The notes under the pieces: model-generated | The model's input: only the letters and a program-made list of their open reading frames with translations | What the model was told of the DNA's origin: nothing | Databases searched by the model: none | Shown here: piece by piece, positions 1-56,976 of the stretch | How the letters are laid out: each line of letters begins with the position of its first letter | Position numbering within the stretch: the stretch's first letter is position 1 | Source of the DNA: Candidatus Latescibacterota bacterium | GTDB lineage: Bacteria; Krumholzibacteriota; Krumholzibacteriia; WVZY01 | Assembly (NCBI GenBank): GCA_011772205.1 | Contig: WVZY01000018.1 | Location: 1 to 56,976 of the forward strand | DNA: 56,976 nucleotides | Reading direction: 5' to 3' | Translations under genes and position numbers: made by a program

Positions 1-85
1 GAAGCGGGAGCGTGGTGAGGAATCCCCAGGGAGCCTTCCTATTTGCTTCTGCTCGATGGTTTGTCCATCCCATCACGTGACAATC
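1..85 (-). repeat. Partial copy of GC-rich dispersed intergenic repeat
   Basis: The first ~36 bases read gaagcgggagcgtggtgagg and continue into a ccccagggagcc block. The same string occurs near 27,585-27,615, and reverse-complemented at 56,920-56,957. Positions 71-87 (tcccatcacgtgacaatcc) are, on the minus strand, close to the gattgttgcgtgatgggg part of the copy at the right end of the window. The copy is cut by the window edge and lies just 3' of the sodN stop codon. Confidence 0.75.
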
Positions 86-86
86 C

Positions 87-554
87 TTATTTTTTCGCTT
101 CGAAATACGAGTCGTTGAATGTATCCGTAAGAGCTTTTAGCTTAGCGACGTTGTCGAGGTCAATGGACTGTTTTGTTTTCATGGCATAGACGAGCATTTC
201 GTGCAGCAGTGAGAGATGCTTCAAATATTTCTTGTGTTTTGCTGCATCTTGCTCGTCAGTGGGTTTCACACGTTGTGTCAAGAAGTACTGCGCAACGATG
301 TGCTGAATCTCATTGGCATGCGTTTCTTTGTTATCGATCCAGCGCACGAGCTGGTTATAGTTGACGGATTGCCCTTGGGATAATTCTGCGATCATTTTCA
401 TTGATTTCTCAATTGTGCTGATGTGCTCTTTGATCATTTCGATGCGCATTTTATCACCATATATTCCACAGGGAATCTCGCAGTGGGCAATTGCCTTTTT
501 GAAAGGGGCGGCGAACAACAACACAACGAACACGTACAAGAGAATCTTTTTCAT
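87..554 (-). CDS. sodN: Nickel superoxide dismutase with an N-terminal signal peptide
   Basis: The 155-aa product should dismutate superoxide to O2 and H2O2 at a nickel centre. Residues 1-23 form a Sec-type signal peptide (two Lys, a hydrophobic core, then AIA). Cleavage after A23 would give a mature N-terminus HCEIPCGIYGD, which matches the family's nickel hook (HCxxPCGxY). His24, Cys25 and Cys29 would become His1, Cys2 and Cys6. The rest is helical and family-like, about 132 residues against ~117 in Streptomyces. In the family the hook is normally exposed by the SodX peptidase; no sodX is seen here, so I infer that signal peptidase does the job and that the enzyme acts outside the cytoplasm. 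A strong AAAGGAGG lies 7 nt upstream of the ATG. The gene is monocistronic and faces out of the window. I see no clear operator. Confidence 0.93.
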   Translation of the reverse strand: MKKILLYVFVVLLFAAPFKKAIAHCEIPCGIYGDKMRIEMIKEHISTIEKSMKMIAELSQGQSVNYNQLVRWIDNKETHANEIQHIVAQYFLTQRVKPTDEQDAAKHKKYLKHLSLLHEMLVYAMKTKQSIDLDNVAKLKALTDTFNDSYFEAKK

Positions 555-769
555 CTCGAAGCCTCCTTTGATAATCCATTGGTCCGTGAATGTGTTTTCT
601 CGAGACGGTCGATTTTTTCTGTTACATGCCGGTTTTGCAGATGCATCAAATGCTAACCAATACAGTGGTCGGCACTCTGTAACTTCTAAGGAAGATAACG
701 GCTCCGGCGATGTAACGCAAAGGGGGATTCATTCCCTGACGGCAGCGCAAGTGATTAAATAACAAGATG

Positions 770-1441
770 TTATATCATCGCAAAGCCTTTGCGGGCTTCT
801 GACACGAACGCTTTCACGAGTTCCGGGTCTTTCCACCCATCGACACCTTCGACCCCCGTGTGTGCATCGACGCCCGCCGGTCGCACTTGGAGGATCGCTT
901 CTCTTACATTTTTTGGAGTGAGACCTCCCGCTAGGATGATCGGGTGTGACGAGTATTCGGCCAGTTGGCGGCTGGTGGTCCAATCGTGCGTCTTGCCCGT
1001 AGCCCCTCGGGCACCCGTGTCGGGATCATAGGTGTCTACTATGAATCCATTGACGAGATGGCTGCTTTCGCGAACGGCGGCTTTGAGATCACCGAGATTG
1101 CCCTCTCGAACGATGAGGCTCTTTATCACGTCCACATCGGGCGCGCCAACCTGGATTTGCAGGAGTGTGTCCGGCGAGGCGTCACCGTGCAGCTGAACGA
1201 TATGGGCACGAATGCTGCGGCACAGAGAGATGATGTCGTCGGCGTTATCGAGGTAGGTGATCAAAACGGCGCGCGCCTGAGAAGGCAATGAACGAACGAT
1301 TCTCGCCGCTTCGGCCTCAGGAATGTCTTCTCCGTGCATGGGAAGCCCCAATGGAAAGCCAATGTGGTCGACACCGCATTCGATCAACATCGTTGCTTCC
1401 TGGAGGTCTCGAATTCCTGCGATTTGAATCAGGTCCTTCAT
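770..1441 (-). CDS. TrpF-like (phosphoribosylanthranilate isomerase family) barrel protein lacking the catalytic Cys
   Basis: This 223-aa TIM-barrel protein belongs to the phosphoribosylanthranilate isomerase family. Family landmarks are visible: VQLHGD near residue 83, the VDT acid near 137 followed by GATGKTHDW, the phosphate loop ILAGGLTPKNV near 170, and a terminal GVDAHTGVEG. In canonical TrpF the N-terminal motif is KxCG[IL]T, with Cys as general base. Here it reads QIAGIRD, so the Cys is replaced by Ala, while the general-acid Asp is kept. The usual VSSGVE is also changed to AHTGVE. No other tryptophan gene is nearby; the gene ends a run that includes an MDR oxidoreductase and adenylate kinase. 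It may be a paralogue with a different substrate rather than a tryptophan enzyme. No Shine-Dalgarno sequence is apparent before the ATG. Confidence 0.75.
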   Translation of the reverse strand: MKDLIQIAGIRDLQEATMLIECGVDHIGFPLGLPMHGEDIPEAEAARIVRSLPSQARAVLITYLDNADDIISLCRSIRAHIVQLHGDASPDTLLQIQVGAPDVDVIKSLIVREGNLGDLKAAVRESSHLVNGFIVDTYDPDTGARGATGKTHDWTTSRQLAEYSSHPIILAGGLTPKNVREAILQVRPAGVDAHTGVEGVDGWKDPELVKAFVSEARKGFAMI

Positions 1442-1516
1442 GGGTAAGCAATTTGCCGAAGGTGTGTTTTCACTTAAGGATATTCCGCAGCAGGAGCCGT
1501 CATTGCGGAATACCTG

Positions 1517-2467
1517 TTATTCTGATATCCGGAGAACGATCTTCCCTCTGGTGTGGCCCTCCTGGATGTGCTCGTGGGCTTTTCGAGCGTCTTTTAGCGG
1601 AAAGACTCTATCGATGACCGGTTTGATTTGTCCCGCATCCACAAGCTTGGAAAGCTCGGATAATTGGTTTGATTCCGGCCTCACAAGGATATGCGCGGCG
1701 CGCACTTGGTGGGCCGCCGCTGCTTCTTCGGGCGAAGGGCGGAGGATCGTGACGAGAATCCCGCTTTTCTTGAGGACGCCCCAGGATCGTTCCCTCGTCT
1801 CCCCGCTCATGCTGTCCAGAATAACGTCCATGTCCTGGACGACGTTTTCGAATTTCACGGTTGTGTAATCTACGAACTCATCGACGCCGAGTTCACGAAG
1901 GAAAGCTCCGTTTCTCGCTGAGGCGGTGCCGGTTACATGCGCTCCTTTCCATTTGGCGAGCTGCACGGCGATATGCCCCACACCGCCGGCGGCAGCGTGT
2001 ATGAGCACTTTTTGTCCGGGTGACAATCCCCCTGCTTCGAACAGCGCCTGCCACGCGGTGAGTGATGCGAGCGGGAGGGCCGCGGCATGCTCATGGTCGA
2101 CGGAAGTCGGTTTATGAGAGACGTGATCGGCGGGAGCGGCGACATATTCGGCATAAGCTCCTCCAACACCGGGGAAGTTCACCATTCCATACACTTCATC
2201 GCCAGCTTTGAAATCCGTTACAAGGTTCCCGGCTGCCTCGACCACGCCAGATACGTCCCAGCCCAGAATCAATGGAAATGGATCTTCGGGGAGCAGTCTG
2301 CTGGCCATTCCAGTCCGGGTTTTCCAGTCAACCGGATTTACGCCAGCCGCGCGAATGTGGATCAGAAGTTCGGTCTCTTTCGGTTCCGGCCGGGGTGCTG
2401 CTTCGAACGTCAAGACATCCGGATCGCCGTATTTATGTATTCGAACAGCTTTCATGGATTCGGACAT
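1517..2467 (-). CDS. Zinc-independent MDR family NADP-dependent oxidoreductase (quinone reductase-like)
   Basis: The 316-aa protein is a medium-chain dehydrogenase/reductase of the quinone oxidoreductase type. It has an N-terminal GroES-like domain (GVNPVDWKTRTG near residue 40, ILGWDVSGVV near 67), then a Rossmann fold with the nucleotide-binding AAAGGVGHIAVQLAKW near 158. The Cys/His catalytic and structural zinc ligands of alcohol dehydrogenases are absent, as expected for the quinone reductase/enoyl reductase branch. It probably reduces quinones or reactive enones with NADPH in the cytoplasm. A purine-rich AAGGAAGGAGA precedes the ATG at good spacing. Only 18 bp separate it from the adenylate kinase gene upstream, so the two are probably co-transcribed. 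The exact substrate cannot be told from sequence. Confidence 0.9.
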   Translation of the reverse strand: MSESMKAVRIHKYGDPDVLTFEAAPRPEPKETELLIHIRAAGVNPVDWKTRTGMASRLLPEDPFPLILGWDVSGVVEAAGNLVTDFKAGDEVYGMVNFPGVGGAYAEYVAAPADHVSHKPTSVDHEHAAALPLASLTAWQALFEAGGLSPGQKVLIHAAAGGVGHIAVQLAKWKGAHVTGTASARNGAFLRELGVDEFVDYTTVKFENVVQDMDVILDSMSGETRERSWGVLKKSGILVTILRPSPEEAAAAHQVRAAHILVRPESNQLSELSKLVDAGQIKPVIDRVFPLKDARKAHEHIQEGHTRGKIVLRISE

Positions 2468-2485
2468 CGCCGTTCTCCTTCCTTT

Positions 2486-3172
2486 TCATCGAATGATTTC
2501 CGTCAGGATCTCGTCGATGTCTTTGAAAACCTCTTCGATTGATTGATCTCCATTCACTCGAATCAACACGCCTTTTTTTTCGTAATATTCGATGAGAGGA
2601 GTCGTCATTTCATGATAGACCTTGATGCGGTTTTGGATGGTTTCTTTTGTGTCGTCTGCACGCTTTCGAGCGAGCAGTCTTTCCATCAGCACTTCATCCG
2701 GAACGTTGAGATCGACCACTCTTATTTGAGCATTTCCCCGTTTCGAGAGAATCGGTTCGAGTCCTTCAGCCTGGCGAATCGTGCGAGGAAAACCATCCAA
2801 GATGAAGCCGTCTTTGCAATCCGGTTCGCTTAGCCGCTTTTCGATCAGGTCCAGAACGATCTCGTCGGCCACGAGCTCACCGCGTTCCATAACGTCCTTG
2901 ACCTTATTCCCCAGTTCCGTTTCTTCAGCGACCTCGGCCCGGAGGATCGCCCCGGTGGAGATATGCGCGATAGCGTATTTTTCTTTGATTTTCTTTGCCT
3001 GCGTGCCCTTGCCCGCGCCCGGGGGGCCTATAATAATTAGCTGCAGAGGAATCTTTTCCTGTTTCTGTCCCGATTCGTAGCTCTTTGCCGACTCGGTGCC
3101 CTCTTCGCCACCGCAGAAAACAGCTTGAAGCGCAAATAGCATGATAAGGAATAAAATGTAAAATTTTCTCAC
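2486..3172 (-). CDS. adk: Adenylate kinase with N-terminal signal peptide (exported or membrane-anchored)
   Basis: The core is a normal adenylate kinase: P-loop IIIGPPGAGKGTQ (residues ~46-58), the AMP-site segment ISTGAILRAEV, the LDGFPRTIRQAEGLE block, and a short LID (RKRADDTKETIQNR) without the zinc-binding cysteines. It interconverts ATP, AMP and ADP. The start is decided by the ribosome-binding site: GAGGAGG lies 6 nt upstream of a GTG at 3172-3170, giving 228 aa; a longer in-frame reading lacks such a site. That start exposes MRKFYILFLIMLFALQAVFC followed by GGEEGTESAKS, i.e. a hydrophobic signal with a possible lipobox Cys at 20 (AVFC, with an unusual Phe before Cys). After it comes a ~20-residue polar linker to the kinase. 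Housekeeping Adk has no such leader, so an extracytoplasmic or anchored enzyme is inferred. The neighbouring genes are LOG-family and MDR. Confidence 0.88.
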   Translation of the reverse strand: MRKFYILFLIMLFALQAVFCGGEEGTESAKSYESGQKQEKIPLQLIIIGPPGAGKGTQAKKIKEKYAIAHISTGAILRAEVAEETELGNKVKDVMERGELVADEIVLDLIEKRLSEPDCKDGFILDGFPRTIRQAEGLEPILSKRGNAQIRVVDLNVPDEVLMERLLARKRADDTKETIQNRIKVYHEMTTPLIEYYEKKGVLIRVNGDQSIEEVFKDIDEILTEIIR

Positions 3173-3287
3173 GATAGACCTCCTCGATAGCCGTTCGTAA
3201 AACGCCGCTCCCATATGCTTATTCGAAAACAAAAGAATTACGAAGCGCTTTCTGTATTCATTCTTAAAGCATCAAAGTAAACAGGAC

Positions 3288-4247
3288 TCAACTCTCTGTC
3301 CTCTCCTCCCGGTGCCACTTAACGATGTGATTCCAGATCTCTTCGGCCGTTTCTGCGAATGCGAAGAGATGCGCATCCTCAGGGTCGATAACTCCTTCGG
3401 ACACCAGGTAATCGGCGTCGAAGGTTCCTTTCCAGAATTCCTCGCCAACAAGAACCACCGGCATCGGTTCGACGGTGCGGGTCTGAATGAGAGTGAGGGT
3501 TTCGAAGAGTTCATCCAGCGTCCCGTATCCTCCAGGAAATGCAACCAGCGCCTTTGCGCGCTTCAGGAAATGCATTTTTCTCAGTGCGAAGTAGCGGAAC
3601 TGGAAACAAAGATCCGAAGGGATGTACGGATTGGGATACTGCTCCAGGGGAAGTGCGATGCTCAACCCGACTGTTTTGGCATCGACGTCGGAAGCTCCTC
3701 GGTTTGCCGCTTCCATGATGCCCGGGCCGCCCCCGGTCACCACGACGAATTCATATTTGCCTGATGTCTGGCAGGTTCTGCTCACCAGGTGTGAGAATTC
3801 ACGAGCAACCTCATAGTAGTGAGCTTTGGCCATTAGTCGCTCTGCAACGGAGACTTTTCGCTTCGATTCCAGGTTCTTGGGATTTTTCTCGAGATCAGCT
3901 TTCGCCTTCATTAGATTTCTCTTCGCGATTGCAGGCTCCATGATGCGCGTTCCGCCGAAAACGACGATCGTCGATTCGATCCCGTGCTCCGTTAATCCGA
4001 GCTCTGGTTTGAGAAACTCGAGCATCAACCGGGCTGGACGGAGTTCATCACGCTGCAAAAAATCGGGATCCATATCCGCTCGTCTGTACGTTGGACTCCG
4101 CATGATCCGCTTGATGCGGTTTTCACCGTTCGGGTCATCGGGAGGTACTCGAAGAATGGCCTGGGGAAGCGGCTTTTTGCGGCGTCCCGGAGGGCGCTTG
4201 TGATGAGTTTTTCCGCTGCGGCGTATGCTCGGTGAGCCTTTTTTCAT
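3288..4247 (-). CDS. LOG-family (TIGR00730) nucleotide phosphoribohydrolase, long form
   Basis: This 319-aa Rossmann-fold protein belongs to the LOG family, often misannotated as lysine decarboxylase. The family signature PGGYGTLDELFE is present near residue 240, along with the TGGGPGIMEAANRGA nucleotide-binding segment near 170. Characterised LOG enzymes remove ribose 5-phosphate from AMP-type or cytokinin riboside monophosphates. The protein is over 100 residues longer than plant and short bacterial LOGs. The extra part is a very basic N-terminal tail (KRPPGRRKKPLPQ region) and a helical segment before the fold. AAGGAAAGG precedes the ATG. It lies between a glutamine synthetase-family gene and adenylate kinase on the same strand. 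Because it may release adenine or use AMP, a link with the neighbouring AMP-using kinase is possible but unproven. Confidence 0.85.
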   Translation of the reverse strand: MKKGSPSIRRSGKTHHKRPPGRRKKPLPQAILRVPPDDPNGENRIKRIMRSPTYRRADMDPDFLQRDELRPARLMLEFLKPELGLTEHGIESTIVVFGGTRIMEPAIAKRNLMKAKADLEKNPKNLESKRKVSVAERLMAKAHYYEVAREFSHLVSRTCQTSGKYEFVVVTGGGPGIMEAANRGASDVDAKTVGLSIALPLEQYPNPYIPSDLCFQFRYFALRKMHFLKRAKALVAFPGGYGTLDELFETLTLIQTRTVEPMPVVLVGEEFWKGTFDADYLVSEGVIDPEDAHLFAFAETAEEIWNHIVKWHREERTES

Positions 4248-4344
4248 ATCCTTTCCTTTCGGCTTCGAGGGTTCCAGCCGAGATCCAGGCGGGGGGAATC
4301 TAAACGCCAGGAGTTTTCACCGGACCCGAATGCAGGCATCTATC

Positions 4345-5883
4345 TCAATGACGGTGCAGATCTTTATGCATGATTTCACGAGTCTTGAGCAGGCGGTCAT
4401 CAGCGGGCAAATCAGCGAGCTCCTCATTGATATTCTCATCTTTTTCAGCCTGCAGCAGCTTTGCGACGTAATCGATGATGCTCGCGGGAAAGATATTTTT
4501 TCTCTCGTACAACGTGCGTTTTTCGAGAAGAACTTTCGAAGATTCGACACAGCTTGTCGGTAAACCGGGGAGCTGACTCAATAGTTTTTCATCATTAAAG
4601 ACGTTTCCGGAGACATAAAGTTTTTCAGCTTTTTCCAGAGCACCTGAGTTGGTCAATCCCCATTCCGCGGCCATCGCCAGCCCAGCAAGGAGCAGGTGAA
4701 TGATAGCACTCCCGTCGGGGCTGCGGAGTTCCACCGTCTGACGGCCTTCGAGATCCTTGAATTCCGTATCCTGTTGGGGATTCAGCCGATGGGCAAGATT
4801 GTCGATTCTGGCCCATCCCAGTGGCACGCGGATCATCGCGCTGCGGTTCAGGTCGCTCCAGCATATACGCGTTGGAGCTTCCTGGTTGGGCACCAGTCTC
4901 AGGTAGGCCGAAGACACCGTGTTTCCAAAAGCAGTCAGGGAATCCGCGTATTCGCACAATCCTCCGATCATCTTCTTGGCTTGAATGGAAAGATTCCCTT
5001 CTTGATCGATCATCACGTTTTTATTCTCCTTCATCAGCTCCATGTGTACGTGGAGTCCATTTCCCGCGATTCCTTCTTCGATCTTTGGTGCGAACGTCGC
5101 CACGCATCCGTATTTGAATGCGATATTCCGGATGAGCCAGCGCGAGAGTACCAGGTGGTCGCCGGCATCTTCGATGGGAGTAGGGAGAAACTCGACTTCG
5201 AGCTGTTCGGCTTGCTTTCCCTTGATCTCTTCGAGGTCGCTGCGCACGTTCCCCACGTGCCCTACCTCGCTGTGGGCGTATTTCACCGCGCCGGTGATCT
5301 GGGTGATGTAGTAAACCATTTCGTTGAGTATTTGGCCGGCTTTGATGAACGGGGTTGAAGCGTGGTAACCTCTTTGTTTGGGATTGGGGTAGATATGAAT
5401 GCCGGGGTCACTCAATAGGAAGAATTCCAGTTCGCCCATTGCGTAAAGGTCGAGCTTGCTGTTATTACGAAACAGTTCGTGCGCTTTTATCAAGATCGTA
5501 TCCCAGGCGAAATGCGCGAGAGTCCCGTCACTGGTCAGGTAGCGGCATATAAAATCCAAGCTGCCTTCATCGAACGGATTCAAGAAAGCGGTCTTGTAAA
5601 CCGGAATGGCGTATAAATCAGAGAGGGAAGCGTCGATCAAGCCTTTGAACAATGATGAGCCATCCACCCTTTCGCCATCGGCTAAAATTCTTTCCGCCTG
5701 GTAGCGGTTTGCTATCGGTAATTTCAGCTCTTTTAGCTTTCCATCCAGAGCGGTGTAATGGAACGTGATTTTCTCGATATGTTTTTCTTCGATGACCCTG
5801 ACCAGGTCCTCCCGGGTATACTCGGATCGTGGTTTATCTACAATCCGAGAAATGGGATTGGAGAGCGCATACTCTTGCCCCAT
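4345..5883 (-). CDS. Glutamine synthetase family protein
   Basis: The product is a glutamine synthetase-fold enzyme of about 512 aa. A beta-grasp N-terminal region (ITFHYTALDGKLKELKLP) precedes the catalytic domain, which has GELEFFLLSD (metal-ligand Glu), the HASTPF segment, EVEFLPTP, GNGLHVHMELM (ATP/metal-site His), RLVPNQEAPTRICW, and ELRSPDGSA near the C-terminus. The family ligates ammonia or amines to glutamate using ATP. Spacing between motifs differs from GlnA type I, and the protein resembles the more divergent GS-like group, so the true substrate may not be glutamate plus ammonia. GGAGG lies directly before two adjacent ATGs; the second (5883) has the better 5-nt spacing and was chosen. 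A longer in-frame reading to 5973 lacks such a site. It heads the minus-strand run with LOG and adk. Confidence 0.85.
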   Translation of the reverse strand: MGQEYALSNPISRIVDKPRSEYTREDLVRVIEEKHIEKITFHYTALDGKLKELKLPIANRYQAERILADGERVDGSSLFKGLIDASLSDLYAIPVYKTAFLNPFDEGSLDFICRYLTSDGTLAHFAWDTILIKAHELFRNNSKLDLYAMGELEFFLLSDPGIHIYPNPKQRGYHASTPFIKAGQILNEMVYYITQITGAVKYAHSEVGHVGNVRSDLEEIKGKQAEQLEVEFLPTPIEDAGDHLVLSRWLIRNIAFKYGCVATFAPKIEEGIAGNGLHVHMELMKENKNVMIDQEGNLSIQAKKMIGGLCEYADSLTAFGNTVSSAYLRLVPNQEAPTRICWSDLNRSAMIRVPLGWARIDNLAHRLNPQQDTEFKDLEGRQTVELRSPDGSAIIHLLLAGLAMAAEWGLTNSGALEKAEKLYVSGNVFNDEKLLSQLPGLPTSCVESSKVLLEKRTLYERKNIFPASIIDYVAKLLQAEKDENINEELADLPADDRLLKTREIMHKDLHRH

Positions 5884-6069
5884 CATTTCCTCCAATATTT
5901 GATCTTGAATCGCGGCGATCCCATGAACCCGTTTTGTGATGAATGATTGGTGACGGATCGTCGCTCGCTCCAACCGCCCCGGGCTGCGCCGCCGAAGGGC
6001 GATGCTGCGTGCGAGATTATACAGCGGCGAATTGCTTTAAGCAAGATCCACCGAGCGCGAAAGATCACA

Positions 6070-6219
6070 TTACTCCTTTGAAGCTTTTCCCTGCGATGGG
6101 CGCTGATTTCCGATATCGACAATTACCTTCCATGTTCCGCCGGGTTGCTTCCATACGTTCAAATATTTCCCATAGCTGACCAACGGTGATATGAAGGTCC
6201 TTCGCTGCCGGTTAATCAT
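6070..6219 (-). pseudogene. Truncated C-terminal remnant of a DUF4440/SnoaL-like protein
   Basis: A 49-codon reading frame on the minus strand ends ...VSYGKYLNVWKQPGGTWK then VIVDIGNQRPSQ. This is the characteristic C-terminal end of DUF4440 (SnoaL-like) proteins, typically YGKYLTVWKKQPDGSWKVVxDIGN. The N-terminal two thirds of the domain are missing. The frame's ATG (6219-6217) overlaps the TGA stop of the aldo/keto reductase gene in an ATGA arrangement, so it could still be translated by coupling. I treat it as a decayed gene. It might have been a partner of the reductase, or be a chance relic after deletion. The 186 bp between it and the glutamine synthetase-family start hold nothing else I recognise. 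Confidence 0.6.
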
Positions 6220-7043
6220 GGGGCGTCCGTAGGATCCCAGGTAACCCTATAATCCTCGCTCAAAGAATCGAGAAGCGCCATGTCCTCCTCGGAGATTCGA
6301 AAGTCGAAGACATCGGCGTTTTCATAAATCCGGTCCTTCCTCACCGACTTTGGTATTACCACCACGTCGTGTTCCAACGTCCAGCGAACCAGGATTTGCG
6401 CCGGCGTTTTGTTGTATTTGCCCGCGACAGAAACGATATTGCTGTCATGCAATTTTTCGCCTCGGGTAAGGGAGCAGTACGCTTCGAGTTGAATCTGGTG
6501 CGAACGGCAAAAGTCCAGGAGATCTTTCTGGTAAAGAAACGGGCTGAACTCGACCTGATTTACGGTCGGAATAACCGGCGTGTCAGCAAGAAGTTCCTCC
6601 AAATGGCGTATGGTATAGTTGCTCACACCGATGGACCGGCACCTTCCTTCCTCAAAAAGTGTGATAAGGGCCTTCCAGGTTTCTCCCCTCAGGCCTTGGA
6701 CGGGCCAGTGGATGAGATAAAGATCCACATAGTCCAAGCCAAGGCGATCAAGACTTGCATGGCAGGCCCTAATGGTTTTGTCGTATCCATGATCCGAGTT
6801 CCAGACTTTGGTGGTGATGAAAATCTCGTCGCGAGGAATGGAGCTGTTTTTCACTGCAATACCGACATCACGTTCGTTGTTATAAATCATGGCCGTGTCG
6901 ATGTGCCTGTAACCGGCATCCAATGCGTGTCTGATTGCATTTTGTGTTTCACTCCCCCGAGCAGCACGAAAAACCCCAAGGCCGAAGTAAGGTATCTTGC
7001 TGCCGTTGTTCAGGGGAGCTCTGCTTGTGATGGTCTTGTCCAT
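6216..7043 (-). CDS. Aldo/keto reductase
   Basis: This 275-aa (alpha/beta)8 NADPH-dependent reductase has the complete aldo/keto reductase signature. It includes GYRHIDTAMIYNNERDVG (catalytic Asp and Tyr, residues ~45-62), the catalytic Lys in FITTKVWNSDHG, the catalytic His in LYLIHWPVQG (~110), and the C-terminal coenzyme loop VVIPKSVRKDRIYENADVF (~230). The length is typical of the bacterial 2,5-diketo-gluconate reductase/YvgN-like group. The likely role is reduction of aldehydes or ketones in the cytoplasm; the substrate is not predictable. A GAGGAG lies 9 nt upstream of the ATG. Its TGA overlaps the ATG of a truncated DUF4440 remnant. The gap to the upstream trkH gene is only 37 bp, so it may be read from the trk transcript. 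Confidence 0.93.
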   Translation of the reverse strand: MDKTITSRAPLNNGSKIPYFGLGVFRAARGSETQNAIRHALDAGYRHIDTAMIYNNERDVGIAVKNSSIPRDEIFITTKVWNSDHGYDKTIRACHASLDRLGLDYVDLYLIHWPVQGLRGETWKALITLFEEGRCRSIGVSNYTIRHLEELLADTPVIPTVNQVEFSPFLYQKDLLDFCRSHQIQLEAYCSLTRGEKLHDSNIVSVAGKYNKTPAQILVRWTLEHDVVVIPKSVRKDRIYENADVFDFRISEEDMALLDSLSEDYRVTWDPTDAP

Positions 7044-7080
7044 CGTTCATTTCTCCTCGGACGTCGATTGTTCGAAGCGA

Positions 7081-8523
7081 TTACTTGCGCCAGTAAGAAG
7101 GTGAAAAAAGAATTATAACCGTAAAGACCTCCAAACGCCCCATCAACATTAGAAGGGCCAGCACCCACTTGCCGATCAACGGAATGTGCGCGTAGTGGTC
7201 GGTTGGCCCCACTTTCCCCAATCCGGGTCCGATGTTCCCAAGGCTCGCTGCAACGGCTCCGAAAGATGTGGCCATATCGAGACCCATGGAGGACATTGCA
7301 AGGACGCCGATGACGAACAACAACATGAACAGGATGAAGAATCCCACTACGTTTGTTGCTACCTCGCGTGACACCGAGCTATTACCGATACGGACCGGTA
7401 CGACGGCATGGGGGTGGAGCAGGCGCGTGAATTCGCTGAAAACGAACTTTACCAAAATAAAGATGCGCATGATCTTCATCCCGCCTCCCGTCGAACCCGC
7501 GCACCCGCCCATGAACATCATGATGAACAGAATGAACTGGGAGCTGAAGGCCCACTGTTCGTAATCCGCTGTGCCGTAGCCCGTAGTGGTCAGAATGGAA
7601 ACAACTTGAAAAAGGGTCTTGCGGAGCGCCAGCGCAGCGTTTTCATACCGGAGAAGGAACGTGTCGAGACCGATAAGGATGGTTGCTGCTATAATAATGG
7701 AAAAGAAGACGAGGAATTCTCGATTCCGGAAATACGCTTTGAAATTGCCCCGCAGAAACCGGTAATGCAGCGCAAAATTGGTTCCGGCAAGCAGCATAAA
7801 AAATATCACCACATAATCGACGTATGCGCTGTTATAGGATCCGATGCTCGCGTTACGCGTTGAGAAACCGCCTGTCGCCATGGTTCCGAATGTATGGCAA
7901 AGAGCCTCGAACAAACTCATTCCTCCAAGCATCAAGAGCGCGGTCTCCGCTGCGGAGATCAGTACGTAGACACCCCACAGGATCTTCGCCGTTTGCGTAA
8001 TACGCGGGGTGAGCTTGTCCGCCGTCGGACCGGGGACTTCAGCTTTGAAAAGCTGCATTCCCCCGACTCCCAGGAAAGGGAGTATGGCGAGCGAAAGGAC
8101 AATGATACCCATTCCACCGATCCAGTGCGTGAGGCTGCGCCAGAAGAGAATTCCCTCTGGGAGGCTTTCGATGTCGGTCAGGATCGTGGCGCCGGTCGTG
8201 GTGAACCCGGACATGGTTTCGAAGAATGCATTGGTAAATGAGGGTATGGTGCCCGAGATGAGAAATGGCAGGCTCCCGAAAATGGAGAAAGAGACCCAGC
8301 CAAAGGTGACCACAGCGAAGCCCTCTTTGGGCCTAAGGTCGCGTTCGAACCGGGTGGACTTGAATCCGATAAGCCCGCAAACAAAGGTGATGATGGCGCT
8401 GAAAAGCAGCTGGAAATGTACGGCATCACCATAATGCAGGGAGAAGGGAATGGGGAGCAGCATGGCGATCGCCAAGAACATCAAGAGGAAACCGAGGATA
8501 TGGATTACGCTCGAGAAGTGCAT
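7081..8523 (-). CDS. trkH: Trk potassium uptake membrane subunit TrkH
   Basis: The 480-aa polytopic protein is the K+-translocating subunit of the Trk system in the inner membrane. The four pore-loop repeats of the SKT superfamily can be traced: [12 protein letters not shown] (~105), [12 protein letters not shown] (~215), [11 protein letters not shown] (~315) and [14 protein letters not shown] (~430). All keep the central Gly of the selectivity filter. Long hydrophobic segments alternate with these loops as in TrkH/KtrB. It starts 6 bp after the trkA stop, with only a weak ribosome-binding site, which points to translational coupling with TrkA, the regulatory ring that gates it. Confidence 0.95.
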
Positions 8524-8529
8524 CTTTCA

Positions 8530-9870
8530 CTATTGGAATAATTTCTCCACGTCCTCCAGCGCCTCCGTCTGGGTGAGCACCACAACCTTGTCTTCGGGCG
8601 CAATCTGGGTATCCCCCCTGGGGATGATCATCTGATCGCCATGCATTACGGCGCCGACTATGGCGTTTTTGGGGAATTGAATGTTTTTGAGAGGCTTTCG
8701 AGTGATTTTATGATGTTCCTCCGCAACGAACTCAACGAATCGGGCGTCGACTCCCGGCACGCTTGCCAGCGTGGTAACCTGCTGGTGCTGAATGAAGCGC
8801 TCGACCGCGTTGACCGTTAGCAGCTGCTTGCTTACCACCGCATCCATTCCAATGGTTGGAGTCAAGGGAAGGTATTCGATTTTATTGACCAGCGCGATCG
8901 TCCGAGGGATTTTTAGATGCCGGGCGACCAGAGTGGCGATAATGTTGGTTTCGTCATCTCCAGTTGCCGCGATGAAGGCGTCCATGTCCACGATCCCCTC
9001 AGTTGCCAGGAGGTCTATATCCGTTCCGTCGCCGTGGATGACAAGTGTCCCAGGAAGTGCTTCCGCAATTTCTTCCGATCGGTGAGCGTTGCTTTCGACG
9101 ATTTTGATGTTGATTTCTTTTCCCAGACACGTCGCGACAAACTGGCCTATCAAACCACCGCCGAGAATCATGATGTCTTCGATTTTTGTATCAGCCTTTC
9201 CCGTATAAGAGATGAACTTTGGAATATAATCCGGATCGCAAATGACGAATATCTGATCTCCGGGGAGCAGGCGGTCCTCCCCTTTGGGAATGAGGGTTTG
9301 CTGGTTACGATTGATGGCTACCACCCGAAGAGGCGGGTCGCCGTAGCGCCTGGCCAGATCGATCAGTGGGGTTCGCAGCAGAGGCGAACCTCTCTCGAGC
9401 CTCACGCCGAGCAGCTGAATTTTCCCTTCGGCAAATTCGATCACGTGGGTTGCACTCGATTGACGGATTAGCCGGACGATTGCGTCGGCAGTTTCTTTTT
9501 CGGGGTGGATAATAATGTCTGCTCCGAGCTCCTCCGGTTTGAGGATGAAGTCCGGGGCAATGAATTCGGGATTTCGAACGCGAGCGATGGTCGTAGGGAC
9601 GCCGGCTTTTTTCGCGATCTTGGATGCGAGCAGATTGACGCCCTCACGGTCTGTCATCGCGGCAACCACCTGGGCGTTTTCGAGCCTGGCCTGCTGCAGC
9701 ACGCCATAATGTGCGCCATGCCCTTCGATTACGATCGCGTCGAGCTGTTCGCTGGCCCGCTTTACCTTGTCCTCCTTCAGCTCGATCATCGTGATATCAT
9801 GCTTGTCTTTGGATAGCCGCTTCCCAAGCTGGAGTCCGATGTCGCCGGCGCCGATTATCAAAACATTCAT
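8530..9870 (-). CDS. trkA: Trk potassium uptake regulatory subunit TrkA
   Basis: The 446-aa cytoplasmic protein is a tandem RCK protein that binds NAD(H) or nucleotides and gates TrkH. The first Rossmann domain starts MNVLIIGAGDIGLQLGKRL with the acidic ribose-binding Glu in MIELKEDK. A second copy begins IMILGGGLIGQFVATCLG near residue 205. Each is followed by an RCK_C-type segment (GVRLERGSPL..., the GDQIFVICDP end near 195; AVMHGDQMIIPRGDTQI near 420). The start is placed at the ATG at 9870, where the Rossmann fold begins; the reading frame is open further upstream but that part is not family-like. AAGGCGAG lies upstream. The 279 bp between this start and osmC show no recognisable feature. 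trkA precedes trkH in the operon. Confidence 0.95.
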   Translation of the reverse strand: MNVLIIGAGDIGLQLGKRLSKDKHDITMIELKEDKVKRASEQLDAIVIEGHGAHYGVLQQARLENAQVVAAMTDREGVNLLASKIAKKAGVPTTIARVRNPEFIAPDFILKPEELGADIIIHPEKETADAIVRLIRQSSATHVIEFAEGKIQLLGVRLERGSPLLRTPLIDLARRYGDPPLRVVAINRNQQTLIPKGEDRLLPGDQIFVICDPDYIPKFISYTGKADTKIEDIMILGGGLIGQFVATCLGKEINIKIVESNAHRSEEIAEALPGTLVIHGDGTDIDLLATEGIVDMDAFIAATGDDETNIIATLVARHLKIPRTIALVNKIEYLPLTPTIGMDAVVSKQLLTVNAVERFIQHQQVTTLASVPGVDARFVEFVAEEHHKITRKPLKNIQFPKNAIVGAVMHGDQMIIPRGDTQIAPEDKVVVLTQTEALEDVEKLFQ

Positions 9871-10149
9871 GGCAACTCGCCTTGGTTTGGAATTTGCACA
9901 CGGTCCTGCGCACACCGGAAGGCGCCATGGTGAGCCGTGGGCATCGGACATGGCACCGATCTGTCATGATGGGTCAACACGGTGTACCGGCAAAGCGTAT
10001 CAAAGCTGGGTTGGGAATGCCAGTGCTAGATCGGCCTTGACATGCCCCTCCTGGGATCCTGATGGAGGAATCCTCGAGCAGTAAACTCGAAGAATGTTCT
10101 GCTTGCGCGGGGAAGGAATTTCAGCTGGGGCAATCTTTTAGAACAATGG

Positions 10150-10551
10150 TTACTCCCCCTGAACCGTGACATATGTCTCGAATTCCGGCGCTCTTTGAAT
10201 GTGTTTCTTCACGCTGCATAGCTCGGCCGCTCTGACCACTGCTTTTTTGTACTTTTCGGGAAAAAACCCTGGCAGCTGGATTTCGATTGTTATCTTGCTG
10301 GTCATTCTGATCTCTTCGTTTCTTTCGGTGCGGAGTATGAGCTGGATTCCCTCAGCCGGGATCTTTCTCTCCAGACAGAAATCGAGCACGTAGTAACCAG
10401 CACAAGTTCCGATGGATGCGAGAAAGTACTGAAAAGGCTCGGGCGCCGTTTCGTCTCCTCCGTCCTTTTTTGGCTGGTCGGTACAAACAGTGAATCCGTT
10501 GAAAGTGGCATCAACTTTTCTGCCACCGGCGTAACTCACAACCAGTTCCAT
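10150..10551 (-). CDS. OsmC/Ohr-family peroxiredoxin-like protein
   Basis: This 133-aa protein has the OsmC fold: an N-terminal beta-hairpin (GGRKVDATFNGFTVCTDQP), the family's PEPFQYFLASIGTCAGYYV segment carrying the first reactive Cys (residue ~54), and the second Cys in VRAAELCSVKKHI (~113). OsmC and Ohr proteins reduce organic hydroperoxides or fatty acid peroxides through this Cys pair, with lipoyl or thiol reductants. The protein is of the OsmC-like rather than Ohr subgroup by its short length. GGAGG lies 7 nt upstream of the ATG. It is downstream of an iron exporter-like gene on the same strand, which suits a role in oxidative stress defence. Confidence 0.88.
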   Translation of the reverse strand: MELVVSYAGGRKVDATFNGFTVCTDQPKKDGGDETAPEPFQYFLASIGTCAGYYVLDFCLERKIPAEGIQLILRTERNEEIRMTSKITIEIQLPGFFPEKYKKAVVRAAELCSVKKHIQRAPEFETYVTVQGE

Positions 10552-10629
10552 TCGAGAACCTCCGGTTTAATCAGCGCACTCGTTTCATTCAAGAGGAGTG
10601 GATCCACTACAAATCTCTGAATGCCTTCG

Positions 10630-11505
10630 CTACAGGTCGATGTTGAAGAAGTGACGGACCGCCCATCCGATCCCAAAAGTGGTACATGCCACGCCCAGCG
10701 AAATGAGGGCCATTTCAAAAAAACGATGACGGAATCCCAAGCTCTTGGCCGTCGTAATATAAAACGTGTATCCAGCGATGATCAATATATCAGCCAGCAG
10801 CATTAGTGCGAGCGCCATATAGACATTTTCAAATAGAAGATAAGGGATGATCAGAATGGTGACCGTCACGATATACGCCACTCCGGTGTAAAGGGCGGAT
10901 TTGGCCGGATTTTTCCCGCCGCTGGCGTCTGCTTCTTCTCTCGATTGGAGATAACCGGACGCCGCCATGGAGAGCGCTGCGGCAATACCACTGATAATAC
11001 CCAGGATCGCGACGAGCTTCGCGCTCCGCAGAGCAAGCGTGAATCCGACGAGCGCACCGGTAAGTTCGACGAGTGCATCGTTGAGCCCGAGCACCATTGA
11101 TCCAGCGTATTCGAGCCGCTCTTCTTCGAGCATGTCCAGCAGCTCGTTCTCGTGTTGTTGTTCTTCGAGTTTGATCTCCAATGCGCCGGAATGCCGGTCG
11201 GCAAGGCGGTCGTAGGCGACCGCAATCAAGGCTTCTCCTTTTTCCAAGAGCTTGAGACCGAATGATAATCCCAACAACCGCGATATGATCGTGTACCATA
11301 AGATGGTAAAACGATTCGGCCTCACATCTCTTTTGCTGATGGATTTCAGATATTCGTAGTGCCTCCATTCATCCCCGGCGATCCTCTCGAGAATACTGCG
11401 GTTATGCTCGTCTTTTGTCTGCTTTGCAAGCTTCTTGTAGATGAAATATTCGGTAATCTCGTTTCGCTGGAGGGTCAGGATTGTAGATAGAATGTCTTGG
11501 CCCAT
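10630..11505 (-). CDS. Rubrerythrin-VIT1 fusion membrane protein (MbfA-like iron exporter)
   Basis: The 291-aa product fuses a ferritin-like (rubrerythrin) domain to a CCC1/VIT1 membrane domain. In the first ~130 residues, diiron-type ligands are visible in LQRNEITEYFIYKKLA and in IAGDEWRHYEYLK (an ExxH motif), plus acidic HENELLDMLEEERLEY near 120. The C-terminal part has about five hydrophobic segments beginning GLNDALVELTGALVGF, the VIT1 signature. Proteins of this architecture (MbfA of rhizobia) export iron and protect against peroxide; the same is inferred here, at the inner membrane. The start at 11505 was chosen because AAGGGA lies 8 nt upstream; a longer reading exists. The neighbouring osmC-like gene supports a stress role. 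Confidence 0.88.
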   Translation of the reverse strand: MGQDILSTILTLQRNEITEYFIYKKLAKQTKDEHNRSILERIAGDEWRHYEYLKSISKRDVRPNRFTILWYTIISRLLGLSFGLKLLEKGEALIAVAYDRLADRHSGALEIKLEEQQHENELLDMLEEERLEYAGSMVLGLNDALVELTGALVGFTLALRSAKLVAILGIISGIAAALSMAASGYLQSREEADASGGKNPAKSALYTGVAYIVTVTILIIPYLLFENVYMALALMLLADILIIAGYTFYITTAKSLGFRHRFFEMALISLGVACTTFGIGWAVRHFFNIDL

Positions 11506-11594
11506 TTCGATTTCCCTTGTTCGAAGGCGTTTCTCCAAGCTGTTCTGCATGCCGGCAGGATCGGTGCGATCAAAATATCCCGTGATTGGTTTCC

Positions 11595-12458
11595 CTAGAA
11601 AAGCGCAATCAAGGCTGCGCCTGCAAGCATGATCAACGCTCCGATACTCCTCCGGCTGATATCGCGCTCCCGGAACATCACTCCTCCCAACAGAACGGAG
11701 AAGACGATGCTCAACCGTTTGATCGAGATCACATAAGGGACGATCTGCATCGTGAATGCAAAATTAATCGTAACCGCCGCCATAGAAATCGCCGCGCCCG
11801 GCGGCAAAAATTTATAAATATTCTTCCAGCTCTTCATTCGCGACCTGGGGGCTTTCACCATCGAAATAACCAGAAACGAAACACCGATGAAAAGGAAAAT
11901 CATCGACGATCCAAAAATTGGGTCGGAGTTTTGCACGACGCGCTTATCGAAGTTTGCTGTTATGCTGTAGAGGAATGCAACCAAAAGCATGTAAAGGACG
12001 CCCTTGTTTCGAAAAATGTTTTTGAATGGGTCGAAGAAGGTTCCCTTATCTTTTCCCGTGTGCAAGACGTATGACCCTAGGACGATCAGCACGATGCCCA
12101 CCGCTCCACTGGGTGAAGGTATCTCTCTCAAAACGAGGAACGATGTGAGAATCAGGAAGACAGGGGTGAAGGATATCATTGGGATGGAAAGGGACAAATC
12201 GGTCTGTTTGAGTGCTTCGAAGTATAACAAAGCGGCAAGTACGTTCAACGATCCCGTGATCAAGACGGAATCGTAGAACGCTGGTCCCGTGGCAGGGATA
12301 CCGTTCAGATATGCGAGCAAAAATAAAAAGAGGGAAGCGTTCAAGAAAGTCCCGCTGGCAAGAATGAAACGATCCACATCTTCGAGAAACCTCTTTATGA
12401 ACGCGTAATAACTTGCGTCGAAAAAAGCTCCCAGAATTGCAAGCAGAAGCCAGGACAT
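11595..12458 (-). CDS. EamA (DMT superfamily) transporter
   Basis: This 287-aa integral membrane protein has about ten hydrophobic helices in two similar halves, as in the drug/metabolite transporter superfamily. The first half starts WLLLAILGAFFDASYYAF and includes LLYFEALKQTDLSLSIPMIS, the conserved EamA helix-3/4 region. The second half starts GVLYMLLVAFLYSITANFDK and ends with MFRERDISRRSIGALIMLAG, the usual penultimate-loop pattern. Transport direction and substrate are unknown. Its position directly after the three-part FAD-dependent amino acid dehydrogenase (61 bp) suggests it may import that enzyme's substrate or export its product. GGAGG occurs upstream, but about 16 nt from the ATG. 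Confidence 0.85.
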   Translation of the reverse strand: MSWLLLAILGAFFDASYYAFIKRFLEDVDRFILASGTFLNASLFLFLLAYLNGIPATGPAFYDSVLITGSLNVLAALLYFEALKQTDLSLSIPMISFTPVFLILTSFLVLREIPSPSGAVGIVLIVLGSYVLHTGKDKGTFFDPFKNIFRNKGVLYMLLVAFLYSITANFDKRVVQNSDPIFGSSMIFLFIGVSFLVISMVKAPRSRMKSWKNIYKFLPPGAAISMAAVTINFAFTMQIVPYVISIKRLSIVFSVLLGGVMFRERDISRRSIGALIMLAGAALIALF

Positions 12459-12518
12459 GTTGTGTTTAGCAGGACCTCCATGAGCAATTGGAGCCCACTT
12501 GCGCGCGGATCGCCGGGA

Positions 12519-13664
12519 TTACCCGACGACGTACGGATCTCTGGTGAGTCCCGGTTCGGAGAAGCGCTTCAGGTTGAGGCTATCGATCGGAATCGAGGTT
12601 TTTCCCGTGGTAATCAGCTCGCTGAGGAGCTTCGCAACGACCGGCGATAGCATAAAACCATGCCCGCTGAATCCGCATGCGTGGTAATAGCCGTCCACTC
12701 CATCGACCGTACCGATGATCGGCCGCGCATCGGGGGAGACGTCGTACAATCCCGCCCATTGCCGGATGATTCGCACTTTTCCGAGCGCGGGGAAAGTTTT
12801 CCTCAGCGCTTCCGCATACCGGAACAAAAATTCCGGAGACGAAGCCGTGCTGGATGAGGAAGGCTCGTCAGGATCGCCGATACCGCCCACGATCTCTCCC
12901 CGGAGGCTCTGGGAAAAATAAAATCCCTTGCGAATGGAAATCACCATCGGATCCAGAAATGACTTGAGGGGCTCGCTGACGGCGATCTCATGGCGGTAAG
13001 GTTTTGTTGGGATCACAATTCCCAGCATCGACGCTGTGTTTCTAGTGGCGGCGCCGGCAACATTCAAGATCCTCGGTGTATGAACCGTACCATTGGTCGT
13101 AGTGACCTCGTAAGTGCCGCCGCTCTTGCGTGAAATAATCAAGACCTCGGTGTGGAGGCGGATGTCCACGCCCCGCCGCTTCGCCGCTTCCGCGTATCCC
13201 CAGAGAACCGCATACGGATAAGCCGTCCCATCCGTTGGACAATACGCGCCGGCGATGATGGTTTTTAAATTCAAGCCGGGGACGAGCGATGCAATATCTT
13301 TGGGTTCCAAAAGTTCCGCCGGGACGCCGAGTTCGTTCTGTCTCGGGATGGTTTTCGAAATCAAGTCGTAGTCGCGCTCGTCTGAGATCAATATCAGGTA
13401 ACCGCCCTGACGGAAAAAGATGTTGAATCCCAGTTCGTGTGAGAGCTTTTCGAACATCCGGACGCTGTCCCTGGCGAGAATGATATTTTCATCCATTCCC
13501 CACTGCTGGCGAATACCCCCTCCGCACCGGCCGGTAGCGCCGTAGCCCAAATACCCTTTCTCGAACAGGACGATGTTCTTCATCCCCCGTCTAGCAAGGT
13601 AATAGGCACAGGCGACACCATTGACGCCTCCACCGATGATCACCATGTCTGCTGTTCGGTTCAT
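12519..13664 (-). CDS. DAO-family FAD oxidoreductase, catalytic (beta) subunit of a heteromeric amino acid/opine dehydrogenase
   Basis: This 381-aa flavoprotein of the D-amino acid oxidase family resembles the sarcosine oxidase beta subunit and HcnC. The dinucleotide motif VIIGGGVNGVACAYYLARRG is followed by an acidic FEK (residues ~8-38). GYGATGRCGGGIRQQWG aligns with the flavin-contacting loop, and a C-terminal GYYHACGFSGHGFMLSPVVA block closes the FAD site. Such subunits oxidise a secondary or D-amino acid, or glycine, and pass electrons to the alpha subunit. The gene is third after the alpha subunit and a BFD-type ferredoxin gene, which defines an HcnABC / D-hydroxyproline dehydrogenase / opine oxidase-type complex. 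The substrate cannot be assigned: no proline racemase or opine gene is adjacent. AAGGA lies 11 nt before the ATG. Confidence 0.85.
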   Translation of the reverse strand: MNRTADMVIIGGGVNGVACAYYLARRGMKNIVLFEKGYLGYGATGRCGGGIRQQWGMDENIILARDSVRMFEKLSHELGFNIFFRQGGYLILISDERDYDLISKTIPRQNELGVPAELLEPKDIASLVPGLNLKTIIAGAYCPTDGTAYPYAVLWGYAEAAKRRGVDIRLHTEVLIISRKSGGTYEVTTTNGTVHTPRILNVAGAATRNTASMLGIVIPTKPYRHEIAVSEPLKSFLDPMVISIRKGFYFSQSLRGEIVGGIGDPDEPSSSSTASSPEFLFRYAEALRKTFPALGKVRIIRQWAGLYDVSPDARPIIGTVDGVDGYYHACGFSGHGFMLSPVVAKLLSELITTGKTSIPIDSLNLKRFSEPGLTRDPYVVG

Positions 13665-13731
13665 GTTTCGATCGATCCTTTGAGGCCAATGGCACGCGAA
13701 TGGTTCTCTTTACCGAGTGTGCTCATAGGCC

Positions 13732-14073
13732 CTACGCTTTTCCGGTGGCCTTTTTCACTGCTTTCTCGCCGGCTTTTATGATCCTGTCAATCCGTGCAGG
13801 GATCACCGGCTGGCGAATCGTCGGCATTTTGACGGCGATGCCTTTGAGTGGCGTGGATGCCGCAGATTCCGAGGCGGTTTTTGGGCTCGAGCGATCATCC
13901 CCGCTTGCCAGCGCCCTCAGAGTCTGGATTAAACAGCATTTCCCCTGGCACGTGCCAGTAGCAATACCGGTGTACCGCTTGATCGATTCGATATCCTTAT
14001 AGCCCTGTTCGACTGCGGAAAAGAGCTCCTCGATCGAAATATCCTCGCAGTGGCATATGATAGTTTTTCCCAT
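13732..14073 (-). CDS. BFD-type [2Fe-2S]-binding small subunit
   Basis: This 113-aa protein begins with a bacterioferritin-associated ferredoxin-like domain: IICHCEDISIEEL supplies a CxC pair and GTCQGKCC supplies the second Cys pair about 35 residues later, the layout used to bind one [2Fe-2S] cluster. Residues ~60-113 form an Ala/Lys/Pro-rich basic tail with no known domain. In many heteromeric amino acid dehydrogenases this domain is the C-terminal part of the alpha subunit; here it is a separate gene sitting between the alpha and beta subunit genes. It probably relays electrons between the flavins. AAGGA lies 6 nt upstream of the ATG. The gene is 41 bp from the alpha gene. Confidence 0.85.
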   Translation of the reverse strand: MGKTIICHCEDISIEELFSAVEQGYKDIESIKRYTGIATGTCQGKCCLIQTLRALASGDDRSSPKTASESAASTPLKGIAVKMPTIRQPVIPARIDRIIKAGEKAVKKATGKA

Positions 14074-14114
14074 CGATCGTCCTTGGCCAGATTATTACAA
14101 CGCTGACTTTGGCG

Positions 14115-15647
14115 TTACGCTTTCTCTCCGGTTTCCTTTATCGCTGAAGCTGCATTTGCAGCTTTTTCGCCCGCTTCTTTCCCCTGCTCGATCTTGCGCC
14201 GCCAGTTGGTTTCACCTGCGGCTTCACCGGCAAGGATGCAGGCTGTTCCCGTTGCGTCACGGCGCTCCACTTCATCCGGTATCATGATTCTTTCCTCATC
14301 TAGAACGTCGTCCGAAAGCGAAAAATTGAATTTCGCCTGGTGGGGCAGTTCATAAGCAGGCTGTCCTCTGAATGCCGTGCACAGCATATTGCACCTCAAG
14401 GTTATTCGTTCACCACGGCCGGCTTCCGTAATCAATGTCGCCGAGTCGATCCATCGTTTTCCATTTGCGGAAACGAGATGAGCGTTCGATATTCGCTGGA
14501 CCGATTCCGGCACGCTACCCCGAGCCGGTGTTTCCCGGGGATTTGCCCCTGCTTCGACGACCGCGGTGATGTCGATGCTTTTCGATAGCAGTAGAGACAC
14601 CGTTCGCTCGAGTTCTGCTCCCGTCCCATAAACAGCGGCGGTTTTTCCAAGCGAATACCCGTCTCGCTCGAGAAAGAGCCGGGCCGCCCGCGAACCGAAT
14701 ATTCCCGGCAGCTCGTTGTTCTCGAAGAGGGGAATGATATCGTACGCCCCGGTGGCGAATATGAAGGCCCTTGCTGTGACCTGCTTCATGCCTTGAGCTG
14801 AGGCAATGGATCCCCCGGTAGGGGCGATGAGTATGGTTGATGGAGGATAGAAACCCTGAGCAAGTGTGCCGGATGCAACGTGGATCAGCGGGTGTTCTGC
14901 AACCTCTCTTGCAAGGTCGTCCCTTTTGTTCAATAGGCCGGAATCATCCTGGTGGCCAATCGAGTGTCCCCCGGGATTTGGATATTCATCCATGAGGAGA
15001 ATCCGCATGTTATCCTGCTCCGCTTCGTTGCGCTGCGGGCCGGAGGCATCACCGCGTTTCCCCGAGACCGAGCTGGCAGCGGACAGGGCTGCGGACATTC
15101 CCGAAAGCCCGGCCCCGACGACGATAACGTCATAGTGAGGCTTGATCCGATCGAACGTTCCTAAGCAGTCAGGAATAATGCCTGCCAGGCGCTCTTCTTC
15201 ATCGAGCGTTACGCGGCCGACTCCGGCCATTTTCCGGAGACTGTCCATAAAGAGGTTTTTCAGGAAGACCGGTTTGGTGAAACGTCGATAGTAAAAGCCG
15301 GCAGGGAGAGGAAACCTCCGTGCAGCGGCGGTAAGAACCGGTGCGAAAAAGGGCCGGAAGTCCTGTCTTCGGATCTTCATTCCGTTTTCGAGAGGTGTAT
15401 TGCATGTTGGAATCCCCGGGATGCCGTCGACTTCCATGTGGCACATTCCGCAGCGCCCGCGGCCGCAGTGGATGCCTCGGGGACGGTGGTATTTTACGCT
15501 ATAAGAAAGGATTCGGATGCCCGCCCTGAAAAGCGACTTTGCAATGGGTTCACCGGCGATACCTTCCAGCGAACGTCCTTCGAAGTCGAAAACCGCCTTG
15601 GAAGGTTCGCTATGGGGATCTGGGGCTGGATTCTTCTCAACGGGCAT
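14115..15647 (-). CDS. Fused [2Fe-2S]/FAD-NAD(P) oxidoreductase, alpha subunit of heteromeric amino acid/opine dehydrogenase (HcnA-HcnB-like)
   Basis: The ~510-aa product joins two modules that are separate proteins (HcnA and HcnB) in cyanide synthase. Residues ~15-95 are a 2Fe-2S domain: HCGRGRCGMC with the fourth Cys in GIPTCN (C-x4-C-x2-C-x11-C). The rest is a two-dinucleotide-binding flavoprotein with YDVIVVGAGLSGMSAALSAA (~165), ATGAYDIIPLF, and a second fold at TAAVYGTGAELERT. It ends LAGEAAGETNWRRKIEQGKEAGEKAA, i.e. the usual C-terminal FAD segment, without a BFD domain or a folate-binding GcvT domain. The start at the ATG at 15647 fits domain homology, but no good ribosome-binding site is visible, so it is uncertain. 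It is the first gene of the dehydrogenase cluster. Confidence 0.85.
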   Translation of the reverse strand: MPVEKNPAPDPHSEPSKAVFDFEGRSLEGIAGEPIAKSLFRAGIRILSYSVKYHRPRGIHCGRGRCGMCHMEVDGIPGIPTCNTPLENGMKIRRQDFRPFFAPVLTAAARRFPLPAGFYYRRFTKPVFLKNLFMDSLRKMAGVGRVTLDEEERLAGIIPDCLGTFDRIKPHYDVIVVGAGLSGMSAALSAASSVSGKRGDASGPQRNEAEQDNMRILLMDEYPNPGGHSIGHQDDSGLLNKRDDLAREVAEHPLIHVASGTLAQGFYPPSTILIAPTGGSIASAQGMKQVTARAFIFATGAYDIIPLFENNELPGIFGSRAARLFLERDGYSLGKTAAVYGTGAELERTVSLLLSKSIDITAVVEAGANPRETPARGSVPESVQRISNAHLVSANGKRWIDSATLITEAGRGERITLRCNMLCTAFRGQPAYELPHQAKFNFSLSDDVLDEERIMIPDEVERRDATGTACILAGEAAGETNWRRKIEQGKEAGEKAANAASAIKETGEKA

Positions 15648-16020
15648 TTTGCATCGTAGAAAGTTGATCTCTGGATGCGAGTTCAAAGCTCGGGAATTCG
15701 CGTGCTTCGTCCACGAATCGGCGGGGTTTGGCGCAGCCAAGCGTATCGCCCAGCATGACCACGCGAGCACGTCGTCATCACCACCCGATCCTAGACGAAA
15801 AAGTTGTTTGTAGCAAGTAAATTGGAACCGTCGGTTAAAATCGCTCGTAGTCGATATTACGATGCTTGACAATCCGGCAATTTTCGGGTAAGCATAAATT
15901 TTTGTGTATAACCCCACCACCAACTCAAACACCTGGGAAGTCGGGTCGTGCGGATTGTAGCCCCACGACCTATTGGGATGTTGCCTCAATAACTCGTGGA
16001 ACCAGGAGTCAGGAGGTCTC
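15648..16020. other. Divergent promoter region between dehydrogenase cluster and M16 protease operon
   Basis: These 373 bp have no gene-like frame. On the plus strand a perfect -35-like TTGACA lies at 15866-15871, but the expected -10 position (TAAGCA, 17 bp on) is poor. A short inverted repeat GGTCGTG (15944-15950) / CACGACC (15964-15970) lies in the presumed leader of the protease gene and could form a 7-bp stem. AGGAGG lies just before the protease ATG. I see no other element. Confidence 0.4.
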
Positions 16021-17355
16021 ATGAAGAAGTATTTCATACTTTTGCTCGCCCTTGCGCTGATTGCGTCTTTTACATACGCATCGAAGAAACCCGGCTATAT
16101 CGAATACGAGGAATACGAGCTGGATAACGGCCTCAGGGTGATCCTTTCCGAGGATCACTCGGTTCCGATCGTTGCCGTCGATGTGTGGTATCACGTCGGA
16201 AGCGGGCATGAAGAACCCGGCCGGAGCGGCTTTGCGCATTTGTTCGAACACATGATGTTTCAAGGGTCCGAAAATGTCGACAAAGCTGAGCATTTCCAAC
16301 TGGTCGCTCGCGCGGGCGGCAACGTCAACGGAACTACGAGCGAAGACCGCACGAACTATTTCGAATGGCTTCCGGCCAACCGCCTGAACTTGGCGCTTTG
16401 GTTAGAAGCCGACCGGATGCGGTCACTTGCTATTACAGCGGAGAACTTCGAAAACCAGCGGTCTACAGTCAAGGAGGAGCGACGCCAGGCCATAGACAAC
16501 CAACCGTACGGAGCAGCCTTCCTCACATCCGACACGCTTTCCTATGACTTCGAGCCTTACAGTCACACGGTCATCGGCAAGATGGCAGACTTGGATGCCG
16601 CGGAGGTCGAAGATGTCCAGAAGTTCTTCGACCTTTACTATGCACCAAATAACGCCGTCTTGACCGTTGTCGGAGACATCAACCGAAAGAAGACGAAGAA
16701 GTTGGTGGAGGAGTATTTCGGGGACATACCCAGAGGCAAGCCGGTAAAAGAGTTGAAGGGTACCGAGCCTCCTCACAAAGCCGAAAAACGAATGACGGTT
16801 GATGATAAAAACGCAAACGTCCCTGCCATTTTCATCACTTACATCATTCCTCCTCACAAACATCCGGACACACCCGCAATCTCGATTCTGTCGAACATTC
16901 TTACAGAAGGTGAATCGAGCCGCATGCATAAGCGGCTGGTCAAGGACGAGGAAGCAGCCCTGGTGGTTTACGGTGGTGCGGACAGCAGGAAGGGTCCCAG
17001 TCTGTTCCGGTTCATCGCTGCTTCGAACGTGGGTGTCGAAATCGCCACGTGCGAAGAACTCATTTATGATGAGCTCAGCAAACTTTTGAACGAGGGCGTT
17101 TCGGAAGATGAGGTCAATAAAGCGAGGATACAATTCAAATCGAGCTTCATTCGCGGGAGACAGACCGTTCTAAACAAAGCGGAAGCACTCCAGCATTATG
17201 CGTATTTTCACGATAGTTTGGAGGAGGTCAATACCGATCTCGATCGCTACATGGCGGTGACGAAAGAGGACATCCTCAGAGTCGCAAAGAAGTACTTCGT
17301 GGATCACAACAGAACGGTCGTGATTGCGAATCCCGTGCCAAAGGAATCCTCTTGA
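16021..17355 (+). CDS. Secreted M16 zinc metalloprotease, catalytic partner
   Basis: This 444-aa protein is a pitrilysin-family (M16) peptidase. A signal peptide covers residues 1-20 (MKKYFILLLALALIASFTYA). The inverted zinc motif HLFEHMMFQG (HxxEH, residues ~76-80) is intact, and the third ligand Glu lies in the downstream STVKEERRQ region (~150), as in active family members. A second M16 domain half follows (PPHKHPDTPAISILSNILTEGESS). It should act in the periplasm on unfolded or small peptides. CAGGAGG sits a few bases before the ATG. The gene is followed after 61 bp by a larger, non-catalytic M16 protein. In known periplasmic pairs (one active, one inactive) the two form a heterodimer, and I infer the same here. 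Confidence 0.93.
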   Translation: MKKYFILLLALALIASFTYASKKPGYIEYEEYELDNGLRVILSEDHSVPIVAVDVWYHVGSGHEEPGRSGFAHLFEHMMFQGSENVDKAEHFQLVARAGGNVNGTTSEDRTNYFEWLPANRLNLALWLEADRMRSLAITAENFENQRSTVKEERRQAIDNQPYGAAFLTSDTLSYDFEPYSHTVIGKMADLDAAEVEDVQKFFDLYYAPNNAVLTVVGDINRKKTKKLVEEYFGDIPRGKPVKELKGTEPPHKAEKRMTVDDKNANVPAIFITYIIPPHKHPDTPAISILSNILTEGESSRMHKRLVKDEEAALVVYGGADSRKGPSLFRFIAASNVGVEIATCEELIYDELSKLLNEGVSEDEVNKARIQFKSSFIRGRQTVLNKAEALQHYAYFHDSLEEVNTDLDRYMAVTKEDILRVAKKYFVDHNRTVVIANPVPKESS

Positions 17356-17416
17356 CGAGCGAGGAACGAATTCGCTGGTTGTGTGGATTGTCGACACAAA
17401 AGGAGGAGCGAAGAAC

Positions 17417-19513
17417 ATGAAAAATCATTTCAGAACGATGTTGGCGGTGACAATTGCGGTGCTGTTGGTGTTCACAGCCGCTCTTTGGGCAAAGGAGCAG
17501 CCCCCCGAGCCCGAGAAAATGAAGAAGCTGTCATTCCCGAGCTTCAAAGAGTTCAAAATGAAAAACAACATCGAAGTTGTCGTTGTCGAGCACCACGAGC
17601 AGCCGGTCGTGACGGCAGCCGTTGTGATCAGAGCCGGGGGAGTCCTCGATCCATGGGAAAAAATCGGGCTTTCCGGTTTTGTCGCAGAGCTTCTCAACAA
17701 AGGGACGAAGGATAAAACCTCCGACGAGCTGGCGAGATGGATAGAATCGGTGGGAGGGGATGTCGGTATCTTCAGCGCGGACGACTATGTGTACGTCACG
17801 GTGTCAATCCTTTCAGAATATCTCGACACCGCTTACCAGTATCTCACCGAAATACTGATGAATCCCATTTTCCCAGAGGACGAGCTGGAAACGCATCGTA
17901 AACGGATAATAACCGCGTTGGAAATCGAGCTCTCGCAGCCCAGAGCCGTTGTGAATCGGCAGTTTACGGAAATTATCTACCGCGACCATCCCTACGCCAA
18001 GGCACCAACGCCCGAGACAGTGAAAGCGATCTCACGCGAGGATCTCGTTGAGTTCCATAAGAGGAACTTCGTCGCGAACAACGCTCTCATCGCCGTCGTC
18101 GGCGACGTCAAGACGAAACAGGTGAAGAAGGCGCTCGAAAAGCATTTCAGTTCCTGGAAACAGGGCGAGCCGGAAGTTGCCGAATATACGCCCGCGCCCG
18201 ATAGAACCTCGAAGCAGATATACCTTTTTCACAGGCCTGGTTCCGTCCAGACGGAATATCGAGTCGGGCATCTGGGTCTCCGAGCGAAGGATCCCGATTG
18301 GCCGGCAGTAGTGGTGGGTAACCGGGTGCTAGGAGGCGGTGCCGATGCGCGGATCTTCATGAACCTCCGGGAAGATAAAGGATGGACGTACGGAGCCTAC
18401 TCCTCCTATTCGAGAAGTCCCGACCTCGGTAGTTTCAGCACGTGGGCATCCGTTGGGACCGACGTGACGGACAGCGCGCTCGTCGAGCTGATGGGAGAAC
18501 TCGAGCGCATCTCCAGCGAATCCGTCACAGAGGAGGAGCTAAACAACGCGAAGGCCTACCTCATCGGTAACTTTCCCAACACAATAGAGACGCCCAATCA
18601 GATCGCTGGACAAATCATCCAGGTCAAGCAGCTTGGTCTCGGAAAGGATCACCTGGAGAAGTATCGCGACCGTCTTGCGAAAGTCACAGTGGAGGACGTT
18701 GCTCGGGTCATGAAAAAGCACCTCCGTCCGGACAACGTCGCCATTGTTCTGGTAGGCGATGCCAAGGAGATCAAAGACAAAGTGGAGAACGCACTGACCG
18801 CAAAAGTTGCTCTCTATGACATCGAGGGTGAGCCGCTTTCCATGGAAGCAATGGCCGTCAAGCCGGTTGATTATAAATACGAAACGTCTCTGCTGAAGGA
18901 CATGACGGCCACGTATTCTCTGAACGTCCAAACGATGGCCCTTGGCGACTTGAGCGTGAACTTGAAAAACGCATCGCGCGAAGGCAAGGATGTCATCGAG
19001 GTGTCGGCGAAGCTGGCTGGGATGATCAATATGGATCAAAAGATGGTTCTCAGCGCGGAAGACCTTTCTCCGATCTCTTACATGAACAGGTTTATGGCGG
19101 GACCGACGCAAATGTCAGCCGATCTCGAGTTCGAGGGCGGAAAAGGGGTGGGCACCGTCAAAGGACCGAAGGCAGAAGAGCCCAAAGAGATCACCGTCAA
19201 GATGATCAAGGGCGCGATTCTGGATGATTCGGTCGAGTTTGCCCTAGCAGTGCTTCCATTGGAGCTGGCGAAGAAATATCGGTTTCCCGTCGTCGATACC
19301 AAATCCGGGACTCTCCAGAACGTCGATATCGAAGTGCTCGAGGAGATAAAGCTCGACGTTCCAGCCGGGGCGTTCGACACGTACAAGCTCAAATTCAAGA
19401 CCCCGGACGGCGAGTATTTTGTCTACTGCAAGAAGGCCATGCCCCATCTGTTGATAAAGCAGGAAGTCCCTGCTCAGGCGATGAGTCTCGAGCTGAAGAG
19501 CTTGGTGAAATAG
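17417..19513 (+). CDS. M16-family protein without zinc site, with C-terminal extra domain
   Basis: The 698-aa protein has a signal peptide (MKNHFRTMLAVTIAVLLVFTAALWA), then two M16 halves. Where the catalytic partner has HLFEH this one has GFVAELL, so the zinc site is missing and it should be inactive by itself. The second half keeps the family's R/Y-type substrate loop (GWTYGAYSSYSR near residue 330). After about residue 480 comes a ~220-residue beta-rich domain (TATYSLNVQTMALGDLSVNL ... GAFDTYKLKFKTPDGEYFVY) that recalls DUF3108-like periplasmic domains; this last match is tentative. AGGAGG lies ~10 nt before the ATG. It probably forms a heterodimer with the preceding active M16 protease. 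A terminator follows within 120 bp of its stop. Confidence 0.9.
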   Translation: MKNHFRTMLAVTIAVLLVFTAALWAKEQPPEPEKMKKLSFPSFKEFKMKNNIEVVVVEHHEQPVVTAAVVIRAGGVLDPWEKIGLSGFVAELLNKGTKDKTSDELARWIESVGGDVGIFSADDYVYVTVSILSEYLDTAYQYLTEILMNPIFPEDELETHRKRIITALEIELSQPRAVVNRQFTEIIYRDHPYAKAPTPETVKAISREDLVEFHKRNFVANNALIAVVGDVKTKQVKKALEKHFSSWKQGEPEVAEYTPAPDRTSKQIYLFHRPGSVQTEYRVGHLGLRAKDPDWPAVVVGNRVLGGGADARIFMNLREDKGWTYGAYSSYSRSPDLGSFSTWASVGTDVTDSALVELMGELERISSESVTEEELNNAKAYLIGNFPNTIETPNQIAGQIIQVKQLGLGKDHLEKYRDRLAKVTVEDVARVMKKHLRPDNVAIVLVGDAKEIKDKVENALTAKVALYDIEGEPLSMEAMAVKPVDYKYETSLLKDMTATYSLNVQTMALGDLSVNLKNASREGKDVIEVSAKLAGMINMDQKMVLSAEDLSPISYMNRFMAGPTQMSADLEFEGGKGVGTVKGPKAEEPKEITVKMIKGAILDDSVEFALAVLPLELAKKYRFPVVDTKSGTLQNVDIEVLEEIKLDVPAGAFDTYKLKFKTPDGEYFVYCKKAMPHLLIKQEVPAQAMSLELKSLVK

Positions 19514-19629
19514 CAAAATTCGCCAGGCCGGCAGGTTGTGGAGTTTTCGAATACGGATCATGGAAAGGTCCGGACGGCTCGCAGAATGCAATGCAGCCCA
19601 TCGGCTCAACGAAAGGGTGCAATTCGAGA

Positions 19630-19662
19630 GGGAGGCTGTCTCTTCGACGCCTCCCTTTTTTT
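19630..19662 (+). terminator. Rho-independent terminator after the M16 pair
   Basis: A perfect 7-bp stem, GGGAGGC (19630-19636) and GCCTCCC (19649-19655), with a 12-nt loop, is followed by seven T residues (19656-19662). It lies between the M16 pair and the ribosome-binding site of the glycosylasparaginase gene. It could end the protease operon or attenuate read-through. Confidence 0.85.
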
Positions 19663-19676
19663 CCAAGGAGGTCAAG

Positions 19677-20669
19677 GTGACAAGAATGATCAGTAGGAGA
19701 GGATTTATCGCATGGTCGGCGCTTCTTGGCTCCGGTGTTCTCAGTGGCGTGAAAGCTGACCGTGTTTTTTCAGCCAAAGGTGCGGTGGGAAGGAACAACG
19801 TCATTTCGACGTGGAGACACGGTCTTGCTGCCAATGAAGCAGCGGCCGAGATACTGCGAAATGGCAAGAGCGCACTCGATGCGGTGGAGGCGGGAGTGAG
19901 GGTCTCCGAGGGGGATCCCGATGTGACCAGTGTCGGGTACGGTGGTCTGCCAGATGAGCAGGGCCGGGTGACGCTCGATGCGTCGATCATGAACTCCAAA
20001 GGAAATGCGGGAGCCGTGGGCTGTATCGAAAACATCAAGCATCCGATCAGCGTGGCGAGAAAAGTAATGGAGGAAACGGACCATGTCATGATCGTCGGAG
20101 CAGGGGCGACCGAATTCGCAAAGCTCCACGGCTTCAAAGAGGAAGACCTTCTCACCGAAAAGGCGCGCAAAGCACACCTCGAGTGGAAAGCCAAGCTGAG
20201 CGATAAAGACGATTGGCTCCCTCCGCCCAAGGAAGACGATCATGACACCATCGGCATGATTGCGCAGGATGATCGGGGGGATATCGCAGGGGCGTGTACG
20301 ACGAGCGGATTGCGGTTCAAGATCCACGGCCGCGTGGGGGACTCTCCGATTGTAGGAGCGGGAATGTACGTGGACAATGAGGTCGGCGGAGCTGCTGCTA
20401 CGGGTCGGGGTGAGGCAGTGATAAAAATCGCTGGGAGTCACCTGGTGGTCGAAAACATGAGGCGCGGCGCATCTCCTATGGAGGCAATCGAGGAAGCTCT
20501 CAAGCGCATCATTAAAGCGCACAACGGCAACCCGGAATTCCAGGTTGCCTTCATAGCAATCAGCAAACAGGGAGAGTTTGGCGCGCTGGCCCTGCGCAAA
20601 GGATTTCAATACGCCCTCTTCCGCAATGGGGCGAACAAGCTATACGATGGCGAGTACCTGCTGTCTTGA
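19677..20669 (+). CDS. N4-(beta-N-acetylglucosaminyl)-L-asparaginase (glycosylasparaginase), Ntn hydrolase
   Basis: The ~330-aa protein matches glycosylasparaginase, which cleaves GlcNAc-Asn during glycoprotein breakdown. The precursor autocleavage site is in KEDDHDTIGMIAQD: the Thr (~191) becomes the N-terminal nucleophile of the beta chain. Downstream GLRFKIHGRVGDSPIVGAG and GAAATGRGEA are the family's substrate-binding blocks. The N-terminus has a twin-Arg-like signal (SRRGFIAWSALLGSGVLSG), so export by Tat is likely. The start is set by AAGGAGG 5 nt before GTG at 19677; an ATG 9 nt later is 14 nt from the site. A terminator hairpin ends 14 nt upstream of this start, so the gene either has its own short leader or depends on read-through. 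Confidence 0.9.
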   Translation: MTRMISRRGFIAWSALLGSGVLSGVKADRVFSAKGAVGRNNVISTWRHGLAANEAAAEILRNGKSALDAVEAGVRVSEGDPDVTSVGYGGLPDEQGRVTLDASIMNSKGNAGAVGCIENIKHPISVARKVMEETDHVMIVGAGATEFAKLHGFKEEDLLTEKARKAHLEWKAKLSDKDDWLPPPKEDDHDTIGMIAQDDRGDIAGACTTSGLRFKIHGRVGDSPIVGAGMYVDNEVGGAAATGRGEAVIKIAGSHLVVENMRRGASPMEAIEEALKRIIKAHNGNPEFQVAFIAISKQGEFGALALRKGFQYALFRNGANKLYDGEYLLS

Positions 20670-20723
20670 AGAGCGCCGATCCACTCGATGGTCGCGTTTA
20701 TCCTTGAAAAAATGAGTGGGTTT

Positions 20724-20739
20724 TGGCAAAATAATTGCG
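20724..20739 (+). promoter_or_regulatory. Sigma-54 (RpoN) -24/-12 promoter-like element
   Basis: TGGCAAAATAATTGCG fits the consensus TGGCACG-N4-TTGCW: TGGCA and TTGC are intact and the GG (20725-20726) to GC (20737-20738) spacing is exactly right. It lies 46 bp before the start codon of the frameshifted secreted protein gene, in an otherwise AT-rich gap. Confidence 0.6.
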
Positions 20740-20784
20740 CTAAGTCGTTGACTTCTAACGTTTTTTCAATCCAGCGATGTGCTT

Positions 20785-21338
20785 ATGAAAGGGCTACTGC
20801 TGTTATCCGTGTATCTCATGCTGGTCGCCAGCCTGGCATTCGCCCAGCCGGGAAGCATTGGACTGTTTGCCATCCGGGTGCGACGAGTTGTGACGTCTAC
20901 GACGTGGCCCAAGAGCTCATTCAAATCTTTGTTGTTCACGTATACACACAGGGCGCCATGGCTTCTCAGTTCATGGTCGATTGTACCTCCTGGGGTGCAA
21001 ACCTCGTATACCTCGGTGAAACCTCACCGTTTGTCGTAAGGATCGGGGACGCCCAAACAGGTGTTGCCATCGGTTATGGCGCATGCATTCCTTCGCCGAA
21101 CCTCCTTCTCACGATCAAATACCTTGGCACCGGCACATCAAGGCCATGCAGCTACTGCCAGGTTGTTCCGCATCCGGCTGCGATTCCGGCGGAAGTCCTT
21201 GTCGTAGATTGTGCCGATCCGCCGAACCTGCTCGCTGCAACGGGCGGCGATGTAGTGGTCAATCCAGATCCGACCTGTTATTGCGATATCCCCGTAGAGG
21301 AGACGAACTGGGGCTGCGTCAAGGCGCTGTACCAGTAA
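20785..21338 (+). pseudogene. Small Cys-rich secreted protein, broken by a single-base frameshift
   Basis: A signal peptide (KGLLLLSVYLMLVASLAFA) and the start of the mature chain (QPGSIGLFA) are read in one frame. The remainder (PGATSCDVYDVAQELIQIFV through CYCDIPVEETNWGCVKALYQ) is in another. Inserting one G after 20871 (GCC-GAT-CCG) joins them as SIGLFADPGATSCD and restores a 184-codon gene. The chain holds about ten Cys, including CSYCQVV and CYCDIP. Similar secreted proteins with SIGLFAD starts and WG-V-KA-ends seem, from memory, to recur in some FCB candidate phyla; their function is unknown. A sigma-54-like promoter precedes it and a terminator follows. It is either a real pseudogene or a sequencing or assembly error. 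Confidence 0.75.
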
Positions 21339-21387
21339 CGGGACGACCGGTCGCCAGTATCAACAGTTGCCTTTTCATTTCTGCTCG

Positions 21388-21416
21388 AAGAACCCCCAAC
21401 GGTTGGGAGTTCTTTT
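21388..21416 (+). terminator. Rho-independent terminator after the secreted-protein gene
   Basis: AGAACCCCCAACGGTTGGGAGTTCTTTTC folds as GAAC-CCCAAC paired with GTTGGG-GTTC, with one C/A mismatch, and ends in TTCTTTTC. It starts 50 bp after the stop codon. Confidence 0.7.
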
Positions 21417-21494
21417 CATGAAATGATCCTTCCCGGAAGACGTCAATCCAGCTATTTCGCACATTCAGCTCCCCGAGTCCCCCGGCAAGGCCAT

Positions 21495-21539
21495 ATGGAA
21501 ATGCGCTATGATAAAGTCTGGCTCAATGGCAAGCTTGTT
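21495..21539 (+). pseudogene. Possible N-terminal scrap of a branched-chain aminotransferase (ilvE)
   Basis: An ATG opens MEMRYDKVWLNGKLV, which resembles the first residues of IlvE-type class IV aminotransferases (consensus ...xxWxNGKLVPxxEA). The similarity stops after 15 residues and the frame ends within 120 bp, so if real this is a decayed gene end. The rest of the 457-bp gap from 21,339 to 21,795 holds a terminator, a GGGAAATGTCCC inverted repeat (21668-21679) and a sigma-54-like promoter, and no other gene. Confidence 0.3.
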
Positions 21540-21743
21540 CAGACCGCCGTATTGAGCCCATTCCCGAGGGTGCGCTCAGGTACGAGACATGGTAGCTGGC
21601 TCCCGCCGCAATAGAGAGCGCACACAGCAGGGGCGCCACAGCGACTTGGAAAATGCACGAAAATTGCGGGAAATGTCCCAAAATAAAACAGTCACGAATC
21701 ATTGTCAGTCAAGCTAATCCCTTTAAATTCAGATCATTAATAC

Positions 21744-21759
21744 TGGCACAGAGCGTGCA
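21744..21759 (+). promoter_or_regulatory. Sigma-54 (RpoN) -24/-12 promoter-like element
   Basis: TGGCACAGAGCGTGCA matches the -24/-12 consensus TGGCACG-N4-TTGCW at TGGCAC and TGCA, with the exact GG (21745-21746) to GC (21757-21758) spacing. It lies 36 bp before the GYF_2-TPR gene's start codon. A palindrome-like GGGAAATGTCCC sits ~65 bp upstream and could be an activator site. Confidence 0.65.
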
Positions 21760-21795
21760 ATTCCTCTTCTTCCGGACTCCAAACGAGGAATGCAA

Positions 21796-23034
21796 ATGGC
21801 GGAAAAGGACGACACGCTGTACTACGTCATGCCCGAGGGCAAGACCCAGGAAGAGACCTGGTCCTGGTCCGATATCGTGGATCTCTGCAAGTCAGGCCGT
21901 CTATCCTCCGAGAGCCGGATCTACCTCCCGGAAGAGAAGGCCTGGAAGAGAGCGATCGACACCGATCTCGGGACGATCTTCGAATCCCTTGATGGGTCCG
22001 AGCAGCGGTCACCGGAGGAAGATGTCGAAACGGTCGATTCAGGAGTGTATCGGCAAGCGTATGAGGACGCTTGCCAGGAGCTTCGCCGAACGCCAGATGT
22101 GCCAAGGGCCTATCTGAACGCGGCTTCCGCAGCGCTCGCACTGGAGGATCGCCAAGCGGCAATCCGGCATTACCAGGAGGCCTTGGAACTCTGGCCCTTC
22201 AACCGTCAGATCGCCTCGGGGGCCAAGCGCAGCTTGAGAAGAGAAGAATGGAGGCTGCTCAAGCTGCTGGATCGCCCAGCCCCGTTCTGGGAGGACTTGT
22301 GGAGGGTGGTCACTTTCCCGATTACCGGGGGGCTGATCCTGTTTCCTCTTCCGGGGATCGCTTCATCAGGAGTACTTGCGAGAATCCCGTTCCAGTTCAT
22401 TTTGCCTGCCCTGGCTCTCTCTATTCTTGCTGCTTTTCCGTATTTCCGGATCGCAGCGGCTGGGATCTGTTATCTTTGGGTATACCAGGCCATTCTTCGG
22501 GCGGCATCGGGAGAAACCCACCTGCCGGGTTGGGGGGAGTTTATCTCGACTTTCGTCCAACGCATTCTCAAGCCTGTTTTTGTCGGGCTGATGCTAGCTG
22601 CGGAACTCTATCTCCCCTTTTTCATCATCGCCGAAGCGGCTATCCTCATCGGTGCCAGTTCACGCCCGGACGTGTTCCAATTCGTACAGAACAGCGCCCT
22701 GATGGTCGTATTGATGTGGGCTCTGGGCCTGCTTTATTTGCCCGTAGCGCTGGCAATTTCGGTCTCTCCAGGAGTGGGACTGAAAGTGGTTTTGAATCCT
22801 AAAAAAGTCATCCCGGCGATCATAACCATGGAGCATGAGTACCTCGCAACCGCCTTGTTCAATTTGGTTGTCGTCCTTGCCTGGGGGTTTTCTCGCCTTG
22901 CGGTGGGATCCCTCCCGTTTTTAGGGATCTTCTTACCGGTGTTTCTCACGATATACGCAGTTCAGATGGTGGGATTTGTTCTCGGCAGGCTTTCAACGAG
23001 ATACCAGCATCTCTGGATGGACGGGACGAAATAG
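21796..23034 (+). CDS. GYF_2 (DUF4339)-TPR-polytopic membrane protein
   Basis: The 412-aa protein starts with a GYF_2/DUF4339-like domain (YYVMPEGKTQEETWSWSDIV ... IYLPEEKAWKRA). Next comes one or two TPR-like helices (RAYLNAASAALALEDRQAAI, residues ~105-150), and then about seven membrane segments (from FPITGGLILFPLPGIASSGV to the C-terminus, ending near QMVGFVLGRLSTRYQHLW). The GYF_2 module is commonly found at the N-terminus of bacterial membrane proteins and may bind peptides; function here is unknown. GAGG lies 7 nt before the ATG at 21796, preferred over an ATG 6 nt upstream. It stands alone, with a sigma-54-like promoter 36 bp upstream, which suggests activator-dependent expression. 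Confidence 0.8.
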   Translation: MAEKDDTLYYVMPEGKTQEETWSWSDIVDLCKSGRLSSESRIYLPEEKAWKRAIDTDLGTIFESLDGSEQRSPEEDVETVDSGVYRQAYEDACQELRRTPDVPRAYLNAASAALALEDRQAAIRHYQEALELWPFNRQIASGAKRSLRREEWRLLKLLDRPAPFWEDLWRVVTFPITGGLILFPLPGIASSGVLARIPFQFILPALALSILAAFPYFRIAAAGICYLWVYQAILRAASGETHLPGWGEFISTFVQRILKPVFVGLMLAAELYLPFFIIAEAAILIGASSRPDVFQFVQNSALMVVLMWALGLLYLPVALAISVSPGVGLKVVLNPKKVIPAIITMEHEYLATALFNLVVVLAWGFSRLAVGSLPFLGIFLPVFLTIYAVQMVGFVLGRLSTRYQHLWMDGTK

Positions 23035-23062
23035 GGGGACGAATTTGGTCGAGGTCAATCTA

Positions 23063-23608
23063 TCAGCCGAGTCTCAATAGCTCCTCTATACTGAAGATCG
23101 ATTCCAAGCGATAGCCGTTTTTCTTTAGATTCTCCTGCGCACCTTGTTGCCTGTCTACGATCACAAGAACGCGGGTAACTTCGCAACCCAGCGATTTGAC
23201 TGCTTCGATAGCTTTGAGGGAAGAACCTCCCGTGGTGATCACATCTTCGATGACCACCACCCGATCCCCCTCCGACAAATCTCCTTCAACGAGCGATTGC
23301 GTGCCGTGTTCTTTTGCCGCTTTCCGGACGATAAAACCTTTGAGCGGGAGATCCTCCATCCCCGCCAGTGCGAGCATCGAGCCGATGATCGGATCAGCGC
23401 CGATTGTGAGACCGCCGACGGCGTCCGGAACATCGTCGCCGATCATCGCAAGAAAAATCCGCGCGGCTAAATACGCTCCGCGACTGTTCAGAGTCGTGAG
23501 TTTGCCGTTGATGTAGTAATCGCTCTTCATTCCAGAGGCGAGGGTGAACTCGCCTTTCTGGAAGGACTTTTCCATGAGAAGCGAGAGGAGTTCATCGCGG
23601 TAGGACAT
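23063..23608 (-). CDS. pyrE: Orotate phosphoribosyltransferase
   Basis: This 181-aa type I phosphoribosyltransferase converts orotate and PRPP to OMP in pyrimidine synthesis. Motifs: FTLASGMKSDYYINGKLTTL near the start (the family's FxLxSGxxSxYYxxx), GGLTIGADPI, FIVRKAAKEHGTQ (~100, the flexible catalytic loop Lys/His region), and the PRPP loop VVVIEDVITTGGSSLKAIE (~120-138). The start at 23608 matches the usual PyrE N-terminus; GGAGG lies 11 nt upstream. The frame remains open further upstream, but without similarity. It is convergent with the GYF_2 gene, with 28 bp between stops. Confidence 0.95.
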   Translation of the reverse strand: MSYRDELLSLLMEKSFQKGEFTLASGMKSDYYINGKLTTLNSRGAYLAARIFLAMIGDDVPDAVGGLTIGADPIIGSMLALAGMEDLPLKGFIVRKAAKEHGTQSLVEGDLSEGDRVVVIEDVITTGGSSLKAIEAVKSLGCEVTRVLVIVDRQQGAQENLKKNGYRLESIFSIEELLRLG

Positions 23609-23716
23609 GGGAATACCATCCTCCAGCAGTTTTCCGGCGAGCGTATGCGGAAAATGCCGTATCGTCAAGAGATTTCCTTGCGAGGGCAATCCGTTTAATG
23701 TACTTTAGCACCGAGC

Positions 23717-25774
23717 ATGAACGGCGAATATCCACAGACGGAAACGCTTCTCGACAGAATAGACAAAACTCTCACAAGCGATACCAGGTGGCTGTACGCC
23801 CTCTTTGGTTTTACGTTTCTCCTCAAATTCGTTTACGTCCTCCAAAGCGCGGACTCGATACAGGTCACGGTACCGATTCTCGACGAAAAATATTACGATT
23901 TGACAGCACAGGAGATCGCCAGCGGGCGCATCGTTCAAAAGGATGCATTTTTCATGGGGCCACTGTATGCCTATTTCCTCGGTGTTGTGTACGGCGTCGT
24001 AGATCGAAACATCATGTTCGCCCGCATTATTCAGATCTTCGGCGGATCGATCACGGTTGTGCTCACGTACTTGCTCGGGAAGAAAGTCTTTCGTCCTTCT
24101 GTATCGCTGCTCGCTGCCGTTGTGCTTGCCCTATACGGCGCTGCAACATTTTTCGAGGGGCAGTTGCTCATGATGTGGATGGGAACGCTGCTCAATATGA
24201 CATTGCTCTATGTGCTTATTGGGAAAGGTGAGGAGGACGGGATCAAACGGTTTGCGCTTGCTGGATTTCTCCTTGGTTTGTCCGCACTCGCACGGGCGAA
24301 CATTCTGATCTTTTACCCTGTTGTAATCGTCTGGATTATTCTCGCTGGAGTCCGCAGGAGATTGCCGGCTTTGCTTGTTTTTACAGGTACGGCCGCCGCT
24401 ACGATACTTCCTGCGACTCTCCACAATTATGTCGCCAGCGTGGATTTCGTTCCGATGACATCCAACGGCGGAGTGAACTTCTATATCGGCAACAGCGAAA
24501 GGGCCACGGGGATCTTCTATCCTCCCGAAGGTGTCGATTTCGGCACGGATCCGACGACGAGGATTTATATTGAAAGACTTCTGGGAAAAGACCTGAAACC
24601 ATCGGAACTGTCCCGCTATTGGTTCGATAAGGCGTTCAGGTTCATCCGCAGCGATCCAGTAAAAGAGCTCAAACTTCTGCTTCGAAAAACAGCGCTGTTT
24701 GTGAACGGGTATGAGATCCCTCAGATAGAGAGTTTCGATCTGTCGAGGACGAAATTTGGAACGCTCCGGATTCTCTTCGTGAATCTTTGGGTTCTCATGA
24801 GTCTCGGTGTCGTCGGCATGATATATGCCATCAGGCGTTGGAAAAAGTATTTTCTTTTGTATGGATACATCATCTCTTTCGCGTTTTCTATCATCTTGTT
24901 TTTTGTTACTGCACGGTACCGCGTTCAGGTCGCACCGGTGCTTAGCCTATTTGCCGCTTTCGCGATTCTGGAAGTATTGCCCCGTTCTTTTCGTTCGCTC
25001 CGGAATGCATTTCCGCCGGTCGCCCTGCTCATAGCAGTTCTGCTCCTTACCCAACCAAGCATTTTTGCGTTGGCGAAAGATGAAGTCCTTTGGCGCGAGC
25101 ATATCCATCAAGCAAGAAGACTCAGTGAAGTAGGAAAACATGGTGCCGCCCTCGAAGAAATAAATCAAGCTGTCGAGCTTTTTCCCGACCATCCTGATTC
25201 TTACATGCATCGCGCAGTTATATACAAAAGTGGAGGAAAGATCTTTCAGGCAATCGAAAATTACGAAAAGGCATTGAAACTCGAACCGAACCAGCCGAGC
25301 GTTCATTATGACCTCGCTCAGGGCTTACGCGAGGTAAGACTGTACGAAGAGGCAATAAAAGAATATTCGAAGGCCATCGAGCTGGACTCCCTGATGATAG
25401 AGGCTTATAACAATCTCGGGGTCACGTACAGGGAGATAGGACAGTTCGAAAGAGCAGCAGAATATTTTCAAATGGTCATCCGGATGGATCCGAACTACGT
25501 GAAAGCCTATAGCAATTTGGGAGCGTCGCTCGCAGAATCCGGGCAAGTCGAAAAAGCGATTACCGTGTTGAAAAAGGCGATCGAGGTAAATCCGGACTAC
25601 GCGAATACCTACAAGAATCTCGCAAGGGTATACGTGCAGGCCCAAAAGCTCAAAGAGGCAGCTGAGTATTTGGACCGGTATCTCTCCATGAATCCGGGAG
25701 ACCAGCAGGCCCAAAATGCTCTCGAGAAACTGCGGGCGGTCCTCCAGGGCGACACATTGCGCGATACCCGCTAG
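23717..25774 (+). CDS. GT39/ArnT-like membrane glycosyltransferase with C-terminal TPR domain
   Basis: The 685-aa protein has a GT-C glycosyltransferase N-terminal region: about ten hydrophobic segments (residues ~25-450), with the first loop carrying the Asp-Glu pair PILDEKYYDLTAQEIASG, typical of the polyprenyl-phosphate-sugar-dependent GT39/ArnT group. The external loop NGGVNFYIGNSERATGIFYP (~250) also fits. After residue ~455 at least six TPR units follow (for example AIENYEKALKLEPNQPSVHY and AYNNLGVTYREIGQFERAAE). Such fusions are typical of O-glycosylation or polysaccharide assembly proteins, but the sugar and acceptor are unknown. The gene is divergent from pyrE (108 bp) and has no clear ribosome-binding site. 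No other glycan genes are adjacent. Confidence 0.85.
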   Translation: MNGEYPQTETLLDRIDKTLTSDTRWLYALFGFTFLLKFVYVLQSADSIQVTVPILDEKYYDLTAQEIASGRIVQKDAFFMGPLYAYFLGVVYGVVDRNIMFARIIQIFGGSITVVLTYLLGKKVFRPSVSLLAAVVLALYGAATFFEGQLLMMWMGTLLNMTLLYVLIGKGEEDGIKRFALAGFLLGLSALARANILIFYPVVIVWIILAGVRRRLPALLVFTGTAAATILPATLHNYVASVDFVPMTSNGGVNFYIGNSERATGIFYPPEGVDFGTDPTTRIYIERLLGKDLKPSELSRYWFDKAFRFIRSDPVKELKLLLRKTALFVNGYEIPQIESFDLSRTKFGTLRILFVNLWVLMSLGVVGMIYAIRRWKKYFLLYGYIISFAFSIILFFVTARYRVQVAPVLSLFAAFAILEVLPRSFRSLRNAFPPVALLIAVLLLTQPSIFALAKDEVLWREHIHQARRLSEVGKHGAALEEINQAVELFPDHPDSYMHRAVIYKSGGKIFQAIENYEKALKLEPNQPSVHYDLAQGLREVRLYEEAIKEYSKAIELDSLMIEAYNNLGVTYREIGQFERAAEYFQMVIRMDPNYVKAYSNLGASLAESGQVEKAITVLKKAIEVNPDYANTYKNLARVYVQAQKLKEAAEYLDRYLSMNPGDQQAQNALEKLRAVLQGDTLRDTR

Positions 25775-25826
25775 ACATACTCGGCGCGCATCGGGACGAT
25801 AGTAAAAAAGAGCAGTCTACTATTAA

Positions 25827-26465
25827 TTAATTCAAGCTGTAGCTCGCTCCGATGGAAAATTGATAAAAGTTGGGATCGCTATCCCCTGCGGAATACAGGT
25901 AGAAAATATCCGACGTCTCTTCCGCAGTACGTATATGATGGGCCGTGAAGTTGACATCGAGCTTCCAGTTATCGGTTAGCGGCCAGTAGATTCCGGCTCC
26001 CACTTGGGCGCCGAAGTGTTCCTGTGAGATGTCGCTTCCGAAAAGGCCCATCTCGAGGAGCACGCTGATACTGTACAGCCCAATACCGCTCGAAATATAG
26101 AAAATACGCCGTTCGCCAAGGGGGATTTCGATCGTGGGGCCGAGAGTGATGTTGATGATTCGCATATTCGCGTCGGAAACGCCGGGACCGAACAACAGCT
26201 CAGTGATCTCGTCGGTCTTCGACTCACCGAGATAAATAGCTGCCAGAGCGATCTCTATAAAGAGGGGGGGCTTGATTCTCTCTGTGAAGTGAAGCGCGAG
26301 GCCGGAGCCATCTCCGAATGCGTTTTCGATGTCGCTTTCCGGTTCGACAAAGCCGATCCGAATCCCGAGTTTCTCGCGGCCGGACTTCGGTTGGGAACCC
26401 GCTTGCGGGACGATCGCGGCGATTGAAAACGTAGCGACGATTGCTGAAAGAATGAGTTTTTTCAT
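25827..26465 (-). CDS. Outer-membrane beta-barrel protein
   Basis: This 212-aa protein has a signal peptide (MKKLILSAIVATFSIAAIVPQAGS) followed by alternating hydrophobic/polar stretches typical of an eight-stranded barrel: LGIRIGFVEPES, LALHFTERIKPPLFIEIAL, FYISSGIGLYSISVLLEMGLF and GAQVGAGIYWPL. It ends NFYQFSIGASYSLN with a near-terminal aromatic. It resembles OmpW/outer-membrane beta-barrel (OMP_b-brl) families in pattern only. Its role is unknown. The start codon lies only 18 bp from that of the divergent methyltransferase gene and neither has a Shine-Dalgarno sequence, so leaderless transcripts or promoters inside the opposite gene are likely. Confidence 0.8.
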   Translation of the reverse strand: MKKLILSAIVATFSIAAIVPQAGSQPKSGREKLGIRIGFVEPESDIENAFGDGSGLALHFTERIKPPLFIEIALAAIYLGESKTDEITELLFGPGVSDANMRIINITLGPTIEIPLGERRIFYISSGIGLYSISVLLEMGLFGSDISQEHFGAQVGAGIYWPLTDNWKLDVNFTAHHIRTAEETSDIFYLYSAGDSDPNFYQFSIGASYSLN

Positions 26466-26483
26466 GGTCTAAACTTAATCGTT

Positions 26484-27311
26484 ATGCCGAGAAGAGTAAA
26501 GAGACATTTTTCGGAAGAGACTTGGGACGAGTTTTACCGGCGATACCAGGTCATTCTAGCGAACAACTTCCTCATCCCGGTGCTCAGCAGGTGGGGCGTG
26601 GCGCTCGAAGGAAAGAAGCTTCTTGAAGTTGGAAGCGGAGACGGCGGCTGCAGTGCCGCTTTTTTCAGAGCCGGATGTGCCGTGACATCGATGGATATCG
26701 ATGAGAGGCTCGTTGGCATTGCCAGTGATCTCAACCGGCGCGAAGGGTTGGACATCGAGGTAGTCCAGGGTGATGTGTGCGATATTCGAAATAAGGCGCT
26801 GGAGAGAGAACCGTTTGATATCATTTTGCTGCGCGACGTAATGGAGCACATCGCTGAACCGACTTTGGCGTTCGAGAATCTAAAAGATAAGCTGAGCGAT
26901 TCAGGATTCATTTTTGTGGTTTTTCCTCCGTATTATTCACCGTATGGTGCCCACCAGCAGATTCTTCCAAGGAAGAAGCTCTTGTTCCTACCTTACAATA
27001 AGCTTCCCTACATTCAGCTCCTCCCGGACCGACTCTTTCTCTCGCTCGCAAAAGGCGAAGGAGCGCCAAATCAGGAGGTAGCGCGCCTCAGAACGATTCG
27101 TCTCACCATCCGGAAATTCGAGAGAATCGTGGGGGCGGCGTCTTTATGGATTCGTGGCAAAAAACTTTACCTGTCGCGGCCGACATTCGCTTTGCGATAC
27201 GGGATCCCGGTGCTTGGAGCGAGCGTTCTCGGAAAGGTGCCGCTGCTGAACGAGCTGGCGGTTACTGCTGCATATTACCTGCTGGAGAGAAAGAAAAAAG
27301 GCCAACGTTGA
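26484..27311 (+). CDS. Class I SAM-dependent methyltransferase
   Basis: The 275-aa protein carries the class I methyltransferase signature: LLEVGSGDGGCSAAFFRAG (motif I, residues ~47-66), the acidic SMDIDERL (ribose-binding Asp), VVQGDVCDI, and DIILLRDVMEHIAEP (motif IV, ~113). The C-terminal half (HQQILPRKKLLFLPYNKLPY, then a basic KKLYLSRP stretch) is typical of sugar or small-molecule methyltransferases (Methyltransf_11/23), not DNA or RNA enzymes. The substrate is unknown. The gene ends in a repeat cluster. No ribosome-binding site is evident before the ATG. Confidence 0.85.
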   Translation: MPRRVKRHFSEETWDEFYRRYQVILANNFLIPVLSRWGVALEGKKLLEVGSGDGGCSAAFFRAGCAVTSMDIDERLVGIASDLNRREGLDIEVVQGDVCDIRNKALEREPFDIILLRDVMEHIAEPTLAFENLKDKLSDSGFIFVVFPPYYSPYGAHQQILPRKKLLFLPYNKLPYIQLLPDRLFLSLAKGEGAPNQEVARLRTIRLTIRKFERIVGAASLWIRGKKLYLSRPTFALRYGIPVLGASVLGKVPLLNELAVTAAYYLLERKKKGQR

Positions 27312-27656
27312 TGCAGCCTTCCTCGGAGCGAGCTGGAGTGCTGTGTGGCGGGGGTGGCAAGCACTTGCGTTGAGGCATGAAGGAAGGCTCCGTGGGGGTG
27401 ACGAGCCTCTGCGAAGAGCGAGGGAGGAGTGCTGTGTGATGGGGGTGATGGATCCCCCACGGAGCCGGCCAATAAGAGAACCAACCGTCGAAGGCCGCCA
27501 GCCGAGCGAAGCAGGCGTGTGGGGAGGAATCCCCGCGGAGCCGGCCAAGTAATAGCATCCTCCGCCGAAAGCGGATAGCCGACCGAAGCGGGAGCGTGGC
27601 GAGGAACCCCCCACGGAACACTCCGTATAGCTCTAAGGAGAATGACGAATTGAGGG
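27312..27656. repeat. Cluster of GC-rich palindromic intergenic repeats
   Basis: This 345-bp gap is filled with repeats. (a) Positions 27386-27466 form an 81-bp unit bounded by perfect 13-bp inverted ends, GGCTCCGTGGGGG and CCCCCACGGAGCC. (b) From 27454 two tandem units of ~77 bp follow, each starting CCCC(C)-CGGAGCCGGCCAA and ending with CGAAGC-GG-G(A)GCGTG-GAGGAA; a third start appears at ~27607. Matching sequence is found at 1-85 and 56775-56976. The reading frames seen through this region are palindrome artefacts with no homology. There is no transposase. It could be a non-autonomous element or a REP-like family. Confidence 0.8.
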
Positions 27657-29420
27657 CTATTTCAGGAGAATCATTTTTTTGGTGTCGATGACCTTTCCGG
27701 CGGCCGTCAGGCGGTAGAAATAGATCCCAGTCGAGACAGCACCCCCACGGGCATTCCGGCTGTCCCAAGTGATCTCATGCAGCCCTTCTGCATCCAGGCG
27801 ATCTGCCAGCCTTCGGACCAACGAGCCGTTTACATCGAAGATATCGAGCGTGATCCTCGTTGTGGATGGCAGGTAGTAAGAAATCGTGGTCGAGGGATTG
27901 AAAGGATTCGGTGCGTTCTGGAAAAGGGTGAACTCGGTCGAGTTCCTGATCGTACTCGATGGGGAGGTGACTTTGGTTTTCGACTTCGCTGATCCGATGT
28001 TGTCATCGGGCGGGTCTATGGAATCCATTGATTCGGCAATATCATCGACGTTGATATGACCAAACGAATCAGATGACATGTCCGCAATCTCGAAATACAC
28101 ACTTTTCCCCTTGTGCCGCCTCAGATCCCAATAGCGCCTGTCCATTTGATCCGTATTCCTGCCCGTCTCTTTGAAAAGAAACTGGCCCGTTGCGGAATCC
28201 ACGAGGGCCACATAACACGCATCCGGATAGTCCCCACCCCCTACCAGCAGGTTCATGGAGTTCCCGGCGATCGTGAATGGATTCGACCGGATGAGCCCCG
28301 TCGCACCATCCCCTTGAGCTCCTCCGGGAGAGCCGTGCATGAGCGGTCCCTGGAAGCGCTCGTAGCTGCCGATCCAGCATTTGCCTTCGAATCCCACGTC
28401 CACGGAATCACCCCGTGCCTGGGGATTGTTCCCGAAAGTTGGTTGAAAGGCGAAAGCGATTCCGGAAACTAGATTCCAATCCTTCCTGAGAGGCCATGGT
28501 TTGTATACGACCGGTGAATCACCTGCCCAGCTGAGTGTATCGAATCGAATGGTGTACGAGAGATCTCCCTCTTCATTGAGATAACCGGTGTGTCTCGAAA
28601 ACAGATAATTCCCGTCGAAGGTGTCCACCTCGGCGGCTTGTCCAAGATCAACGATCGTCCGAGACGAGATATCCCACCCGCTGTACAGCGAGTCGGAAAG
28701 CATGTGGGAGACGCCGAAAACCTCTTCTTCAGTGAAGAAGAGATGAAATTTCGAATTTTTGTAAATGCACTGTACGGATTCCAGTACGTGCCACGAGTCA
28801 TGGACGTAAATCGGTCCGTTGTCCTGCCACGTGACATAATTGTCTGAAATAGCGCTTGCTATGGCACCGTAGTTTTGGGAGGTTTTTGCAGTGACGAGCA
28901 TGTAAGTTTTGCCGTCGTGGTCGAATACATAGGGGTCGCGGGCGTGACACCAAGCATCCTCGCTCCACTCTGCCCAAGACGTATCGGGGTGGTAAACGGG
29001 CCAGGGAAGCCTTACCCACATAAAAAGATCGGTCGAAATAGCCAATCCCGTTTGCTGGGCGCCAGCTGCATTGACGCCCGTATAGTACATAAATATCCCG
29101 GGTCCGGGCGAGGGGATGATATCCGGGGCCCACACACCGCTTTCATCCCAGGTTCCCGGCTGAACGGCCAGGACCGGAGGCTCGAGCTTCCAGTGGATAA
29201 GATCGGTCGAAGTCGCGTGACCAAAGCTGATCGCGGGATTGCCGCGGAGGTAAAAGAGATGGTACACCGAGCCGAGACGGAACAGGCTGTGGTCCTTGAT
29301 CAGTACATTGGGCTCCAGAAAGTATGGTTGTTCGAAATCAAAACGAACGAGCGCGAGCGACGCGCCGGCGGTAAGTAGGAGCGCAGAAATCAATAGAGCT
29401 GCAACGATGCTTCTTGTCAT
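27657..29420 (-). CDS. Secreted five-bladed beta-propeller glycoside hydrolase-like protein (GH43/GH32-type) with FlgD-Ig-like C-terminal tail
   Basis: The ~587-aa protein has a signal peptide (MTRSIVAALLISALLLTAGASLA). Residues ~35-300 have the look of a five-bladed propeller: FLEPNVLIKDHSLFRLGSVY (first-blade Asp), SVYHLFYLRGNPAISFGHATS, WAPDIIPSPGPGIFMYYTG, ARDPYVFDHDGKTYMLVT (RDP motif) and FFTEEEVFGVSH (an acidic blade). These resemble GH43/GH32/DUF4975-like carbohydrate-active proteins, but catalytic residues cannot be confirmed. A ~180-aa beta-sandwich follows. The last ~90 residues (FTLFQNAPNPFNPSTTISYY ... GIYFYRLTAAGKVIDTKKMILLK) form the FlgD-Ig-like or type IX secretion-like tail. 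A good sigma-70-type promoter lies upstream. Substrate unknown. Confidence 0.8.
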   Translation of the reverse strand: MTRSIVAALLISALLLTAGASLALVRFDFEQPYFLEPNVLIKDHSLFRLGSVYHLFYLRGNPAISFGHATSTDLIHWKLEPPVLAVQPGTWDESGVWAPDIIPSPGPGIFMYYTGVNAAGAQQTGLAISTDLFMWVRLPWPVYHPDTSWAEWSEDAWCHARDPYVFDHDGKTYMLVTAKTSQNYGAIASAISDNYVTWQDNGPIYVHDSWHVLESVQCIYKNSKFHLFFTEEEVFGVSHMLSDSLYSGWDISSRTIVDLGQAAEVDTFDGNYLFSRHTGYLNEEGDLSYTIRFDTLSWAGDSPVVYKPWPLRKDWNLVSGIAFAFQPTFGNNPQARGDSVDVGFEGKCWIGSYERFQGPLMHGSPGGAQGDGATGLIRSNPFTIAGNSMNLLVGGGDYPDACYVALVDSATGQFLFKETGRNTDQMDRRYWDLRRHKGKSVYFEIADMSSDSFGHINVDDIAESMDSIDPPDDNIGSAKSKTKVTSPSSTIRNSTEFTLFQNAPNPFNPSTTISYYLPSTTRITLDIFDVNGSLVRRLADRLDAEGLHEITWDSRNARGGAVSTGIYFYRLTAAGKVIDTKKMILLK

Positions 29421-29468
29421 ATCGCGAGGGTGACACGTGGGCGAAGTCTCCCGGGGAAGATGGCCAAA

Positions 29469-29508
29469 ATGTGCTAACTGCCAAATATACAAAGAGATTT
29501 TAGCACAT
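29469..29508. promoter_or_regulatory. Inverted repeat over the glycosidase-like gene's promoter
   Basis: ATGTGCTAA (29469-29477) and TTAGCACAT (29500-29508) are perfect 9-bp inverted arms separated by 22 bp. The right arm overlaps the -10 box of the minus-strand promoter, and the left arm lies in the early transcript. It may be an operator or a 5' leader hairpin. Confidence 0.5.
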
Positions 29509-29525
29509 CATTAAGTGAATTTCAA
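29497..29525 (-). promoter_or_regulatory. Sigma-70-type promoter of the glycosidase-like gene
   Basis: On the minus strand TTGAAA (29525-29520) and TAAAAT (29502-29497) are separated by 17 bp, each matching consensus at five of six bases. Transcription would begin near 29490 and leave a ~70-nt leader. Confidence 0.65.
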
Positions 29526-29667
29526 TCACGATATGTAAAGGTTATATTGGAATTGAAAAAGACCTGCATCGCGGGGCATGTTTTTTCGGGAACAATTGCC
29601 GGGGAAGCAGTATTTTCCATAGAAGTGGGATGCACATCATTGCGGTATGCCGTAATATATTGATTCA

Positions 29668-30711
29668 ATGAAATATACAGCAAGAATAGGGACGTTTTTC
29701 GGGATTCCAGTCAGGGCCCACGTCACCTTCCCTCTGATCCTCATCGTTTTCGGGGCGGGCGCTTGGATCGATGGATCTTGGCAGGATGGCTTGCGGGCGG
29801 TGCTCCTCGTCCTGACAATTTTCGCTTGCGTTGTCTTGCACGAATTCGGGCACAGTCTTCAGGTACAGCGGTACGGAATCACCGTGCGGGACATTGTGCT
29901 ACTCCCCATTGGAGGAATGGCCAGAGCGGAGAGCATTCCTGAAAAGCCCCGGCAGGAAATCATCGTGGCGATCTCAGGTCCGTTGGTTAACTTTGCACTC
30001 GCCAGTATTTTTTTGATGATGCTTTTCTTCAAAGATGCGCCCGTCGATCTGGAAAATGATTTCGTTGCCAACTTGTTCGCCATAAATATCGTCCTGGGGA
30101 CTTTCAATTTGATCCCCGCATATCCGATGGACGGGGGGAGAATTTTACGGGGGATCCTCGCCTCTCGCATGCCCTACCTCAGAGCGACACGTTACGCGCG
30201 GAACATCGGTCAGATAATCGCGATCTTGTTTGCAATCGTTGCGTTTTTGGACAGCCGCTTCGTGATGCTGTCAGTAATTGCGATCTTCGTTTTTTTCGGA
30301 GCGATCAGTGAGGAGCGGATGATCAGAACAAAATTTGCCTTGCGAGGAAAAACAGTGGGGGACTTCTTGCCCGAGAGCGTCCCCCTCTTGGATTCAGCTA
30401 CCTTGGTAGAAGACGCCGCTCCGCATTTCAAAGATGATCGGGTGATCGCGCTCCCGGTTGCGGGTGGCGCGGGCAAGATCGCGGGGGTGGTCTCGAGAAC
30501 GGACATTGCCGCTGCAATGCGTGATGGGAATGGGCGATTGCCTCTTTCTCATATCGCCAGAACGGGCTTCCCTCTAATGGCAGCCGAAACACCCGCACTC
30601 CAGGGTTTGCATCTTCTAAGGTCCAGGCGACAACGATTTGGCGGTGTTATTCGCGATGGTGTTTTTGTTGGACTCGTTTCAGTAGATGCCTTGACGGCGA
30701 GCGCGGGATAA
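29668..30711 (+). CDS. Site-2 protease family zinc metalloprotease (M50) with CBS-like C-terminus
   Basis: The 347-aa protein is an intramembrane zinc protease. The zinc motif HEFGH is in the third hydrophobic segment (VVLHEFGHSLQVQRYGI, residues ~58-74), the third ligand is in NLIPAYPMDGGRILR (~150-165), and about six membrane segments precede a cytoplasmic C-terminal part (~225-347). The latter resembles a pair of weakly conserved CBS motifs (VIALPVAGGAGKIAGVVSRTDIA and GGVIRDGVFVGLVSVDALTA). This layout is found in the archaeal/bacterial S2P group with CBS domains, proposed to be regulated by nucleotides. Substrates are unknown; no anti-sigma factor gene is adjacent. No ribosome-binding site is visible. 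TATATT six bases before the ATG would fit a leaderless start. Confidence 0.92.
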   Translation: MKYTARIGTFFGIPVRAHVTFPLILIVFGAGAWIDGSWQDGLRAVLLVLTIFACVVLHEFGHSLQVQRYGITVRDIVLLPIGGMARAESIPEKPRQEIIVAISGPLVNFALASIFLMMLFFKDAPVDLENDFVANLFAINIVLGTFNLIPAYPMDGGRILRGILASRMPYLRATRYARNIGQIIAILFAIVAFLDSRFVMLSVIAIFVFFGAISEERMIRTKFALRGKTVGDFLPESVPLLDSATLVEDAAPHFKDDRVIALPVAGGAGKIAGVVSRTDIAAAMRDGNGRLPLSHIARTGFPLMAAETPALQGLHLLRSRRQRFGGVIRDGVFVGLVSVDALTASAG

Positions 30712-30742
30712 TTTGCTGCGCCGATCTCCTCCCGCATGGTGC

Positions 30743-32062
30743 TCAGCGGATCAAGACGGCTTTTGCGGTCTCCGTTTGACCCTGAGCGCTGATCCGGATG
30801 AAATATACTCCCGAAGCCACCCTCTCCCTGCCAAGCCCGCTACCGTCCCAGGTTTTGGCGTGGCTGTCTTGCGCGAGCACCCCATGGAAGATGCGCTCCA
30901 CTATTTCTCCTTGAGGGCCGTATACGTCGACCGTGACAACGCTCTCCCGGTGAATATCAAAACGAATAGTGATCACGTCCTTGAAAGGATTGGGATAGGC
31001 GGGAAGAACTGTGAACACACCTTTGGGTGTCATGGTACTTGCCCCCCCAAGCGTCACAGCTACCAGGTAAGCCACCGCCTCGGTTGTTTCAACAACATAG
31101 TCGAAATCCACTAGCGAGATCGAATCACCTTCGGAATTTATATAAGGATTCGAGTCGTTGGTTCCTTCGAAAACGTGAACGGCCACAAATCCTTGCTCCC
31201 AGAAAGAGACATGATCGCTCACCGATTCATAAGGTGATGACGACGGTTTCACCGCCTCGGCGAAAGTGCTCGAGCGAATCGCGTCGAAAGCGACAACGCC
31301 CGCTTCGGCAAGCCATCCGGAGTCCTCATCGATATAGCGGATCTGAACATCTTTCCTGGCGTCCGCATCGTAGCCGATGGCATCGAGCGAGAGCATGGCG
31401 ACAATCGAATCACCCTTTGCGCTCGCCTGTTCCGCGTGGAATATGCTCCCCCACCGCCCGATTTCCTCGGCGCCGAAAAAGACGATCTCTATAGTTCGCT
31501 CGAGAGGAAGGTCTTTTATCACCCGAGCGATTTCCAGCAATGCGGCACATCCGGTGCCGTTGTCGTCGGCGCCGGGAGCGGGCGCAAGCGAATCGGAATA
31601 GGAGGAGTTGTCGATAGAATCATAGTGGGCTCCGAGAATGACCTTCCCCTGACCGGGATCGGATCCGGTGATTTCCGCAACCACGTTGAATGTGCGTCTC
31701 CACATTCCGCTCCGATAAGAAACGGTATCCAGCCGCGCCGGGAGACCGAGGGCTTCGCAGCGGTTTTTGAGATAGAATGCAGCAGAGTCCGCTTGCGGTG
31801 TCCAGGTGAAGCGAGTGCCGAAGCTGCTAAGCTTCGAAACGGTTTTCTTCAAGCTGTCCGGGCTGGCTCCCAGCCGCGGCTCGGCGAAGGAGGGCTTGAT
31901 CGTCACTAATGCCCAGAGGAGGAGAATCAGGGGGAAGGCGGCTTCAACCGGGCTTCTGGTGAAGCCAGTGGTATGCGGCTTGCTGCTCCCACCATAATTG
32001 AGTAAACCCTGGGATTTATAAGGCAATTTGCGCGATATCCTGTCGGTTTGCAAATGAACCAT
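30743..32062 (-). CDS. Secreted M28 aminopeptidase-like metallopeptidase with C-terminal sorting tail
   Basis: The ~439-aa protein is a secreted zinc peptidase. A hydrophobic signal segment (AAFPLILLLWALVTIKPSFA) precedes the M28 domain. Visible ligands are His/Asp in VILGAHYDSID, Asp in GADDNGTGCAALLEIAR, the Glu pair in FFGAEEIG, Asp in MLSLDAIGYD, and His in SVSDHVSFWEQGF. The last ~85 residues (VFTVLPAYPNPFKDVITIRF ... SGVYFIRISAQGQTETAKAVLIR) are the FlgD-Ig-like/type IX-like tail also seen in the glycosidase-like protein at 27.7 kb. It probably trims N-terminal residues from peptides outside the cell. The start at 32062 is uncertain because the signal segment begins ~40 residues later and no good ribosome-binding site is seen. 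Confidence 0.88.
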   Translation of the reverse strand: MVHLQTDRISRKLPYKSQGLLNYGGSSKPHTTGFTRSPVEAAFPLILLLWALVTIKPSFAEPRLGASPDSLKKTVSKLSSFGTRFTWTPQADSAAFYLKNRCEALGLPARLDTVSYRSGMWRRTFNVVAEITGSDPGQGKVILGAHYDSIDNSSYSDSLAPAPGADDNGTGCAALLEIARVIKDLPLERTIEIVFFGAEEIGRWGSIFHAEQASAKGDSIVAMLSLDAIGYDADARKDVQIRYIDEDSGWLAEAGVVAFDAIRSSTFAEAVKPSSSPYESVSDHVSFWEQGFVAVHVFEGTNDSNPYINSEGDSISLVDFDYVVETTEAVAYLVAVTLGGASTMTPKGVFTVLPAYPNPFKDVITIRFDIHRESVVTVDVYGPQGEIVERIFHGVLAQDSHAKTWDGSGLGRERVASGVYFIRISAQGQTETAKAVLIR

Positions 32063-32094
32063 TCCACTTTTCAATATAATCAAAGGAGGACGGC

Positions 32095-32586
32095 ATGACA
32101 CCTTTGACCAAAGCATCCTCCACACACGAGTCGCATGTGCTTTACAATTTAGCTCAGGCAAAGATCAACAACAATAAATATGAGGAAGCGCTGGGGCATC
32201 TTAGGGAAGCGCTCGCCATCGCGCCGGACAATCCGGACTATTTATCGACCTACGGGTATTGCCTCGCCAAAGAGAGGGAATCTTACGACAAGGCACTCGA
32301 ACTATGCAGACGCGCCCTCAAGATCAAGCCAGCTGATCCCGATCTGCTCGTAAACCTTGGAAGAGTACTGCGCCTCAGCGGTGATTTCCACGCGGCGCAT
32401 GAGATGTTTCTCCGTGCATGGGAGAAGCAAAAAGGTCATTCAGGTGCAGCAGCGGAGCTTTGCCGTATGGGTGTCAGGAGGCCTCCCGTCTTCACGTTTC
32501 TTCCGAGGTCCCACTGGTGCAACAAGTACGTCGGGAAGATCAGGGCTAAAATAGAGCGCCTGCGCTATGGGAAAATCGTTGGCTGA
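32095..32586 (+). CDS. TPR-repeat protein
   Basis: This 163-aa protein consists of about three TPR units (residues ~15-125): VLYNLAQAKINNNKYEEALG, LSTYGYCLAKERESYDKALE and LLVNLGRVLRLSGDFHAAHE. A short basic C-terminal tail follows. It has no signal peptide and is probably a cytoplasmic scaffold. AAAGGAGG sits 6 nt before the ATG. It is divergent from the M28 peptidase gene, with only ~32 bp between start codons. Its partner is unknown. Confidence 0.85.
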   Translation: MTPLTKASSTHESHVLYNLAQAKINNNKYEEALGHLREALAIAPDNPDYLSTYGYCLAKERESYDKALELCRRALKIKPADPDLLVNLGRVLRLSGDFHAAHEMFLRAWEKQKGHSGAAAELCRMGVRRPPVFTFLPRSHWCNKYVGKIRAKIERLRYGKIVG

Positions 32587-32743
32587 GGACTAAACGGCGC
32601 AACACTTCTGGACATTCCCCTTTCCATTTGTTTTCGTGTATATTTTAATGAAACGGGAGCATCCCCGCAGATCAAGATGCATAGACGGCTCCGCCGCCGT
32701 GCATCGAGAAGTGAGTTTGTAACATCCGGATCCTGGAGCGGCT

Positions 32744-33964
32744 TTGAGAACGAGCATTATAAAGACCTCTTTAATAGGAGGCGTGTTCGTATGCGTCTTG
32801 TCCTGCGCCGCCCGGCACAGCCGGCTGCCGTCACCGGAGCTGGTCGAGCAAGTGAATTACCAGCGCGCCCGGGCGGCCCAGTTGCTCAATCAAGGCGATT
32901 TTCAAACGGCGCTCAACATTCTCGAAGATGTCAACTCCCGCATGCCGAACGACGCGTGGACGCTCGGCCTGCTGGGTTGGGCACAGTGGAAAACCGGTTC
33001 ATTCAAAGAAGCCGTTGGTAATTTTGAAGAATCGCTGAGGCGCGATTATTTGAATCATTTGACCCACCTTCGATTTGCGCAGATGCTTATCGAACAGGGA
33101 AAAATCGGACGGGCGCTCACGGAATTCGAGCTGGCGGTGAAATACGGGTCGAGCGATCCGCTGGCGCATTATAACTACGGACTCGCACTATATAAAACGG
33201 GCCGCAAGGAAGAGGCCCTCATCGAGTGGCAGCAGGCTTACGATCTCGACAGGTCCGATCCAAAATATGCCGAAGCAATGGGAATGGGACTCACGGGCAC
33301 TGATGATCGGAGAGCACTGTATTATTTCGAGAAAGCGAATTCGCTGGGTGTGGAGGGACCGTCTTTTCATCACAATTTCGCTCTGCTGCTCCAGCGTCTA
33401 GGTGATCATGACCGAGCAGAAAGGGAGTTCCAGCGCGCCTTGGAAAAAGATCCGGACAACGCATCCTATCGTTTCGGCCTCGCCGCCTTCTACACGAATG
33501 CTGGATCCTACGAGAAAGCGCTTCCCATTTGGAAGGGGCTGGTCGAGCAATCGCCCGGAGACCTGTCGTATCGCATTCATTTCGCGCGGACCCTTCTCGA
33601 ACTGGGTCGGTTCCAGGAAGCCATTTCAGTGCTCGAGCCGATCGAGGCAGGTCAAGGGATGGACGGGGAAACGCCAAAAACGATAGCTATTGGCGAAGCG
33701 GGAACCGGGCCTGTTTCCGTCGATGATGCGTTCGGCATCCTTGCGATGAGCTATCGCGGGCTTGGCGATCTTGAGAAGGCTAATTTATTTATCGAAAAGG
33801 CGTTAGATATTAACTCGGAGAGCGTGGAGCACCTGAATAATTATGGCGTCATATTGGCGGAACGTGGTATGATCGACCGCGCCAGGATTCAATGGCAGAA
33901 GGTGCTCGAAATCGAGCCCGATAACGAAACTGCCCGGCAAAATCTTTCTGCCTCAGGCCGGTAA
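32744..33964 (+). CDS. TPR-repeat lipoprotein
   Basis: This 406-aa protein starts with a lipoprotein signal (MRTSIIKTSLIGGVFVCVLSC, with the lipobox Cys at 21). It continues as tandem TPR units to the end, for example AAQLLNQGDFQTALNILEDV, AQWKTGSFKEAVGNFEESL, HYNYGLALYKTGRKEEALIE, AEREFQRALEKDPDNASYRF and VEHLNNYGVILAERGMIDRA, roughly ten repeats. The start is a TTG with GGAG ~5 nt upstream. It would be anchored to a membrane facing the periplasm and serve as a protein-protein scaffold. The 157-bp gap before it contains AT-rich stretches but no confident promoter. Confidence 0.88.
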   Translation: MRTSIIKTSLIGGVFVCVLSCAARHSRLPSPELVEQVNYQRARAAQLLNQGDFQTALNILEDVNSRMPNDAWTLGLLGWAQWKTGSFKEAVGNFEESLRRDYLNHLTHLRFAQMLIEQGKIGRALTEFELAVKYGSSDPLAHYNYGLALYKTGRKEEALIEWQQAYDLDRSDPKYAEAMGMGLTGTDDRRALYYFEKANSLGVEGPSFHHNFALLLQRLGDHDRAEREFQRALEKDPDNASYRFGLAAFYTNAGSYEKALPIWKGLVEQSPGDLSYRIHFARTLLELGRFQEAISVLEPIEAGQGMDGETPKTIAIGEAGTGPVSVDDAFGILAMSYRGLGDLEKANLFIEKALDINSESVEHLNNYGVILAERGMIDRARIQWQKVLEIEPDNETARQNLSASGR

Positions 33965-34034
33965 CATTCCGCGTTGATTCGCGTAGTCCAACTGTAAGCG
34001 AAGATTGCGGAAGTTTGCCCAAGGCGGTCGAGAG

Positions 34035-34460
34035 ATGTATTGCAAGTACTGTGGAAAAGAGATCGACGAAAATGCCGAACTCTGCGTCCATTGTGGCAGG
34101 AGGCTGAGGAGTTCGTTTACTACAGCCCTCGAAAGGAGCGAAATCACCCGTCTGAGGCTGCAGAAAGAGCCCAAGAGTCCGGGGCTCGCGGCCTTTCTTG
34201 GATTTTGCTTGAGCTGGCTGCTGATCGGGCCCGTTGGATACCTGTACCTCGGCCAATGGAACTGGTTCTGGATCACTCTTGCAATAGAGATTGTTGCCTA
34301 TCCGCTGACCTTTGGTCTTGTCTATTTGCTATTTCCGTTTATCTTCGCCTTCCATCAATATCAGATGGCCAAGGAGCTCAACGACAAGCTTGAGCAGAAG
34401 CCGTCTGCCAATGCGGAACCGGCGAATAGTGGTGGTGGCGGCGGGCATCCGGAAACTTAA
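34035..34460 (+). CDS. Zinc-ribbon and TM2-like membrane protein
   Basis: This 141-aa protein opens with a zinc ribbon (MYCKYCGKEIDENAELCVHCGRR: two CxxC pairs). A basic linker follows, then two hydrophobic helices (GLAAFLGFCLSWLLIGPVGY, with YLGQWNWFWITLAIEIVAYP), and finally FAFHQYQMAKELNDKLEQ and a Gly-rich tail. The helices with the YLG turn resemble the TM2 domain. The start at 34035 is preferred because the zinc ribbon begins there; GAGAG is directly upstream. Function unknown. It is 17 bp upstream of the glpX-like gene on the same strand. Confidence 0.8.
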   Translation: MYCKYCGKEIDENAELCVHCGRRLRSSFTTALERSEITRLRLQKEPKSPGLAAFLGFCLSWLLIGPVGYLYLGQWNWFWITLAIEIVAYPLTFGLVYLLFPFIFAFHQYQMAKELNDKLEQKPSANAEPANSGGGGGHPET

Positions 34461-34477
34461 GAACCCAACGCCTGATC

Positions 34478-35431
34478 ATGGACAGAAACCTTGCCCTTGA
34501 GCTGGTCCGTGTGACAGAAGCTGCCGCTCTCGCCTCCGCCAGGTGGATGGGGAAGGGAGATGGGCTCGAAGCAGACAACGCCGCATGTGAGGCGATGGCG
34601 CTGGCCATCAAATCTGTAAAAATCCACGGCACGATCGTGATCGGTGAGAAAAAGCCGAACACCCCCCTGTCCAAGGGAAGGGTGGTTGGTGCCGGTGGTC
34701 CCCCCGAAGTTGATGTCGCCCTCGATCCCCTCGAGTCCATTGATTCGGTTGCACTCGGACACCCAAATGCAATGTCGATGATAGCAGTAGTGGAAAGGGG
34801 CGCATTTTTTAGTTCGCCAGTGCCCTATATGAATAAAATCGCCGTGGGGCCTGAGGCCGCCGGCTGCATCGATATAAGGTCGAGCCCCCTCGAGAATCTC
34901 GTCAATATTGCCGACGCCAAGCGCTGCTATGTCGAGGATATAACCGTGTGCATCCTGGATCGCGAGCGCCACAAGAAGCTGATCGATTTGGTGAGAGAGG
35001 CGGGAGCAAGGATTCAGCTGATTTCAGATGGTGACATCGCCGGCGCGATTGCCACGGCCGTACCTGAGAGTGGAGTGGATGTGCTGATGGGTATCGGAGG
35101 GGCGAACGAGGGAGTACTTGCGGCCGCCGCCCTGAAATGCGTGGGGGGAGATTTTCAAGGCCAGCTCCACATTAGTAACGACGAGGAAGCAGCGGCACTA
35201 AAGACGGTGGGTTTCGGCAGAAGGGACAAGGTTCTAAAGCTCAGCGACCTCATACGAGGCGACAACACGATGTTTGCGGCGACGGGTGTGACGAACAGCG
35301 ATATTCTCCAGGGCGTTCAGTTCAATCCCCATGGGGCAACCACGCATTCGATTGTCATGCGCAGCAAATCTGGCACCATCCGTTTCATCAAGGCCAATCA
35401 CTTTTTCGATAAGAAACCGGATTACGAATAG
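34478..35431 (+). CDS. glpX: GlpX-family (class II) fructose-1,6-bisphosphatase, divergent
   Basis: The 317-aa protein is a class II FBPase homologue, expected to dephosphorylate fructose-1,6-bisphosphate in gluconeogenesis. Family blocks seen: WMGKGDGLEADNAACEAM (metal Asp), PEVDVALDPLESIDSVALG (metal Asp and Glu), LISDGDIAGAIATAVPESGV, VLMGIGGANEGVLAAAAL (metal Glu), and FAATGVTNSDILQGVQF. Two departures are notable. The usual IGEGExDEAPML loop reads IGEKKPNTPLSKG, so the second acidic group is gone. The substrate-contacting EGT after DPL/I is replaced by ESI. The enzyme may have altered activity or specificity. No ribosome-binding site is visible. It sits in a plus-strand run with the zinc-ribbon gene and rarA. 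Confidence 0.85.
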   Translation: MDRNLALELVRVTEAAALASARWMGKGDGLEADNAACEAMALAIKSVKIHGTIVIGEKKPNTPLSKGRVVGAGGPPEVDVALDPLESIDSVALGHPNAMSMIAVVERGAFFSSPVPYMNKIAVGPEAAGCIDIRSSPLENLVNIADAKRCYVEDITVCILDRERHKKLIDLVREAGARIQLISDGDIAGAIATAVPESGVDVLMGIGGANEGVLAAAALKCVGGDFQGQLHISNDEEAAALKTVGFGRRDKVLKLSDLIRGDNTMFAATGVTNSDILQGVQFNPHGATTHSIVMRSKSGTIRFIKANHFFDKKPDYE

Positions 35432-35461
35432 CGGTCCCTCCCATCCCAGAATCAAATCAGT

Positions 35462-36796
35462 ATGGAACTTCCCTTTTCTACTCAACCGGATTCGAGAAAA
35501 CCATTGGCCGACAGGATGCGGCCGCGAACGCTCGATGAACTTGTTGGCCAGGAGCACATCGTTGGCCCTGGAAAGCTTCTGAGAAAAGCCCTCGAGCAAG
35601 GGGAATTGCATCAGTCCCTCATTTTCTGGGGGCCTCCCGGCTGCGGCAAAACCACTCTTGCCCGACTGATCGCCACAGAGGTCAAAGGCCGTTTTGTCAC
35701 GTTCAGTGCTGTCACATCTGGTGTTGCAGATGTCAAAAGAGTTGTCGGCGAGGCAAAACGACTCCGTTCCGTTGATAACCGCCCGTTCTTTCTCTTTATC
35801 GACGAGATACACCGTTTCAACAAAGCCCAGCAGGATGCATTTCTTCCGCACATAGAGGATGGAACGATCGTTTTCATCGGAGCAACCACGGAAAATCCGA
35901 GCTTCGAAGTGATTGGACCGTTGTTGTCCCGCTCGAGGGTATTCGTGTTGGAGGCGCTTACCGGGGAGCAAATCCAGTTGATCCTTCGCCGCGCCCTGGA
36001 AGACAAAGAGCAGGGCCTGGGAAAGCAACGAATACAGATACCAAAGGATGTGCTTGCTTTCATCGCAGACCATGCGCAGGGGGATGCGAGGGTTGCGCTC
36101 AACGCCCTTGAATACGCAGCATCTGTGATCGCAAAGGAAAAAGGTAAACGCACGCTTACACGAAAATACGCAGAAGATGCACTCCAGAAGCGGCTCGCGA
36201 TCACCGACAAGGAAGGGGAAACGCATTACAACCTAATTTCAGCGCTCCATAAAACCATCCGAGGAGGGGATGTAGATGCGTCGCTGTATTGGCTGGCGAG
36301 GATGATGGAAGCCGGGGAGGATCCGCTCTACATCGCAAGACGCCTGGTTAGATTTGCCTCCGAAGACGTGGGAAACGCTGACCCGCAGGCGCTTGTTGTG
36401 GCCGTGGCGGCGAAGGATGCAGTGGACTTCATTGGATATCCCGAGTGCAAACTCGCCCTGGCCCAAGTTGTGGTGTACCTGGCGCTGGCTCCGAAAAGCA
36501 ACGCTCTTTATACGGCTTATGATGCTGCCGCACGGGCCGTTCACGAAAGACCTCATTATCCCGTGCCCCTGCATATCCGGAATGCCCCAACTCCCTTGAT
36601 GAAAGATCTCGGCTACGGGAAAGGCTATATGTACCCTCACGATTATGAAGACGCCATTGTCGCCCAGGAGTACTTTCCCGAGCCGCTCGCAGGCTCGCGC
36701 TTTTATCGTCCCAAGACGGCGGGATTCGAGAAGGAGCTCAGGGCGAGACTCGAGGCGTTTTTCAAGAGGAGAAAGGAAGCAAAAGATAAAGAGTAG
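35462..36796 (+). CDS. rarA: Replication-associated recombination protein A (RarA/MgsA), AAA+ ATPase
   Basis: The 444-aa clamp-loader-like ATPase acts at stalled replication forks. It has PLADRMRPRTLDELVGQEHI at the N-terminus, Walker A GPPGCGKTTLA (~residues 57-67), Walker B FLFIDEIHRFNKAQQD (~113), sensor 1 IGATTENPSFEV (~140), and an arginine-finger segment PLLSRSRVF. The C-terminal DNA-interacting and tetramerisation part contains ALHKTIRGGDVDASLYWLARM and RLVRFASEDVGNADP. Length and motifs match the bacterial family. It is upstream of the helicase-nuclease pair, but with a large hairpin and a separate promoter in between. Confidence 0.96.
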   Translation: MELPFSTQPDSRKPLADRMRPRTLDELVGQEHIVGPGKLLRKALEQGELHQSLIFWGPPGCGKTTLARLIATEVKGRFVTFSAVTSGVADVKRVVGEAKRLRSVDNRPFFLFIDEIHRFNKAQQDAFLPHIEDGTIVFIGATTENPSFEVIGPLLSRSRVFVLEALTGEQIQLILRRALEDKEQGLGKQRIQIPKDVLAFIADHAQGDARVALNALEYAASVIAKEKGKRTLTRKYAEDALQKRLAITDKEGETHYNLISALHKTIRGGDVDASLYWLARMMEAGEDPLYIARRLVRFASEDVGNADPQALVVAVAAKDAVDFIGYPECKLALAQVVVYLALAPKSNALYTAYDAAARAVHERPHYPVPLHIRNAPTPLMKDLGYGKGYMYPHDYEDAIVAQEYFPEPLAGSRFYRPKTAGFEKELRARLEAFFKRRKEAKDKE

Positions 36797-36861
36797 CCGG
36801 GATTGGGCATAGCTCCTGCCGAGTGGATCAATCAGCAACGGCTGTTAACTGATCATTCCCG

Positions 36862-36931
36862 AGGGGTAACGATGGGGATAAGGCCGTATTCGCAAAGCGA
36901 TAGATAGGCCGAATCCCCATCGTTACCTCTT
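36862..36931. other. Large nested inverted repeat/hairpin
   Basis: AGGGGTAACGATGGGGATAAGGCC (36862-36885, given here as key arms GTAACGATGGGGAT) pairs with GGCCGAATCCCCATCGTTACCTCT (36907-36930, key ATCCCCATCGTTAC). The arms are 24 nt with about three mismatches. The loop holds a second TCGC/GCGA stem around AAA. No T tract follows, so it is not a typical terminator. It could be a structured RNA element, a processing site or a mobile-element relic. Confidence 0.75.
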
Positions 36932-37021
36932 CTTAGGACAGCTCATGCGAGGATCATGAACCGTGGGGCAATCAAGACACGCTTGGTATTCATGGTTAAT
37001 GCGTCGAGGCTAAACACCGTT

Positions 37022-37049
37022 TTTACAAGCTTGCGTAATCTGTTATGAT
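37022..37049 (+). promoter_or_regulatory. Sigma-70-type promoter of the helicase-nuclease operon
   Basis: TTTACA (37022-37027) and TATGAT (37044-37049) are separated by 16 bp, each one base off consensus. Transcription would begin near 37056, leaving a ~70-nt leader to the ATG at 37128. Confidence 0.65.
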
Positions 37050-37127
37050 CTTTTCCGCATGGCTCGTGACAGCGTACCGCCTGCGAATCCGTCCGCTTGC
37101 TTCTGCTTGATTCATGAGGACGCTCAA

Positions 37128-40100
37128 ATGAATGCTTCCCAGGACAGCCGCATCACAGAAATCGTCGAGTTCCCTATCGAGCATCTTCGCGTGCTCGGTC
37201 CTCCCGGGAGTGGGAAGACGTCGCTGTTGCTGGAACGATACAAGTACCTGTCACAAAAGGCCGGCAATGTTCCGCGATCAGTAATTATCGTTACTTATTC
37301 CGTTGAAAGTGCTGCTCGTCTTGTAGAAGCCGTTCTTCCCGCCGGTGCCGGGTGTTTAGGCGACATTCCGGTTTATCGATATTTTTCGCTTGCTAAGGAA
37401 GTGATTTCGGCTGCGGAGGCGGCCCCGCGCCGCATGAGCGAAATGGAGGAGCTGATTCTCCTCGACCGCGTTTTGCATCGAATCGGGAAAAAGTTCAAGA
37501 GCGACTACCGCTCGGTCTACGGATCCGATAAATTTCTGCGATCAATCCTTGAGCTTATGCGCTGGTTTTTGCAAAGCGGCCTCGGCCCGGACGACGTCCA
37601 TAAACTTGCGCGATTATCCGGTCTGGACTCCCGGCTGGTGGATATCTTCGATCTCTGCAATGAGTTCATTGAAGAACTCCGATCCACGGAACGCCGGAGC
37701 GTCACGGACTATGACATTTGCTGGCGCGCAGCCGATGTTTTGGCCAAACGGCCGGAAAGCAATCCATTCGAAAAAACAAAGGTGTTCTTGGTCGACGACT
37801 TCCAGGATGTCGATGCAGGCCAGTTCGCGCTGCTCCGCACACTCGCACCGCCAAATGGAAACGCGGCGCTGAATGTGTTCGGGGATGCAACCGGCGCGCA
37901 TTTTCGATATCGAGGCACCCGGCATTCGTTTTTGATGAAAGCGTTTCCCGATCTTTATTCCAGCGAAACGTTTTATCTTCCTGCGGTTTGCCAGGATAAG
38001 GTGTGTATGGGGCCGGTCGTCGATGCGCTTCTCGAGGAAACAGTGGAGGGGAACCTCCATCATTACCAGCCTGTGCAAGTATCCGCCTCATCAAAAGGCA
38101 AACGCGCAACTTCTGAGAAAGGCGAGGATTCTCAACCATTTCGCCTCCGTTTTCGGATCGCACGGGACGAATTCGATGAAACCCTCACTGTCGCGGCGAA
38201 TGTAAAAAGTCTTTTGAAAGAAAATCGCTTTCAACCCCAAGATATCGCCATCGCCGCGCGAGAAAAACGCCGGTACGAACCGTTGCTCTCGACGGCGTTC
38301 CATCAATACGGAATTCCTCTCGAAACAGGAAGGACCCGATCGGGCCCGTTCGAACATTTCGTTTTCAATCTGCTAAGGTTCTTGCCGTCGAGAGATGACG
38401 AGGCGGTTGCAGAATCGTTGCTGAATTCACCCTTCTACCCCTCCTTCGCAAAACGATGCATCCCGCGAATCGATGTCGGCTCGAATGATGATCGCGATGA
38501 TGGCGCTGCCCTTGCTGCCGGTGCGGGCGGTATCGCCGAGAAGGTATTCTCAGGTCCAATCGAGGACTGGATGGGAACGCTCATCGGCGAATTCGTCATC
38601 CCGGCTCTCGATGAGCTCGAAAATAATAGAGGAGACATTTCGGTTTACTCATTCATATCGAAGCTCCTAGCAATGTGGCAGAGGTACGTAGAAGTGATCA
38701 AAAAAACGGGTGCAAAGAAGACGTCTGCTCTCATCAATGACTTTCTGAGCAAAAGCGATATGTTTGCAGACCGTTTTGCGCCGATTTCACCGGCACCTGG
38801 CCGCGTTGGATTCTATTCCTGTCACGAGCTAAAGGGGATTTGTTTTCCTGCTGTTTTTCTCCTGGGGTGTTCGGAAATGATCTTCCCAGCAGCAAGGATG
38901 AGTGAAGAGTTCATCCCCTACGGCGCGCTGGCGCATCTCCTGGAAACCGCGCTGCCCTACAGAAACATCGAAGTTTATGCAGCCCGGTCGATCGAATCGC
39001 ACTTGAGAGACGAATTTTCCCTCATGTTCCTGGCTCTGACACGTGCGAAGGAAATGCTGTGGATGACCGCTCCCCGGCGGTTCGATGGAAGGGAAGAAAC
39101 GGTACCGACCTCAATCGTAAACGACAAGCTTCCAAGTGGAGTGATCGAGGAAAGTCCGGCACAATCGAATAACGGGGAGCCTGACGTACCGCCTGTGATC
39201 CATCTCGCCTCGAGCATGATGGATCTTGCAAATGGCGATTCGGTGAAGATCGATGCGGCTGCCGGTGGCGTGCTCGAAGGATTAAGCCCTGTTCCTCTGC
39301 TTTGGAAATCTGGTCAGATCGAGACGAGATCCGTTTTGATCCCGAAAGTTCCTTTGAGTCCGTCGTCCTTGAAGACGTTCGATACCTGCGAGCGGAAATA
39401 TTTCTATGGAAAGGTTCTCAAACTTCGTGAGGAGGATACGATCGCGATGAAAATCGGTAGCCTCTTCCATGAGGTGATGAGGAGGCTCGGCACGGAATTC
39501 CCTTCGGTAAGAGAGATGCATGCGGGATCGGCGGAGGAACGATCGACGGAAATATTGGAAGCCGTTCTGGAAGAACACGAGAATTTGAGGGAAAGCGCGC
39601 TTGTCGACATGTCGATCCGGCACCACTTAGTGCGAATGATTCGCAACTTCTTCGAAATCGACGCCCTGAGAAGGGATGAGTACACGATAGGCGCTGTGGA
39701 GAGGGGAATTCGGTTCGCGTACGGAGGATGGGATTTCACCGGCAGGATCGACCGGTTGGATCTCTCGCAAGCGTGTGGGGGAGTGGTGATCGATTACAAA
39801 ACGGGCACGATCGACAGAACGGGGGCAACGGTCCGCAAGCGCGTGCTCGAATCCGCTGCGAAACCGGAGGATCGAGACTGGCAAATTCCGATTTACTCGA
39901 AGGGCGCGCTGTCCTGCGGCCATCGACTCCCCGTTGTCTTTAGTTATTACAGCATACCGGTAGCGAAGGACCCCATTGTCGTTTCTATTTTGATCGATAA
40001 AAAAGAGCCGACAGTCGACCAGGAAGATCTCTTCGATAAAGAAGTGCCTCCAAAGCGATTCGCTCATCTGCTTGCAGATGAACTCGAGCAATGTTTGGAT

Positions 40101-40226
40101 GACGCCGTCCGGCTGGCAGAACGAATTTACGCTCCCAGGGATTCTTTCGAGAGGACGGAGGAATCGAGTCGCTGCAGATTCTGCCCACACAGAGACATCT
40201 GCAACCGGAGCGAAGGATGGAACTGA
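37128..40226 (+). CDS. UvrD-like helicase/Fe-S PD-(D/E)XK nuclease, AdnA/AddB-like subunit
   Basis: This ~1,032-aa subunit of a double-strand break-processing helicase-nuclease has a superfamily 1 motor: Walker A RVLGPPGSGKTSLLLERYKY (~24-31), Walker B VFLVDDFQDVDAGQ (~220), motif III-like NVFGDATGAHFRYRG, where the usual Gln of DxxQSIYRFRG is lost, and motif VI-like FLALTRAKEMLW (~640). The C-terminal RecB-type nuclease shows the first Fe-S Cys in FDTCERKYFYG (~755), His in GSLFHEVMRRLG, VIDYKTGTID (~890), and the Cys triplet CRFCPHRDIC (~1015-1024). The four Cys resemble the [4Fe-4S] staple of AddB/AdnA. The start at 37128 has GAGGA 7 nt upstream. The 3' end overlaps the partner gene by 10 nt. 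Confidence 0.88.
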   Translation: MNASQDSRITEIVEFPIEHLRVLGPPGSGKTSLLLERYKYLSQKAGNVPRSVIIVTYSVESAARLVEAVLPAGAGCLGDIPVYRYFSLAKEVISAAEAAPRRMSEMEELILLDRVLHRIGKKFKSDYRSVYGSDKFLRSILELMRWFLQSGLGPDDVHKLARLSGLDSRLVDIFDLCNEFIEELRSTERRSVTDYDICWRAADVLAKRPESNPFEKTKVFLVDDFQDVDAGQFALLRTLAPPNGNAALNVFGDATGAHFRYRGTRHSFLMKAFPDLYSSETFYLPAVCQDKVCMGPVVDALLEETVEGNLHHYQPVQVSASSKGKRATSEKGEDSQPFRLRFRIARDEFDETLTVAANVKSLLKENRFQPQDIAIAAREKRRYEPLLSTAFHQYGIPLETGRTRSGPFEHFVFNLLRFLPSRDDEAVAESLLNSPFYPSFAKRCIPRIDVGSNDDRDDGAALAAGAGGIAEKVFSGPIEDWMGTLIGEFVIPALDELENNRGDISVYSFISKLLAMWQRYVEVIKKTGAKKTSALINDFLSKSDMFADRFAPISPAPGRVGFYSCHELKGICFPAVFLLGCSEMIFPAARMSEEFIPYGALAHLLETALPYRNIEVYAARSIESHLRDEFSLMFLALTRAKEMLWMTAPRRFDGREETVPTSIVNDKLPSGVIEESPAQSNNGEPDVPPVIHLASSMMDLANGDSVKIDAAAGGVLEGLSPVPLLWKSGQIETRSVLIPKVPLSPSSLKTFDTCERKYFYGKVLKLREEDTIAMKIGSLFHEVMRRLGTEFPSVREMHAGSAEERSTEILEAVLEEHENLRESALVDMSIRHHLVRMIRNFFEIDALRRDEYTIGAVERGIRFAYGGWDFTGRIDRLDLSQACGGVVIDYKTGTIDRTGATVRKRVLESAAKPEDRDWQIPIYSKGALSCGHRLPVVFSYYSIPVAKDPIVVSILIDKKEPTVDQEDLFDKEVPPKRFAHLLADELEQCLDDAVRLAERIYAPRDSFERTEESSRCRFCPHRDICNRSEGWN

Positions 40227-43200
40227 ATCGAGAACAAGGGAAAGTCCTCGAGAAAGGCTTCGATGACGCAGCCAAGGTGATGGCAGGAGCTGGAACGGGG
40301 AAGACGCGCGTTCTCGTTGCGCTGTATCTAAAGTATCTCCTTCAGGATCGGATTTCTCCCGATCGGCTGCTCGCGCTCACATTCACCAACAAAGCGGCCG
40401 CCGAGATGAAGAAACGAATCTTCGAACGGGTCAAGGCTGTTGGGGACGAGGTGCTTCTTCGCGGGCTGTACAGCGCCTGGATCATGAATTTTCACAGTTT
40501 TGGGCGACGGGTACTCAGCGGGAGTTCTCCTTCCTTTGGCCTCGATCCATCACTCGACGTTGCCGGTCCTGTAGATACGGCGCGCATTGAGCAATTGCTG
40601 TTGAGAAAGTACGAAGCAGGGCGGCTGCCCGGTATGCCGGGAGATTTGGGTGAGGATGTACCCTCGCCGAAGAACATCCGGTCGAGATTCGAGAGGTGCT
40701 TGAAAATCGTCCACAAGTGCCGCTCGATGCTGATGAAGCCGGAGGATTTGCTGGCTGCCGTGCGCGAAGACGATCATGCGGATTACAAGAATTTTACGGC
40801 AACCGTCGTTGCCGTATGGAATGCATACAACGCGGAGCTCCGCCGGCGGAAGCTCGTGGACTTCGACGATATGATCGAGCAGGTGGTGGAGGGATTCAAG
40901 AACAACCCGCTAGTGAGAGAGATATATACGAATCAATTCGACCAGATTCTCGTCGATGAATTTCAAGACACGAGCGAGGCGCAGAATGAACTTCTCCGAC
41001 TTCTCTGTGGAGGGGATTTTCAAAAAATCACCGTCGTTGGAGATGAAAAACAATCGATCTACCGGTGGCGTGACGCTCGCGTGGAAAACATCCGGAGTTT
41101 TCCCGGCCGAGCTTATGTGCTCAAGCAAAACTACCGCTCTCCCCAAGGAATCCTGGACCTGGCGCATCGATTTATTTGCAAGGACGACTATTTCGCTGGC
41201 AAGCGCGATGAAATTCGTCTCGAAGCTGAGGAGCAACAGGAAGGAGCACCCCTTGTCGTTTTTCATCCGGAGGAAGAAGATGGCAGATCCAGTGAAATGG
41301 AGGCGAAGGCGCTAGCTGCCTGGATCCGCCATCTGACGGAAGGCATCCCTGTCGAGGGAATGTCCCCTCTCATCGTCCCGAAGAAAGGCCGAGAGCCCAT
41401 CGAGCACGAGGATATTGCGATTCTGCTCCGCTCGCTCCGCGACGGATCCGGACTGAAAGAATATGAAAACGCCCTCCGGATGCACGACATCCCATACGCG
41501 GTCGTTGGCGGCACTAACGCGCTCGAAGCGAACGCGCTTCGGACGTTGTTGGCCCTGTTGTCCGCAGTGGTGTTTCCCGAGGACACCCATTCACTCCTCA
41601 TTGTGCTGGAAGCGATGCCTTTTTCTATCAACGATGCTGCTCTGGCAGAGCTTTTTGTGGCAGCGCGGAAGGCTGCCGGAACTGCGAAGGGGGAAAGAGA
41701 TGAAGCGGCATCCGACGTTGCAGAAGAACTGAGCGCTGATCTTCTCCTCTCGCCGGATGTTTTGTCCGTTTTGAGTGATGATGAGGCGCGCCGGCGGTGC
41801 GAGCTCCTTCGCCGTTTCATCGACAGTCTGAGAATGAAGAACGCAAAGCGGGATCTTAGGACGTTCATGATCGAGGCGCTCGAAGAGAGTTCGTTTTTCT
41901 ACCAGCTGTTCGAGGATGGAGCTAGCCGAGAGATTGCCAGGAATCTCTCACTGGAGCTCCTCTCGGAGGCAGAGAGGCTTTCGCAGAGAAATGACGCCAC
42001 CCTCGCCGCATTCATCGATCGCGTGCGGAGGATGATCGATGAGCGGGAGCTCGGAGAAGCGAGTGAAGCGCTTCTTCCTCCAAAGCGCGTCAGGATCATG
42101 ACGATCCATCAGGCAAAGGGGCTTGAATTTCCCGCTGTTGCCGTTGCCGGCATGAAGCTGCCGAAATCAGGCAGGGATGATTACTTCGTGTCGAAGGCAA
42201 GGGGCCTCTTTCTGTCCGATGGGGATGAGTGGGGCAGGGGGCTTGAGCACCTCGATGAAAGAGACGAAGAACTCTCCACATTGGACCAGGAGGAGAGGTG
42301 TCTCCGCTATGTCGCGATGACGCGGGCAAAGGAATACCTGTTTGTGAGCTCGCCGTATCCGGAAGGTAGGTCCGGCAAGCAGAGCACTCTGTTCGCAGAT
42401 GTTCTCGACTGCCTTCGAGAGGGTGGCATCGAGTTTTGCGAGCTCAGGCGCGCGCCGGAACTGCCCGTACCGGCTTTTTCACCCAGCCGGGTCGTTGATG
42501 GCGACCCGCTGGGAGCAGCGGTAGAAGCGGCGACGGACTGGATATCTTCACGGAAGGCCGTCGAAGCTGTCCGCGAGGATCTCCCTGGGAAGCATCCGCC
42601 CGTTCGCTTTGTCAATTGGCGGGCGTTGAAAGCGTTCGGTGACTGTCCGCTCCAGTACTATTACAGGAGTGTAGCCGGTATCGGTGAGGAGCTTGCTGGA
42701 TTGGGTGAAGGGGATGTCTCGAGCAACGAGATGGAAGAGAAGGGCGAAACCATTCCGAGTGAAGTGGCCCCAAAGGGTGTGGATCCAGCTGCGTACGGAA
42801 TTTTCATGCACGGGATCCTCGAAGATGTGATGCGATTGCCCAGAGAAGAAAGAGCCGTGTCACTAGATCTCCTCGAGGGGAGGTTTAGTCGTTCCGGTAT
42901 GCCCGAGAAGCTGCGTGCTCGTGTTGTCGAAACGGCCGCGAAATCGGTCCAGTCCTTTCTTCAGTCGTCACTTGCTGAGGCCGAGTGGATCGAATGTCTG
43001 GAAACGCCTTTTCACTTTCGACTCGGCCGGATTATATTTCGCGGAGTGCTCGATCGAGTGGACCGAACCGACGGAGGATTCCGTGTCGTTGATTACAAAG
43101 CCGGTGCCGAGCACGAAGATTACGAGTTCCAGGTTCGCTTTTATGCGTGGGCGCTGGATAAGATACTAGGCGGTAAAAAGGTAGAAGGGGTGCTGGCATT

Positions 43201-43396
43201 TCTGGGAGATGAGGTGCGCGCGCACGAAGTTGATACGGGGCCCCGGAGTCTCCGGGCGCTGGATACTGCGGCGGAGAGGCTCGAGATGGCTGCAGCGTCA
43301 AATAGATACGATCCGAAACCTGGGGAAGTATGCCGGGAATGCGCTTATAGCGAATTTTGTCCGCACGCGGTAAAGTTTGTTGGACGGGTAGAATGA
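40217..43396 (+). CDS. UvrD-like helicase/Fe-S PD-(D/E)XK nuclease, AdnB/AddA-like subunit
   Basis: The 1,059-aa partner subunit has a complete UvrD/RecB-type motor: the Q-motif region LNREQGKVLEKG, Walker A MAGAGTGKTRVLVA (23-30), LALTFTNKAAAEMKKR, Walker B ILVDEFQDTSEAQ (~247), VVGDEKQSIYRWRDAR, MTIHQAKGLEFPAVA (motif V), and RYVAMTRAKEYLFV (motif VI, ~699). The nuclease domain has FGDCPLQYYY (~809), MHGILEDVM, LDRVDRTDGGFRVVDYKAG (~960) and CRECAYSEFC (~1039-1048), i.e. a second apparent Fe-S nuclease. Two motors and two nucleases in a pair is the AdnAB pattern; Firmicute AddAB would be the alternative. The pair should resect DNA ends for RecA loading. No RecD homologue is nearby. Confidence 0.92.
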   Translation: MELNREQGKVLEKGFDDAAKVMAGAGTGKTRVLVALYLKYLLQDRISPDRLLALTFTNKAAAEMKKRIFERVKAVGDEVLLRGLYSAWIMNFHSFGRRVLSGSSPSFGLDPSLDVAGPVDTARIEQLLLRKYEAGRLPGMPGDLGEDVPSPKNIRSRFERCLKIVHKCRSMLMKPEDLLAAVREDDHADYKNFTATVVAVWNAYNAELRRRKLVDFDDMIEQVVEGFKNNPLVREIYTNQFDQILVDEFQDTSEAQNELLRLLCGGDFQKITVVGDEKQSIYRWRDARVENIRSFPGRAYVLKQNYRSPQGILDLAHRFICKDDYFAGKRDEIRLEAEEQQEGAPLVVFHPEEEDGRSSEMEAKALAAWIRHLTEGIPVEGMSPLIVPKKGREPIEHEDIAILLRSLRDGSGLKEYENALRMHDIPYAVVGGTNALEANALRTLLALLSAVVFPEDTHSLLIVLEAMPFSINDAALAELFVAARKAAGTAKGERDEAASDVAEELSADLLLSPDVLSVLSDDEARRRCELLRRFIDSLRMKNAKRDLRTFMIEALEESSFFYQLFEDGASREIARNLSLELLSEAERLSQRNDATLAAFIDRVRRMIDERELGEASEALLPPKRVRIMTIHQAKGLEFPAVAVAGMKLPKSGRDDYFVSKARGLFLSDGDEWGRGLEHLDERDEELSTLDQEERCLRYVAMTRAKEYLFVSSPYPEGRSGKQSTLFADVLDCLREGGIEFCELRRAPELPVPAFSPSRVVDGDPLGAAVEAATDWISSRKAVEAVREDLPGKHPPVRFVNWRALKAFGDCPLQYYYRSVAGIGEELAGLGEGDVSSNEMEEKGETIPSEVAPKGVDPAAYGIFMHGILEDVMRLPREERAVSLDLLEGRFSRSGMPEKLRARVVETAAKSVQSFLQSSLAEAEWIECLETPFHFRLGRIIFRGVLDRVDRTDGGFRVVDYKAGAEHEDYEFQVRFYAWALDKILGGKKVEGVLAFLGDEVRAHEVDTGPRSLRALDTAAERLEMAAASNRYDPKPGEVCRECAYSEFCPHAVKFVGRVE

Positions 43397-43482
43397 TGAA
43401 ACATCAAGTCCTTTTGTGTGGTACACTGCTTTGAAATGGTGTTGATTAGAATCTGTATTTCAGAATCGCATGATATAGCATA

Positions 43483-44811
43483 ATGAACGATACGCACGAT
43501 CCAAAACGAAGAAGCTGGGTTGAGTCGGCAAACGATCCGGAATGTGATTTTCCCATTCAGAATCTGCCGTTTGGTGTGTTCAGGCGATCCGGGAGTGACG
43601 AGCCGCCCAGGGCGGGCGTTGCAATCGGTGATTGGGTTTTGGATATCACCGCCTGCCTGAAGAAAGGGATGTTCGATAATAAAGCGCGGGTGGCCGCCAA
43701 AGCTTGCAGTGCGGTGTTGCTCAATTCATTGATGGCGCTTGGAAAAGATTATTGGTCAGCGATCAGAGAACAAATAAGCGAGCTTCTTCGAGAGGATTCC
43801 AGCTTCTCTCGGGAAAGACGTGCGGACATCGAGGGATGTCTTATTCCCATGTCTGGGATCGAACCACTACTTCCCGTCCATATCGGTGATTACACCGACT
43901 TCTACGCGTCGATTTCTCATGCAACGAATGTGGAGAGCATGTTCCGGCCCCAAACTCCGCTTCCTCCGAATTACAAATATATACCGGTCGCCTACCACGG
44001 CCGCGCTTCCTCGATTATCCTCAGCGGAACACCTGTCCAAAGACCGCTTGGTCAGTGGCTGCACGAGAAAACGGACACTCCCAGCTTCGGACCGAGCGAG
44101 CGTCTCGATTATGAGATAGAAATCGGCTTTTACATCGGTCCGGGCAACGCTTTGGGTGAAGCGGTGGATATCGATATGGCGGAGGATCACATTTTTGGCT
44201 TTTGCATTGTAAATGATTGGTCGGCAAGGGATATTCAAGCATGGGAATACCAGCCTCTCGGACCTTTCTTGGGGAAAAGCTTTGCAACGACCATTTCGCC
44301 CTGGATCGTCACATTGGAAGCTCTCGAACCGTTCAGGACAAAACCGTTCAATCGCCCCAGGAGTTTCCCCGTACTAATGCCCTATTTGACGTCTTCTGTG
44401 AAAAACGAGCTCGGGGGGATCCATTTAACCCTGGAAGTGTACCTATCCTCGCAAACGATGCGAGAGGAAAAGTGTGATCCGTTTCTCGTGAGCCGCGGAA
44501 ATCTCAAGGACATGTACTGGACTGTCGCGCAGATGCTGGCGCATCACACGATCAACGGCTGTAACCTCCGTACTGGTGATCTGCTGGCCAGCGGCACCGT
44601 ATCCGGGAGCGAGAAAGACACCATGGGGTGTCTGCTGGAGCTCACCTGGGGAGGCAAGGAGCCGGTCAAACTGCCAACGGGCGAAAGGCGCCGCTTTCTC
44701 GAAGACGGGGATGAAGTGATCATGCGTGCCTACTGCGAGCGGTCTGGAAAGGCCCGAATAGGTTTCGGCGAGTGCCGGGGGATGGTGCTGCCGGCGGATA
44801 GCACCGAGTAG
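43483..44811 (+). CDS. fahA: Fumarylacetoacetase
   Basis: The 442-aa enzyme hydrolyses fumarylacetoacetate to fumarate and acetoacetate, the last step of tyrosine/homogentisate breakdown. An SH3-like N-terminal domain opens DFPIQNLPFGVFRR. The catalytic domain has IGDYTDFYASISHATNVE (metal Asp and catalytic His), PVAYHGRASSIILSGTP, LDYEIEIGFYIGPGN (metal Glu pair), and VNDWSARDIQAWEYQPLGPF (metal Asp, then the Lys in LGKSFATTISPW). All metal ligands appear intact, and length fits the eukaryote-like FAH form. No other tyrosine catabolic gene (hmgA, hppD, maiA) is adjacent. No Shine-Dalgarno sequence precedes the ATG; TGATATAGC lies just upstream and may be an extended -10 of a leaderless or short-leader promoter. 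Confidence 0.96.
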   Translation: MNDTHDPKRRSWVESANDPECDFPIQNLPFGVFRRSGSDEPPRAGVAIGDWVLDITACLKKGMFDNKARVAAKACSAVLLNSLMALGKDYWSAIREQISELLREDSSFSRERRADIEGCLIPMSGIEPLLPVHIGDYTDFYASISHATNVESMFRPQTPLPPNYKYIPVAYHGRASSIILSGTPVQRPLGQWLHEKTDTPSFGPSERLDYEIEIGFYIGPGNALGEAVDIDMAEDHIFGFCIVNDWSARDIQAWEYQPLGPFLGKSFATTISPWIVTLEALEPFRTKPFNRPRSFPVLMPYLTSSVKNELGGIHLTLEVYLSSQTMREEKCDPFLVSRGNLKDMYWTVAQMLAHHTINGCNLRTGDLLASGTVSGSEKDTMGCLLELTWGGKEPVKLPTGERRRFLEDGDEVIMRAYCERSGKARIGFGECRGMVLPADSTE

Positions 44812-44839
44812 CATGACTTATTGAAACGTGTGAACCGAA

Positions 44840-45304
44840 ATGCTCAAGCGGTTGATAAAGATTTTTGGAAGCGTACCCGGAGAGGATGTGGAGGTCGAGG
44901 CGAAGGACCAGATGCATGACATCCTCATTGCCACCTGCGCGCTGTTTCTCGAGTTGGCGAATATAGACGGTGAGTTCGATGATATCGAGCGCGAGAGCAT
45001 CCTCAGGATGTTGAAAGCCGAGTACAATCTATCCGAGGAGTACGCCGCCGAACTCACTGACGTGGCGAAGGAAGAACTCCAGGGAAAGATTGATTTATGG
45101 CAATTTACCAACCGAATCAATCGCAACTACTCGGATGGTGAAAAGATCCGAATTGTAGAACTCCTCTGGAAAATCGTGTACAGCGATGGAAAACTGGACG
45201 AGCACGAGGATTATCTGGTTCACAAGCTCGCCAGATTGCTCAGGCTCAATCACAGACAGCTCATTGACGCCAAGCAAAAAATAATTCATGATGGTTCTTC
45301 CTGA
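44840..45304 (+). CDS. TerB-family (tellurite resistance-like) protein
   Basis: This 154-aa all-alpha protein matches the TerB fold. The paired acidic motifs LFLELANIDGEFDDIERESI (~35-55) and IVYSDGKLDEHEDYLVHKLA (~112-132) correspond to the two D-G-x-[FIL]-x-x-x-E metal-binding-like turns of the family. Its founding member is a tellurite resistance protein, but most homologues are of unknown function and cytoplasmic or membrane-associated. No ter operon surrounds it: the neighbours are fumarylacetoacetase and a metallohydrolase. No ribosome-binding site is visible. Confidence 0.85.
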   Translation: MLKRLIKIFGSVPGEDVEVEAKDQMHDILIATCALFLELANIDGEFDDIERESILRMLKAEYNLSEEYAAELTDVAKEELQGKIDLWQFTNRINRNYSDGEKIRIVELLWKIVYSDGKLDEHEDYLVHKLARLLRLNHRQLIDAKQKIIHDGSS

Positions 45305-45389
45305 ATGAGTTCGGACAGATCAGACGCCGCAAGGATTGCTCTGCAGGCGTGAAACTTTTGGATCAAATGGGATGCTAAAGGAGGTTCAA

Positions 45390-46076
45390 ATGGTAAACCT
45401 GCGTTTTCATGGGCATTCGTGCTGGGAGATCGAAGGCAAATCGCACAGGTTGCTGATCGATCCGTTCATCACTGGAAACCAGCTGAGCGATGTCAAGGCG
45501 GATTCTTTTAAGAAGCTCGACGCGATTCTCATCACGCACGGTCATGCCGATCATGTGGGTGATAGCATTGAGATCGCAAAAAATACGGGTGCGTTGATCG
45601 TGTCGAATTACGAAATCGCAAACTACTGTATGAAAAGAGGCTGCACCGCTCACCCCCTTCATATCGGCGGTGGCAATACGTTTCCCTTCGGACATGTCAA
45701 GCTCACCATTGCTCACCACGGCTCCACAGGGCCCGGCGGGGAGGCGTTGGGGAATCCGGCGGGTATCGTTTTGACGATGGACGGTAAGAAGATATACCAC
45801 GCCGGGGATACGGCACTGTTCCTGGATATGAAATTGATCGCCGAAATGTACGGACCGTTGGATGTGGCCCTTCTGCCGATTGGGGATAACTTTACGATGG
45901 GCATCAAGGAAGCCGTCAAAGCAACGGAGTTTCTCGATGCAAAAATAAACATTCCCATGCACTATGACACGTTCCCATATATCGAAGTGGACCCAAAAGA
46001 TTTCATCGAGAAAGTGGAAGCTCAATCGCGCAAGGCGAAACTCGTGGCGGTTGGGGAGAGCTATTCTCTAGAGTAG
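45390..46076 (+). CDS. UPF0173 metal-dependent hydrolase (metallo-beta-lactamase fold)
   Basis: This 228-aa protein matches the UPF0173/YtkL-like group. It begins LRFHGHSCWEIEGKSHRLLI, has the zinc motif ILITHGHADHVGDS (HxHxDH, residues ~50-60), TIAHHGSTGPGG, and KKIYHAGDTALFLDM (Asp ligand), then ends with the His of NIPMHYDTFPYIE. These fill the binuclear zinc set of the fold. The family's substrate is not known; proposals are for phosphodiester or amide hydrolysis. AAAGGAGG is 5 nt upstream of the ATG at 45390, which sets the start. The gene is 85 bp after the TerB gene. Confidence 0.93.
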   Translation: MVNLRFHGHSCWEIEGKSHRLLIDPFITGNQLSDVKADSFKKLDAILITHGHADHVGDSIEIAKNTGALIVSNYEIANYCMKRGCTAHPLHIGGGNTFPFGHVKLTIAHHGSTGPGGEALGNPAGIVLTMDGKKIYHAGDTALFLDMKLIAEMYGPLDVALLPIGDNFTMGIKEAVKATEFLDAKINIPMHYDTFPYIEVDPKDFIEKVEAQSRKAKLVAVGESYSLE

Positions 46077-46115
46077 GCTGATACGCGGCAGACGTTCACT
46101 CATGGATATATAGCA

Positions 46116-46143
46116 GAGAGGATTGCTGTGTCAATCCCCTCTC
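46116..46143. other. Hairpin between convergent genes, resembling the dispersed repeat
   Basis: GAGAGGATTG (46116-46125) pairs with CAATC-cc-CTCTC (46132-46143) around a CTGTGT loop, with a two-base bulge. It lies between the convergent UPF0173 and HAD genes. Its GAGGATTGCTGTGT core is similar to GAGGATTGTTGCGTG in the right-end repeat, so it may be a diverged family member. No T tract follows, so it is not a canonical terminator. Confidence 0.45.
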
Positions 46144-46222
46144 GTGACTCGTAAAAGGGGGCGAGTGCGCATCGAGCGTCGCCTGCGAAGCCCTAATACT
46201 AGAGAAAAATCGGTATTGATCC

Positions 46223-46912
46223 CTACTCTATCTTCATCTTCTTCAAACAACTCACAAATTCCCCGAGCGAGTCGAACACCAGATCCGCCAGGCTGAAGTC
46301 AAAGCCCTTCGTCTCCTGTGACAGGATGATGACCACAGGAATCTTTGCTTCGATTGCGGCGAACATTCCCTTTTCCGCATCCTCTAAAACGAGGCATTCT
46401 GGAGGCGACACACCGATCAGCTCTGCCGCCGTTAAAAACGGGTCCGGGGCCGGCTTTAGTTTGGGTGCCACATCATTTCCGACGATCGCCTGGAAAACCC
46501 CATCCATTCCCGCACGTCGAAGCACCGCGCGTATGTCCGAGGTGGAGGAACCACTCGCAATCGCAAGCTGTTTGCTGCCCCCTACGAACAAACGGACCAT
46601 ATCCCTGGCTTCGTCATAGAACGTGATGCTCCCGTCCTCACAGTACCGGCTGAAGATGGTTTTTTTTTCTTCCTTGATTTTCTCGGGATCCAGATCGAGC
46701 CAGTGTCGCTTGATCTCTCCTTTGGCGCCGAGGCCGAGCGAAGTCCAGTATTTGTAGTATTCCTTTTCGTCCAATGCGTGTCCGTAGCGGGCAAAGACCT
46801 GTCTGTACGAGAGGTAGTGGTATTTTTCGCTTCTGGCGAGAAGCCCGTCGAAGTCGAATATGATCCCCTTTGCGGGACACAAAAGCTTTTCGAGTACGGG
46901 AAGTTTATCCAA
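46223..46912 (-). CDS. HAD-superfamily hydrolase (beta-phosphoglucomutase-like)
   Basis: The 229-aa protein is a subfamily I HAD phosphatase or mutase. Motif I is KGIIFDFDGLLARSE (nucleophile Asp ~20), with a helical cap between it and motif II, LAIASGSSTSDIRAVLRRAG (Ser ~115). Motif III/IV are KPAPDPFLTAAELIGVSPPE (Lys) and CLVLEDAEKGMFAAIEAKIP (Asp pair ~172). The GLLARSE and PAPDPFLTAA forms resemble beta-phosphoglucomutase/phosphoglycolate-type enzymes, so the substrate is probably a small phosphosugar, but this cannot be decided. The start overlaps the end of the upstream membrane protein gene by 8 nt, pointing to coupling. Confidence 0.88.
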   Translation of the reverse strand: MDKLPVLEKLLCPAKGIIFDFDGLLARSEKYHYLSYRQVFARYGHALDEKEYYKYWTSLGLGAKGEIKRHWLDLDPEKIKEEKKTIFSRYCEDGSITFYDEARDMVRLFVGGSKQLAIASGSSTSDIRAVLRRAGMDGVFQAIVGNDVAPKLKPAPDPFLTAAELIGVSPPECLVLEDAEKGMFAAIEAKIPVVIILSQETKGFDFSLADLVFDSLGEFVSCLKKMKIE

Positions 46913-47846
46913 GGTAGCGCTCCTTCAAAGGAATGGGCAGAATTCTCCGCACGAATTTATAAATAGCAAAACACTCGATCGTAAACGGCATGAATCCCAG
47001 AAAACCCAGGACGGGCATTTCGAACAATTTGATGTGGCCCCAGTACGGCACGTCATAATGCCATTTGGCCGTCGACCAGTAGTTCCAGAACTCCCAAAAG
47101 AGGCCGCAGACCAACCCGGAGAGAAAAAGGATACCCAGCGACCGGCCGTGTCCCGAAAAGAGTTCAGCGAGAATGGACCGCTCGCCCAACCGGTGATTGA
47201 TCGGGTCGAGGAAAAGCGCAAAGCCCAACCATACGAGCGGCGTCATATATGTGGAAGGCTTGACCACAGGAACCACCAGGCAAGCTAGCCCTAGAAAAAC
47301 GAGAATGGCGAACGCACTGGAACCCATCCGGGATGGTCCAGCAAACGGTGATGGACCCGGCAGCAGATCATCCAGCACCTGGTATGTCAAAAAGATCGCC
47401 GGCGAAATGGTGGCAAACGACCACGCATATCCCGAGTATCTCAACAAACGATTCTCGGGAAGGCCGACATAACGCCAGTTCTCGAGGAGGAGGTTGTACC
47501 CCTCGAAGATCAACCAGCTCCCTATCGATATCAATAGGAGCAGCGCAAACTCGCCGAAGTGGTCGGAGATGACCGACGTTCCCTTCAGCCGCTTGTGGAG
47601 GCCATCCATGAATAAGATATAACCGGTCCATTGGATCGGCGTGAAGTAGATACCGATCCAGTAATTTCCGGAGAACAGGAGGATCTCGCCCAACGCGACA
47701 ATGAGCAGCCCGGCAAGGGCGTACGAGGGGAATCCTCCGCCCTTCGTCTCTTCAATGGGCGGGCTGGATTCCTCCGCCTCCGCAGTCCGGCCTTCGCGAG
47801 GAAGTTTGTTGGGATTACTTGACTTACGCGGAATTTTGGCTATCAT
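46905..47846 (-). CDS. Unknown polytopic membrane protein with internal duplication
   Basis: I do not recognise this 313-aa protein. A charged N-terminal tail (~40 aa) is followed by about eight hydrophobic segments. Two halves look alike: ILFMDGLHKRLKGTSVISDH ... SWLIFEGYNLLLENWRYVGL (~75-150) and ALFLDPINHRLGERSILAEL ... GLFWEFWNYWSTAKWHYDVP (~205-280). Both share F-[ML]-D-x-[LI]-x-x-R-L near a membrane edge, then a [FW]E-[GF]-[YW]N motif and a W-x-Y. The aromatic and acidic residues inside or next to membrane segments could bind a polar ligand. It is the first gene of a two-gene unit with the overlapping HAD phosphatase. Upstream is a 276-bp divergent gap to moxR with no clear promoter. 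Confidence 0.8.
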   Translation of the reverse strand: MIAKIPRKSSNPNKLPREGRTAEAEESSPPIEETKGGGFPSYALAGLLIVALGEILLFSGNYWIGIYFTPIQWTGYILFMDGLHKRLKGTSVISDHFGEFALLLLISIGSWLIFEGYNLLLENWRYVGLPENRLLRYSGYAWSFATISPAIFLTYQVLDDLLPGPSPFAGPSRMGSSAFAILVFLGLACLVVPVVKPSTYMTPLVWLGFALFLDPINHRLGERSILAELFSGHGRSLGILFLSGLVCGLFWEFWNYWSTAKWHYDVPYWGHIKLFEMPVLGFLGFMPFTIECFAIYKFVRRILPIPLKERYLG

Positions 47847-48122
47847 TTCTTTTTGTCAGGATGGATTCGGATCAGCCAGCCCCCATGCAATTCATTTCAA
47901 TTGAGGAGGGTCTCTCGATCCGTCCCGGCTTGGCTCCAAGGATTCAGGGGCAACCGACTTCAAAAACGACAATCTTAGCGAAATCGGACAGAAGTAGCAA
48001 CCTTTCGTCGTCGGCTCGAACGCTAAACCCGAGCTACGAAAATACATAACCGATGGAACTATTTTTCTCTCTTTTTTGTTTAATCACATTACCTTATGAG
48101 CTTATGAGAACGGAGGATCGAT

Positions 48123-49109
48123 ATGGATTACGAAGTGCAGGCGATCAATGAACGGGTTGAAAGGGAAAGCCGCTTTATCCCGGAACTCCAGAAAGCCATT
48201 CAGACGGTGATTGTCGGTCAGCGTTACCTCATCGACCGGCTACTGATTGGCGTGCTCTGCGACGGTCATGTGCTCATCGAGGGGGTTCCGGGACTCGCAA
48301 AGACGCTTTCCGTGAAAACGCTCGCCAGCGCGATAAATACATCCTTTCAAAGGATCCAATTCACACCGGATCTGCTTCCCGCCGACCTCATCGGCACGCA
48401 GGTGTATGACCCGAGGGATCATTCGTTTACGGCCAAAAAGGGGCCGATTTTTTCTAACATCATCCTTGCCGATGAAATCAACCGCGCTCCGGCCAAGGTG
48501 CAGAGCGCGCTGTTGGAATGCATGCAGGAGCGACAGGTGACCATCGGCGAACAGACATTTCCTCTCGGATTTCCTTTTCTCGTGATGGCCACGCAGAATC
48601 CCATCGAGCAAGAGGGAACGTACCCGCTCCCGGAAGCACAGGTCGATCGGTTTATGCTCAAGCTGAGAATAACCTATCCCGGCAGGGAGGAAGAACGGAC
48701 CATCATGGAGAAAGTGACGGTGGAAGGTCTGCCGGAGGTTGCCCCCGTCATCGACCCCGATCGGCTGAGAGCGGCCCAGGAAGTGATCCGGGGTATCTAT
48801 ATCGATGAGAAGGTGAAGAACTACATACTCGATATTGTCTTTGCAACGCGTGATCCCGACAGCTTCAATCTTCCCATAAAACACCTCATTGCGTACGGAG
48901 CTTCGCCCCGGGCCAGCATCTATCTGGCCCAGGCGGGGAAAGCCCATGCATTCCTGAGGGGAAGAGGTTACGTGACTCCTGAGGATATCAAATCGATTGG
49001 CCCGGATGTGTTGAGGCACCGCGTAATCGTTACCTATGAAGCCGAAGCCGAGGAAATGGACTCCGAGGCAGTGATCCAAAGAGTCTTCGACGGAATCGAG
49101 GTTCCATGA
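48123..49109 (+). CDS. moxR: MoxR-type AAA+ ATPase
   Basis: The 328-aa MoxR ATPase has Walker A LIEGVPGLAKTLSVKTLA (~residues 43-55), the QRIQFTPDLLPADLIGTQVY block, Walker B IILADEINRAPAKVQSALLE (~110), and sensor VMATQNPIEQEGTYPLPEAQ (~150), followed by a lid (YGASPRASIYLAQAGKAHAF). MoxR ATPases act as chaperones for VWA-domain proteins, matching the downstream BatA and BatB. It heads the operon; CGGAGG is 6 nt before the ATG. Confidence 0.96.
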   Translation: MDYEVQAINERVERESRFIPELQKAIQTVIVGQRYLIDRLLIGVLCDGHVLIEGVPGLAKTLSVKTLASAINTSFQRIQFTPDLLPADLIGTQVYDPRDHSFTAKKGPIFSNIILADEINRAPAKVQSALLECMQERQVTIGEQTFPLGFPFLVMATQNPIEQEGTYPLPEAQVDRFMLKLRITYPGREEERTIMEKVTVEGLPEVAPVIDPDRLRAAQEVIRGIYIDEKVKNYILDIVFATRDPDSFNLPIKHLIAYGASPRASIYLAQAGKAHAFLRGRGYVTPEDIKSIGPDVLRHRVIVTYEAEAEEMDSEAVIQRVFDGIEVP

Positions 49110-49188
49110 GCGGATTTTCACCGCATGGAAACAGGCGCCACCTCGAGCAAAAACATGCAGCGACGTGTCGCTGCAAGATGGAGAAACG

Positions 49189-50115
49189 TTGAATACCAAA
49201 ACACGACAGACCTCTCGCGAAGAATCCTACGCGTCCGAACGCGACCTCACCGAAGTTCTCAAGAAGATCAGGAGGATTGAGATCTTTACCAGGAGGCTCG
49301 TGAACGACGTGTTTTCAGGGGAGTACCACAGTGTGTTCAAGGGACAGGGGATGGAGTTCGACGAAGTGCGGGAATATCAACCGGGTGACGATGTCCGGTC
49401 GATCGATTGGAACGTGACAGCACGGATGGGAACGCCGTATGTCAAGCGCTTCATCGAAGAGCGCGAGCTGGTGGTGATTTTTCTCCTAGACGTGAGTGCG
49501 TCGGGCCGCTTCGGAAGCGGAGAGAAAACCAAGCTCGATACCGCGGCCGAGATCTGCGCGGTTCTTGCGTTCAGTGCGATACAAAACAACGATAAAGTCG
49601 GAGCGGTGATCTTCTCCGACGATGTGGAGGAGTACATACCTCCTGACAAGGGAAGGAGGCATGCGCTGCACGTCATCCGAAAGATCCTGTTCTACCAGCC
49701 GAAGGGTCGAGGGACCGATATCGCAACGTCGCTCTCTTATTTGCTTCGAGTGATGAAGCGAAGGGCGGTCGTATTTCTCCTAAGCGATTTCCTCTCGCCG
49801 GATTTTTCGCAGGAACTCGCACTGGCCGCCAAAAAGTTCGATCTCGTGGCCCTCAAGATTCGAGACCCCCGCGAGGAAATTTTCAGCAGCGCCAGAATGG
49901 TGCGGTTGTGGGATCAGGAGCGGGGTGTCGAGCACGTGATCGACCTAACCGGCCGGAATGCTGTAAATCGTTTCCGAAACAAGATAAGGGAGAGGGATAC
50001 GGCTCTCACCAACTTGTTCAATCGCTGCGGCGTGGATGTGATCGATATCGATACTCACTCGGACTACATCCAGCCGCTCGAATTGTTTTTCCGGGCCCGG
50101 GCGAAGAGACGATGA
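49189..50115 (+). CDS. DUF58 domain protein of the Bat operon
   Basis: The ~308-aa protein matches DUF58: EVLKKIRRIEIFTRRLVNDV, then the signature FSGEYHSVFKGQGMEFDEVR, REYQPGDDVRSIDWNVTARM (~70), and a degenerate VWA-like part (VVIFLLDVSASGRFGSGEKT and VFLLSDFLSPDF) that keeps a DxSxS-like MIDAS motif. It is cytoplasmic and always found beside MoxR; function is thought to be assembly or regulation of the VWA proteins. The start was set at TTG 49189, which has GGAG 5 nt upstream; a GTG at 49165 is also open. Its stop overlaps the next ATG (ATGATGA). Confidence 0.9.
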   Translation: MNTKTRQTSREESYASERDLTEVLKKIRRIEIFTRRLVNDVFSGEYHSVFKGQGMEFDEVREYQPGDDVRSIDWNVTARMGTPYVKRFIEERELVVIFLLDVSASGRFGSGEKTKLDTAAEICAVLAFSAIQNNDKVGAVIFSDDVEEYIPPDKGRRHALHVIRKILFYQPKGRGTDIATSLSYLLRVMKRRAVVFLLSDFLSPDFSQELALAAKKFDLVALKIRDPREEIFSSARMVRLWDQERGVEHVIDLTGRNAVNRFRNKIRERDTALTNLFNRCGVDVIDIDTHSDYIQPLELFFRARAKRR

Positions 50116-51095
50116 TGAATCATTCGAGGAAGCTAACAACCGGCGCTTTGAGGTCGGCGATCATCATATGGCTGTGCGGAGTTGTACTCAGCTGGATTCA
50201 TGCGGCGCCGCCCCGCCCGGCTCTCGGTGTCGACATCCAAACCACCGTCGATTCGGATTCAGTCACCGTCGGAGAAAGGCTTCATATCCGTTACGTCATC
50301 GATCATTCCGACTCTCTCGAGCTGCTTCCATTGACCGCTATCGAAACTGGATCATGCCATCTCATCTCGATCCGATTTGATGAGGAAAAACAAGATAGAG
50401 GTAAACGCAAAATAGCAACGATCGAAGTGTTCACACTGGATCTCGAAGAAGCGCATTTGCCCGGTGCGGAACTTCGGTTTCTCACGCCGTCGGGGGACAC
50501 TCTGTACGCAGTTGCCAATGACGTGACCGTGCCGGTGCGATCGCTGGTTGCCGCTGGAGGAGAGCTCAAGCCGCTCAAGGATCCTTGGGAGGCACCTTTT
50601 GATTATCTGCCGGTTATTATTGCTGCGGTCGCCGCGGTGGCGCTTGCGAGCGCGTTGTATCTACTGTGGAGAAATCGTAAACGGCGAATCCTTCCGGAGG
50701 TACTGAAGCCCGAGCTGCCGCCGGATTTTGTTGCCTTGATGGAACTCACCAGGATAGAGGGCCTGAAACTCCTGGACGAGGGCGAGTTCAAAAAGTACTA
50801 CACCCTTGTCACGGACGCGATTCGCAAGTACATCGAGAAACGATTCGGTATCGATGCAATGGACTGTACGACGGGCGAGATCCTGCTGAATCTCAACGCG
50901 ATCCGAAGGAGAGTGGACCATTTGGAGGAATTGCTTCGAGAAGCGGATCTCGTAAAGTTTGCAAAATTTATCCCAGGTATCGAAGCGGGCAAACGGGCGA
51001 TGAAAACGGCACGCGGCATCGTTGTTCGAACGACTCCTGCGAGCGAGCCTGATCCGGAAGTCAAGGTCTCGGTAGGAGCCGCTGGGAATCCATAG
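50112..51095 (+). CDS. DUF4381-like membrane protein of the Bat operon
   Basis: This 327-aa protein has an N-terminal signal/anchor (SAIIIWLCGVVLSWIHA), a periplasmic beta-sandwich (VDIQTTVDSDSVTVGERLHI ... DVTVPVRSLVAAGG, ~40-170), a transmembrane helix (YLPVIIAAVAAVALASALYL), then a cytoplasmic helical part (LDEGEFKKYYTLVTDAIRKYIEKRF, ~225-250). This layout is that of the DUF4381-like partner found between DUF58 and BatA in many Bat operons; the beta-sandwich also resembles BatD. The start ATG overlaps the DUF58 stop, so the two are coupled. The precise role is not known. Confidence 0.8.
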   Translation: MMNHSRKLTTGALRSAIIIWLCGVVLSWIHAAPPRPALGVDIQTTVDSDSVTVGERLHIRYVIDHSDSLELLPLTAIETGSCHLISIRFDEEKQDRGKRKIATIEVFTLDLEEAHLPGAELRFLTPSGDTLYAVANDVTVPVRSLVAAGGELKPLKDPWEAPFDYLPVIIAAVAAVALASALYLLWRNRKRRILPEVLKPELPPDFVALMELTRIEGLKLLDEGEFKKYYTLVTDAIRKYIEKRFGIDAMDCTTGEILLNLNAIRRRVDHLEELLREADLVKFAKFIPGIEAGKRAMKTARGIVVRTTPASEPDPEVKVSVGAAGNP

Positions 51096-51110
51096 CATAA
51101 GGTTGAACGC

Positions 51111-52100
51111 GTGTTTCGGTTCGAATATCCATATGCTTTTCTTCTCCTTCTGTTGATACCGGCGGCGTTCTATATCCGCAGATGGAGAAGGTCTCGAGAG
51201 CGAAGCGTAGCTTTTTCCTCTCTCGAGCTTTTCAAGGGGACGGGGCTGGAAGCCTCGATGTGGAAGCGGTATGCGAGAACCGCCCTCCGCGCGGCGACGC
51301 TGCTTCTTATTGTCCTTGCACTCGCAAGACCCCAGACGGGCAGATCGGAGTCGGTCATCCACACGGAGGGAGTGGACATTCTACTCGTTCTCGATATCAG
51401 CGGCAGCATGCAAGCGCAAGATTTCAAGCCGAAAAACCGTCTCGAAGCGGCGAAAGAAGTAGTAAAAAAGTTCATCTCCAAGCGGGATAATGACCGCATC
51501 GGCCTGGTTGCTTTCGCATCGCAGGCGATCACACAGTGTCCGGTCACGTTGGACCACCATGTTCTCACACGGCTCGTAGAAGAGGTCGATATTGGAATGC
51601 TCGAAGACGGCACGGCAATCGGGGTTGCACTCGCCACCGCATGCAACCGCCTCAAGGACAGCCGGGCGGAAAGTCGTGTGGTGGTACTCCTTACGGACGG
51701 GCAGAACAACGCTGGCAGTGTGGATCCTACTACAGCCGCGAAAGTTGCGCGGTCCTTGGGGATCAAAGTCTATACGATCGGTGTCGGGACACGCGGGATC
51801 GTGCCGATGCCGGTGGACGATCCGCTCTTGGGAAGAAGGATTGTGCCGATGCGAGTAGACATCGATGAGGAAACCCTCGAGCGCATCGCCGATATCACCA
51901 AAGGCAAATTCTTCCTCGCCACTGACAGCGAGGAGCTCAAAGGTATATACGACAAAATCGACGAGTTGGAAAAGACGAAGATCGAGGCGAGAACATTCAC
52001 CAGTTACACGGACCGGTTTGCGTGGTTTGCGCTCCCGGCACTGTGCGTACTCGCCCTCGAACTCGTCACACGGGAATTTTTATTGAGGGAAATACCCTGA
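51111..52100 (+). CDS. batA: BatA, VWA-domain membrane protein
   Basis: The 329-aa aerotolerance protein has two N-terminal membrane segments (AFLLLLLIPAAFYIRRW and TALRAATLLLIVLALARP), a VWA domain with intact MIDAS (LLVLDISGSMQAQDF, ~residues 83-97; Thr in LEDGTAIG; Asp in VVLLTDGQNN), and a final membrane helix (FAWFALPALCVLALELV). The VWA domain would face the periplasm or cytoplasmic side between helices and bind partners through a divalent cation. GTG start; AAGG upstream at ~10 nt. Confidence 0.95.
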   Translation: MFRFEYPYAFLLLLLIPAAFYIRRWRRSRERSVAFSSLELFKGTGLEASMWKRYARTALRAATLLLIVLALARPQTGRSESVIHTEGVDILLVLDISGSMQAQDFKPKNRLEAAKEVVKKFISKRDNDRIGLVAFASQAITQCPVTLDHHVLTRLVEEVDIGMLEDGTAIGVALATACNRLKDSRAESRVVVLLTDGQNNAGSVDPTTAAKVARSLGIKVYTIGVGTRGIVPMPVDDPLLGRRIVPMRVDIDEETLERIADITKGKFFLATDSEELKGIYDKIDELEKTKIEARTFTSYTDRFAWFALPALCVLALELVTREFLLREIP

Positions 52101-52188
52101 ACTGTGTATCCCTCCCTCCGGTGCAGCGCTGCTTCGGCCGGCCAAAGAAAACTGCTGCGGGATGCCGGGTTGATCGAATCATAACGCT

Positions 52189-54024
52189 ATGGAATTCACA
52201 CATCCGGAAAGACTGTACGCCCTCTACTTTCTCCCGATCCTCGTTTTTCTGCTGGTATACGGGGCACGAAAACGTAGGGACGAGCTCGTCGCATTTACCG
52301 GCGGGCGGTTTGCCGATGCTCTTGCGCCAGGAAGAAGCTGGCGAAAAGCGCTGCTAAAAGGAACGCTGAAGGTGTTGGGCTTCGCATTTCTCGTGCTGGC
52401 GTTTGCGGGACCGAGGTTTGGTACTCATCTGGTGAAAATGGAAAGGGAAGGTGTGGACCTCGTCCTTGCGCTCGACACATCCCTGAGCATGCTCGCCGAA
52501 GATATGCAGCCCAACCGGCTCGAGCGGGCGAAACAAGAGATGATCGACCTCATCAAAGGTCCTCAGGGAGACCGTGTGGGGATCGTCGTCTTTGCAGGAG
52601 ACGCTTTTGCTCTGTGTCCCCTCACGGTGGATTACGACGCAGCGCTCATGTTTGTGCGTTCGGTGGGTATCGACGCCGTGCCGGAACCGGGGACGGCAAT
52701 CGGAAAAGCAATCGAGAAGAGTGTCGCGCTTTTCGAGACTTCAAAAGGAAGGGATCGGGCGATTATCCTCGTGACGGACGGGGAGAGCCACGAGGGCGAA
52801 CCGATAAAGGAAGCCCGGGTAGCGGGAGAGAAGCGGATTAAAATCTACGCGATCGGCATCGGCAACCCGGCGGGTGATCTGATACCGATGAGAGGAACCG
52901 GTGGCGGAATCGAAGGGTATAAGAAGGACAGGCGAGGTGAAACCGTTTTGACCCGCCTCGACGAGGCCACGCTGCAAGAGATTGCCGCTGCCAGCGACGG
53001 CAAGTATCTTCCTGCGACTCGGGAAGGGCTCGAACTAAGAGTGCTTTACGACGAGATCTCGGGAATGGAGAAAAAAAAGATCAAAGGGGAGTTCGTGGAA
53101 CGGCGAAAGGATCGGTTCCCGATATTTTTAGGATTTTCGCTTTTCTTTCTACTGATCGACGTCATTGTTGCCACACGCGGCGGATCGCGTTCGATCGAGA
53201 AAGCGAAGCCTCTTCATACCGGTGCAACCGGATTATGGCTGCTTGCCGTGTTTGTATTCGCGCTCTCCAGCGTACTTGTCCTGCCCTGGGCTGCATCGGC
53301 GAAAAAAATCAATCGCGGTAAGGTCAGCGCCGGCAACGATTATTACAAGGCGGGTCAGTACGACAAAGCCCTGTTCCTCTATCGAGAAGCACTGGGGGAT
53401 TCGGCGGATCTTCCGAAGAATCCCCAGGGAGTGCTCTATAATCAAGGCAACGCCTTGTATATGATGGAGAAATATCCGGAGGCATTGGAGCACTACCAGC
53501 TTAGCTTTTCGGAAGATACAACACTGACAGGCCGGATGCTCCACAATCGCGGGAACACGCTCGTGAAACAGGGCAGGCTGGAGGATGCGGTAAAGTCTTA
53601 TCTGGGAGCGCTTCGTTTCTTTCCGGACGACAGGGATGTGCGGCACAATCTGGAGCTCGCGCTCAGAATGCTCCAGCAGCAGCAACAACAGCAGCAACAG
53701 GGCGACCGGAGCGAGGACCAGCAGGATCAACAGGAGGATCGGGAAAAGGAACAGAAGCAAGCCGAGCAACAGAAGAGCGAATCAGATCAAGGCGAGGGTG
53801 ATGAGCAGCAATCAATGCCACAGCCCCCAGACTCTACCCAAATGAGCCCGGCGCATAGCGACACGAGCCGAGTACAGCCTCGCGATTCCAACCAGATGAA
53901 AGAGCTGTCGAAAGAAGACGCCCTTAGGATTCTTCGGGCGCTTGAGGAACAGGAGAAAAAGCTGCAGCAGCAAAAACAGAAAGCCGCTTTCAAGCGGACC
54001 CGAAAAAAAGGTAAGGATTGGTAA
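52189..54024 (+). CDS. batB: BatB/BatC fusion: VWA domain plus TPRs and a Gln-rich region
   Basis: In the 611-aa protein, residues 1-330 match BatB: two membrane segments, a VWA domain with MIDAS LVLALDTSLSMLAEDM (~90-105) and ILVTDGESHEGEP, and a third helix (FPIFLGFSLFFLLIDVIVAT). A fourth helix (~345) leads into a BatC-like part with TPR units (GNDYYKAGQYDKALFLYREA, GVLYNQGNALYMMEKYPEAL and ~two more, 375-485). A Gln/Glu-rich region follows, with nine consecutive Gln from CAG/CAA codons at 53674-53700. It ends with a coiled-coil-like basic tail. In Bacteroides batB and batC are separate genes; here they are one polypeptide. The start codon has no clear ribosome-binding site. Confidence 0.92.
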   Translation: MEFTHPERLYALYFLPILVFLLVYGARKRRDELVAFTGGRFADALAPGRSWRKALLKGTLKVLGFAFLVLAFAGPRFGTHLVKMEREGVDLVLALDTSLSMLAEDMQPNRLERAKQEMIDLIKGPQGDRVGIVVFAGDAFALCPLTVDYDAALMFVRSVGIDAVPEPGTAIGKAIEKSVALFETSKGRDRAIILVTDGESHEGEPIKEARVAGEKRIKIYAIGIGNPAGDLIPMRGTGGGIEGYKKDRRGETVLTRLDEATLQEIAAASDGKYLPATREGLELRVLYDEISGMEKKKIKGEFVERRKDRFPIFLGFSLFFLLIDVIVATRGGSRSIEKAKPLHTGATGLWLLAVFVFALSSVLVLPWAASAKKINRGKVSAGNDYYKAGQYDKALFLYREALGDSADLPKNPQGVLYNQGNALYMMEKYPEALEHYQLSFSEDTTLTGRMLHNRGNTLVKQGRLEDAVKSYLGALRFFPDDRDVRHNLELALRMLQQQQQQQQQGDRSEDQQDQQEDREKEQKQAEQQKSESDQGEGDEQQSMPQPPDSTQMSPAHSDTSRVQPRDSNQMKELSKEDALRILRALEEQEKKLQQQKQKAAFKRTRKKGKDW

Positions 54025-54027
54025 TCC

Positions 54028-55908
54028 ATGGCCATTCGATCCTCCAAGATTACCAGGATGGGAGTACCCGCGGGTTTTCCGCTGCTTGGAACAGGTACTT
54101 TCGTAATCTACGTTGCCGCTTGTCTTCTCTCGATATCTCCCGCACCTGCAGGATGTTCCGACATCACCATATATGCAACCCTCGAGCCTCGAGCGGTGGT
54201 GGTGGGTGACCAGGCCACTCTTGTCGTAACGGTCGAGGGCAGGTTCAGCAAGGGCGGGCGGCCGGAGCTACCCAGTCTGACCGATATCGACGTATACGGA
54301 GCCGGATCGTCGCAGAGTTTTAGCATTGTAAACGGTCAGATGAGCGCATCCGTAAGCTTCACGTACATCCTCGTCCCTAGAAAAGAGGGAACGTATACCA
54401 TCGAGCCGATCCAGTTCACTGTAAAGGATAAAGTCTATAAGGCGGATCCGGTAATTCTCGAAGCTGTCAAAGGCAGGGCGCCTCCCAGCCCGCCGCCATC
54501 TGCTCCGGATGCTCGATCCGTTAGGGAAACCGCAAAAGGGAAAAATCTGTTTATCCAGGCCGACGCCGAAAAGGATACGGCATATGTGAACGAGCAGATC
54601 ACATGGCGGCTTGGATTTTATACGGACGGTCGTGTCCGTCTCATGCAGAGTCCGAATTATACACCGCCGGAGGCGGAGGGTTTCTGGGTCGAAGATCTGC
54701 CGCCGGTGAATAAGTACTACGCGACGATCGACAACAAGCGTTATCACGTCAGCGAAATCAAACGTGCGTATTTCCCTACTGCGCCCGGCGAGTATGTCAT
54801 CGGGTCCGCCCGCGTGGAGATTATGATCGATGATTGGGATCCATTTTCGGACGACTTCTTCACCAGGCCGCTTCGTTCGTTCGGTTTTGGGAAGCCCAAG
54901 ACGTTGTCAACGAAACCGGTCACCCTCACCGTCCTGCCATTGCCCGAGCGCGGGAAGCCGAAAGATTTCACAGGGATCGTCGGTAGAGCGATCACGCTCG
55001 ACATCAATGCGAACAAGCAGGTGGTACAGGTTGGAGAACCGGTAAACATTACCCTCAAGATCGAAGGCGAGGGCAACGTTAAAACGATCGCCGCCCCCCC
55101 GCTTCGCGAACTCGAGGATTTCAAGGTGTACGAGTCTGGTTCTTCATCGGAAGTTTTCAAAAAAGCGTATGTCGTGTCGGGGAGGAAACGGTACGAGTAC
55201 GTCCTCGTTCCGAAGGTCGAAGGGAAAAAGACGATACCTGCAGTGCGCATCTCTTACTTCGATCCGGTCGGGAAACGATATGAGACAGCGCAGTCCCGTG
55301 CCATCCGGCTCGACGTGAAGCCGGGGGTTCAGGAAGAGGGACGGAGGATCGTATTTGCGGGAGGCCAGGATGAAATCGAAGTGCTCGCAAAAGATGTCAA
55401 CTATATTCATCCCGTTCCATCCGTTCTCACTGTGAGGCCCATTCGCTTATATCAGAAAAAGGCCTATGCTGTCCTGCATGTTGTGCCGCTCCTCGCCGTA
55501 TTTTTGTCGCTCGCCGTCGAGAGGCGCAAACGTAAATGGAGGGAAAACGTTCAACTGGCCCGTGCGGAGAGGGCGGCAAGGGAAGCGCTGAGAAAACTCG
55601 GTGGCGCGGATAAGCTTCTAAAGCAGGACAGGCTGGAGCAAGCTTTCTCAGCGATCTCCTCGGCTCTTTTGGGGTACCTGGCCGACAAAATGAACGCAGC
55701 TCCAGCGGGACTTACTCTTGAAGCCGTCGAGAATTTCCTCGAACGACAGCGGGTCGAGGAAGACGAGATTGCCGGTCTTCGAAGCCTGCTGAATGCGTGC
55801 GATGCGGCGAAGTACTCGGCTGGTTCACTCAGTGGCACGCTGGCTAGAGAAACGTTGGAGAGCGCAAGTCGAATGATCAAATCGCTCGAGAAGAGGTATC
55901 TCGGATGA
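54028..55908 (+). CDS. batD: BatD, oxygen-tolerance beta-sandwich protein
   Basis: The 626-aa BatD protein (Oxygen_tolerance family) has a signal-like N-terminus (FVIYVAACLLSISPAPAGCS). Two or three Ig-like repeats follow, each starting with a VVVGDQATLVVTVEGRFSKG- or VVQVGEPVNITLKIEGEGN-type strand (~45-440), with the family segments FVSYILVPRKEG-like TYILVPRKEGTYTIEPIQF and KRYEYVLVPKVEGKKTIPA. It has one membrane helix (~475, VLHVVPLLAVFLSLAVE), then a cytoplasmic helical domain (REALRKLGGADKLLKQDRLE, ~515-620). It is the periplasmic component of the Bat complex. It begins 3 nt after the batB stop and overlaps batE by ATGA. Confidence 0.93.
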   Translation: MAIRSSKITRMGVPAGFPLLGTGTFVIYVAACLLSISPAPAGCSDITIYATLEPRAVVVGDQATLVVTVEGRFSKGGRPELPSLTDIDVYGAGSSQSFSIVNGQMSASVSFTYILVPRKEGTYTIEPIQFTVKDKVYKADPVILEAVKGRAPPSPPPSAPDARSVRETAKGKNLFIQADAEKDTAYVNEQITWRLGFYTDGRVRLMQSPNYTPPEAEGFWVEDLPPVNKYYATIDNKRYHVSEIKRAYFPTAPGEYVIGSARVEIMIDDWDPFSDDFFTRPLRSFGFGKPKTLSTKPVTLTVLPLPERGKPKDFTGIVGRAITLDINANKQVVQVGEPVNITLKIEGEGNVKTIAAPPLRELEDFKVYESGSSSEVFKKAYVVSGRKRYEYVLVPKVEGKKTIPAVRISYFDPVGKRYETAQSRAIRLDVKPGVQEEGRRIVFAGGQDEIEVLAKDVNYIHPVPSVLTVRPIRLYQKKAYAVLHVVPLLAVFLSLAVERRKRKWRENVQLARAERAAREALRKLGGADKLLKQDRLEQAFSAISSALLGYLADKMNAAPAGLTLEAVENFLERQRVEEDEIAGLRSLLNACDAAKYSAGSLSGTLARETLESASRMIKSLEKRYLG

Positions 55909-56774
55909 AAAGGGCACTTCGTATGCAGATGACTCTCGTGCTCCTGCCCGCCATTCTGATCGCAGCTGGCAGTGTGCCCGGCTGGGCAGGTGATGGGCCC
56001 CGCGATCCTGATATCTTTGCAATGCAATCGGCGTTCGAGAAAGGGAATGAACTCTATGGCAATGGAGACTATGAAGGTGCCATGGAAGTGTTTCAGAGCC
56101 TTATCGATCGAGGTGTTGAAGACAAAGACCTCTATTACAACCTTGGGAACGCATATTACAAGAATGGGGAAATGGGGAGGGCGGTGCTCAACTACGAACG
56201 GGCGCTCAGACTGTCCCCGAGGGATCGCGACACGAGAGAAAATCTCGCTCTCGTTGAGTCGCTATTGAGGGACAGGCAATTCATACGTGCGGAGAATAGT
56301 TTAAAGCGGGCAATTGTCTGGCTGCACCGTAATTTGAGCACGGGGGAGACCGCTGTCCTCGTCTCGGCGTGTTACGCTTTGTTCTGCCTGCTTGCCGTAA
56401 TCTGGATATTCAGAAAATCGGATTTCGTAGTATCACTATATCGCCGATTTTCGATTCTTTCGCCGGGAAGATTTTTTGGACTTTCGAGGGAGCAGGATCT
56501 TTTGCTGGCCGCCGTTATCGTTTTTGGGCTTTTTATTGGATTTGGAGCCTCTACGTATCAGAAAGTCAGCGCCGAGAGGCGGCGCGATAGAGCGGTGGTT
56601 GTCGATCCGGAAATCTCCGTGTTCAGCGGTCCGACACGTGAGTCGACATTGCAGTTCAAGATTCATGAGGGAACGCGAACGATTGTACGGATGCAACGGG
56701 AGGGATGGGTGCAGATCGATCTGCCGGGAGATCTATCCGGCTGGGTGGAAGCTGACACGGTGGAGAATATCTAA
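55905..56774 (+). CDS. batE: BatE, TPR and SH3-like protein
   Basis: This 289-aa protein has a signal peptide (LVLLPAILIAAGSVPGWA), TPR units (FEKGNELYGNGDYEGAMEVF and DLYYNLGNAYYKNGEMGRAV, ~45-125), two membrane helices (VLVSACYALFCLLAVIWIF and LLLAAVIVFGLFIGFGAST), and a C-terminal SH3b-like domain (RAVVVDPEISVFSGPTREST ... GWVQIDLPGDLSGWVEADTV). This is the BatE architecture. It ends the operon; its start overlaps the batD stop (ATGA). Confidence 0.92.
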   Translation: MKRALRMQMTLVLLPAILIAAGSVPGWAGDGPRDPDIFAMQSAFEKGNELYGNGDYEGAMEVFQSLIDRGVEDKDLYYNLGNAYYKNGEMGRAVLNYERALRLSPRDRDTRENLALVESLLRDRQFIRAENSLKRAIVWLHRNLSTGETAVLVSACYALFCLLAVIWIFRKSDFVVSLYRRFSILSPGRFFGLSREQDLLLAAVIVFGLFIGFGASTYQKVSAERRRDRAVVVDPEISVFSGPTRESTLQFKIHEGTRTIVRMQREGWVQIDLPGDLSGWVEADTVENI

Positions 56775-56976
56775 GAGGAGCCTTGTTGCGGATGGCTCTA
56801 CGGGGGTGGCGAGCCGTTGCGCAGAGCTAGCAAAGAGGATTGTTGCGTGATGGGGCTTCCTCACCTGCGCCCGCTTCGGTCGGCTTCCCGCCTGCGGCGG
56901 AAGATCCTCTTACTTGGTCGGCTCCGTGGGGGCTCCTCACCACGCTCCCGCTTCCATAGAAAGCGCCTGTCAAGTA
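56775..56976 (+). repeat. GC-rich dispersed intergenic repeat at the right window edge
   Basis: This contains GGCTCTACGGGGGTGGCGAGCC and GAGGATTGTTGCGTGATGGG, which match the 27.39-27.45 kb unit. It then has GGTCGGCTCCGTGGGGG and CTCCTCACCACGCTCCCGCTTC, the reverse complement of the tandem units at 27.45-27.61 kb and of 1-36. Inner arms AAGAGGAT and ATCCTCTT form an inverted repeat. The copy is cut by the window edge. Confidence 0.8.

Follow-up and report, generated by a model that had tools for sequence, protein, structure and literature searches.

A candidate exported nickel superoxide dismutase with a signal peptide running directly into the nickel-binding histidine

Locus and gene structure

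The window, i.e., the whole stretch of DNA analyzed here (56,976 nucleotides of Candidatus Latescibacterota bacterium, contig WVZY01000018.1), is a complete contig. The gene of interest encodes a nickel superoxide dismutase (Ni-SOD) homolog and ends 86 nt from the contig edge, so that only its upstream side is visible. The following features, all on the reverse strand, are found at the locus:

562..569 (-): Shine-Dalgarno sequence AAAGGAGG, read from the sequence; strong, 7 nt 5' of the ATG
87..554 (-): Ni-SOD ORF, 155 aa (23-aa leader and 132-aa mature part)
486..554 (-): Sec signal peptide MKKILLYVFVVLLFAAPFKKAIA, with a basic N-region, a hydrophobic core and AIA at positions -3 to -1
465..485 (-): nickel hook HCEIPCG, the predicted mature N-terminus
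87..485 (-): mature Ni-SOD domain, a predicted four-helix bundle of 132 aa plus stop (Pfam, AlphaFold2, Foldseek and profile-profile comparison)

The translated precursor reads MKKILLYVFVVLLFAAPFKKAIA followed without a gap by HCEIPCG, with AIA as residues 21-23 and the histidine as residue 24, exactly as stated in the original prediction of a Sec signal peptide ending immediately before the hook. Elsewhere in the window, reading the adenylate kinase ORF (2486-3232, reverse strand) from its TTG adds ∼60 residues to the N-terminus, among them a hydrophobic stretch; the true start is probably later.

Identity of the protein and its relatives

The protein matches the Pfam family Sod_Ni (PF09055) with 108 bits (cut-off 25) over positions 2-127 of the 127-position profile. 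The hook HCxxPCGxY is present as HCEIPCGIY, and its residues H1, C2, P5, C6 and G7 are invariant across 66 relatives. An AlphaFold2 model of the mature part, built from 66 relatives (pLDDT 91, pTM 0.84), has four helices and an unstructured hook, and Foldseek ranks NiSODs as its top matches in the PDB (probability 1.00, TM ∼0.8 by target length, E 0.018, identity ∼18%). Moreover, profile-profile comparison yielded a match to leaderless SodN with E 3.9e-15 over residues 1-132. The structural and profile matches and the invariant hook residues show that both the fold and the hook are those of Ni-SOD. The score against the SodN equivalog family TIGR02753 is 39.9 bits, below the NCBI cut-off of 90, which makes the protein a divergent relative of SodN. 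By its sequence and predicted structure, it is a full-length Ni-SOD homolog and a putative enzyme. A single-sequence PDB search also returned myoglobins, but these matches were weak and were taken as chance; no significant match was found in BFVD.

A scan at one genome per species yielded at least 541 relatives. The best 80 of these come from Calditrichota, Bacteroidota, Aminicenantes, Omnitrophota, Planctomycetota, Desulfobacterales, Zixibacteria, WOR-3, KSB1 and other groups. In a non-redundant set of 138 sequences, position 3 of the hook is Glu or Gln in 122 (the exported type, to which the window's protein belongs) and Asp in 16 (the leaderless type). A census of 296 Bacteroidota genomes found Ni-SOD in one. 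Plasmid collections contained one exported-type match, on Ilyobacter pILYOP01, and phage collections none. In that plasmid (Ilyobacter polytropus, a Fusobacterium; L107, 3407-4402), the exported-type gene lies just after a gene for a protein with a cyclic-nucleotide-binding domain. We found no conserved partner gene: when 535 ORFs from the relatives' loci were clustered, no family other than Ni-SOD occurred near more than five loci, and thus the gene appears to stand alone.

Superoxide dismutases of the order

Disposal of superoxide in the cell envelope is usually the task of Cu/Zn-SOD (SodC). Among the seven genomes of the window's order (G000-G006), five encode the exported Ni-SOD, and the other two (G002 and G006) encode exported Cu/Zn-SODs that carry either a lipobox or a signal peptide (L173 and L174). 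None of the seven has both or neither (p 0.048). All seven carry Fe/Mn-SOD, which is leaderless in the window's genome. This alternation suggests that the exported Ni-SOD is probably the envelope SOD of the order, and its role as a replacement of SodC is plausible. In a census of 294 Planctomycetota genomes, SodC was found in 3 of 35 genomes with the exported type, compared to 52 of the 259 others (p 0.11, a weak trend) and 5 of 11 genomes with only the leaderless type (p 0.013).

The protein could be exported and cut as proposed, and yet act in the envelope by binding nickel or scavenging metal, retaining the hook without being a working SOD. The low identity to solved Ni-SODs (∼18%) and the replacement of Asp3 by Glu or Gln would be compatible with such a role, and secreted proteins with an N-terminal histidine behind the signal peptide can carry metals, according to a recent paper (PMC12537917). 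On the other hand, the entire fold and hook are retained, position 9 of the hook is Tyr in 115 of the 122 exported-type relatives (Phe in 7), and the gene alternates with exported Cu/Zn-SOD in the order. We consider a role as a mere metal carrier unlikely.

The leader and the predicted cut site

The leader has the features of a substrate of Sec and signal peptidase I, that is, a basic N-region, a hydrophobic core, and small residues at -3 and -1. Its core hydropathy is 3.38, compared to at most 1.36 among leaderless SodN. Using a von Heijne-type weight matrix, whose counts and scores are approximate, we obtained 7.9 for the site AIA/HC and 6.5 for the runner-up, LFA/AP. The predicted cut before His24 is therefore the top-scoring one, in line with the original proposal.

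The same layout, with the leader running straight into His1, recurs in 114 of the 122 HC[E/Q] relatives; of the remaining eight, seven have a spacer, and the start of the eighth (L157) is unclear. In the 114 direct-layout sequences, the residue at -1 is Ala, Ser, Gly or Thr in 110 and Pro in four, while these small residues occupy 27% of leader positions. The -3/-1 rule is satisfied by 109 of the 114, and the best cut falls at His1 in 79 by the same approximate matrix. By these counts, the small residue before His1 is more frequent than expected by chance, and its placement exactly at -1 is explained only by a cut at that place. The exported Ni-SOD, as judged from the leaders, is a whole branch of the family present in many phyla and no peculiarity of one gene or genome; hundreds of species seem to share the design.

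Still, the one-cut model does not appear to fit every relative, given Pro at -1 in 4 of 114 and a spacer in 7 of 122. Signal peptidase I normally rejects Pro at -1. The four relatives with Pro are L017, L039, L048 and L079, to which trimming after a cut elsewhere may apply. The spacer type comprises L033, L041, L056 and L092 from Bacteroidota (positions L033:735, L041:4001, L056:4025 and L092:4001) and L156, L160 and L161 from Planctomycetota. Here, ∼10-30 residues separate the signal peptide from HC[EQ]VPCG, no signal-peptidase-like residue precedes the histidine, and release of His1 would need a second protease. Such trimming might also operate in the window's protein: signal peptidase would cut elsewhere, and an aminopeptidase or a second protease would then trim the product to the histidine. 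LFA/AP is a second plausible site, and a single cut does not suffice for those relatives in which Pro is at -1 or a spacer is present. However, His24 is the best-scoring site here and the small -1 residue is present in 110 of 114 direct relatives, making this route even less likely than a metal carrier. Finally, it is highly improbable that the leader is retained, whether as a membrane anchor or in a lipoprotein or Tat substrate, as might be read from the strong hydrophobic core and the Cys at +2 of the site, since an uncleaved leader would leave no free His1 and would not account for the conservation of small residues at -3 and -1, the residue preceding Cys25 is His and not Gly, Ala or Ser as in a lipobox, and the leader contains no twin-arginine motif, with RR near the start in just 4 of 122 relatives.

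All 16 Asp3 sequences have a leader of 9-20 aa that lacks a strong hydrophobic core and ends in A-x-A or V-x-A. The number of cysteines is mostly 2-3 in the exported type versus mostly 3-5 in the Asp3 type. Fewer cysteines could suit an oxidizing compartment; alternatively, this could be a lineage effect.

Search for sodX

No sodX is present near the gene, as noted originally, and the search of the whole genome with the SodX model TIGR02754 detected none above the cut-off either. The only matches at E ≤ 10 scored 21.9 and 11.3 bits (cut-off 63.25). Both fall within LepB, the sole S26 match, which is a 205-aa housekeeping signal peptidase encoded between lepA and a hemW-like gene. sodX was also absent at this cut-off from all 80 genomes of the window's phylum (the window's own and 79 others) and from all 50 genomes holding close exported-type relatives. 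Weak TIGR02754 matches in exported-type genomes reached about half of the cut-off or less, were mostly partial, and were rejected as hidden sodX genes; in particular, the match in L104 belongs to a signal-peptidase-like protein whose contig is not the one with sodN, and inspection of L101 revealed no clear sodX-like ORF. The window's gene also departs from the SodN/SodX type in having no adjacent sodX and a 23-aa hydrophobic leader instead of a short hydrophilic pro-sequence. The absence of sodX from the window's own genome, the 79 other genomes of the phylum and the 50 genomes of relatives, together with the predicted cut before His24, supports the proposed maturation without SodX.

Planctomycetota provide a contrast. 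Fourteen of the 294 genomes encode the leaderless Asp3 type, and in 13 of these a sodX match lies 63-422 nt from the Ni-SOD gene, nine of the matches being over the cut-off; the fourteenth gene is at a contig end. Nine Planctomycetota genomes have sodX over the cut-off, and every one of them has a leaderless Ni-SOD, which indicates that the sodX search works. By contrast, no sodX scoring above the cut-off occurs in any of the 32 genomes in which the exported type is the sole one; G135 and G164 are counted among the 32 by score, as the hook is unreadable in both. The association between the leader type and sodX is significant (Fisher p ∼1e-10, or 2e-6 with over-cut-off sodX alone) when genomes are treated as independent. 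Three Planctomycetota, G228, G296 and G318, carry both a leaderless Ni-SOD with an adjacent sodX and a separate exported Ni-SOD, and would be good organisms for a two-compartment comparison.

In a phylogenetic tree (unrooted, with long branches), one branch, with a support of 100, separates the exported from the leaderless type. The spacer type arises twice inside the exported branch.

Discussion

Sec export requires an unfolded chain, and the Ni-SOD hook depends on His1 having a free N-terminal amine. A Sec leader with neither a lipobox nor a twin-arginine motif implies that the membrane would be crossed in the unfolded state. Combined with the need for a free His1 amine, this implies the order of export, cut and nickel binding, the latter outside the cytoplasm. 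We put the probability at roughly 80% that the gene encodes an exported Ni-SOD which needs no SodX, being exported by Sec, cut by LepB and loaded with nickel in the envelope, with a putative role in superoxide disposal. The Sec machinery would carry the unfolded precursor over the inner membrane, and signal peptidase I (LepB) would cleave after AIA to free His1 of HCEIPCG. Nickel would then be bound outside the cytoplasm by His1, the Cys2 amide and the Cys2 and Cys6 thiolates, following which the four-helix bundle would assemble as Ni-SOD. The enzyme would remove superoxide in the envelope, with the cytoplasm served by the leaderless Fe/Mn-SOD. Against this reading, the hook thiols could be open to oxidation in the envelope.

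Ni-SOD is usually described as cytoplasmic and tied to SodX. The canonical system, SodN with SodX (e.g., in Streptomyces; PDB 1q0d, 1t6u), shares with the window's protein the hook HCxxPCGxY, the four-helix fold, A-x-A before His1 and the need for a cut. It differs in its short hydrophilic leader, the cutter SodX encoded next door, Asp3 and the cytoplasmic location described for it, whereas the window's protein has a Sec leader, no sodX, Glu3 and ∼18% identity. SodX and LepB are both S26 proteases, and the A-x-A/H boundary common to both branches suggests that they may make the same cut on opposite sides of the membrane. Periplasmic Cu/Zn-SOD is likewise an exported envelope SOD, although its fold and metal are unrelated to those of Ni-SOD. 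In LPMO, CopC and DUF4198 proteins, the signal peptidase cut also creates a metal ligand His1, but the folds and other ligands are different and the function is mostly linked to copper or metal capture (PMC12537917).

The closest described protein is a planctomycete Ni-SOD (Roseiconus lacunae WP_230780104.1), likened here by its description, in which a Sec signal peptide ends right before the Sod_Ni histidine (PMC12537917). The 2025 paper searched with this signal peptide plus the histidine as bait, and numerous Ni-SODs were recovered; in its available text, the protein serves as bait, with no discussion of maturation, activity or lack of SodX (PMC12537917). Because of this use, we regard the novelty of our observation as moderate. 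Our literature search found no account of the exported branch as SodX-independent; the 2008 survey by Dupont et al. and a 2014 SOD review were outside the search and may mention signal peptides. Processing of Ni-SOD has been ascribed to a cognate peptidase (PMC3919588), the cyanobacterial enzyme has been described as cytoplasmic (PMC8346466), and strains without sodX have been suggested to be possibly unable to use Ni-SOD (PMC8346466). The exported branch is another way for genomes with Ni-SOD to be without sodX.

More generally, we lean slightly towards a picture in which an exported, SodX-independent Ni-SOD branch spans many phyla and the secretion cut doubles as activation. The enzyme would load its nickel outside the cytoplasm and stand in for SodC in the envelope; the same A-x-A/H cut would be made in two compartments by two S26 proteases, SodX and LepB, and the spacer subset would mature via a third protease. 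If the exported branch is active, nickel-based superoxide defense would operate also in the cell envelope, in phyla where it is rarely considered, and the enzyme would mature within the standard secretion system. The missing sodX in many genomes with Ni-SOD would then be expected rather than puzzling, and one could test how nickel is brought together with free thiols outside the cytoplasm.
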